A stretch of 35,631 bases of DNA from an uncultured Cycloclasticus sp. GTDB taxonomy: Bacteria > Pseudomonadota > Gammaproteobacteria > Methylococcales > Cycloclasticaceae. Location: the NCBI GenBank assembly GCA_913057515.1, contig CAJXOJ010000019.1, forward strand, positions 1-35,631, written 5' to 3'. Position 1 is the first letter of the stretch; each line of letters opens with the position of its first letter. The notes beneath the pieces were generated by a model that saw nothing but the letters and a program-made list of their open reading frames with translations, made no database searches and was not told where the DNA came from. A program made the position numbers and the translations under genes. Of this stretch, positions 1 to 35,631 are shown in pieces.

Positions 1-2
1 GT

Positions 3-1019
3 ATTCACTTAAAATATAAGGCGACCTCTGGTGAAGGTGATTTTTATGGTGATGGCGAGCTTGTTTTTGCCGATAAGGGCTGGCATGCCTCGTCTACCCT
101 GATAGGCGAGAATGTTGAAATTTTGAATTTACCCGAAATGCATGTAATCGCATCACCGAATTTATTTTTTAAGATGACGGCTGATTCTGCTTACCTTGAA
201 GGTAGCATTAATATACCGACCGCAGACTTAGCGCCGATAGAGCTTAATATTCCTGTATCGGCTAGTAAAGATGTGGTTGTTATTGATAAGACGCTAACAA
301 AAGAAAGCAACGCTATTTCAACCCAGGTTAAATTAAACGTTAATTTAGGCGATAACGTACAGCTTAAAGGATTGGGCTTTGAAGGGGGGTTAAGCGGCGG
401 GTTATTGATCACCGGTGAGACTGATAAACTGCTATTGGGAACTGGCGATATAGTTATACAAAAAGGGACATATAAGGCATACGGACAACAACTTGCCATT
501 GATAAGGGCAAAATACAATATTCTGGTGGGGCGCTAGATAATCCAAATTTGGATATAAAAGCGGTTAGAACAGAGGAGGACTTTACAGCGGGGCTTCATT
601 TGTTTGGGACGATAGATAATTTACAAACTTCTCTGTTTTCTATACCAGCGATGAGTGATGATGAGGTGTTGGCACATTTGTTATTGGGTCGCTCTTTGTC
701 GAACGCAAGTGCAACAGATGCTGCTTTGTTAGCCTCTGCTGCCAGTGGCCTGGGCATTAAAGGCGGTAATATGATTGGCGAACAAATAGCCAATGCGTTT
801 GGCTTAGATACGGTTACATTTGATGGAAGTGGCGGCGATGATACGGCTTTGCATGTAGGTAAGTATTTGTTACCCAATTTATATTTAAGTTACGGTATCG
901 GGATTTTTGACTCGGTGAGTACGGTTAACCTGAGATACGAATTGAGCAAGTGGTGGTCTTTAAAAGCAGAATCGGGTGGAGAAACAGGCGTAGATTTGTT
1001 ATACGTTCGAGAGAAGTAA
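3..1019 (+). CDS. tamB: Translocation and assembly module protein TamB, C-terminal part (5' end outside window)
   Basis: The reading frame is open from base 3, so this is the C-terminal ~338 residues of a much longer protein whose start lies upstream; no internal start is proposed. TamB is an inner-membrane-anchored, periplasm-spanning beta-rich protein that works with the outer-membrane protein TamA and is implicated in envelope biogenesis and phospholipid transport. The sequence shows the repetitive beta-strand character of the DUF490/TamB domain, and its last ~60 residues carry the family signature: a VGKYL segment, a YLSYGIGIFD segment, an LRYEL segment and an ESG...GVDLLY ending. The stop is followed by about 100 bases before the next gene. 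The family call is confident. A tamA gene would be expected just upstream but cannot be seen. Confidence 0.92.
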   Translation: MHLKYKATSGEGDFYGDGELVFADKGWHASSTLIGENVEILNLPEMHVIASPNLFFKMTADSAYLEGSINIPTADLAPIELNIPVSASKDVVVIDKTLTKESNAISTQVKLNVNLGDNVQLKGLGFEGGLSGGLLITGETDKLLLGTGDIVIQKGTYKAYGQQLAIDKGKIQYSGGALDNPNLDIKAVRTEEDFTAGLHLFGTIDNLQTSLFSIPAMSDDEVLAHLLLGRSLSNASATDAALLASAASGLGIKGGNMIGEQIANAFGLDTVTFDGSGGDDTALHVGKYLLPNLYLSYGIGIFDSVSTVNLRYELSKWWSLKAESGGETGVDLLYVREK

Positions 1020-1120
1020 GCTGAAAACGCATTTCGATGTTATTTAACACGCTATGATAAGCCGTGCTAATAATTTGCCATTATGGCAAAAAGAAAACAA
1101 CAAAGGGATGTGTTAGTAAT

Positions 1121-2155
1121 ATGTTTGAATCAATTATATTGTTTGCTCCTTTCATTGGAACCTCTATTGCGGTTGGGCTAATCCTCTGGGCAGCACATAT
1201 GTTGCTTATTAAAAAGTGGTCAGAGTTGGGCAGTGAACGTATGTTTTCACGACAACTGGCCATGCTTGGTTTGACGCTGCTTGGGATTTTATTCATTATT
1301 TTTGTGTTGCCCATTAACCAGAGTTCTCGCAACCAATTGATTAGTTTGTTCGGCATTCTCATATCGGCGGTGATTGCGCTTTCATCAACAGCGATTATTT
1401 CCAACCTTATGGCTGGTGTGCTGCTCCGAATGACTAAACCATTCAAGGTTGGTGATTTTGTGCGTATTGGTGGTCATGTAGGGCGCGTGACTGAGAGAGG
1501 TTTGTTTGAAACAGAAATTCAAACAGAAATGCGGGAGCTTATTTCAATACCGAATACCTATTGTATTAGCAATCCATTAGCCACTATTCAAAGTTCAGGC
1601 ACCATTATTTCAGCCTCTCTTTCATTGGGCTATGAAATTAATCATCATCGCGTAGAGGAACTGTTGATTGAAGCGGCGAAAGATTGCGGCCTTACAGAAC
1701 CCTTTGTGCATATATTAGAGCTAGGTAATTTTGCGGTCACGTACCGTCTGTCTGGTTTTTTAGAAGAGGCTAAACGGCACATATCAATGCAATCTAAGTT
1801 GTATGGTTGTGTGTTAGATACATTGCACCAACAAAATATTGAAATTATGTCGCCTTCGTATATGAATCAGAGGCAGGTGCAAGAAGGGGCAAGTATTATA
1901 CCCGCCACCACTCGTGTAACCGCTCCTGCAGCTGATGAAGTAACGTCTGCGGAAGAGCTTGGTTTTGATAAGGCTGAGCAAGCCGAACAACTAGAAAATG
2001 AAAAGTTAAAACTTAATAAAGAAATTGATCGCTTAAAAAACACCATAAAAAAAGCATCAAGCGAAGAAGATAAAAAAAACCGATTGGACATTCTTGAAAA
2101 GAAACGGGCAGATCTTGAGTTACTTGAAAAAGTGTCAAATAACGTTGAAGAATGA
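1121..2155 (+). CDS. Small MscS-family mechanosensitive channel-like protein with C-terminal coiled coil
   Basis: The predicted protein has 344 residues. Three hydrophobic segments lie near residues 2-29, 44-64 and 71-100, followed by the MscS beta domain, recognisable from a KPFKVGDFVRIGGHVGRV stretch and a later ISIPNTY stretch, and an alpha/beta part to about residue 250. The last ~70 residues are Lys/Glu-rich and look like a coiled coil, an addition to the minimal MscS fold. The ATG at 1121 is chosen because a purine-rich AAAGGGA lies about 12 bases upstream; a GTG at 1064 would extend the ORF by 19 residues that are not membrane-like. The likely role is an inner-membrane channel gating in response to membrane tension. 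It probably has its own promoter. The third membrane helix lacks an obvious Gly/Ala-packed MscS pore pattern, so channel activity is inferred from the family. Confidence 0.8.
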   Translation: MFESIILFAPFIGTSIAVGLILWAAHMLLIKKWSELGSERMFSRQLAMLGLTLLGILFIIFVLPINQSSRNQLISLFGILISAVIALSSTAIISNLMAGVLLRMTKPFKVGDFVRIGGHVGRVTERGLFETEIQTEMRELISIPNTYCISNPLATIQSSGTIISASLSLGYEINHHRVEELLIEAAKDCGLTEPFVHILELGNFAVTYRLSGFLEEAKRHISMQSKLYGCVLDTLHQQNIEIMSPSYMNQRQVQEGASIIPATTRVTAPAADEVTSAEELGFDKAEQAEQLENEKLKLNKEIDRLKNTIKKASSEEDKKNRLDILEKKRADLELLEKVSNNVEE

Positions 2156-2243
2156 GCATAAACTAAACTGTTTCTAAACGGCTGCTCAAACTTTGTCGGC
2201 CATGCTCACTGTTATAAATTAAGATTAGCACTAGGTAGATAAA

Positions 2244-2639
2244 ATGAAATTAAGTTTTAATTTAGAAGATGCAAGTCAGGTTGCGATTGGTGCTTTTGCC
2301 TTGGCTGTTCCTATTTCGTTCTCAGAAGAGGCTTGGAAATTGGGCGAGACACTTCCTGGAATAAATTTATTAATGTTGTTTATTCTTTCCATGATGTTTT
2401 TAGGTTTTTTCGCCTACCAAAGTGTTTTTCAAGGTGATATTAAATCTAGAATCCCTACCTTTTTATGGCGCATAGCGATTGCTTATACGATTACAGTAAT
2501 CATTGTTGCGCTGGTGTTATTTTCATTGAATAAGTTTCCTTTATTAACAGATACGTTTATTGCCCTTAAAAGATTAATAGTGATCAGCATGCCGGCCTCG
2601 ATGGGAGCTATTATTGTTGACAGCTTTGATAAGGAGTAA
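2244..2639 (+). CDS. Small integral membrane protein, DUF2391-like
   Basis: The protein has 131 residues with four probable membrane helices, near residues 12-28, 40-60, 70-95 and 105-125. The Ser-Glu-Glu-Ala-Trp sequence in the first segment and the overall size resemble the DUF2391 family of putative integral membrane proteins, whose function is unknown. That match is from memory and is moderately secure. The ATG at 2244 follows an AGGT about 9 bases upstream. It sits between two MscS-family genes on the same strand, 88 bases after the first and 180 before the second, so co-transcription is possible but not evident. No catalytic motif is visible. Confidence 0.6.
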   Translation: MKLSFNLEDASQVAIGAFALAVPISFSEEAWKLGETLPGINLLMLFILSMMFLGFFAYQSVFQGDIKSRIPTFLWRIAIAYTITVIIVALVLFSLNKFPLLTDTFIALKRLIVISMPASMGAIIVDSFDKE

Positions 2640-2819
2640 GCGGGATGATAGGCCATATCAACTGGCTAGTCATGATCGATGGCTAAACACCTATGGCTCT
2701 CGGTTATGAGTTTGTTCAATCAGCGTCGTGCTAGTTGAGGTGAGGCAATATGATGCTGGCCGAGCAAAATTAATTTTTCATTAATGCTAAATGTGTAACG
2801 ACAGTTTGGAATATAAAAT

Positions 2820-5102
2820 ATGAATGTATCGAGATTATTAATATGTGTTTTTTTGTTAGCTTTATGTGCATTCAATTCTACTTACGTTGCTGCGAATGAA
2901 GCGCTAAATATCGAAGCCACTGAATTGAGGCTTATAGAAAAACAAAAGACGATAGAGCTTATTTCTCAGCAGCTAGCGGAAAACACGTTTGATAAAACGC
3001 GCCTATTAGAGTTACGTCAAACGCTAAGCACAATACGCACTGAGCTACAAAATACGGTTGATGTGATTCAGCCTGTTAATGACAGTGTTCAAGCCGACCT
3101 AGCGGACCTTGGGGTGGCTCCAGAAGGAGAAAATGCGCCACCAGAGCCAGATAACATTCAGGAATTGCGTGCTGAGTTAACGAAGGAGTCGCTCGTTATT
3201 GAGGGCTTATTGACGCAAGCTGAAGCGCTAACATCTAAATCATCGCGGCTGTTAGAAAAAATCACTTCTTTAAGGCGTACACTATTTTTAGAGGGGCTTC
3301 TTGAGCGGCAAGTGACAGTATTTAATGCTGATCTATGGAAAGCCGCAGAAGAGCCTTTTTATACTCAATTTTCAAATTATAAACACATTTTTGAAGATAA
3401 AGATCTCCGAGAGCTGATTGTCATATCGAGTTTTCTTTTTTTAGCTGTTTTTTTTATCACCACTTTTTTATCTAAAAAAAGGTTAGCGATAAAATTGCAA
3501 AATGATGGGTGGGAGCATAGTTTCTCATTGGTTTCAGCGTCTTTATTTTTCCCGTTTTTGGCGATAGGGCTTGGACTTCTTATCATTTATCAAATATTTA
3601 TTGCCCAAGACATTGTCACTGAGATCAATCATTTGTTAATACAAAAGGTGCTGATGCTCACCGGGTTCTTGCTCATTGTTTATTTGATGACTGGGCGGTT
3701 TTTGAAAGCGAGACTCATTCGTTCACATTTGTGTTATTTAATCTGTGTGGTGGCGTTGTTATTTTCAGTAGACGCGTTGCTGCTTGAAAGTGGAGAAATT
3801 CTAGGGGTGCCGATAGAACTAGCGGTTTCCCAAAGCTATATAGTGACGTCAATCTTTGCAATGATATTAGGGCTGTTTTCTTTTTTTGTGTTGATAGGGC
3901 CAAAAGATGCTGGAGAATACTTCTTTCCACGCAAGACATTTATCCTTCTTCTAATGATTAGCATTTTTATTATTATATTTAATGTATTTGGCTATGCAGC
4001 CCTCAGTCGTTATTTGTTTGAAGGGTTTGTCCTCATCTTATCTTTAGTCACCTCAATCCTTGTTATAAGAGCGATTATTCGTCCTTATTTTTATCAAATA
4101 GATGAGTGGTTAGCGCAAAATAAAACGGATAAAAAGTCAGAGCAACTTGTTTTATTTTGGTTATCCCTATCATTAGATCTCATTTTATTCTTTATATGTT
4201 TACCCTTTGTAGCCGGTATTTTTGGCACTGAATGGCAATATATTCAGGATACGATGAAGCAGGCGTTTTTTGGCTTTGAGGTTGGCAATATGACAATCTC
4301 AATTGCCAATATTGGTGTTGGCTTGCTTGTCTTTTTAACTTTGCTGTTCATCACGCGTGTTATTCAGCGTATTTTGGATCAAAAAATTCTGCCTAAAACG
4401 AACATGGATACGAGTGTTCGTCAGTCAATAACACAGGTGCTGGGTTATGTTGGGCTGATTATTGCCCTGATGGCCAGTATATCAGCGGTTGGTTTTGATC
4501 TAACCAATTTGGCATTGATAGCGGGTGCCTTGTCTGTTGGTATTGGTTTTGGCTTGCAAAGTATAGTGAGTAACTTTGTTTCGGGTCTTATTTTGTTGTT
4601 TGAACGGCCCATAAAAGTAGGTGATTGGTTGATCACCAATTCAGGTGAGGGGATTGTAAAGAAAATCAGCGTGCGGGCTACTGTGGTTGAAACGTTTGAC
4701 CGGACATCGATTATTGTGCCAAATGCTGAACTCATTTCATCATCAGTTAAAAACTGGACACATTCCGATAAAATTGGCCGTGTCATTATTAATGTTGGAG
4801 TGTCCTACTCTTCGGACCCTAAACAAGTGAGAGATATATTAATGGACGTGATTAATCAAGATGTAGACATCATAAAAAATCCTAAGCCTGTGGTTTATTT
4901 TAAGGATTTTGCAGACAGTGCTTTGATATTTGATGTTCGCTTTTTTATTTGGAATATTCAGGATATGTATTCAATTTCAAGTAAGGTGCGTTTCTCAATT
5001 TGGGATGCATTTAAGGACGCGGAAATTGAGATTTCTTTCCCCCAAAGAGATTTACACATTCGCACGGCACCGGGATTAGAGGGGATATTAGATGGAAAAT
5101 AG
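2820..5102 (+). CDS. Large MscS-family mechanosensitive channel with periplasmic coiled-coil N-terminus (DUF3772-like)
   Basis: The protein has 760 residues. A signal peptide covers about residues 1-25, ending AANEA. Residues ~28-165 are Leu/Glu/Lys-rich and helical, resembling the periplasmic DUF3772 region of large MscS relatives. Many membrane segments run from about residue 195 to 550. The pore helix and beta domain are near residues 561-610, with a Gly/Ala-rich ALSVGIGFGLQSIVSN run followed by FERPIKVGDW. The C-terminus ends in an MscS alpha/beta domain with the IIVPNAELIS motif. This is the architecture of MscK/YbiO-type channels, which protect cells from hypoosmotic shock at the inner membrane. 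Its last 11 bases overlap the start of the zntB-like gene, so the two are probably translationally coupled. Confidence 0.88.
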   Translation: MNVSRLLICVFLLALCAFNSTYVAANEALNIEATELRLIEKQKTIELISQQLAENTFDKTRLLELRQTLSTIRTELQNTVDVIQPVNDSVQADLADLGVAPEGENAPPEPDNIQELRAELTKESLVIEGLLTQAEALTSKSSRLLEKITSLRRTLFLEGLLERQVTVFNADLWKAAEEPFYTQFSNYKHIFEDKDLRELIVISSFLFLAVFFITTFLSKKRLAIKLQNDGWEHSFSLVSASLFFPFLAIGLGLLIIYQIFIAQDIVTEINHLLIQKVLMLTGFLLIVYLMTGRFLKARLIRSHLCYLICVVALLFSVDALLLESGEILGVPIELAVSQSYIVTSIFAMILGLFSFFVLIGPKDAGEYFFPRKTFILLLMISIFIIIFNVFGYAALSRYLFEGFVLILSLVTSILVIRAIIRPYFYQIDEWLAQNKTDKKSEQLVLFWLSLSLDLILFFICLPFVAGIFGTEWQYIQDTMKQAFFGFEVGNMTISIANIGVGLLVFLTLLFITRVIQRILDQKILPKTNMDTSVRQSITQVLGYVGLIIALMASISAVGFDLTNLALIAGALSVGIGFGLQSIVSNFVSGLILLFERPIKVGDWLITNSGEGIVKKISVRATVVETFDRTSIIVPNAELISSSVKNWTHSDKIGRVIINVGVSYSSDPKQVRDILMDVINQDVDIIKNPKPVVYFKDFADSALIFDVRFFIWNIQDMYSISSKVRFSIWDAFKDAEIEISFPQRDLHIRTAPGLEGILDGK

Positions 5103-6066
5103 TCATATTCTTTACGCTTGTAAATTGAATGGTGATGGCTCTAGCGCCTTGCTCGAAGAGGCCCAGATACAACAAGCGATTAGTCATGAATCGAAAGTTT
5201 GGATTCATTTAGAGGCAGAGCACCCAGAAAGTCGCCGATTGCTTGAAAGAGACTTTCCTTACTTAGATAGCCTTGTGGTTGATGCTTTATGCGCCGATGA
5301 GACGAGACCCCGTATTCTTGAATTTGACTATGGTGCGCTACTGATTTTACGCGGGGTAAACTTAAACCCTGGGGCAGAGCCGAATGATATGGTCTCTATC
5401 CGCCTATGGGTTGATAAACATAATATTATCAGCTTACGACGTCGTAAATTAAAGGCCATTCTTGAGATCCAAGGAAGACTGGAAGTTGGGCGAGGACCTA
5501 AAAATAGTGGCGATTTTGTGACCACGCTAATAGCCAGTTTATTTGAGCGCATGGAACCTGTTTTTTCTGAAATAGATGAGAAGCTAGACGAGGTTGAAGA
5601 AAGTGTTATGGAAAACCCGGATACAAATGAGCGACAGGAAATCACCTCTATTCGTAAAGATGCCATCATGTTTAAGCGTTATATTGCTCCTCAAAGAGAT
5701 GTGATTTCAAGCCTTCGTGTCTCTGATCAGTCGTGGTTGGACCAAATGCATAAACGCCGTTTGCAAGAATCATTAGACCGTGTAATACGCTATGTGGAAG
5801 ATTTAGATACGATTCGTGAGAGGGCTCAAATAGTTAAAGATGAGCTGGTCACCGGCCTTTCTGATCGCCTAAATAAGAATATGTATATGCTCTCGGTAGT
5901 GGCTGCTATATTTTTGCCCCTAGGCTTCTTAACCGGGCTGTTAGGGATTAATGTTGGCGGTATACCTGGAGCAGACAATGAAGCTGCTTTTTGGATCTTT
6001 ATGGGAATATTGGCGCTGATTATTTTAGCTCAGGTCTGGTTTTTTAAAAAACTAAAATGGTTTTAG
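5092..6066 (+). CDS. zntB: CorA/ZntB-family divalent metal transporter
   Basis: The protein has 324 residues. It shows a large soluble N-terminal domain rich in charged helices (residues ~1-262) and two C-terminal membrane helices (~264-283 and ~299-318), the standard CorA layout. The signature after the first helix is GIN at residues 285-287, followed by VGGIPG, rather than the GMN of Mg2+-transporting CorA. GxN variants of this kind with a GGIPG sequence are characteristic of the ZntB branch, which moves Zn2+. The substrate is therefore inferred as zinc but is not certain. The ATG at 5092 lies inside the preceding channel gene (11-base overlap). A strong inverted-repeat region follows the stop, in the convergent interval before the rim locus. 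Confidence 0.85.
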   Translation: MENSHILYACKLNGDGSSALLEEAQIQQAISHESKVWIHLEAEHPESRRLLERDFPYLDSLVVDALCADETRPRILEFDYGALLILRGVNLNPGAEPNDMVSIRLWVDKHNIISLRRRKLKAILEIQGRLEVGRGPKNSGDFVTTLIASLFERMEPVFSEIDEKLDEVEESVMENPDTNERQEITSIRKDAIMFKRYIAPQRDVISSLRVSDQSWLDQMHKRRLQESLDRVIRYVEDLDTIRERAQIVKDELVTGLSDRLNKNMYMLSVVAAIFLPLGFLTGLLGINVGGIPGADNEAAFWIFMGILALIILAQVWFFKKLKWF

Positions 6067-6121
6067 GGTACATTTTTAATCCTCAATGGAGTGAGTCTGA
6101 AAGACAAGCTTTTAGCGGGTA

Positions 6122-6150
6122 GTTTGCTGGTTTTAATGGAACCAGCAAAC
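6122..6150. repeat. Perfect 11-bp inverted repeat (hairpin) in convergent intergenic region
   Basis: The arms at 6122-6132 and 6140-6150 are perfectly complementary (GTTTGCTGGTT / AACCAGCAAAC) with a 7-base loop. The hairpin lies 56 bases after the zntB-like stop, between convergent genes. There is no T-run after it on either strand, so it is not a classic intrinsic terminator. It could protect transcript 3' ends or act as a weak terminator. Confidence 0.7.
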
Positions 6151-6177
6151 CATAGGGGCGCTCTGTTGCGAGTATTG

Positions 6178-6201
6178 CTAAGCGCTGTTTAAAGCGCTTA
6201 G
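6178..6201. repeat. Second inverted repeat in the same intergenic region
   Basis: The arms CTAAGCGCT (6178-6186) and AGCGCTTAG (6193-6201) are perfectly complementary with a 6-base loop. The repeat sits 28 bases after the first hairpin and before the stop of the RimB-RimK fusion on the opposite strand. The inner AGCGCT is itself palindromic. No U-tract follows on either strand. A double hairpin between two converging operons suggests transcript-end formation for both directions. Confidence 0.65.
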
Positions 6202-6288
6202 GCATTTATAAGGACGGTCTCTACACAATGGATGCAGACTAGGCTAAACGAACAATATCAGCTCTTTTTGGTTTATAGCTACAAGTGC

Positions 6289-7698
6289 TTAAAGTGTTTC
6301 TGAAACGCTGGAGCTAACGGGTCTTTCCCACTTCAACCTCTTTTCAATAGAGGCAATAATCAGCCCCGCTATGTCCTTACCCGTTGCAGACTCAATACCT
6401 TCTAAACCCGGAGATGAATTAACTTCTAAAAGCAGAGGGCCTTTACTGGAACGTATAATATCAACGCCAGCAACCTTGAGGCCTAACACTTTTGCCGAAA
6501 GCGTCGCTAAGCGCCGTTCTTCGGGGGTTATTTTAACCACAGAGGCGCTGCCACCTTGATGAATGTTGGCTCTAAATTCACCAGGAGCAGCCGTTCGCTG
6601 AATTGAAGCGACCACTTTGCCATCAATGACAAAACAGCGTAAATCTTTCCCGTCTGCTTCTTTAATAAATTCTTGAACTAACAAGTTTGCATGCAGTGCT
6701 TTGAAGGCATTGATAACGCTTTCGGCGGCTTTTTTAGTTTCAGCCAATACAACACCCCGGCCTTGTGTGCCTTCTAGTAATTTCACAATTAAGGGCGCTC
6801 CACCAACCATTTCTATTAAGTCGCTGGTATCCATTGGCGAGTGTGCAAAACCTGTTGTGGGAATACCGATACCACTTTTTAACATCAGTTGGAGTGAAAA
6901 TAGTTTGTCTCGCGATTGGGTGATAGCAGAGGATGAATTAACCGTATAAATGCCCATACTTTCAAATTGGCGAGCCAAAGCACAACCATAAAAGGTCATA
7001 CTTGGTCGTATACGTGTGACAACGGCATCTAAATTATTTAAAATTTTGCCGCCTCGATAATGAACTTCCGGTGCTTGTTCATCGACTTTCATGTAACAGT
7101 ATTTAATGTTTAAAAACACCATTTCGTGACCACGTTCCTCGGCGGCTTCCATTAAGCGCATGTTGCTATAAAGGTCTGGGTTACTGGCAAGCAAGCCTAT
7201 TTTAAGCCCACTTTTGTTTTTTTGAGGTTGACCATACCATTCGTAAAGCTGTTCTTTTGACGGCTCGTTTAGGCATAAGCTTAGCTCAGGGTCTACTAAG
7301 ATTCGTCCTTTCATCGCTTCACGACCTAATAGCATGCGGTAGCCCATTGAATCACGGTTCGCTAAGGTGAGCTCTACTTCCCATGTTTCACCTTCAACCT
7401 TAATTAAGGTTGAAATAACGTAGCGCGTTTCAGATATTCCAGAGGAGCTTTTAACGGAACGTTTGTCAACCACAGGTCGCTCGCAGCGCAACACAGTACG
7501 GCGATCCTTTTGTAGTGGGTGGACTTCAAAACTGGCCCATAAAATACCGTCGCGTCTAAAGGTTTGTATGTTAAAGGCATGAATAGACGATGTTTTAGCA
7601 CCTGAATCTACGCGCGCTTTAATGGCAGGGATGCCTAGGGCAGGGAAAGAACACCATTCTTCACTGCCTACAATGATTTTATTATTGCTAGAAGTCAT
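6289..7698 (-). CDS. rimK: RimB-RimK fusion: retropepsin-like protease domain plus ribosomal S6-type glutamate ligase
   Basis: The protein has 469 residues in two parts. Residues ~7-145 match RimB (Pfam Zn_protease, 'ATP-dependent zinc protease'), whose fold belongs with aspartic proteases: the key [14 protein letters not shown] stretch places Asp31-Ser32-Gly33, and LLGREAM appears later. After a short linker (~146-164), residues ~165-460 are a RimK ATP-grasp ligase very close to the E. coli enzyme, with [21 protein letters not shown], the Gly-rich FRANIHQGG loop and the metal-binding [12 protein letters not shown]. RimK adds glutamates to the C-terminus of ribosomal protein S6; RimB is the associated partner in Pseudomonas. 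Here both are in one chain, so their activities should be stoichiometric and cytoplasmic. It is the last gene of a three-gene minus-strand cluster, 36 bases after the M14-family gene. Confidence 0.9.
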
Positions 7699-7734
7699 TT
7701 TATTAGTCCAATTAAGGGTAAGGGGGCTTTAAAT

Positions 7735-8796
7735 TTAGATGATCGGAAGGTCGTCAGGGGGCGCTTCATCGCTGGCAGGATCTAGATCAAGCTGAAAAGC
7801 CTCCAGGTTGTCGACAACATCCTTAGGTCGTGTAAAACGGGCAATATGAAATAACGCTTCACCTTCACTGACGAGGGGTAAATTAGTTCTGCCGATAATA
7901 ATGCCTGAAATGGGTGAGATAATGTCGGTTTCTTTGCCGTCCTCACCATAAGGTGTTGCGACAGCACCGAGCAAGTCGCCCTCAAAAACGTGCTTGCCCA
8001 TGGAAACGGTCATCCGAAAAATACCACTTTGAGGCGCGCGCACCCAAAGAGTAGAACGCGCAACAAAGGGTTCTGCGGCTTTCTTTTTGGTTTTACGTTT
8101 AGGGACCGTCAACATGTCGATTGATTGCATTACAGCAAGAATGCCTTTACCACCTGCACGAATCGAAAACTCATCAAAACGGAGCGCTTCCCCTGCTTCG
8201 TAAACGATGACCGGTAAGTTTTTTTCTGTGCTACAAGCATAACGTAAAGAGCCTTCTATCAGGCCAGAATTAACCACCACGGGCGCATTAAAGGCTAAGG
8301 CCATTTGTTCGGTCACCGGGTTACTTAAGTCGGCGCGTATTTGCGGCAAATTGTCCCTATGAATCGCAGCTGTATGTAAATCAATGCCATGTGTGCATTG
8401 TTGCACGACTTCGGTCATAAATAATTTAGCTAAGCGCGCAGCCAAAGAGCCCTTGACTGAGCCTGGAAAGCAGCGATTTAAGTCTCGGCGATCGGGCAAG
8501 TAGCGGCTTTGGTTGAGAAAACCATAAACATTAACAATAGGTACCGTAATTAAGGTGCCTTTCATTCTTGAGAGTGATTTGCTTTTTACCAGTCGACGAA
8601 TAATTTCAACGCCATTAATTTCATCACCGTGCACGGCTGCAGAAACAAAAAGTATTGGGCCTTGACGCTTCCCTCGGATGACTTGTACCGGCATTGATAA
8701 GGAAGAATGTGTGTATAAATCTGGCAGGGGAACATCAATGATGGTGCTCGTTCCTGGTAAGATTTCTTGACCTGCAAGTATAAAAGGTTCTGACAT
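7735..8796 (-). CDS. Succinylglutamate desuccinylase/aspartoacylase-family (M14-like) zinc hydrolase
   Basis: The protein has 353 residues. Zinc ligands expected for the AstE/AspA branch of M14 carboxypeptidases are present: His56 and Glu59 in the AVHGDE motif and His141 in DLHTA. Substrate-binding Arg/Asn residues lie in the DRRDLNRCFPG run (~102-112), and the likely catalytic acid is Glu200 in VIVYEAGE. The C-terminal ~70 residues look like the beta-barrel (barrel-sandwich) domain common in these proteins. Relatives cleave N-acyl-amino acids or C-terminal amide bonds. The position between two RimK ligase genes suggests a substrate with glutamate or a similar amino acid, perhaps removal or processing of a RimK product; this is inference. 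It is not part of an arginine-catabolic ast cluster. Confidence 0.85.
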   Translation of the reverse strand: MSEPFILAGQEILPGTSTIIDVPLPDLYTHSSLSMPVQVIRGKRQGPILFVSAAVHGDEINGVEIIRRLVKSKSLSRMKGTLITVPIVNVYGFLNQSRYLPDRRDLNRCFPGSVKGSLAARLAKLFMTEVVQQCTHGIDLHTAAIHRDNLPQIRADLSNPVTEQMALAFNAPVVVNSGLIEGSLRYACSTEKNLPVIVYEAGEALRFDEFSIRAGGKGILAVMQSIDMLTVPKRKTKKKAAEPFVARSTLWVRAPQSGIFRMTVSMGKHVFEGDLLGAVATPYGEDGKETDIISPISGIIIGRTNLPLVSEGEALFHIARFTRPKDVVDNLEAFQLDLDPASDEAPPDDLPII

Positions 8797-8832
8797 GTTA
8801 GTTATCCACTGGTATGTATCTTTAAAATAGCA

Positions 8833-8848
8833 AGCTGATCAGTCAGCT
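8833..8848 (-). repeat. Short intercistronic hairpin in the rim cluster
   Basis: AGCTGA at 8833-8838 and TCAGCT at 8843-8848 form a 6-bp stem with a 4-base loop, in the 130-base gap between the RimK-RCK_C gene and the M14-family gene. On the minus strand it is followed by TGCTATTTT. It could be a weak terminator or processing site lowering expression of the downstream genes. The evidence is modest. Confidence 0.35.
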
Positions 8849-8926
8849 ATAATTTCTTATTTAATCTTTCGCTACTCACCCCTTTAATTGCGTAGGTGCG
8901 TTTGGCTAAAGATCAAGCTGGTCTAC

Positions 8927-10144
8927 TTATTGATCTGGATCATCTTCATGAGGCTGATTTAATTCTTCTGACTGTAGGTCTTGAACTTTTGGCCTTCGGC
9001 GTGCCTTTGTTTTCTTTGGAATCATGCCGCGTAATGAGTCTAATTTTCCGAAGCATAATAACCTGTCATCAGCTTCTAGTTCGCGTGCAGCACGTGGGTT
9101 AGGGATGGCCTTCGCTCCTCGATATAAGGTGAGCACGTTGATGTCTTTTTCTTCATCCATCACTTCTTGAATGGTCTTCCCAAGAAACTCTGAGCCTTCA
9201 GGAATATATATCTCACTGACGCCGTAACCTTTACTTACCGTTAATCGTTGGCGTATATCAATTTCAGGAAAATCCACTTGAGCAGACACGTAGTCAATTA
9301 CCGCGCCGGCAATATCTAAACCGGTGGCGGTTTCAATGCCTTCAAGTCCCGGCGACGAATTGACCTCCATTATTTGAGGGCCATTTTTACCTTCCAGCAT
9401 ATCAACGCCGGCTACTTCTAAACCTAAAATCTGAGTGGCTCGTACAGCTGTTTCTCTATACTGTTCATCAAGCTCTACTGGTTCGGCAATACCGCCTCGG
9501 TGGACATTGCTGCGAAATTCTTGCCCTTGAGCGACGCGGCGCATTGCGGCAACAACACGGTCACCGACAACAAAAGCACGAATATCCTTTCCTTTGCTTT
9601 CTGCCACAAACTTTTGAATGAGTACATTTTGTTTTTGGCTTTGTAGTAGTTCGATAATCGACTCAGCTGCTTTCATTGACTCAGCTAAGAGTACACCAAT
9701 GCCTTGGGTGCCTTCAATTAACTTAATAACGACAGGGGCACCACCAACTCGTTCGATGGCGGGAATGACATCCTTTCTGTCTCGTACAAACGTAGTTCTA
9801 GGAATACCAATATGATGACGGCTTAAAATTTGCAAACTACGTAGTTTGTCTCGCGAGTTAGAAATGCCGTGTGCAGTATTGGCACAGAAAACGCCCATTT
9901 CCTGGAATTGTCGAACAACAGCCGTGCCATAGTAAGTAATTGATGCACCAATTCTTGGTAAAACAGCATCATAACTGCTTAAGACCTTTTGCCGATAATA
10001 GAGGTCAGGGCTACCTTGTTGTAAATCGATAGCAAACTTGAGCGTGTTCAAGACTTTTACAGTGTGCCCTCTTTGAAGCGCCGCTTCTTTTAAACGTCTT
10101 GTGCTGTAGGCATTTGGCCCACAAGATAAAATAGCAAGTTTCAT
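8927..10144 (-). CDS. RimK-family ATP-grasp glutamate ligase with C-terminal RCK_C (TrkA_C) domain
   Basis: The protein has 405 residues; E. coli RimK has about 300. Residues 1-290 are a complete RimK: a start like KLAILSCGP, SRDKLRS at 97-103, VIKLIEGTQGIGVLLAE near 139-155, FRSNVHRGG near 210-218, and the metal/ATP site [12 protein letters not shown] near 260-271. Residues ~305-377 are additional and match the TrkA_C/RCK_C ligand-binding domain: GVSEIYIPEGSEFLGKTI, then a hydrophobic strand, ADDRLLCFG, and a LDSLRGMI helix. The tail from 377 is basic then acidic. RCK_C domains sense small ligands in K+ channels and transporters, so this ligase may be allosterically controlled. A good ribosome-binding site (AAAGGTG, 5 bases) precedes the ATG. 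It is the first gene of the cluster, and the second RimK copy is the fusion downstream. Confidence 0.88.
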   Translation of the reverse strand: MKLAILSCGPNAYSTRRLKEAALQRGHTVKVLNTLKFAIDLQQGSPDLYYRQKVLSSYDAVLPRIGASITYYGTAVVRQFQEMGVFCANTAHGISNSRDKLRSLQILSRHHIGIPRTTFVRDRKDVIPAIERVGGAPVVIKLIEGTQGIGVLLAESMKAAESIIELLQSQKQNVLIQKFVAESKGKDIRAFVVGDRVVAAMRRVAQGQEFRSNVHRGGIAEPVELDEQYRETAVRATQILGLEVAGVDMLEGKNGPQIMEVNSSPGLEGIETATGLDIAGAVIDYVSAQVDFPEIDIRQRLTVSKGYGVSEIYIPEGSEFLGKTIQEVMDEEKDINVLTLYRGAKAIPNPRAARELEADDRLLCFGKLDSLRGMIPKKTKARRRPKVQDLQSEELNQPHEDDPDQ

Positions 10145-10459
10145 AAAAACACCTTTAACGCTAGCTTAAAGAAGTGGTGATTGTATGGGAGTAAAGTTGA
10201 TCCTACCAGATAAATTTTTTGTATTTCAGAGCAAGTAAAATAATTAAAATATATAGATTGATCAGTAACTTATATTAATTTTACTGTTATTAGACGGTGT
10301 TGTAGTAAAAATTTGGTGTCTTTAAATTTAGGCATTTTTCATTTAAAGCAAGTTAGCCTGTGTATTTTACGTTGGCGGTGGTTTGTCACAGAGCTGATTT
10401 CTTGTGCAGGTCTAGCTCATTGGCGTCGATGAGGATTGGATAGAGTTCGAGTTTACCGC
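10145..10459. other. 315-base stretch without a clear gene upstream of the rim cluster
   Basis: The part nearest the RimK-RCK_C gene (10200-10340) is AT-rich and should hold that operon's promoter, but no convincing -35/-10 pair was found. The part at 10380-10470 has a minus-strand frame, open for 27 codons but lacking a start, that reads like protein (ending at a TGA near 10387). It may be a remnant, or a frame-shifted continuation of the small ORF just upstream. Confidence 0.5.
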
Positions 10460-10690
10460 TTAGGTAGGCGCTTCAACTTTAGTATTTAAACGCGGCGTTC
10501 TTGGATGGCTATTAGCATGCCCCATTCTTAAGTTTTTAATGTGCCAATGGATATTTGTTTGAAACTCATGGCCATTATAAGTAGCTGCCCCAATTATTCT
10601 AAAAGGACACTTTTCAACGATGCGGTCAACCAAATCCATTGAATTGTAGCGAGGGTGTTTTCGTAAATCTTTAGTGATTTGATATGCCAT
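10460..10690 (-). CDS. Small hypothetical protein (76 aa)
   Basis: Not recognised. The 76-residue product is basic and His/Asn-rich, with no signal peptide, no membrane segment and a single Cys in the centre (EKCPF). A GGTGA lies 5 bases before the ATG, a plausible ribosome-binding site that supports translation. It lies alone on the minus strand between the hydratase-like gene and the rim locus. Just after its stop, the +1 frame continues with a protein-like segment of about 27 codons, so it may be the front part of a longer, broken ORF. No function is proposed. Confidence 0.5.
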   Translation of the reverse strand: MAYQITKDLRKHPRYNSMDLVDRIVEKCPFRIIGAATYNGHEFQTNIHWHIKNLRMGHANSHPRTPRLNTKVEAPT

Positions 10691-10906
10691 GCAATCACCA
10701 AGATTGGTCTATTGAAATATTTAAGGTGCTTCTAATCTTTATCGATAAAGGTAGCTCATTGAGAAGGGGGTTATTAGTCTAGAGAATCGTTATGAGCTAT
10801 TTTAAAAACAGTTATCTATAGGTCATTTAATTACTAGAGATGTCTAACTCGGTTAGAGTCGAGTCTAAATCTTCAGCAAAAGCATTGCTGTGGCTATCAT
10901 TTGAAG

Positions 10907-11755
10907 CTATTTAAATGTCACATTGACTGAGACGTGAGGTTGTGTTCCCAAGCCTGTGTAAATTGCGGTTAAACGGCCTTTTTTAATGGGGATAGGCGAA
11001 GTAAGGCTGCCGAGTGACAAATAGGAGCCTGGTTTTAAAGGGTAATTTAGGGCTAAGAGCTTATTTTTTAACCAGCGAATAACATTAACTGGGTTGCCCA
11101 TCAGTGAGGAGCAGGCACCGGTTTGCAAATGACTACGGTCTTCGTACACGATTCCTACCTGACAAAAATTAAGGGTATCTATTGCAGTCATTGGAATGGG
11201 GTCGCCCATGACTCCATACCGAGCGCCAGTATTAATAGCGGTGAGCATGTCAGCATTTAACGGGTTTTTGGTTGAAAAAAGGCGATCAGGCACTTCTATA
11301 AAAGGAATAACTTGGTCGATGGCAGCTAAAATTTCTTCATCAGTTTGCGCTTCGTTAATTGAGCTGTCTTTTATGCGGACCAAGAGGTCGGCCTCAGCAA
11401 ACGGGTGCGTAGCATCTGAGATGTTGATTGAGGCAGGGCTGTCGAGTAGCATTTTGTTTAGAAAAATACCTAATAAGGGCTCTTTGATGCCCATTTTTTC
11501 TTGAGTGCTAGGGTTCGTTATTGCGGCTTTGTAACCGGCAATGCCGCCCCAGTTTTCAGAGAGCGCATAAACAACGTGTTTTTGAATTTCTAACGCGGAC
11601 TGGACTGTTAGTCCAGGGATAGCGTCGGCTTCTGTTTTATCAATAAAGTTATGATAGATATCAAGAGAGGTCCTTGGCACGAAGTTTTCTTGACGCATAA
11701 AAAAGATGGTTACAAGAGCGGCCGCAAATATTAATATTGTGAATTTAAATTTCAT
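10907..11755 (-). CDS. Signal-anchored 2-keto-4-pentenoate hydratase/FAA-hydrolase-family-like protein
   Basis: The protein has 282 residues. Residues ~5-20 form a hydrophobic segment typical of a signal peptide or N-terminal anchor, which is unusual because MhpD-type hydratases are cytoplasmic. The body (~30-282) resembles 2-hydroxypenta-2,4-dienoate hydratase/FAH-fold proteins: GYKAAI near 74-79, a metal-site-like EADLLVRI at 121-128, IPFIEVPD with Glu154, and a beta-rich C-terminus. The usual metal site is Glu-x-Glu; here it is Glu121-Ala-Asp123, so metal binding may be kept with altered geometry. The gene starts 5 bases after apeB and is probably in the same operon. No neighbouring genes for aromatic ring cleavage are present, so the substrate is unknown. 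Confidence 0.7.
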   Translation of the reverse strand: MKFKFTILIFAAALVTIFFMRQENFVPRTSLDIYHNFIDKTEADAIPGLTVQSALEIQKHVVYALSENWGGIAGYKAAITNPSTQEKMGIKEPLLGIFLNKMLLDSPASINISDATHPFAEADLLVRIKDSSINEAQTDEEILAAIDQVIPFIEVPDRLFSTKNPLNADMLTAINTGARYGVMGDPIPMTAIDTLNFCQVGIVYEDRSHLQTGACSSLMGNPVNVIRWLKNKLLALNYPLKPGSYLSLGSLTSPIPIKKGRLTAIYTGLGTQPHVSVNVTFK

Positions 11756-11760
11756 GTTTT

Positions 11761-13047
11761 TTAACTAAAAAATTGAGTAAATACGCGAGTGATGTTGTGA
11801 TGATCAGCGACTCCTGCGCTTTCGCGGATGCTATGCATTGCCCACATTGGGCAACCTACATCGACGGTTTGGATGCCGAGTTGTGCCGATGTCATAGGGC
11901 CAATAGTACTGCCACAACCTAGATCGGTTCGGTGAGAATATTGCTGATAAGGAACCTTAGCCTGTTCGCATAAATGGATAAATCGAGATTGAGAGGCGCT
12001 GTTTGAGGCATAACGAATATTCGCATTGACCTTGATAACAGGGCCCTGATTAACGAATACCTTGTGGTCAGGTTCGTAAGCATTAGGGAAGTTGGGCTGA
12101 TAAGCGTGTGCCATATCGGCGCTAATCATAAAGCTATTAGATAAGGCGCGTTTATAGTCCTCTGTGGGCAAGTTCAAGGCGCCGGCAATACGTTCAAGCA
12201 CATCGGGTAAGAAGCTACCATCGGCGCCTTTATGGCTGTTACTACCAATCTCTTCATGGTCAAAAAATGCACAGACATTAAATTGCTGTGAATTGAGTGA
12301 TTCATCAGATAATAATGCGCCTAATCCAGCGTGGCACGAGGCTAAATTATCGAGTTGACTATTGGCATAAAACTCATCATTTAGGCCGTATAGAGTGCCA
12401 GCCTGAGTGTCGACAGCATGTAATTCCCAAGCAGAAATGGTATCGCTGTTGATGCCCAACTCCGTTGCTAATAGCTCAATAAGTGCAGGCTGCTCATTAT
12501 CGAGTGACAGTAATAAAGGTAACTCGGTTTGTTTATTAAGCGTCAAACCATCGGTATTAACCTGTGGGTTCATATGTATAGCAAGGTTCGGGAGGCGTAG
12601 AAAAGGCTTTTTAAAATGTACTAATTTGGATAGTAAGGTGCCGTTTTGGTTGATATGTACGCGCCCTGCTAGACTTAAATCGCGGTCGGTAAAGGTGGCT
12701 AACAAGGGACTACCATAGACCTCTACGCCTAAACGATTAATGCCACTTTGTTGATGGTCTGGTTTAGGTTTTATCCTCAGTCCGGGTGAGTCGGTGTGGG
12801 CACCAATCAGTCTAAACCCCTCTTGGGCCAGCTCATTGGAACCTACGTTAAAGGCAATGATGCTGGAGTCGTCTCGTTTAACGTAATAACGCCCATTAGG
12901 CTGTAATGCCCATGTGTCGCCTTCTAATAGTTCACGAAACCCCTTGTTATTCAGCATTTGCTCGCTTGTATGAACAGCATGCCAAGGGCTTGGGCTTGCA
13001 TCGATATATTGCAGTAAGGCTTGAGCGTGTTGTTGAGCGGTTAACAT
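11761..13047 (-). CDS. apeB: M18-family aspartyl aminopeptidase
   Basis: The protein has 428 residues, the usual length for bacterial M18 enzymes. Co-catalytic zinc residues appear in the IGAHTDSPGLRIKP motif (His84 near the N-terminal third), in FDHEEIGSNSHKGA in the middle and in the C-terminal half near DLGCGSTIGP. M18 peptidases are large cytoplasmic metallo-enzymes that remove N-terminal acidic residues from peptides. The ATG at 13047 lies 1 base downstream of the msrB stop on the same strand, indicating a shared transcript. A link to glutamate-tag turnover by the rim genes is only a thought. Confidence 0.93.
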   Translation of the reverse strand: MLTAQQHAQALLQYIDASPSPWHAVHTSEQMLNNKGFRELLEGDTWALQPNGRYYVKRDDSSIIAFNVGSNELAQEGFRLIGAHTDSPGLRIKPKPDHQQSGINRLGVEVYGSPLLATFTDRDLSLAGRVHINQNGTLLSKLVHFKKPFLRLPNLAIHMNPQVNTDGLTLNKQTELPLLLSLDNEQPALIELLATELGINSDTISAWELHAVDTQAGTLYGLNDEFYANSQLDNLASCHAGLGALLSDESLNSQQFNVCAFFDHEEIGSNSHKGADGSFLPDVLERIAGALNLPTEDYKRALSNSFMISADMAHAYQPNFPNAYEPDHKVFVNQGPVIKVNANIRYASNSASQSRFIHLCEQAKVPYQQYSHRTDLGCGSTIGPMTSAQLGIQTVDVGCPMWAMHSIRESAGVADHHNITRVFTQFFS

Positions 13048-13048
13048 G

Positions 13049-13438
13049 TTATCTCTTGGCGTCTAAATTAAGTGATGCAGAATTAATACAATAGCGTAAT
13101 CCTGTTGGTTGCGGGCCATCTGGAAAGACGTGCCCAAGGTGGCTATCACATTGAGCGCAGACCACTTCAATGCGGACCATGCCGTGGCTATTATCTCGGT
13201 TTTCTTTAATAGTATTTGAGTGAATGGGTTTCCAAAAACTTGGCCAGCCACTGCCCGAGTTATATTTACTGTCGGACTCAAACAGAGGCGCATCACAGCA
13301 TTTGCAGAGATAGACGCCCTCGGTTTTAGTGTCGACATAAACGCCAGAAAAAGCGGGCTCGGTGCCCTTTTGGCGGCAAATATTATATTCTTCTGTGGTT
13401 AACTTAGCTTTCCAGTCGTTGTCATTGTCTGTTTGCAT
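13049..13438 (-). CDS. msrB: Peptide-methionine (R)-S-oxide reductase MsrB
   Basis: The protein has 129 residues from the ATG at 13438, which has AAGGGT a few bases upstream; a longer TTG-initiated frame from 13480 exists but adds a non-conserved 14-residue leader. MsrB reduces the R-sulfoxide of methionine in proteins with thioredoxin. Visible features are two zinc CxxC pairs (Cys45/Cys48 and Cys94/Cys97), the [11 protein letters not shown] core, [10 protein letters not shown], and the catalytic Cys117 in RYCINSASL. There is no signal peptide, so it acts in the cytoplasm. It is followed directly by apeB and preceded 54 bases upstream by pldA. Confidence 0.95.
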
Positions 13439-13492
13439 GCGGTGACCCTTTGCTTTTGATGAAAAAATTATATCTGACAAAAATGTGCTGGT

Positions 13493-14470
13493 TTATAACC
13501 AATCACTCAGCTGAATTCCAAAGCCGAGGCTATTGGTGTGGTTGTTGTAGTCGAGAAGGCTCTCACCGTAACCATTGAACCATTGCACATAGCCACGAAC
13601 GTTATTATGTATCGGGAAGCTCCAGCCCAGTTCGATGGCACCTTTGTTACTGCTTGTATTGAGGTTATTTCTGAAGAGAAGTGAAAAGTTGTGCTCCTGC
13701 TTTTTGTATACTCCCCTTAACTCAAAGTTGCCTAAAAAGTCGTCAATGTCATGGTTGTCATCCTGTGATTCACTTTCAGGAATGCGATACCACGGTTTAA
13801 ATGATAGGTAGATGTCGCCTTTTTCTAAGATAAAGTCTGTATAGAGGCGATTCCAGCTTCTTGATAATAAGCCTGCTTGGCCATTTGATTGATGGGTGAA
13901 ACCGGTCAAAATTGCAGAATTACGGAACCCTAAAACAGTAAAATCAGTATCGAACGACAGCCAAGTTTCAGCCTCATGGTTGGTATCACGAAAGGGGGAA
14001 GAGTGAGTTTTATTGAACTGCTGCCAGAAAGACCGGTTAGTGTATGCGGCATATAAATCACCGTGCCCAAAGATGAGGTTCTGGGCAATGGGTAGCTTCA
14101 TGCTGATTTGAAACTTGGTTTCCACGTGCTGAAGATCTGGCTTAACACTTGGGTAAGCGGCTTCAAAAGGTGCTTTGTTGGGCTCGCTATTGTTATAGCT
14201 GGCAATAATGTAGTTAGGTTTATGTGGTAGCAAAGAAAAAGCGTTCCAGCTGGCAGTTTTTTCCTGCAGTTGCCGGCGTTTTAATGCAGAATAATGCTCC
14301 TGCTCTGATGCCATTGTTTTTTGGCATTGTTGTTTCAATTCACCCACAGTAATGTTGTTTTCTGCGGTGTTTAGCAAATTAGATAAGCACGTTGTCATGG
14401 GGTTATCTTCAGCAGCAAATAGCGGAGTGGAAAATAAAGCGAGTAGGGTAAGAAGCTTTTTCATAGTCAT
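13493..14470 (-). CDS. pldA: Outer-membrane phospholipase A1 (OMPLA)
   Basis: The protein has 325 residues with a signal peptide (~1-20, ending FAAED). The serine-hydrolase site of OMPLA is intact: His193 and Ser195 in FTHQSNGQ, and Asn207 in SRSWNRLY, matching the E. coli triad arrangement. The beta-strand pattern ends with an aromatic/Leu C-terminus (SDWL), typical of an outer-membrane barrel. Cys28 and Cys49 lie in the extra N-terminal periplasmic part and may form a disulfide. The enzyme hydrolyses phospholipids misplaced in the outer leaflet and, as in E. coli, should be active as a Ca2+-bound dimer. The upstream hairpin terminator at 14484-14520 separates it from the metallo-hydrolase gene, so it likely has its own promoter. 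Confidence 0.95.
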   Translation of the reverse strand: MTMKKLLTLLALFSTPLFAAEDNPMTTCLSNLLNTAENNITVGELKQQCQKTMASEQEHYSALKRRQLQEKTASWNAFSLLPHKPNYIIASYNNSEPNKAPFEAAYPSVKPDLQHVETKFQISMKLPIAQNLIFGHGDLYAAYTNRSFWQQFNKTHSSPFRDTNHEAETWLSFDTDFTVLGFRNSAILTGFTHQSNGQAGLLSRSWNRLYTDFILEKGDIYLSFKPWYRIPESESQDDNHDIDDFLGNFELRGVYKKQEHNFSLLFRNNLNTSSNKGAIELGWSFPIHNNVRGYVQWFNGYGESLLDYNNHTNSLGFGIQLSDWL

Positions 14471-14483
14471 AATTATTGGTAAT

Positions 14484-14520
14484 AAAAAAAGCAGCTGAAG
14501 AGAGGTCAGCCGCTTTTTTT
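14484..14520 (-). terminator. Intrinsic terminator after the metallo-beta-lactamase-fold gene
   Basis: A GC-rich stem (GC plus GCTGA at 14491-14498, paired with TCAGC plus GC at 14506-14513, one A-C mismatch, 7-base loop) is flanked by an A7 run on the left and a T7 run on the right. Read on the minus strand it ends in a U-tract, 20 bases after the stop of the gene ending at 14540. Because both flanks are A/T runs it could also work on the plus strand. Confidence 0.85.
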
Positions 14521-14539
14521 ATATTCTAAGGGTGATTTA

Positions 14540-15451
14540 TTACTGTTTGGGTAGGCTATTAAAGATTATTTTAATCCAGTTCTCTTCGTTGATAAAACCA
14601 CCGCCCCAGGCTGCCCATTTACTAGGTAAGCCGGCCATTTGGATCTCATCAAGTGTTTTACCTGAAGCGGCTTTTTGCTTAACGAACTGAGTTGTATCGG
14701 TTAGCATTGTGTAATAGGTTTTTAGCCCCTTTATATCTGAGAGTTCGCCATGACCCGGAATAACTAAGGCGTCCTTAGGTAATGTTTTAATTATTTCGCC
14801 GATATTATGCGTTAGGCTAAAGGCATTACCACCAGTATTTAAATCAACAAACGGAAAAAAACCATTAAAGAAATGATCACCTAAATGGACAACATTGCTT
14901 TTTGGGAAATAGACGACGGCATCACTATCAGTGTGGCCATGTGCATGGTGGATAAATTGAATGTCCTCATTATTAAAATGAATGTTAATGGCTTGTTCAA
15001 AGGTAATGATGGGCCAAGCTTCTTTAGGTGAGGCAGGTGACTTTCCAAAGAAGTTTTCTTGGTCAGTCATTAAGCGTTTTCTGGTATTGGTATGAGAAAT
15101 AATGGTCGCTTCTTTTGAGAAGTAGGAGTTGTTACCAGAGTGATCACCGTGCCAGTGAGTATTAAGTATAAAGCGCAGTTGACCTTTGCTGATATCGCTT
15201 AATGCGGCATCAATTTTTTTGGACATTGGGCCGAGCTGGTCATCTACTAGCAAAATTCCATCTGAGCCAGCTGATACACCAATATTGCCGCCGGCAAAGC
15301 CACCTACGCCCTCAAGCATATAAATATTGCCGCGTACGTGCGTTGTTTTGAGCGTGATGTTTGAAAACCCTTCGTCTGCAGATCCGGCATAAGATTGGCT
15401 GGAAAGGAATAAAGAAAAAAATAATAAAAAAATCTTGTTGCCTAGGTGCAT
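14540..15451 (-). CDS. Periplasmic metallo-beta-lactamase-fold hydrolase
   Basis: The protein has 303 residues with a signal peptide (~1-22, ending SYAGS). The MBL-fold zinc site is complete: His99, His101, Asp103 and His104 in THWHGDHSG, a further His in HAHGHTDSD, Asp in HLGDHFF and His in IPGHGEL. It resembles the secreted MBL-fold proteins annotated as cyclase or quinoprotein-relay relatives rather than true carbapenemases, so the substrate cannot be named. A terminator follows the stop. The gene lies 22 bases after the lipoprotein gene, probably in the same transcript. Confidence 0.85.
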   Translation of the reverse strand: MHLGNKIFLLFFSLFLSSQSYAGSADEGFSNITLKTTHVRGNIYMLEGVGGFAGGNIGVSAGSDGILLVDDQLGPMSKKIDAALSDISKGQLRFILNTHWHGDHSGNNSYFSKEATIISHTNTRKRLMTDQENFFGKSPASPKEAWPIITFEQAINIHFNNEDIQFIHHAHGHTDSDAVVYFPKSNVVHLGDHFFNGFFPFVDLNTGGNAFSLTHNIGEIIKTLPKDALVIPGHGELSDIKGLKTYYTMLTDTTQFVKQKAASGKTLDEIQMAGLPSKWAAWGGGFINEENWIKIIFNSLPKQ

Positions 15452-15473
15452 TGGGTTTCTCCGAGGTTATTTT

Positions 15474-16085
15474 TTATGATTCATCCGGTGTTGGATGCCA
15501 ACCAGAATACCATAAGTTAATGGGGATTATCTCTGGCTTAATACCATTTCTATGGAACCATGAGTCAACAGCAAATCGCTTGCCAGACTCTAGTTGTTCG
15601 ATGACCGCAGACGTATGTGGCCAACCGTTTAGGAAGAAGCCACGGTTAATGCGGTGGCCTTCTTTATGGAAACGCATTAGCCCGCGCTCACGAAAAAGTC
15701 TTAGGTATAAGGTTGTGTTCGTAGCCTCATCAACACAGTCCATTTGATGGCTCCGGTCTTGAAAAAAAGCTGCAAACGTACCCGGCAAATCGCCTTGGGT
15801 GTGTGTTAGGTCACCAATAAAAGCTTCCATTTGAGCAATAGCCAGTGATAATTGCTGGCGCTCTATTTTGGCTGACGCTGCTTTCGGTGAAAAAAGTTCC
15901 TCAATAGCGAACCACTGTGCGCTGTCGAGGGTTACCGTTTGAACTGTTTTGCAACCATAGCCATAACAGACCTTAAAGGCGCCAGCGGGTGTCGATATCA
16001 CTTCTTTTGTTGGCATGGCGCAACTGGCTAGCAGGGTTAAAAAGGCAAGCGTTAGAATAGTAAAGGCACTTGCAGATTTACGCAT
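15474..16085 (-). CDS. Lipoprotein with transglutaminase-like Cys/His/Asp residues (hypothetical)
   Basis: The protein has 203 residues. A lipoprotein signal peptide ends in the lipobox LLASC, so Cys22 should be lipidated; there is no Asp at +2, which favours outer-membrane sorting. The rest matches no family that I can name with confidence. A QMDCVDEATNT stretch (Cys117), a WPHTSAVIE stretch (His157) and a FAVDSWFHRNG stretch (Asp174) occur in the order and spacing of a transglutaminase/papain-like catalytic triad. A hydrolase or transferase role in the periplasm is inferred from these residues only. The start overlaps the DUF4202 stop by one base (TAATG), so the two genes are translationally coupled. 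Confidence 0.75.
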   Translation of the reverse strand: MRKSASAFTILTLAFLTLLASCAMPTKEVISTPAGAFKVCYGYGCKTVQTVTLDSAQWFAIEELFSPKAASAKIERQQLSLAIAQMEAFIGDLTHTQGDLPGTFAAFFQDRSHQMDCVDEATNTTLYLRLFRERGLMRFHKEGHRINRGFFLNGWPHTSAVIEQLESGKRFAVDSWFHRNGIKPEIIPINLWYSGWHPTPDES

Positions 16086-16642
16086 TAAGCGAGCGCCTTA
16101 GTAACTAATTTTTCTAAATGAGGCGGTAAGGTTAAGGCTAACGCCGTTTGGTGGCCCTTATCTGACATTTTCCCCCAGGTTTTTTGGACAATATCTATGA
16201 TTTTTTCTTCATTATGCTTATCGGCAAAGGCATCGAAATAATGGTTTAAGAAAACTAGGCAAGACACATCCTCTAATGTTTGTGCCTCAGGGTCAGATTT
16301 AAGCCTCTTTTTTTGAATAATGCTGTTTGCTCGTTCAATGTCAGCGTCGTCATAGCCGCTTTCTTGCATCGCGTTGACTAGAATTTTTGCATGTAATTTC
16401 GCCAGCTCGGTACGCCAGGTTAAATAGCCTGTTAAACCAGCAGGGTAATCTTTTCGAACTAGTTTCCAGCGACACACATGCTGGGCATAGCAAGCCAAGG
16501 TGAGAGGGTCAGATGCGTCTGGCTCAAAAGCCTGAAGGGTTGCCAGCATGCGTTGTGAATACAGCGCTTCTGTGCCATTTGTTGGGTCGCTAGCATTAGC
16601 GAGGTCAATACGTTGCAGGGTTTGTTGTAATTTAGTTGTCAT
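16085..16642 (-). CDS. DUF4202 family protein
   Basis: The protein has 185 residues with no signal peptide or membrane segment. It shows the conserved DUF4202 pattern: ALYSQRML, CYAQHVCRWK, YPAGLTGYLTWR, SDPEAQTLEDVSCLVFLNHYFDAFADKH and a WGKMSDKGH end. The many conserved His and acidic residues in an all-helical protein suggest a metal-binding helical bundle, but no function is established to my knowledge. It starts the minus-strand operon with the lipoprotein and MBL-fold genes and is divergent from the mddA-like gene, sharing a ~100-base promoter region. Confidence 0.88.
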   Translation of the reverse strand: MTTKLQQTLQRIDLANASDPTNGTEALYSQRMLATLQAFEPDASDPLTLACYAQHVCRWKLVRKDYPAGLTGYLTWRTELAKLHAKILVNAMQESGYDDADIERANSIIQKKRLKSDPEAQTLEDVSCLVFLNHYFDAFADKHNEEKIIDIVQKTWGKMSDKGHQTALALTLPPHLEKLVTKALA

Positions 16643-16747
16643 AGTGTGTTGGATTGATGGTTAGCGTTGGCGCCGATCTCAGGCGTGTATTCTTACTTCT
16701 AATGCAGGTAATATAACAAGAAAATTCAATATTAATGGGAGAAGGTG

Positions 16748-17470
16748 ATGAGATTGTGGGTGTTGATATATGGGGTGGTTAGTTATGCCCTATTTTGTGC
16801 AGTCTTTGTCTATTTTATCGGATTTGTTTCAGGCGTGGGCGTTCCGAAAGCGCTCTCAACACAATCGATAGAATATTCCTCTTATGCCTTAGTGGTAAAT
16901 ATTGGCTTATTACTTATATGGGGAGTGCAGCACAGTGTTATGGCGCGTGGCTGGTTTAAAGAGATGGTGTCGTCAGTGGTGCCGCATCAGGTGGAAAGAA
17001 GCACCTATGTATTGGCTTCAAGCCTTGTGTTGGCAGCGCTCATGTTTTTTTGGCAACCGATGAACGGCATCGTCTGGCAACTGACAAACAAAGCAGTCGT
17101 AACAATGGTGTGGTCGGTATTTATTTTGGGCTGGGTGTTGGCTCTTCTTTCAACATTCTTAACAGACCATTTTGACTTGTTTGGATTACGCCAAACGTGG
17201 CTGTTTTATGTTAATAAAACATACACTCAGGTTGAATTTAAAGAGCGTTTGTTTTATTACTGGGTTCGTCACCCAATGATGCTGGGCTTAATAGTGGTTT
17301 TTTGGTCGGTACCGACAATGACCGTTGGACATTTAGTGTTCTCAATCGGCATGTCCATTTATGTTCTTATTGGGATTTATTTCGAAGAAAAAGGCTTGGC
17401 TAGAACCTTAGGTCGCTCCTACACAGATTATCAACAAAGAACGGCTAGAATCCTTCCAAAGATTTATTAG
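16748..17470 (+). CDS. mddA: MddA-like methanethiol S-methyltransferase (NnrU/isoprenylcysteine methyltransferase superfamily)
   Basis: The protein has 240 residues with about six membrane helices. MddA methylates methanethiol with SAM, giving dimethyl sulfide and SAH. The MddA-type signatures are WGVQHSVMAR (58-67), VPHQVERSTYVL (78-89), FDLFGLRQTW (142-151), the RHPMMLG SAM-site-like motif (174-180), WSVPTMTVGH (186-195) and GIYFEEKGL (209-217). The start is placed at the ATG at 16748 rather than the GTG three bases earlier, because GGAGAAGG is then at a normal distance. It lies directly upstream of the SAH riboswitch and the SAM-cycle operon on the same strand, which fits a heavy SAM user. 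The reaction is inferred from close similarity to the family. Confidence 0.85.
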   Translation: MRLWVLIYGVVSYALFCAVFVYFIGFVSGVGVPKALSTQSIEYSSYALVVNIGLLLIWGVQHSVMARGWFKEMVSSVVPHQVERSTYVLASSLVLAALMFFWQPMNGIVWQLTNKAVVTMVWSVFILGWVLALLSTFLTDHFDLFGLRQTWLFYVNKTYTQVEFKERLFYYWVRHPMMLGLIVVFWSVPTMTVGHLVFSIGMSIYVLIGIYFEEKGLARTLGRSYTDYQQRTARILPKIY

Positions 17471-17504
17471 TAAGGGTTGCTTAAAGGTTAACTTGTCTAA
17501 GCCC

Positions 17505-17532
17505 TTGAAATTTTAGATATATGATCTAAAAT
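17505..17532 (+). promoter_or_regulatory. Probable sigma-70 promoter of the SAM-cycle operon, with overlapping palindrome
   Basis: TTGAAA at 17505-17510 and TAAAAT at 17527-17532 are separated by 16 bases, placing transcription start near 17540, exactly where the riboswitch P1 stem begins. A perfect 9-bp inverted repeat (ATTTTAGAT 17510-17518, ATCTAAAAT 17524-17532, 5-base spacer) spans the spacer and the -10 box and could be a repressor operator. No binding protein can be named. Confidence 0.6.
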
Positions 17533-17540
17533 ATACCTAT

Positions 17541-17610
17541 CTTGAATAAGGAACGCTGCGACAGGATCTTCCTGCTAGGCTTATTCAAGCGTCAAATTTT
17601 AACTGCGTTC
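17541..17610 (+). ncRNA. S-adenosylhomocysteine (SAH) riboswitch aptamer
   Basis: The P1 stem is a perfect 10-bp pairing (17541-17550 with 17580-17589). P2 is CAGGA (17562-17566) with TCCTG (17570-17574). The conserved GCTGCGAC core is at 17555-17562 and AGGCT at 17577-17581. GAACGC (17551-17556) pairs with GCGTTC (17605-17610) to give the characteristic pseudoknot. This is the SAH riboswitch layout known upstream of ahcY operons in proteobacteria, where SAH binding turns expression on. Here the first gene downstream is metK, then ahcY and metF. Confidence 0.92.
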
Positions 17611-17641
17611 ATTATTAACAGGAAACTGAAATAATGAGCAT

Positions 17642-17740
17642 GGTGTTTAGGTAAAACAGTTTAATTTTTATCACCTGCCTTTTTGGCAACATCAATATTG
17701 CACAAATTTTAGTACCCATTTTTTAAATCAAAGGGGTGAT
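17642..17740 (+). promoter_or_regulatory. Candidate expression platform sequestering the metK ribosome-binding site
   Basis: ATCACC (17670-17675) is complementary to GGTGAT (17735-17740), which covers the end of the metK Shine-Dalgarno AAGGGGTGAT. An earlier GGTG (17642-17645) or AGGT (17649-17652) could pair with the same CACC(T) and free the ribosome-binding site. This would suit translational control by the upstream riboswitch. The pairing is seen in sequence; the switching mechanism is inferred. Confidence 0.4.
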
Positions 17741-17746
17741 TTTACG

Positions 17747-18913
17747 ATGAGCAAGAACTTTATTTTTACATCTGAATCGGTGTCCGAAGGGCATCCAGAT
17801 AAAGTAGCCGATCAAATTTCTGACGCGATGCTAGATGCATTGCTAGCACAGGACCCTGCATCCCGTGTTGCCTGTGAAACGATGGTAAAAACCGGTATGG
17901 TTATTCTTGCCGGTGAGGTAACAACCAGCGCATGGGTGGATACCGAAGAAGTTGTTCGTAACGTGGTTAAGGACATTGGCTACGATAAGCCTGAAATTGG
18001 CTTTGATTGGCAAAGTTGTGCAGTATTGAACGCAATTGGTAAGCAATCGCATGATATTGCAATCGGTGTGGATGAAAGTGACGACCATGAGCAAGGTGCG
18101 GGTGATCAAGGGCTTATGTTTGGTTATGCCTGTGATGAAACAGATGTATTCATGCCTGCGCCGATTACTTATTCGCATTTATTAGTTGAGCGTCAGGCTG
18201 AGGTGCGTAAAAAAGGCATTCTGCCATGGCTTCGCCCAGATGCTAAAAGTCAATTGACGATGCGTTACGAGAACAATAAACCAGTCGGTGTAGAGGCGGT
18301 TGTTTTATCGACTCAGCACGCACCTGACATTAGTTTGAAAGACTTACGTGAAGCGGTGATTGATGAAATTATTAAGCCTGTCTTGCCTGAGGAGTGGTTT
18401 AGCGGCTGTTTGGCTGAAAATATTCATATTAACCCAACAGGCCAATTTATCATTGGTGGCCCTGTCGGTGATTGTGGTTTAACAGGCCGGAAGATCATTG
18501 TCGATACGTATGGTGGCATGGCGCGTCATGGTGGTGGCGCATTTTCAGGTAAAGACCCAAGTAAAGTCGATCGATCTGCTGCCTATATGTGTCGATATGT
18601 TGCTAAAAACATTGTTGCAGCGGGTTTAGCGACACGTTGTGAAATTCAAGTGTCTTATGCGATTGGGGTCGCCAAGCCAACCTCTATTTCAGTTGAAACA
18701 TTCGGCACGGGTGTGATTGATAATGACAAAATTGCCGCGCTGATTAGTGAGCATTTTGATTTGCGTCCAAAGGCATTAATAGCAGCATTGGATTTAAAGC
18801 GCCCCATCTACCAAACAACAGCTGCGTATGGACACTTCGGTAGAGAGTTGCCGAATTTCACTTGGGAACAAACAGATAAAGTAGACGTGCTGCGTGATGC
18901 AGCAGGCCTTTAA
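17747..18913 (+). CDS. metK: S-adenosylmethionine synthetase
   Basis: The protein has 388 residues, the normal length. MetK makes SAM from methionine and ATP in the cytoplasm. The signatures are [15 protein letters not shown] near the N-terminus (methionine/ATP site), [12 protein letters not shown] in the middle, the P-loop-like [18 protein letters not shown] and a C-terminal half ending in [18 protein letters not shown] lies 6 bases before the ATG. It is the first gene behind the SAH riboswitch, 18 bases before ahcY. This is notable because SAH riboswitches are best known upstream of ahcY itself. Confidence 0.98.
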
Positions 18914-18931
18914 GCATTTGGAGAGTAAAAA

Positions 18932-20353
18932 ATGAGCGTGACAAAGATAGACAGTTTTACCGATTATAAAGTAGCCGATATGTCATTAGCGGCGTGGGGC
19001 CACAAAGAAATAGCCATTGCGGAAAGTGAAATGCCTGGCTTGATGGCGTTACAGGATGAGTTTGGTGATCGTAGGCCATTACAAGGTGCGCGTGTGGCAG
19101 GCAGTTTGCACATGACGATTCAAACAGCCGTGTTAATTAAAACCTTGCTGGCCTTAGGCGCTGAAGTTCGTTGGTGTTCATGTAATATCTTTTCGACTCA
19201 AGATCATGCCGCAGCGGCGATTGCCGACTTAGGCGTGCCTGTCTTTGCTTGGAAAGGTGAAACGATTGAAGAGTATTGGTGGTGTACAGAGCAGATGATG
19301 ACTTGGCCAGAAGGGCAAGAAGCTAATATGATTCTTGATGATGGTGGTGATGCGACCTTATTGTTACACAAGGGCGTTGAATTCGAAAAAGCGGGTGCCG
19401 TACCAGCCGCACAAGCAGGTGATAACGAAGAATGGGTTGCCATTCTAGAGGTCTTACGTCGCAATTTACCGCTAGCACCAAATAGATGGCAAAACATGGC
19501 TAGCAGTATTAAAGGTGTAACAGAAGAAACAACCACAGGTGTACATCGTTTGTACCAAATGCAAGAAGCCGGTGAGTTGCTTTTCCCGGCGATGAACGTG
19601 AATGATTCTGTAACGAAAAGTAAATTCGATAACCTCTATGGTTGTCGGGAGTCATTATTAGATGGCATTAAGCGCGCTACTGATGTGATGATTGCCGGTA
19701 AGATCGCCGTTGTGGTGGGTTATGGTGACGTTGGTAAAGGTTGCGCGCAAGCCTTTAAAGGCATGGGTGCGAGTGTTTGGGTAACGGAAATTGATCCTAT
19801 TTGTGCATTACAAGCGGCAATGGAAGGTTATCGCGTTATGCGCATGGATGAGGTTGCTGGCCAAGGTGATATTTTTGTCACTACCACGGGTAATCTAGGC
19901 GTTATTAATCATGATCATATGGCAGCGATGAAAAACGAGGCCATTGTGTGCAATATTGGTCATTTTGATTCAGAAATTGATATTGCATCTCTTGAGCAAT
20001 ATGAATGGGAAGAAGTGAAGCCACAAGTGGATCACATCATCTTTCCAGACGGAAAACGAATCACCCTATTGGCGAAAGGTCGTTTGGTGAATCTAGGTTG
20101 CGCAACAGGCCATCCAAGTTTTGTGATGTCAGCATCATTCACTAACCAAGTGATGGCGCAAATCGAATTTTTTACTAATGGAGAGGCATATAACAACGAA
20201 GTATATGTGTTGCCTAAAACCTTAGATGAAAAAGTGGCTCGTTTACATTTAGAAAAAATTGGCGTACAGCTAACCGAACTGTCGAAAGAACAAGCTGATT
20301 ATATTAATGTGCCTGTTGAAGGGCCATATAAACCGCATCACTATCGTTACTAA
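18932..20353 (+). CDS. ahcY: S-adenosylhomocysteine hydrolase
   Basis: The protein has 473 residues, the longer proteobacterial form with an insert after residue ~150. AhcY cleaves SAH to homocysteine and adenosine, relieving product inhibition of methyltransferases. Visible are the substrate-site [18 protein letters not shown] and [14 protein letters not shown], the NAD-binding [22 protein letters not shown], and the C-terminal Lys/Tyr tail (KPHHYRY) that closes the NAD site of the neighbouring subunit. GGAGAG lies 7-8 bases before the ATG. It is translated from the riboswitch-controlled transcript, directly after metK and 2 bases before metF. Confidence 0.98.
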
Positions 20354-20355
20354 CT

Positions 20356-21204
20356 ATGAGTTTAGAGTCTTATCAAAAAATTAGCTTTGAGTTTTTTCCG
20401 CCTAAAACAGAAGAAGGGCGAGTTAAGCTGTTGAATGTCAGTAAAGCGCTGGGTCAACTGGATCCAGCGTATTTTTCTGTCACCTTTGGCGCGGGAGGCA
20501 GTACTCAACAAGGCACCATTGATACCGTGCTGGATATTAAAAAGCAAGGTTTCTCGGCGGCGCCGCATTTGTCTTGTGTGGGCTCTACTAAGGAGAGTAT
20601 TCGTAATATTTTATCAAACTATAAGGATAATGGCGTAGACCGCATTGTTGCTTTACGAGGAGATATCCCATCAGGTACCTTAGATATTGGTGAATTTCGC
20701 TACGCCAATGAGCTAGTGGCTTTTATTCGTGAAGAAACAGGTGATCATTTTCATATTGAAGTGGCCGCTTACCCAGAAGTTCATCCGCAAGCAGCTAATG
20801 CTCAAGCAGACTTGGCAAATTTTAAACAGAAAGTCGAAGCGGGTGCTAACAGTGCGATTACACAGTACTTTTTCAATTTTGATGCCTATGTTCGTTTCGT
20901 AGAAGATTGCGATAAAGTGGGGTTAAATGTTCCGATTGTGCCGGGAATTATGCCTATTACCAATTATTCCCAATTAGCTAGATTCTCTGATATGTGCGGT
21001 GCTGAAATCCCTCGATGGATTCGTAAGCGTTTAGAAGGCTTTGCTGATGATCGCGAGTCTATTAAAGCGTTTGGTACAGATGTGGTGAGTGAATTGAGTC
21101 AGACTCTGCTAGATTTTGGCTGTCCGGGGCTTCATTTTTACAGTATGAACCAAACCGAAGCGAGTTTAGCTATTTGTCGTAACTTAGGGATAGAGTCGGC
21201 ATGA
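20356..21204 (+). CDS. metF: 5,10-methylenetetrahydrofolate reductase
   Basis: The protein has 282 residues. MetF reduces methylene-THF to methyl-THF with FAD, supplying the methyl group for homocysteine remethylation. The family is shown by SFEFFPPKTEEG near the N-terminus, FSVTFGAGGSTQQGTIDT-type residues (~40-55), ALRGDIPSG, AAYPEVHPQA, TQYFFN and the GIMPITNYSQ segment. It starts 2 bases after the ahcY stop with no obvious Shine-Dalgarno of its own, so translation is probably coupled. It overlaps ycgL by 4 bases (ATGA). Together with metK and ahcY it covers most of the methyl cycle; methionine synthase is not in the window. Confidence 0.96.
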   Translation: MSLESYQKISFEFFPPKTEEGRVKLLNVSKALGQLDPAYFSVTFGAGGSTQQGTIDTVLDIKKQGFSAAPHLSCVGSTKESIRNILSNYKDNGVDRIVALRGDIPSGTLDIGEFRYANELVAFIREETGDHFHIEVAAYPEVHPQAANAQADLANFKQKVEAGANSAITQYFFNFDAYVRFVEDCDKVGLNVPIVPGIMPITNYSQLARFSDMCGAEIPRWIRKRLEGFADDRESIKAFGTDVVSELSQTLLDFGCPGLHFYSMNQTEASLAICRNLGIESA

Positions 21205-21497
21205 GCGATGTAAAAGAAACCTCATGTGCGATATACAAAACGGCTAAGCGTGACGGCTTGTATTTGTATGTTAAGCAGCAGGGTGACTTTTCAGATGTTC
21301 CGGTTGAAGTGATGCAGCAGTTTCCCGTACCTGAGCACGTGTTTGATTTGGAACTATCGGCTGACCGCCCGTTAGCGCGTGAAGATGTGTTGGTGGTGAT
21401 AAAAAATTTAAACTCGCAAGGGTTTCACTTACAAATGCCACCAAAAAATGAAGACCCGATCGATACGATCAGTTTGCCGGATAGTTTGCACGGCTAG
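21201..21497 (+). CDS. ycgL: YcgL-family protein
   Basis: The protein has 98 residues. The YcgL domain is recognisable from CAIYKTAKRDGLYLYV at the start, DFSDVPVEVMQQF in the middle and GFHLQMPPKNED near the end. Function is not established. It overlaps metF by 4 bases and precedes rsmE by 2 bases, so it is carried on the same transcript as the SAM-cycle genes. Confidence 0.85.
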   Translation: MSDVKETSCAIYKTAKRDGLYLYVKQQGDFSDVPVEVMQQFPVPEHVFDLELSADRPLAREDVLVVIKNLNSQGFHLQMPPKNEDPIDTISLPDSLHG

Positions 21498-21499
21498 CG

Positions 21500-22231
21500 A
21501 TGCGTATTTCACGCCTGTTTGTAGATCAGTTGTTAGCAGAAGGTGCAATGCTAACACTTGAGCCAGAGGCGGCTCATTACCTGCGCAATGTTTTAAGATT
21601 AAAAAAAGGTTTTCAGCTCATTGTTTTTAACGGTGAAGGTGGTGAATATTCTGCAACGGTGTCTGAAGTTCATCGCAAGGCGGTGGTGCTTCACTTAGGC
21701 AGTTGGCAAGATGTAAGCATTGAATCACCGTTATCCATTGAGCTTGGCTTAAGTGTGTCGCGCGGTGAGCGAATGGATGTGGCGATTCAAAAAGCAACCG
21801 AATTAGGTGTGTCAACCATCACGCCGGTCCTCACGCAACATTGTGTTGTTAAGCTGACCGAGGAGCGTCGGCTACAGCGCCACCAACATTGGCAAAATAT
21901 TGTTTACCGGGCTTGTGAGCAGTGTGGCCGAAATACGCCACCACACTTAAATATAACAACTGATTTGGCGCAATGGTTTAATAACGACTTGGCGGTAAGC
22001 CGTATTATTTTTGAGCCAGGTAAGGCCGATACGTTAAAAACCTTTACTCAACCGAATAAGGCGGTAGCTGTATTGATTGGCCCCGAAGGTGGGTTTTCAG
22101 AACAAGAGGTAAAGGATGCTGAGCAAACAGGTTTTACAGCGCTTGGCTTTGGTCCGCGAGTGGTTCGAAATGAAACTGCGGCGATAGCCTCTATAGCGGC
22201 TATGCAGGTGTTGTGGGGAGATATGGCTTAA
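21500..22231 (+). CDS. rsmE: 16S rRNA (uracil1498-N3)-methyltransferase RsmE
   Basis: The protein has 243 residues. It shows the SPOUT-type knot of RsmE: AIQKATELGVSTITPV in the middle, IGPEGGFSEQEV and LGPRVVRNETA near the C-terminus, preceded by a PUA-like N-terminal domain with AAHYLRNVLRLK. It methylates U1498 of 16S rRNA using SAM. It starts 2 bases after ycgL, so it is very likely the last gene of the SAH-riboswitch operon, a SAM consumer placed with the SAM-recycling genes. It converges on the hybrid kinase gene with 57 bases between and no evident terminator hairpin. Confidence 0.95.
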   Translation: MRISRLFVDQLLAEGAMLTLEPEAAHYLRNVLRLKKGFQLIVFNGEGGEYSATVSEVHRKAVVLHLGSWQDVSIESPLSIELGLSVSRGERMDVAIQKATELGVSTITPVLTQHCVVKLTEERRLQRHQHWQNIVYRACEQCGRNTPPHLNITTDLAQWFNNDLAVSRIIFEPGKADTLKTFTQPNKAVAVLIGPEGGFSEQEVKDAEQTGFTALGFGPRVVRNETAAIASIAAMQVLWGDMA

Positions 22232-22288
22232 GGGCTTTATCGGGGCGAGCTGTTTGTTATTAAAATGGCTAGCTTTGTGCGTTAGTTA

Positions 22289-25200
22289 TTACTGCTGGCT
22301 GCTGTTCGGGTCAGCTTTTTTGAGCGCAGCTAAAAGATCAGGGTAGCTGTTTAGCGAACGTTTGATCGCGGGAATATCAAAATTGGCTGCGTGATTCATC
22401 AGTTGATGAGCATACTCTTCTACTACGTTGAGTGGGTAACGATCAGCGATAGCCTTGATATTTTCAGCAAAAAGGCTGATTTCTGAAAGGTTATTATGCT
22501 CTGAGACATCATTGAATTGGTTAGCAAGTAGCTCAAGTTTATCAATAACGATGGGTAATACTTTGTATTCTTCGTCAGAGAATTCAATCACGCCTTCACT
22601 TTTATCTTTATCTTCTATATGGAGGTGCTCAAAGGCTAGGAATGTTGATAGTGTTTCAATCAAATCTTTTTTAAGAACAGGCTTTCTTAAGAAGCCGTCA
22701 AAATGCTCAGACTTAAGGCGCTCAAATTGATTGACCATAATCGAAGCGGTTAAGGCAATGATAGGTACACTAGAAAATTTTTTAATTTTCTCAGCCGCTT
22801 CGTAACCATCCATAACGGGCATGCGAATATCCATTAGGATTAAGTCAAAAGGCTTTTGTTTGGCTAGGTTAAGTGCTTCAAGTCCATTTTTAGCAATGCT
22901 AACCTGTAGTTTTGAGTCTGCAAAATGAGCGAGTAATAGCTCACGATTATCGTCTATATCATCAACAACTAAAATAGAGGCGGGGGAAAAAATGAGGCTG
23001 TTTTGTGCAGATGAATCCTTTTTGCAATTTTTGACGATAGGCGTTTCAGCAGCGGTCTCAACACCTATCAGCTTTATTGTGAAGGTTGAGCCTTGTTCCA
23101 GCTGGCTAGAGAGCGAGAGCGTTCCTCCCATCATTTCGACCAGCCGCTGACTAATGGATAGGCCTAATCCGGTACCAGCATATTTACGATTGTCTTGACC
23201 GCTTGATTGATTAAACTCTTGAAAAATAAGTTGCTGTTGTGCTTCTGGAATGCCAATACCCGTGTCTTTAACACTAATGACTAGATCCAAGGTGTGGAGA
23301 GTCTCGTCTTTATTACGAGTGTCTAGTTTTATTTCAATAATGCCTTTTTCAGTAAATTTAATGGCATTTCCAATCAAGTTAAGCAGTACTTGGCGCAGTC
23401 GAGTTTCATCCAAATGTAGACTGAGGGGGCTTGGGTCGAAATTCAGTATTAAGTCGAGGCTTTTTTCAGCAAGTTTTAAATGGAAAATATCCGCCAGCTC
23501 ATGGATTAACTTAGAGGGGTTGCAGGGCTGCTTTTCGATGTGCAGTTTTCCTGCTTCAATTTTGGATAAATCAAGAATATCGTTAATTAAAGTTAATAGG
23601 TTGTTACCAGCGGACTGAATTGTTGTTATAAATGATTTTAGCTGAGGTTCTTTAACCTGTTCATTCAGTAACTCTGTAAAGCCAAGAATTGCGTTCATAG
23701 GGGTGCGGATTTCATGGCTCATATTGGCCAAAAAGTTAGACTTAGCATGGCTGGCGGCCTCAGCATGCTCTTTAGCTTCACCGAGTGCATGTTCAAGTTC
23801 AAGGCGCTCGTTCATATCGACTGCAAGTGCCAAGAGAGCGGGGTTCTCATGGTAAGTAATGGGGGTAATGGAAAGCATCATTGAGCGAACTTCTCCGTTT
23901 AATGCCCGAATAGGAACAATTTTTTGCTCAACGAACCCGTTCTTACGAATCTCATTAAGAACGGCCTTTCGATCATCTGTGTTTTTGTAAAACTGAAGCA
24001 TATTGTATTGATCAATATGCTCTTTAGGAATGGCGTGATCGTTAAGTGTTTTTGGATTAGCAGAGAGAATACGCCCGTCAAGCGAAGTAACAATAATTTG
24101 TAGTGGAATTTTATCGATTAGGGTTTGAGTTTGCTGCTCTGCAGCCTTTCTGAGGGTCACCTCTTTTGCTAGTTTTCTGTTCCAGAAGAAGATAGTTAAA
24201 ATTACCAACAAGAACAATAGAGCCGCTTGCATGAGGAGCTGATAATTAACCCTTTCTATGTATTCCTGTCTGCTCCATTTGTTGGCGATCTGCTGTTTTT
24301 CATCAAAACTAATACTCTTTAGCGCACGGTTTAATAATGGAATAAGTGGCGCAAGTTCTTTTTGTACACCAAAGGCGAGCGCTGTATCAAATTCAGTTTT
24401 ACCGACTACTCGGATATTGTGGATGCCCTTGTCAGAAATTTGATAACTGGCCTGAGCGAGTGTGGCTAATAGCGCATCTATTTCCCCTGTCGAGACGGCT
24501 GTAAGCCCTTCTCGGAGTGTTTTAACCGTTTTAAAGTGAATGTGTGGATGTTGTTTTACAATTTCTTTATGGTTGCCATAATTCTCAATCACCGCAATGC
24601 GCTGTGTTTTGATCTGGTTAAGGTTTTCTACATAAGTGTGTTCCTTACCCATAATAATGACAATGGGGCTTGAAAGGTAGCTGTCTGTATAGTTTAGCTC
24701 TGTGGGCAGGATGGTATTGCTTGCAGAGAGTAGCTGAACCTCTTTATTTTTAGCTTTGTCGAGAGACTCGCTCCATGTTTTGCTGGGAACAATAGTGAGT
24801 GTTATGCCGAGTTTTTGCTCAATAATTTTTAAATACTCGGCGACCATCCCGATATAATTTCCTTGCTTGTCAAAAGCCTCGTATGGGAGCCAATTTGGGT
24901 CGCCGGTGAAGCGAAGGTTGGGATGGTTTTTTAGCCATAGTTTTTCACTGAGGCTAAGCGGTATAGAGGGGCTAAACGATTCTTGTTTGCCTAGCCATTT
25001 TCTGCTGATCTTATTTCTCTCTTCTTCAGATATGGCGTTTAAGCCTTTTTGAATGATGGAGGCAAGTTCTGGTTTTGATTTAATACTTGCAATATGAATA
25101 TGCCGCTCTCCCAAATGCCCTGTAGATTTAAAAGGAACAATAGTGTTAATTCCTTTTTTGGAAAAAGCGTAAATGAGCGAGCCATAGGTGTCGTAAAGTA

Positions 25201-26521
25201 ATTCAGCTCGGTTTTCTAATACCGCATTAATGGCTCCAGTAAAGCTCTTAACGACAACAATATCAATCTTAGGGAAATGCTTTTGCAAGAATTTTAGGTG
25301 TGCATAACCTTCTGGAATAGCGACACGTAGACCGTTTAGGTCCTCTAATGTTTTTGCTGCCACGTCCTTTCGAATAAAGAAGAAATCCAGCACCTCGAAG
25401 TAGGGCGCTGAAAAGTTGAGGTAGTGATTGCGTTCCTCTGTGTAGTAAGCAGCAGGAAGTAAATCAATTTTACCCTCTTTAGTATTTTGTAAATTAACAG
25501 CCCAAGGAGCGATAGAGACGTCAAAAGAAAGCCCTGTTTTTTCAGAAATTAACTGTAAGTAATCATTTGCAATACCACTGTATCGACCTTTTTCATTGGC
25601 AAAGTTAAAAGGTGTCCAATCGGGGCTACCGCCGACGGAAACAGTGGGGTGGCTTGCTAACCATTTTTGCTCTGCTGGTGTGAGTTGGACATGCTGTTTC
25701 TTTAACGTTGGCGGTGGGCTCATCCAACGGTTATATATTGTGCGTTGCTCTTCTTTGGTAATCGCATCTAGGCCTTTTTGAATAATTGAAGTCAGTTCTG
25801 GAGCGCCTTTGCGAGTAATAATGTGCAGGGAGCTTGATCCTAATTTGTGGCTAGGTTTAAAAGGAATAATGCTATTAATAGCCAAGCTCTTTAAGACATA
25901 TGAAACGGTTGGGTAGGCATCAAAGAGCATGTCTGCCCTGTTTTCTATAACGGCTTCAATTGCTCCGTTAAAGGTGGAGACGGTGATGATTTTAATGCCG
26001 GGAAAATGTTTTTTAAGACGTCCAATGTTGGCATAACCTTCTGGTATAGCCAGGCGCTTTCCATTGAGTGATTCGAGTGTTGTAACATCGAGATCATCGC
26101 GAATAAAAAAGTAGTCTAATATATGAAGGTATGGGCTTGAAAAGTTAACAAATTGTTGTCGTTCTTCGGTTAGGTAGGCGGCACCTAAAACATCAATTTC
26201 ACGTGCTTTAATTTTCTTAAGGAGTGAGCTCCATTTGTCGATAGATACGGTGAATTTTAAACCTGTTTTTTGTGAAATGAGTGCTAAATAGTCATTGGCA
26301 ATGCCGCTGTAGGCCCCTTCTTTATTGACGAAGTCAAAAGGTGGCCAATCAGACTCCCCGCCCACGAGAACGTGTGGGTGCTGTTGAATCCATTGCTGCT
26401 CGGCTGCGGTCAGCACCACTTTCTCCGCAGCGATAGTTATTTGAGAAGTTAACCAAAAAAGACAAGCCAGTATTATAAGTTTGAGAGCATTCTTTTTCGA
26501 GTTAAACCGGTGCTTTCGCAT
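22289..26521 (-). CDS. EvgS-like hybrid sensor histidine kinase with three periplasmic solute-binding domains
   Basis: The protein has 1410 residues. After a signal/anchor segment (~12-32) there are three tandem SBP_bac_3 domains (about 36-268, 276-511 and 521-752); the first two are near-duplicates sharing the YSGIANDY and TEER..NFS.PY patterns, and the third is more divergent. A membrane helix follows (~760-780), then a PAS-like region (~795-905), a HisKA domain with phospho-acceptor His936 in MSHEIRTPMN, a HATPase with N1048/N1052 and the DTGIG and GTGLG boxes, and a receiver domain with Asp1231 in LMDIRMPVMDG. The C-terminal helical part (~1318-1400) looks like an HPt domain but the acceptor His position seems to be Glu. 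It follows the response regulator gene by 22 bases. Confidence 0.9.
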   Translation of the reverse strand: MRKHRFNSKKNALKLIILACLFWLTSQITIAAEKVVLTAAEQQWIQQHPHVLVGGESDWPPFDFVNKEGAYSGIANDYLALISQKTGLKFTVSIDKWSSLLKKIKAREIDVLGAAYLTEERQQFVNFSSPYLHILDYFFIRDDLDVTTLESLNGKRLAIPEGYANIGRLKKHFPGIKIITVSTFNGAIEAVIENRADMLFDAYPTVSYVLKSLAINSIIPFKPSHKLGSSSLHIITRKGAPELTSIIQKGLDAITKEEQRTIYNRWMSPPPTLKKQHVQLTPAEQKWLASHPTVSVGGSPDWTPFNFANEKGRYSGIANDYLQLISEKTGLSFDVSIAPWAVNLQNTKEGKIDLLPAAYYTEERNHYLNFSAPYFEVLDFFFIRKDVAAKTLEDLNGLRVAIPEGYAHLKFLQKHFPKIDIVVVKSFTGAINAVLENRAELLYDTYGSLIYAFSKKGINTIVPFKSTGHLGERHIHIASIKSKPELASIIQKGLNAISEEERNKISRKWLGKQESFSPSIPLSLSEKLWLKNHPNLRFTGDPNWLPYEAFDKQGNYIGMVAEYLKIIEQKLGITLTIVPSKTWSESLDKAKNKEVQLLSASNTILPTELNYTDSYLSSPIVIIMGKEHTYVENLNQIKTQRIAVIENYGNHKEIVKQHPHIHFKTVKTLREGLTAVSTGEIDALLATLAQASYQISDKGIHNIRVVGKTEFDTALAFGVQKELAPLIPLLNRALKSISFDEKQQIANKWSRQEYIERVNYQLLMQAALLFLLVILTIFFWNRKLAKEVTLRKAAEQQTQTLIDKIPLQIIVTSLDGRILSANPKTLNDHAIPKEHIDQYNMLQFYKNTDDRKAVLNEIRKNGFVEQKIVPIRALNGEVRSMMLSITPITYHENPALLALAVDMNERLELEHALGEAKEHAEAASHAKSNFLANMSHEIRTPMNAILGFTELLNEQVKEPQLKSFITTIQSAGNNLLTLINDILDLSKIEAGKLHIEKQPCNPSKLIHELADIFHLKLAEKSLDLILNFDPSPLSLHLDETRLRQVLLNLIGNAIKFTEKGIIEIKLDTRNKDETLHTLDLVISVKDTGIGIPEAQQQLIFQEFNQSSGQDNRKYAGTGLGLSISQRLVEMMGGTLSLSSQLEQGSTFTIKLIGVETAAETPIVKNCKKDSSAQNSLIFSPASILVVDDIDDNRELLLAHFADSKLQVSIAKNGLEALNLAKQKPFDLILMDIRMPVMDGYEAAEKIKKFSSVPIIALTASIMVNQFERLKSEHFDGFLRKPVLKKDLIETLSTFLAFEHLHIEDKDKSEGVIEFSDEEYKVLPIVIDKLELLANQFNDVSEHNNLSEISLFAENIKAIADRYPLNVVEEYAHQLMNHAANFDIPAIKRSLNSYPDLLAALKKADPNSSQQ

Positions 26522-26543
26522 CTCAATTAACTCTCAATATGGC

Positions 26544-27587
26544 TCATTGAATATTAACAATCTCGATAAACTCATCGATATGATCATTAAGAATAGCGAC
26601 TAACTCAGGGTCAAACTGGGTTCCATCATGCTCATCTATGTAGCTAAGTACCTTGTCGATATCCCAAGCTTCCTTGTAACTTCTTGCATGGGTTAGTGCA
26701 TCAAACACATCGGCTAGGGCAACAATTCGGCCGTAAATGTGTATGTCCGCCCCCTTTAAGCCACGTGGGTAGCCCTTACCATTCCACTTTTCATGATGCT
26801 CGTGAGCAATAATGGCTGACGCTTTGATTAGTTTTCGTTCGGAACCGCACAGTAGTTTATAAGCATTGGTAGTGTGAGGCTTCATGGCGTTGAATTCGTC
26901 TTCCGTGTATCGGCCTGGTTTATGCAAAATTTCATGAGGGACGGTTAGTTTGCCAACATCATGCATGGGCGAGGCATAACGAATGGTTTCGACATCGTCT
27001 TCACTTAAGGCGGGGTGGTGGTGAGCAAGTAATGCGGATAACTCTGAAACACGCCTGACATGCTGCCCTGTTTCATCAGAGCTTGACTCCATTAACTCGG
27101 TCAGTATCCAAATCATTTCTTTTTGACTGTCTTCAAGCTCGGTAAGTAATCGCGTATGTTCAAATTTAATTTTTTGATGTAGGGCGATGTTGTTTTGTTG
27201 GAGCAGTTTTTTAGCCGTGTATAGTTCAGTATGGGTTCTGACTCTTGCGATGAGCTCTTCAGCGTGGAAAGGCTTGGTAATGTAATCGACCGCGCCCAGT
27301 AAGAAACCTTTACTAATAGCGTCAATATCGGTTTTTGCCGTTAGAAAAATAATGGGAATGGATGCCGTTAAAGGATTCTCCTTTACCGTTTTGCAAACAG
27401 AAAAGCCATCAATTCCTGGCATCATAATATCCAGCAAAATCAAGTCTAACTGCTTTGCATCGCGCTCAATAATTTTCAGTGCCTCGCTTCCTTGAGTGGC
27501 AAAAGAAAAGGTGTAACTGTCCTCTCTAAGAATATTCATCGCTACTTGAATATTTTGAGTCAGGTCGTCGACGATTAGAATGTGCAT
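26544..27587 (-). CDS. Response regulator with HD-GYP domain (probable c-di-GMP phosphodiesterase)
   Basis: The protein has 347 residues from the ATG at 27587, preceded by AAAGGA at 4 bases; an upstream ATG at 27605 lacks such a site. The N-terminal receiver domain has the acidic pair in IVDDL and phospho-acceptor Asp53 in LILLDIMMPGIDG, with Lys in ITKPFH. A helical linker (~120-160) leads to an HD-GYP domain with the metal ligands MHDVGK, HEHHEKWNGKGYPRGLKG, then ALADVFDALT and DGTQFDPEL. HD-GYP proteins degrade c-di-GMP. It is co-transcribed with the three-sensor hybrid kinase and is the likely output of that kinase. Confidence 0.92.
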   Translation of the reverse strand: MHILIVDDLTQNIQVAMNILREDSYTFSFATQGSEALKIIERDAKQLDLILLDIMMPGIDGFSVCKTVKENPLTASIPIIFLTAKTDIDAISKGFLLGAVDYITKPFHAEELIARVRTHTELYTAKKLLQQNNIALHQKIKFEHTRLLTELEDSQKEMIWILTELMESSSDETGQHVRRVSELSALLAHHHPALSEDDVETIRYASPMHDVGKLTVPHEILHKPGRYTEDEFNAMKPHTTNAYKLLCGSERKLIKASAIIAHEHHEKWNGKGYPRGLKGADIHIYGRIVALADVFDALTHARSYKEAWDIDKVLSYIDEHDGTQFDPELVAILNDHIDEFIEIVNIQ

Positions 27588-27623
27588 ATAGTCCTTTAGA
27601 TGCATTCGTTAGTTTTATGCTTG

Positions 27624-27653
27624 AATATAACATAAATTTTAAATATCAATCAA
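27624..27653 (-). promoter_or_regulatory. Probable promoter for the response regulator/hybrid kinase operon
   Basis: On the minus strand TTGATT (27648-27653) and TATATT (27624-27629) are 18 bases apart and end 37 bases before the chosen ATG. A 6-bp inverted repeat TCAATC/GATTGA (27646-27651 and 27658-27663) overlaps the -35 box. Confidence 0.45.
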
Positions 27654-27676
27654 AGAAGATTGAGTGAATGAAGTGT

Positions 27677-27705
27677 TTGGTTGGCCTCATTTTTTCTATT
27701 AGAAT
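27677..27705 (+). promoter_or_regulatory. Probable promoter for the gshB-tonB-yqgE-ruvX-pyr operon
   Basis: TTGGTT (27677-27682) and TAGAAT (27700-27705) are separated by 17 bases, and the -10 box ends 39 bases before the gshB start. The -35 match is weak outside the TTG. Confidence 0.45.
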
Positions 27706-27744
27706 GCTATGCTTAAGTGATGAATTAAACAGAGGGAGTGCACC

Positions 27745-28686
27745 ATGCGCTTAGGCGTTGTCATGGACCCAATCGGGTTAATTAATATCAAAAAAGATAC
27801 CACATTTGCCATGTTGTTTGAGGCGCAAAGCCGAGGCTGGGAATTGGTGTATATAGAGCAAACGGATTTGTATCTTGATGAAGGGGTGGCGATGGCTTCC
27901 AGCCGTTCGTTGTCGGTGGAGCGAAATTCAGCTAAGTGGTTTGAATTAGGTCAGCAGCAAGACAGTCCCTTGAAGGATTTAGATGTCATTTTAATGCGTG
28001 TTGATCCACCGTTTAATATGAACTATATCTACACGACTTATTTACTTGAGCAGGCTGAAGCAGAGGGTGTTTTGGTGGTCAATAAACCACAAAGTTTGCG
28101 TGATGCTAATGAAAAACTGTTCACGGCTTGGTTCCCTGATTGTTGCGCGCCCACTTTAGTGACGTCGCAGCCGAGCCGCATTCGGCAATTTTTAGCTAAA
28201 TATGAAGATATTATTATCAAACCATTGGATGGAATGGGTGGAGCATCGATATTTCGGCTGAAAAAAGAGGATCATAATTTAGGCGTGGTGCTAGAAACGA
28301 TGACGGAGCACGGCAAAGCTCTGGCAATGGTTCAGCAGTATTTGCCAGCAATTAAGCAAGGCGATAAACGCATTCTTATTATTAATGGGAAACCCGTGCC
28401 ATATGGTTTAGCACGTATTCCAGCAGAAGGGGAAACACGGGGGAACTTGGCCGCAGGTGGTACGGGTGAGGGCCGGGAGCTGACAGAGCGCGAATATTGG
28501 ATATGTGAACAAATAGGCCCCAAGCTAGTAGAAAAAGGCCTGATGTTTGTTGGCCTAGATGTGATTGGCGATTATGTGACTGAAATTAATGTGACGAGTC
28601 CTACTTGCGTGCAAGAACTGGATAATCAATATGGGCTTAATATCAGCGCCTTATTGATGGATTGTATTGAGGAAAAAATAGCATAG
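27745..28686 (+). CDS. gshB: Glutathione synthetase
   Basis: The protein has 313 residues. GshB ligates gamma-glutamylcysteine with glycine using ATP. Visible are the N-terminal VVMDPIGLINIKKDTT, the RVDPPFNMNYIYTTYLLE stretch, the ATP-grasp KPLDGMGGASIF and the end VTEINVTSPTCVQEL, all normal for the family. A strong AGGGAG precedes the ATG. It is first in a cluster whose order (gshB, tonB, yqgE, ruvX, pyrR, pyrB, pyrC') matches the Pseudomonas arrangement, and it precedes tonB by 2 bases. Confidence 0.97.
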   Translation: MRLGVVMDPIGLINIKKDTTFAMLFEAQSRGWELVYIEQTDLYLDEGVAMASSRSLSVERNSAKWFELGQQQDSPLKDLDVILMRVDPPFNMNYIYTTYLLEQAEAEGVLVVNKPQSLRDANEKLFTAWFPDCCAPTLVTSQPSRIRQFLAKYEDIIIKPLDGMGGASIFRLKKEDHNLGVVLETMTEHGKALAMVQQYLPAIKQGDKRILIINGKPVPYGLARIPAEGETRGNLAAGGTGEGRELTEREYWICEQIGPKLVEKGLMFVGLDVIGDYVTEINVTSPTCVQELDNQYGLNISALLMDCIEEKIA

Positions 28687-28688
28687 CA

Positions 28689-29537
28689 GTGACGCCTACG
28701 ATCATATCATCAGCAGATAAACTGGGGTTAACGTTATTTATGGCGGGTGTTGTGCACGCCTTGCTGATATTGGGTATTAGTTTTGATATCGATATTCCCC
28801 GCTCGATAAACAAGACGCTGGAAGTGGTTTTGGTGAAAACCCCCGATAATGACCGCCCCGATAAGGCCGATTTTCTAGCGCAAGAAAACCAAGTGGGCAG
28901 TGGCGAGGCAGAAGAAAAGGCGATAAATCAACAAAAGGCAACGCCTCAACCAGCAAAACACTCGGTGACCTCTGAGCATGATAAAGAACAGCAAGCGAAG
29001 GCCCAAGCGCAAAGGGTGTTGTTACAAGCTAACGCGGAGGTGGCGATTGAGGCGAGTAATAAACAAGTGCACAAGCAAAGCAAGGTATTAACGACCGCAG
29101 ACTTGTTACGTCAAAGTGAGGAAATTGCAAAACTCCAGGCAGAGCTTAATGAGGCATCAACCGGCTATTCAAGGCGTCCTCGTAAACTGCATATTAACTC
29201 AATCAACGCACATAAATACAAGGCGGCTAGTTATGAAGCGGCTTGGAAGCGTAAAATAGAGCGCGTAGGCAACTTAAATTACCCCGGTGAGGCAAGGCGT
29301 AAAAATCTATCGGGTACCTTAGTATTGAGTGTTGAGCTGTTCGCTGATGGCAATTTAAAGAAAATCACTATTAACCGTCGCTCAGGCCATAAAATTATTG
29401 ATGATGCAGCGATCAATATTGTTAAACTAGCGGCACCATTTGCACCGCTCCCCATTGATTTGCAAAAAGATATCGATATTTTAGTGATCACCCGGACGTG
29501 GCAATTTTTAAATGAAGGGTCTTTGCGTACTCGTTAA
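28689..29537 (+). CDS. tonB: TonB-family energy transducer
   Basis: The protein has 282 residues with a GTG start 2 bases after gshB. A single N-terminal membrane helix (~12-30), a charged Gln/Lys/Ala-rich linker (~60-150) and a C-terminal TonB domain (~180-275) with NYPGEARRKNLSGTLVLSV and AINIVKLAAPFAPLP are visible. It would couple the proton motive force to outer-membrane receptors. No exbB/exbD are in the window. The linker is not the Pro-Glu/Pro-Lys repeat of classical TonB. Its place between gshB and yqgE corresponds to the Pseudomonas TonB3 gene, which was linked to twitching motility, so a siderophore role should not be assumed. Confidence 0.85.
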   Translation: MTPTIISSADKLGLTLFMAGVVHALLILGISFDIDIPRSINKTLEVVLVKTPDNDRPDKADFLAQENQVGSGEAEEKAINQQKATPQPAKHSVTSEHDKEQQAKAQAQRVLLQANAEVAIEASNKQVHKQSKVLTTADLLRQSEEIAKLQAELNEASTGYSRRPRKLHINSINAHKYKAASYEAAWKRKIERVGNLNYPGEARRKNLSGTLVLSVELFADGNLKKITINRRSGHKIIDDAAINIVKLAAPFAPLPIDLQKDIDILVITRTWQFLNEGSLRTR

Positions 29538-29564
29538 GGACTACAAATAAAGTTGAAAGTATTT

Positions 29565-30128
29565 ATGAGCAAGAAAGGCTATCTTAATAATAATTTTTTA
29601 ATCGCAATGCCTAATATGCAGGGCGATGATTTCTCTAAATCGGTCACTTATTTATGTCAGCATGATGAAGAAGGGGCTTTGGGTATTACTATCAATAAGC
29701 CCCATACAATGACGATGAAATCCATTTTCGATCAGTTATCTATCACAGCCGTTAGTGAGCAAGTAGCCAATACTCACTTGTTTATGGGTGGGCCCGTACA
29801 ACCGGAAAGAGGGTTTGTGTTGCATACCCCCGTGGGTAGCTGGGACTCTACATTACAGGTCAATGATGAATTAGCGTTAACCAGCTCAAAGGATATTTTA
29901 GAAGCAATTGCCGAGGATAAAGGGCCCGAGAAATGGATGGTTGCACTCGGTTATGCCGGGTGGGCTGCTGGCCAGTTGGAAGGGGAAATTCAACGTAATG
30001 CATGGCTACATGGCGATGCTGAGCAACACATTATATTTGAAGAGCCAGTTATGCAACGATGGGAGTTAGCGGGGCATAGAATAGGTGTTGATATCAGTTT
30101 AATGAGTACCGATGCAGGTCATTGTTAA
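29565..30128 (+). CDS. yqgE: YqgE/AlgH family protein
   Basis: The protein has 187 residues from the ATG at 29565; a TTG at 29553 would add four residues and has an AAGGA 12 bases ahead, so the start is not fully settled. The YqgE/AlgH fold is clear from FLIAMPNMQGDDFSKSVTYL, EEGALGITINKP, FMGGPVQPERGFVLH and the GYAGWAAGQLEGEI stretch. The function is unproven, but the family lies next to ruvX (yqgF) in many gammaproteobacteria. The stop overlaps the ruvX start by one base (TAATG). Confidence 0.93.
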   Translation: MSKKGYLNNNFLIAMPNMQGDDFSKSVTYLCQHDEEGALGITINKPHTMTMKSIFDQLSITAVSEQVANTHLFMGGPVQPERGFVLHTPVGSWDSTLQVNDELALTSSKDILEAIAEDKGPEKWMVALGYAGWAAGQLEGEIQRNAWLHGDAEQHIIFEEPVMQRWELAGHRIGVDISLMSTDAGHC

Positions 30129-30553
30129 TGGCAGTATGTCTAGGTTTTGATTATGGCGTGAAAAAAATTGGCGTGGCAGTGGGTGATACTGAAACAAATA
30201 TTGCCAATGCCTTAACAACGGTTCGAGCGATTAATCAAAAAACTGGCTGGGCTGAGATAACAACCATTATTGATACTTGGAAGCCAACAAAAATGATCGT
30301 TGGAATTTCGCACCGAGATGATGGCGAAGACAATGAAGTAACGCCAAAGATGAAAAGGTTTTCTCGTCAACTGGAAGGCAGGTATCAATGCCCGGTTGAG
30401 CTGTTTGATGAAGCATTGACTACCTTTGAAGCCAAGCAGTTGCTGTTTGATGAGGTTCAAGTGAGTGCAACTAAATTGTGGGAAGTGCAGGATCAACTGG
30501 CAGCACAATTAATTTTACAAAGCTGGTTAAATACACAGCAGCAAGGCATGTGA
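30128..30553 (+). CDS. ruvX: RuvX/YqgF family Holliday-junction-resolvase-like nuclease
   Basis: The protein has 141 residues. It has the RNase H-like fold of YqgF: LGFDYGVKKIGVAVGD with the first acidic residue, then VGISHRDDGEDNE, DEALTTFEA, and DQLAAQLILQSWL at the end. RuvX is linked to 16S rRNA 5' processing and has been proposed to act on Holliday junctions. The start is the ATG at 30128, overlapping yqgE by one base. The stop is 2 bases before the pyrR ATG. Confidence 0.95.
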   Translation: MAVCLGFDYGVKKIGVAVGDTETNIANALTTVRAINQKTGWAEITTIIDTWKPTKMIVGISHRDDGEDNEVTPKMKRFSRQLEGRYQCPVELFDEALTTFEAKQLLFDEVQVSATKLWEVQDQLAAQLILQSWLNTQQQGM

Positions 30554-30555
30554 GC

Positions 30556-31068
30556 ATGGATACAGACTTAACTTCTATTGATATTGATGCCGTTATAGAG
30601 CTAATGGCGAATAAGTTAGCCGATCAGATGAAGCGAAAGAACATCGTTGAGCCGTTAATGATTGGTATACATACCGGCGGCCTTTGGGTGGCGACAAAAC
30701 TACACCAAAAACTGGGGCTGAGGAAACCATTGGGTGAAATTGATATTTCCTTTTATCGCGATGACTTTACGCGGATTGGTTTGAACCCTCAGGTCAAACC
30801 CAGCCATATTCCGAGTGAGGTGGAAAGTGAGCACATTATCCTCGTGGATGACGTGTTATATACCGGTCGAACCATTCGTGCGGCATTAAATGAAATTTTT
30901 GATTATGGTCGCCCAGATAGCGTGACCTTAGCGGTTCTAGTTGATAGAGGGGCTCGTGAATTACCGCTTCATGCCGACATCGTAGGTTTGGAACTGGATT
31001 TATCACCCGAAAAACAGGTAAAATTGACTGGACCCACACCTTTAGCACTAGAAACTAACCGGAGTTGA
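30556..31068 (+). CDS. pyrR: PyrR-type uracil phosphoribosyltransferase/regulator
   Basis: The protein has 170 residues from the ATG at 30556, with AAGG about 9 bases upstream; a longer GTG frame reaching into ruvX is not supported. The PRTase motif [21 protein letters not shown] and the [11 protein letters not shown] segment identify PyrR. In Bacillus it binds pyr mRNA to cause attenuation and also has UPRTase activity. In gammaproteobacteria the gene sits with pyrB-pyrC' and its regulatory role differs. No attenuator stem-loop is visible in the tight junctions here. It is followed by pyrB, which has GGAG 9 bases before its ATG. Confidence 0.93.
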
Positions 31069-31073
31069 CTGAT

Positions 31074-32087
31074 ATGAGCTCTAGCAAGCAACCTGCTAGT
31101 ACGTCCTTCAAGGCACCCGATAGTTCCCGTTTGCAGCTGGATGAACAGGGCCGATTGCGCCATTTCTTAACCACAGACGGTTTATCAAAAGACATCTTGA
31201 CTGAAATTATGGATGTTGCAGAATCTTTTTCAAGCGTTGGCCAGCAAGCCGTTAAGAAAGTACCGGTGTTGCGCGGAAAAACCATTGTTAACTTGTTTTT
31301 TGAAAACAGCACGCGAACACGAACAACGTTTGACCTTGCTGCAAAACGCCTATCGGCGGATGTTATTAACCTCAATATTGCCACTTCAGCTACCTCAAAA
31401 GGCGAGAGCATCTTAGATACGATTCGAAACCTGGAGGCGATGCAGGCAGACATGTTTGTAGTTCGGCACTCAGCCAGTGGCGCAGCGCACTTTATTGCGA
31501 ATAATGTTGAGCCCCATGTCAGCGTTATTAATGCCGGGGATGGAAGCCATGCTCACCCAACCCAAGCGATGCTCGATATGTTTACCATTCGCCGGGAGAA
31601 GAAGGTGTTTTCAAGCCTGAAAGTAGCGATTATTGGTGATATCTTGCACTCAAGAGTGGCTCGTTCGCAAATTCATGCGCTGAATACCTTAGGTGCAAAA
31701 GAAGTACGGGTGATTGCACCAAAAACATTACTCCCCAGTGATACAGATTCGTTGGGTGTGCATGTATATAATGATTTAGCAACAGGACTGGATGATGTCG
31801 ATGTCATTATTATGTTACGTCTGCAACGGGAAAGAATGGGCTCTGCTTTATTACCGAGTGAACACGAATATTTTGAATGCTTTGGCTTAACTGAGGAGAA
31901 GCTAGCCTACGCCAAGCCCGATGTAATGGTGATGCACCCTGGGCCGATCAATCGAGGCGTTGAAATGGATGCAGCGGTGGCAGACGGTCCTCACTCTGTT
32001 ATTTTGCAACAAGTGACGAATGGGATTGCTATTCGAATGGCCGTGATGACCTTGGCGCTAGGCCAAGCGAAAGGTGCTGAGCAATGA
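31074..32087 (+). CDS. pyrB: Aspartate carbamoyltransferase catalytic chain (class A, Pseudomonas type)
   Basis: The protein has 337 residues. The carbamoyl-phosphate motif [19 protein letters not shown], the [12 protein letters not shown] segment and the [12 protein letters not shown] loop are intact. It carries an N-terminal extension of about 30 residues, rich in Ser/Lys, like the extended Pseudomonas enzymes in which nucleotide effectors bind. This type forms a dodecamer with the inactive dihydroorotase homologue encoded next. The ATG overlap with pyrC' (ATGA at 32084) fits equimolar production. No pyrI is present. Confidence 0.95.
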
Positions 32088-33355
32088 ATATATTGATTAA
32101 AAATGGCCATGTTATTGACCCGGCTAATGAATACAACGATGTGTTAGATGTTTATATTAGCAACAGTAAAATCCAGTCGGTGGGCAAGCAACCTGTGGGC
32201 TTTGATGCGCAGCAAACAATTGATGCCACAAATCAACTTGTGATGCCCGGTTTTATTGATTTAAACGCGAGTTTAAGAGAGCCCGGTTACGAACATAAAG
32301 CAGTTATTGCGAGTGAAACAAAGGCGGCTGTGTCAGCCGGTTATACATCGGTGTGTTGCTTGCCCGATACCCAGCCCGTATTGGACTCAGCATCGGTTGT
32401 ACAGCTTATTTTGGATAGGGCTGAGTCGGCTGATTACTCAAAAGTGCTGCCATTGGGGGCGCTAACAGTCTCCTTAGAAGGTCATACATTGAGTGAAATG
32501 TATGCCTTAAAAAAAGCGGGTTGTGTAGCACTTAGCCAGGCGCCGAATAACAATATCAATGCTCAAGTATTACGGCGTGCGTTGCAATACGCCAGTACGC
32601 ATGATTTATTGGTTATCCTAAAACCAGAAGATGTGCTCGTTAAAGATGCTGGCTGTGTACATGATGGCTCGGTGAGTTCGAGGTTGGGTTTATCAGGCAT
32701 ACCGGTTGCAGCCGAAACGATAGCGATTGCACAAATTATTGAGTTAGCTGAAGAAACAGCGGCGCGTGTCCATTTGACTGGCATTTCGTCTGCAAGAGCA
32801 GTTTCATTACTTGCTCGTGCCCAGCTGAATAATGTGACTATTACGGCGGATGTGCATGCCCACCAATTACACTTAACCGAACTGGATGTGGGGACATTTG
32901 ATGCTAATTATCATACCTCGCCGCCACTGCGTTCAGCAGATGATAAAGATGCGTTGATAGCGGGCGTTGCCAAAGGTGTTTTTGTGGTGAGTTCGGGTCA
33001 CCAGCCACATGATGTAGAGGCTAAACAAGCGCCTTTCCCATCCACTGAGCCAGGCATATCAAGCCTAGAAACGGTATTACCGTTAATGTTGGAATTGGTG
33101 GATGACGGTTTGCTCAGCTTATCTCAAATGGTTAACTGCTTAGCTTATGCGCCTGCACAATTGTTGGGTTTAGAAACAGGTTGCTTGTCCGCACAGGCAC
33201 CAGCAGATATTTGTATCGTAGATCCAAATAAAACATGGCAAGTTAATGCAGAAAACTGGCTGAGCCGTGGTATGAATACGCCTTACTTAGGGCATCAAAT
33301 GAAAGGCAAGGTAACGCATACATTGGTTAATGGCCGCATAATCGTCGAGAAATAA
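32084..33355 (+). CDS. pyrC: Inactive dihydroorotase homologue (pseudo-DHOase, PyrC')
   Basis: The protein has 423 residues. The dihydroorotase fold is clear (GFIDL...LREPG near 57-68; [24 protein letters not shown]), but catalytic residues are gone. The zinc HxH that normally follows 'DL' is Asn61-Ala-Ser63, and the conserved Asp of the DHAPH motif is Gly305 in SSGHQPH. His230 and a His-rich HAHQLHL remain. It is therefore predicted to be catalytically dead and to act as a structural subunit of the PyrB dodecamer, as reported for Pseudomonas pyrC'. An active pyrC must be encoded elsewhere. It shares one base with pyrK (TAATG). Confidence 0.93.
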
Positions 33356-34230
33356 TGGAAGAAAATACACGAAATACCATCTTTGTAGAAGAGGCTGAAA
33401 TTTTAGCGCAACATGCGTTCGCCGAAGAGCAATTTGTTTTAAGAGTACTGGCGCCAAAATGTGCAGCATCGGCAAAGCCCGGGCAATTCTCGCATATTCA
33501 ATGCGATCCGCAGCGTTTAATGCGCCGGCCTTTGTCCATTATGCGCGTATCGGCTACAGAAGGTTGGGTTGAGTTTTTATATAAAGCAGTGGGTGAAGGC
33601 ACTCAGTTGCTGTCTCAGCGCCTAGTGGGCGAAATGCTGAGTGTTATGGGTCCTATTGGTCGGCCTTTTGAGTTGGATGAGAATAAACCAAAAGCGCTCT
33701 TATTGGGCGGTGGCGTGGGTATTCCACCAATGATTTGCCTGTCTGAACTAATAAAAGAACAGTTCGGTGATATAAAGCCGACGGTGTTTATGGGCTCGGA
33801 AGTACCTTTCCCGTTTGAGCGAGAAAGGTCCGCCTTGCCTGTTCAAGGGTTGTCGAACGAAACCAGCGATTGTCTGCCACTGCTAGAGGGCTGGAATATT
33901 CCTAGCCGTTTAGCCAGTTTGCAACATTATGATGGTGTTTATCAAGGCTATATTACCGACCTTGCGCGTGACTGGTTACAAGCTCTGAGTGATGCAGAAC
34001 GGCAACAAGTGGCCATTTATTCATGTGGGCCTACGCCGATGCTCAAAGCCGTTGCGGCACTTGCAGCAGAATTTAGTTTGCCCTGCCAAGTATCGCTTGA
34101 AGAGTATATGGCATGTGCGGTGGGTGGGTGCGCGGGTTGCGTTGTTAAAGTCTCAACCGATGAGGGCGAAGCGATGAAACGTGTCTGTGTGGATGGCCCG
34201 GTGTTTGAAGCGGCAAGCGTTTTTGCTTAA
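33355..34230 (+). CDS. pyrK: Dihydroorotate dehydrogenase electron-transfer subunit-like protein (PyrK family)
   Basis: The protein has 291 residues. The FAD-binding RRPLSIM (58-64), the NAD-site LLLGGGVGIPPM (116-126) and CGPTPMLKAV (224-233), and a [2Fe-2S] cluster motif of Cys254, Cys259, Cys262 and Cys278 (CAVGGCAGC then VCVDGP) match PyrK, which passes electrons from NADH to a class 1B dihydroorotate dehydrogenase. No pyrD lies next to it, and most gammaproteobacteria use the quinone-linked class 2 enzyme instead. It may therefore partner a distant pyrD1B or another oxidoreductase. It overlaps pyrC' by one base and precedes vanZ by 2 bases. Confidence 0.85.
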   Translation: MEENTRNTIFVEEAEILAQHAFAEEQFVLRVLAPKCAASAKPGQFSHIQCDPQRLMRRPLSIMRVSATEGWVEFLYKAVGEGTQLLSQRLVGEMLSVMGPIGRPFELDENKPKALLLGGGVGIPPMICLSELIKEQFGDIKPTVFMGSEVPFPFERERSALPVQGLSNETSDCLPLLEGWNIPSRLASLQHYDGVYQGYITDLARDWLQALSDAERQQVAIYSCGPTPMLKAVAALAAEFSLPCQVSLEEYMACAVGGCAGCVVKVSTDEGEAMKRVCVDGPVFEAASVFA

Positions 34231-34232
34231 AA

Positions 34233-34595
34233 TTGAAAAACGTTTGGTTATTATTGTTAGTTGGCTATAGTGGATTTATTTTTTATTTATCGCATCAAGC
34301 AGTAGTTGCTGTACCGGCTTTATTTTTACATCAAGATAAGTTATTTCACGCCGTAGCCTATGCGCTGCTCGCTTTTTTGTCAGTTATTTATTTCAACTAC
34401 CGGTTTGTTGTATATCGCAACGCGGTGCTGGCAGCCTTTGTGTTTTGTGCGATATATGGTGCGAGTGACGAATGGCACCAATCTTTTATTAACGGTCGTG
34501 AGGCTGATGTTCTCGATTGGTTGGCTGATTGTATTGGCGCGACTGTTATGTTATTTGGCTATAAAGCCTATAGAGCTTGGTGTACTACCTTGTAG
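34233..34595 (+). CDS. VanZ-like family membrane protein
   Basis: The protein has 120 residues with a TTG start 2 bases after pyrK. About three to four membrane helices are seen, and the VanZ signature is present: HQDKLFHAVAYALLAF, then DEWHQSFINGREADVLDWLADCIGA. VanZ relatives are linked to teicoplanin resistance in Gram-positive bacteria; in Gram-negative genomes the function is unknown. There is no Shine-Dalgarno, so translation is probably coupled to pyrK. It ends the operon, with 82 bases to the convergent methyltransferase gene and no clear terminator. Confidence 0.78.
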   Translation: MKNVWLLLLVGYSGFIFYLSHQAVVAVPALFLHQDKLFHAVAYALLAFLSVIYFNYRFVVYRNAVLAAFVFCAIYGASDEWHQSFINGREADVLDWLADCIGATVMLFGYKAYRAWCTTL

Positions 34596-34677
34596 TAAGG
34601 CTTAAATAATAAAGCGACTTAATCTAGCTATGAGTGATCGGTTCATAGTGCTGAGTTGATTTTTTTGTGAGTACTGC

Positions 34678-35265
34678 CTACGCAGGCAACTCTTGCTCGA
34701 TGGTTTCTATCAAGATCAGCTCCGGTGGGCTGTTTTTGGTCAGCTTAGGTACCTGAATGCTAACACGGTAATCGGTTTTAGATAGGGTGTGTGCCCACGC
34801 CTTAATGGCTTCTGTCTCCTCTCTCCCGCCATCATGGCCAGTGTAGGCCAGTATGGAAATGATGCCAGGAGTTTCCAATACAGTAATAACCGAATTCAGT
34901 GCTTTAATGGTTGAGAGGGCGCCTGTCTGGATACTTTTATCGCTGCCGGGCAAGTAGCCTAAATTAAACATCGCACAACGAATTGAATGAACACCGTCTT
35001 TCGTTAAGTAATCTGATAATTGCGAGTGATCATCTTGTATCAGACAAACCCGCTGCACTAGCTGTTCCTTATTTAGCCGTTGTTCTGTTGTTTGCAAAGC
35101 GGAGGCTTGTAAGTCGAACGAGTAGACTTTTCCGAACTCTCCGATTTGCTTAGCTAAAAAGAGCGTATCAAAACCATTACCCATTGTGGCATCAACGGCA
35201 ATATTGCCCTCTGAAAGATAATTCGTAATATTGTTATGCGCTTGGTCAACGAGTGAAATAGTCAT
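34678..35265 (-). CDS. mnmM: MnmM/YtqB-family class I SAM-dependent methyltransferase
   Basis: The protein has 195 residues. A Rossmann methyltransferase is seen with the SAM motif AVDATMGNGFDTLFLA, acidic VYSFDLQ at strand 2, FNLGYLPGSDKSI (the family's hallmark catalytic loop) and LAYTGHDGGREETEAI. This is the family once called rRNA methylase YtqB and now associated with the methylation of nm5U to mnm5U at the tRNA wobble position in Gram-positive bacteria. The start overlaps the upstream FAD-dependent oxidoreductase gene by 20 bases. In E. coli, the oxidase and methylase steps sit together in MnmC, so this pair may divide that job. Confidence 0.82.
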   Translation of the reverse strand: MTISLVDQAHNNITNYLSEGNIAVDATMGNGFDTLFLAKQIGEFGKVYSFDLQASALQTTEQRLNKEQLVQRVCLIQDDHSQLSDYLTKDGVHSIRCAMFNLGYLPGSDKSIQTGALSTIKALNSVITVLETPGIISILAYTGHDGGREETEAIKAWAHTLSKTDYRVSIQVPKLTKNSPPELILIETIEQELPA

Positions 35266-35631
35266 GTGTGTACCTATTAATATCAGCGTATGTTGGTAAC
35301 GGCTCAGCGTGAGTTAAGTAACGTAAAAAGCATTCAGCGTGCCACGGAATGAGGAGAGAGCCTTTTGAGCCGAAACCGTTAAAAACGAGCAATTTAGGGT
35401 GATCAGGATGCTGGCCTAAAAAGGGTTGCTTGTCGCGGGTACCAGGGCGAATACCAACGTTGTGCTCCAGCCGTTGAGCTTGCCTTAAGTGCGGAAAATA
35501 CAGGTAACACGCCTCGAGTAACTCAAGGGCGGCCTTTTCGTTAGGTTTTTCGTCCAGTGGTTGCCATTGCCAACTAGCCCCCAATTTGAGTTGCCCGTTA
35601 GCAAGGGGCAGTAACCATTTGCCAAACTGCA
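35246..35631 (-). CDS. FAD-dependent oxidoreductase, C-terminal part (5' end outside window)
   Basis: The frame is open from the window edge, so only the last ~128 residues are visible. They include a beta-sheet WLLPLANGQLKLGASWQW, a VGIRPGTRDKQPFLGQHP segment and FNGFGSKGSLLIPWHAECF, which fit the C-terminus of DAO-fold oxidoreductases such as ThiO, MnmC(o) and glycine oxidase relatives. The N-terminal FAD GxGxxG motif is off the window. The 20-base overlap with the MnmM-family gene argues for an MnmC(o)-like function (cmnm5U to nm5U), but other DAO-family roles remain possible. Confidence 0.75.
   Translation of the reverse strand, partial: QFGKWLLPLANGQLKLGASWQWQPLDEKPNEKAALELLEACYLYFPHLRQAQRLEHNVGIRPGTRDKQPFLGQHPDHPKLLVFNGFGSKGSLLIPWHAECFLRYLTHAEPLPTYADINRYTHDYFTR

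Follow-up and report, generated by a model that had tools for sequence, protein, structure and literature searches.

The closest described relatives of the locus reported here are the rim and rlo operons. In RimABK of Pseudomonas fluorescens, RimK and the RimB retropepsin are encoded in one operon, poly-alpha-glutamate being written by the former and cut by the latter. RpsF is the acceptor described for RimK modification in this species and RimB leaves 4-5 glutamates on it (PMC7343187), so that the scheme lacks an enzyme to take off the remainder. RimB also stimulates the synthesis of free poly-alpha-glutamate by RimK (PMC11957791), and the description of the rim operon in Pseudomonas gives only rimB, with rimA in some species (PMC10092738). 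A single protein with an N-terminal RimB and a C-terminal RimK part, RimBK, was reported from Desulfotalea psychrophila; it was proteolytic and did not glutamylate RpsF of SBW25 (PMC11957791). RloABC of Pseudomonas aeruginosa is likewise a retropepsin and ATP-grasp operon, linked to osmotic stress; it governs both biofilm formation and osmotic tolerance, and a secreted retropepsin and an inactive transglutaminase are features of its own (PMC12239564).

The locus described here lies in a stretch of 35,631 nucleotides (hereafter the window) from an uncultured Cycloclasticus sp. Three adjacent minus-strand genes, which an earlier note on this DNA had pointed out, were indeed present, with intergenic gaps of 130 and 36 bases. 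They are listed below with two plus-strand genes at lower coordinates.

2820..5102, plus strand: MscK/MscS-type mechanosensitive channel (profile match); the family adjoins some other rim loci
5092..6066, plus strand: CorA/ZntB-type cation transporter (profile match); the family adjoins some other rim loci
6289..7698, minus strand: RimB-RimK fusion (RimBK), 469 aa in one reading frame (ORF list, Pfam/NCBIfam)
6328..7206, minus strand: RimK domain of RimBK (profile match; functional residue positions after PMC10092738)
7279..7674, minus strand: RimB retropepsin-like domain of RimBK, residues 9-140, with catalytic Asp31 (PF05618)
7735..8796, minus strand: RimK-linked AstE/AspA-like (M14-fold) zinc hydrolase, 353 aa (PF24827; AlphaFold2)
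8335..8358, minus strand: hydrolase signature R147-x-N149-L-P-Q152-x-R154, just past zinc ligand His141 (alignment)
8927..10144, minus strand: RimK ligase with a C-terminal TrkA_C (RCK_C) domain (RimK-TrkA_C), 405 aa (ORF list, Pfam/NCBIfam)
9032..9217, minus strand: TrkA_C/RCK_C domain, residues 310-371 (PF02080; structure model of residues 295-385)

Pfam and NCBIfam searches thus recovered RimK twice (PF08443, PF18030), a RimB-type domain (PF05618) and a hydrolase of family AstE_AspA_cat (PF24827). Unlike in RimABK, the RimB and RimK parts are joined in one protein here; the locus further has an M14-fold hydrolase and a second RimK that bears TrkA_C. No RimA is seen nearby: the seven proteins scanned, from the locus and its flanks, included no phosphodiesterase family. 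Between positions 6000 and 11000, scans for promoters and terminators gave no more hits than shuffled sequences (9 against a mean of 10.0, and 5 against 5.0, respectively); operon structure was therefore inferred from gene spacing.

The translated fusion bore out the RimB domain with its Asp31-Ser-Gly motif (PF05618, 115.1 bits for a cut-off of 27), which is RimB-like and lies outside the curated equivalog (NF052261, 130.4 bits, equivalog cut-off 200). Its ligase part was, as had been proposed, nearer to E. coli RimK than RimK-TrkA_C is (350.9 versus 294.1 bits against 4iwx). Both proteins passed the curated S6-ligase cut-off (NF007764, 331 bits) with 390.3 and 336.9 bits, respectively, and both keep K100, K141, R189, D248, E260 and N262. 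The window RimBK displays Ala7, Ser8 and Gln216 at positions which, in Pseudomonas RimK, contribute to poly-Glu binding or to the form of the cleft (PMC10092738). In the tree, all six RimBK fusions formed one clade (support 99). Many separate origins of RimBK were considered and rejected: 11 rows had been labelled as fusions by script, of which only these six were true ones, while in L136, L135, L139, L095 and L138 the RimB match falls in a different frame (coordinates worked out by hand). The fusion is not new, since RimBK of Desulfotalea has the same domain order (PMC11957791), the likeness being assigned by that order. The accessible text of that paper does not contain "desuccinylase", "aspartoacylase" or "TrkA", whereas the window RimBK is accompanied by a hydrolase and a second RimK.

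The extra domain noticed in the other ligase is real and corresponds to TrkA_C (PF02080, 33.8 bits, cut-off 27), a domain known from K+ channels. Its AlphaFold2 model (residues 295-385) had a mean pLDDT of only 69 and matched the RCK domains of MthK and KhtT. RimK-TrkA_C proteins composed a clade of seven rows (SH-aLRT 100), in which catalytic and most poly-Glu-binding positions were intact and position 8 was Cys in all seven. This architecture suggests control of the ligase by an ion or a nucleotide.

The gene between them encodes the hydrolase, a clear member of PF24827 (127.1 bits, cut-off 25). The predicted set of intact ligands, His56, Glu59, His141 and Glu200, was present and aligned with that of E. 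coli AstE; the three zinc ligands and the general acid Glu200 were kept without exception in the alignment, across all 93 rim-linked rows and all 15 rows of the long paralog. Its AlphaFold2 model (pLDDT 88.7) matched, among the best 50 PDB entries, 3cdx, DoeB (6twm), CphZ (8ein), AstE (1yw6) and CCP5 (8v3p). The nearest characterised relative by both sequence and structure is DoeB, a small-molecule deacetylase, and the DoeB/AstE/AspA deacylases share with the hydrolase the fold, the zinc ligands, the general acid and an N-R pair (N107-R108, common to AstE). Yet the hydrolase fell far below the cut-offs of these families (76.6 of 402.7 bits for DoeB, 33.3 of 180 for AspA and 20.2 of 305.65 for AstE), and it further distinguished itself by its linkage to RimK and by additional arginines. 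Arginines 104, 147, 154, 185, 206 and 253 were not found in E. coli AstE; the RxNxxQxR signature (R147, N149, Q152, R154), complete in 90 of the 93 rim-linked rows and in all 15 long-paralog rows, was absent from that protein as well as from the parts of 3cdx and DoeB that aligned. Judged by sequence, such extra arginines are as expected for a polyanionic substrate. The full signature also occurred in seven rows for which the flank read showed neither RimK nor Rlo (L031 among them lies close to the end of a contig, and L180 and L171 are second copies), so it does not follow linkage strictly.

Two of the fold matches, CphZ and CCP5, favour the reading preferred below. The cyanophycin system comprises a synthase, an endo-cleaving enzyme and a dipeptide hydrolase; the latter, CphZ, splits a dipeptide derived from the polymer of an ATP-grasp enzyme, but has 14-15% identity with the hydrolase and belongs to the cyanophycin pathway. 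CCP5, whose structure contains Glu-peptide analogues, matched at the fold level only (13% identity). It is one of the eukaryotic CCP deglutamylases, the M14-fold removers whose writers are the ATP-grasp TTLL glutamylases; this pair is likewise composed of an ATP-grasp writer and an M14-fold remover, though distant.

Hydrolase and RimK were linked. Among 274 gammaproteobacterial genomes, which are related so that counts are not independent, 84 carried the hydrolase; RimK occurred in 82 of these 84, versus 37 of the 190 others. Of the 85 distinct class-level loci of the hydrolase, 75 had a same-strand RimK no more than 450 bp away; it was 3.3 and 5.1 kb away at two more and absent from the flank read at eight, while RimB was found within 1.5 kb on the same strand at 65 of the 85. 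RimK also adjoined the hydrolase in another class (all 15 loci read, which share one family code), as well as in Phaeobacter and the cyanobacterium Acaryochloris; the trio occurs in all three of these. A longer hydrolase paralog had RloA, RloB and RloC adjacent at 8 of 19 loci read. The hydrolase, tied to RimK as the earlier note had supposed, is thus a conserved third gene of rim operons and the new part of this locus. As to conservation of the three-gene set, the simpler trio rimB-rimK-hydrolase is conserved, whereas the exact order RimK-TrkA_C/hydrolase/RimBK was seen in three genomes (G000, G014 and G017, one genus code) and its wide conservation was rejected. RimK does not need the hydrolase: the sample includes 119 RimK genomes, 37 of which are without it, E. 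coli rimK has no such neighbour, and in Pseudomonas the described rim operon has none either. Two haloarchaeal relatives (31.8% and 34.5% identity) had no annotated rimK adjacent, and no relative turned up when viral contigs were scanned by pattern.

Among the open-access papers listed, no description of the hydrolase together with RimK was found; the survey by Iyer et al. 2009, reportedly devoted to the gene neighbourhoods of ATP-grasp amidoligases, may hold an earlier mention. In the accessible texts, hydrolase terms are absent from PMC10092738 and "desuccinylase" from PMC10308900. That of the RloABC paper (PMC12239564) lacks "desuccinylase", "aspartoacylase", "carboxypeptidase" and "M14"; the hydrolase paralog lies beside rloABC in other bacteria.

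We think it probable that the locus is an expanded rim module which makes and removes poly-alpha-L-glutamate, with the hydrolase as a carboxypeptidase-like exo-enzyme and TrkA_C in a sensing role. The RimK ligases would add glutamates to the C-terminus of S6 and/or another acceptor, or form free chains, and the RimB domain would cut long chains. The hydrolase, to which we attribute tag trimming by inference, would take off the C-terminal glutamates beyond the reach of RimB and/or degrade released oligoglutamates to glutamate; the modification would thereby be fully reset and glutamate recovered. TrkA_C would make one ligase responsive to a small ligand or ion, a role filled by RimA and cyclic-di-GMP in P. 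fluorescens. In the vicinity of rim loci, CorA genes, and more weakly MscS genes, are more frequent than in control windows (counts below), which hints at salt or osmotic adaptation. This widespread M14-fold third rim gene is a direct, testable candidate for removing the leftover 4-5 glutamates. If so, many bacteria could completely reverse the polyglutamylation of ribosomes or of another target, and in other bacteria a matching component would belong to the rlo operon. A broader proposal is put forward tentatively: a complete reversible poly-glutamate system of bacteria, which follows the logic of the tubulin code and combines an ATP-grasp writer with a retropepsin cutter and an M14-fold exo-deglutamylase, existing in cytoplasmic (rim) and cell-envelope (rlo) versions with a paralogous deglutamylase each, might serve salt or osmotic adaptation.

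Labour may be divided between the two ligases, RimK-TrkA_C doing most of the writing and RimBK having turned largely to erasing, with its ligase domain serving for docking; this is compatible with the other readings and conceivable, if rather doubtful. Ser7 and Arg8 are missing from six of six members of the RimBK clade and Arg216 from five of six, catalytic positions are lost in L258 (D187, E260, N262) and L075 (K100, D248), and the proteolytic Desulfotalea RimBK did not glutamylate SBW25 RpsF (PMC11957791, accessible part). Yet the window RimBK retains K100, K141, D248, E260 and N262, RimK-TrkA_C itself carries the Cys at position 8, and in genome G003 RimBK is the sole strong RimK match and must write there if anything does.

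The target might also be different while the chemistry is the same: free poly-alpha-glutamate, made and degraded in a cyanophycin-like manner as a charge, osmotic or glutamate store, with S6 at most a side substrate. This reading, which overlaps the preferred one, appears unlikely, although RimB boosts free-chain synthesis by RimK (PMC11957791) and CphZ is among the fold matches; the accessible text of PMC7343187 describes RpsF as the RimK acceptor in P. fluorescens. The idea that S6 C-termini would reveal the target was rejected, as no signal emerged: a C-terminal Glu was displayed by S6 in 13 of 30 chosen genomes with RimK and hydrolase (17 lacking it, as a free store would allow), 8 of 14 that had RimK alone and 4 of 15 that had no RimK, hence without a Glu preference in hydrolase genomes. 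S6 of the window's own genome ends in ...KATEE, which is compatible with glutamylation and is not proof of it. A free store would also suit the accessible reports that, in Photobacterium, rimK belongs to the genes with the strongest induction at low salt (table value 52.24, PMC10308900) and that K05844 is commoner in brackish genomes (PMC10219603). With query-supplying loci excluded, CorA or MscS lay near 13 of 50 rim loci versus 1 of 40 control windows, again in favour of such a store; MscS alone was not significant (7 of 51 versus 1 of 40, p 0.07).

Improbable, finally, is an ordinary deacylase role for the hydrolase, with a free N-acyl amino acid as substrate and a place beside rimK through common glutamate or osmolyte metabolism. 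In favour of it, the protein belongs to the AstE/AspA/DoeB family, and in mammals RimK homologues make N-acetylaspartylglutamate while aspartoacylase splits N-acetylaspartate, but its scores lie far under the curated cut-offs, its arginine signature is foreign to the deacylases compared, and its paralogs accompany two different ligase-retropepsin operons.

The three minus-strand ORFs read in the window lay exactly where the earlier note had placed them and were, in order of transcription and with intergenic gaps of 130 and 36 bases:

8927-10144, minus strand: RimK-TrkA_C, a 405-aa RimK ligase with a C-terminal TrkA_C domain
7735-8796, minus strand: 353-aa AstE/AspA-type zinc hydrolase
6289-7698, minus strand: RimBK, a 469-aa RimB-RimK fusion

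In its 2.48 Mb assembly (completeness about 90%), the window corresponds to contig C19. Conservation of the set among relatives held in two forms: the same trio, likewise ordered, occurred in two genomes with the genus code of the window (G014 and G017), and what recurred widely was the hydrolase beside RimK. Within this genus code, the hydrolase was recorded at E of 1e-100 or better in 7 of 18 genomes.

The hydrolase is a member of rim operons. A profile built on 19 relatives (E <= 1e-60) matched in 89 of 274 gammaproteobacterial genomes, of which 84 were classed as rim-type using score and gene context, a number taking in broken or truncated copies (e.g. G084, G087, G102, G129 and G065) and two genomes, G275 and G089, whose copies fall in a zinc-less clade. 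Same-strand RimK lay less than 450 bp away in 75 of the 85 distinct loci (88 rows, three loci fetched twice being counted once by hand), the close pairs having a median distance of 47 bp; RimK was 3.3 and 5.1 kb away in two further loci and absent from the flank in eight. Same-strand RimB occurred within 1.5 kb in 65/85. At the genome level, RimK (NF007764, E <= 1e-70) was called in 82 of 84 genomes with the hydrolase versus 37 of 190 without it (Fisher p 9e-38, overstated since the genomes are related). The two exceptions were G275, from the zinc-less clade, and G102, where RimB and hydrolase were fragmented and RimK was a weak partial match only, all at one site (locus L183, 4258-6652), as if the rim module decayed as a unit.

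This association extended to other samples. Among the 61 nearest genomes, a strong hydrolase was present in 11, always adjoining RimK (11/11), and 11 others had a strong RimK (>180 bits) but no strong hydrolase. A phylum sample, gammaproteobacteria included, gave matches in 69 of 299 genomes; RimK was adjacent in 18 of the 19 loci read, 15 of which (15/15 with adjacent RimK) came from a single family code of another class. The trio was also encountered on named plasmid records of Vibrio europaeus, Phaeobacter inhibens, Salinivibrio proteolyticus and the cyanobacterium Acaryochloris, with all three proteins confirmed by similarity in 4/4. To the known RimB-RimK system is thus added a conserved M14-fold third component, no description of which was found in the literature searched (a 2009 ATP-grasp gene-neighbourhood survey lay outside its coverage); in the genus of the window there is additionally a second ligase with a putative sensor domain.

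The predicted hydrolase structure (mean pLDDT 88.7, AstE/AspA family match) gave 3cdx and DoeB as best matches, with CphZ, AstE, CCP5 and aspartoacylase lower among the 50 matches shown; the protein scored under the curated cut-offs of all named deacylases. His56, Glu59, His141 and Glu200 (window numbering) were kept in 93/93 rim-linked rows, a class defined by a RimK no more than 6 kb away and holding some near-identical rows, and in 15/15 rows of a longer paralog. The N107-R108 pair, in carboxypeptidases the usual terminal-carboxylate binder, is common to the hydrolase and E. coli AstE. Arginines 104, 147, 154, 185, 206 and 253 were typical of the rim-type family and absent from E. coli AstE (distant alignment). 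The signature R147-x-N149-x-x-Q152-x-R154 was complete in 90/93 rim-linked, 15/15 long-paralog and 7/7 other unlinked rows. These arginines would be compatible with a polyanionic substrate, e.g. polyglutamate. Seven further loci (L177, L178, L125, L124, L123, L112 and L115) formed the zinc-less clade, with no RimK or Rlo gene in the flank read; His141 was lost in 7/7, His56 in 4/7 and the arginine signature in all (0/7 retained), and its members are apparent pseudoenzymes judging from these residues.

The longer paralog (404-577 aa, 15 rows) carries an N-terminal extension that, on our own reading, starts with a putative signal peptide. Reading of 19 weaker-hit loci (L107-L125) showed it adjoining RloA, RloB and RloC, components of the related secreted system, in eight; the hydrolase followed RloC on the same strand in seven of these and was divergent in the eighth, L120. 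A ninth locus, L121, gave RloA and RloB matches that were weak only. Ten of the 19 had no Rlo gene within 6 kb, five of these belonging to the zinc-less clade. Pfam confirmed the families of all four genes of L110, which stood close together on one strand; RloC was above and RloA and RloB were below NCBIfam cut-offs. The Pseudomonas aeruginosa operon was published as rloABC, and the hydrolase terms looked for were absent from that text (PMC12239564). Two paralogous hydrolases therefore accompany two related ligase-retropepsin systems, a pairing hard to account for by an unrelated shared metabolite.

RpsF keeps 4-5 glutamates after RimB action (PMC7343187) and a C-terminal run of five glutamates is enough for RimB cleavage (PMC11957791). 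An exo-acting enzyme would thus be needed to clear the remainder or recycle the released oligoglutamate, and the hydrolase probably performs this step. As to the target, which the earlier note had supposed might differ from S6, the S6 of the window's genome ends in Glu (...KATEE), and terminal Glu was present in 13/30 genomes with RimK and hydrolase, 8/14 with RimK alone (a 15th yielded no S6 match) and 4/15 without RimK, all hand-picked from lists. Together with the ...ATDA end in the sister genome G014, which carries all three genes, these counts did not discriminate for or against S6 as sole target.

The fusion matches the published RimBK type; rimBK with an additional rimK is put at 0.9%, in wording that leaves the base of the percentage ambiguous (PMC11957791). 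True RimBK fusions (6 rows) and RimK-TrkA_C (7 rows) formed separate clades (support 99 and 100, respectively, SH-aLRT only, quick search). At polyglutamate-binding or cleft-shaping positions, taken from Pseudomonas RimK (PMC10092738), ordinary RimK rows (n=64) had Ser7 in 61, Arg8 in 60 and Arg216 in 61, and all three were kept in 5/5 rows wrongly labelled RimBK by script. RimBK displayed Ala7 and Ser8 in 6/6 and lost Arg216 in 5/6; RimK-TrkA_C displayed Cys8 in 7/7. Catalytic positions were lost in two RimBK, L258 (D187, E260, N262) and L075 (K100, D248), and kept in that of the window. These changes suggest, without proving it, a split in which writing is done better by RimK-TrkA_C and RimBK is the cutter. 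L258 (G314:C5, 5600-6997) has no adjoining hydrolase, its RimB part being 70% identical to that of the window.

The TrkA_C end had matches of at least 70% identity in 3/274 class genomes, the window's own counted; further copies occurred in L063, L028 and L073, from relatives, and in L019. Its model (mean pLDDT only 69) matched RCK domains of MthK (Ca2+) and KhtT (c-di-AMP). In L065, positions 11164-11844 hold a membrane-protein ORF and, after it, a stretch resembling TrkA_C (32% identity to the window's domain); this segment is upstream, by about 0.4 kb, of a rimB-rimK-hydrolase cluster carried by the opposite strand.

Neighbours within 6 kb were counted for two families picked after their recurrence had been noticed: CorA-type transporters occurred in 14/53 rim loci versus 0/40 control windows (author-chosen positions, two per genome, 20 genomes), MscS in 9/53 versus 1/40, and either in 16/53 versus 1/40 (p 7e-4). 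The count excluded from the outset nine Methylophaga or closely related loci, two that nearly duplicate the window, and any shorter than 7 kb. Without the three query-supplying loci, the values were 12/51 versus 0/40 (p 9e-4), 7/51 versus 1/40 (p 0.07) and 13/50 versus 1/40 (p 0.0025), respectively. By the same count, neither family was near the 19 loci L107-L125. Genes of the Vibrio europaeus cluster follow one another in the order diguanylate cyclase, rimK, hydrolase, rimB, magnesium transporter, CorA, MscS and universal stress protein; rimK is the gene denoted K05844. Photobacterium damselae rimK was strongly up at low salt (table value 52.24; PMC10308900) and K05844 was commoner in brackish genomes (PMC10219603). 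Neighbours and published hints together place the rim module, we infer, in salt or osmotic adaptation.

Elsewhere in the window, 10907-11755 encodes a 282-aa relative of 2-oxo-3-hexenedioate decarboxylase / 2-oxopent-4-enoate hydratase, with scores well under cut-offs and an apparent N-terminal signal or membrane segment, unusual for these enzymes. Ligase and M14 enzyme are paired once more in the same genome (L074, contig C41, 5701-11043): tandem ATP-grasp ligases of 302 aa and, with DUF1643, 538 aa are followed by an 871-aa M14 carboxypeptidase and, downstream, by two genes resembling polyphosphate kinase and exopolyphosphatase (named by sequence reading). This type of ATP-grasp pair is present in G014 and G017 too.
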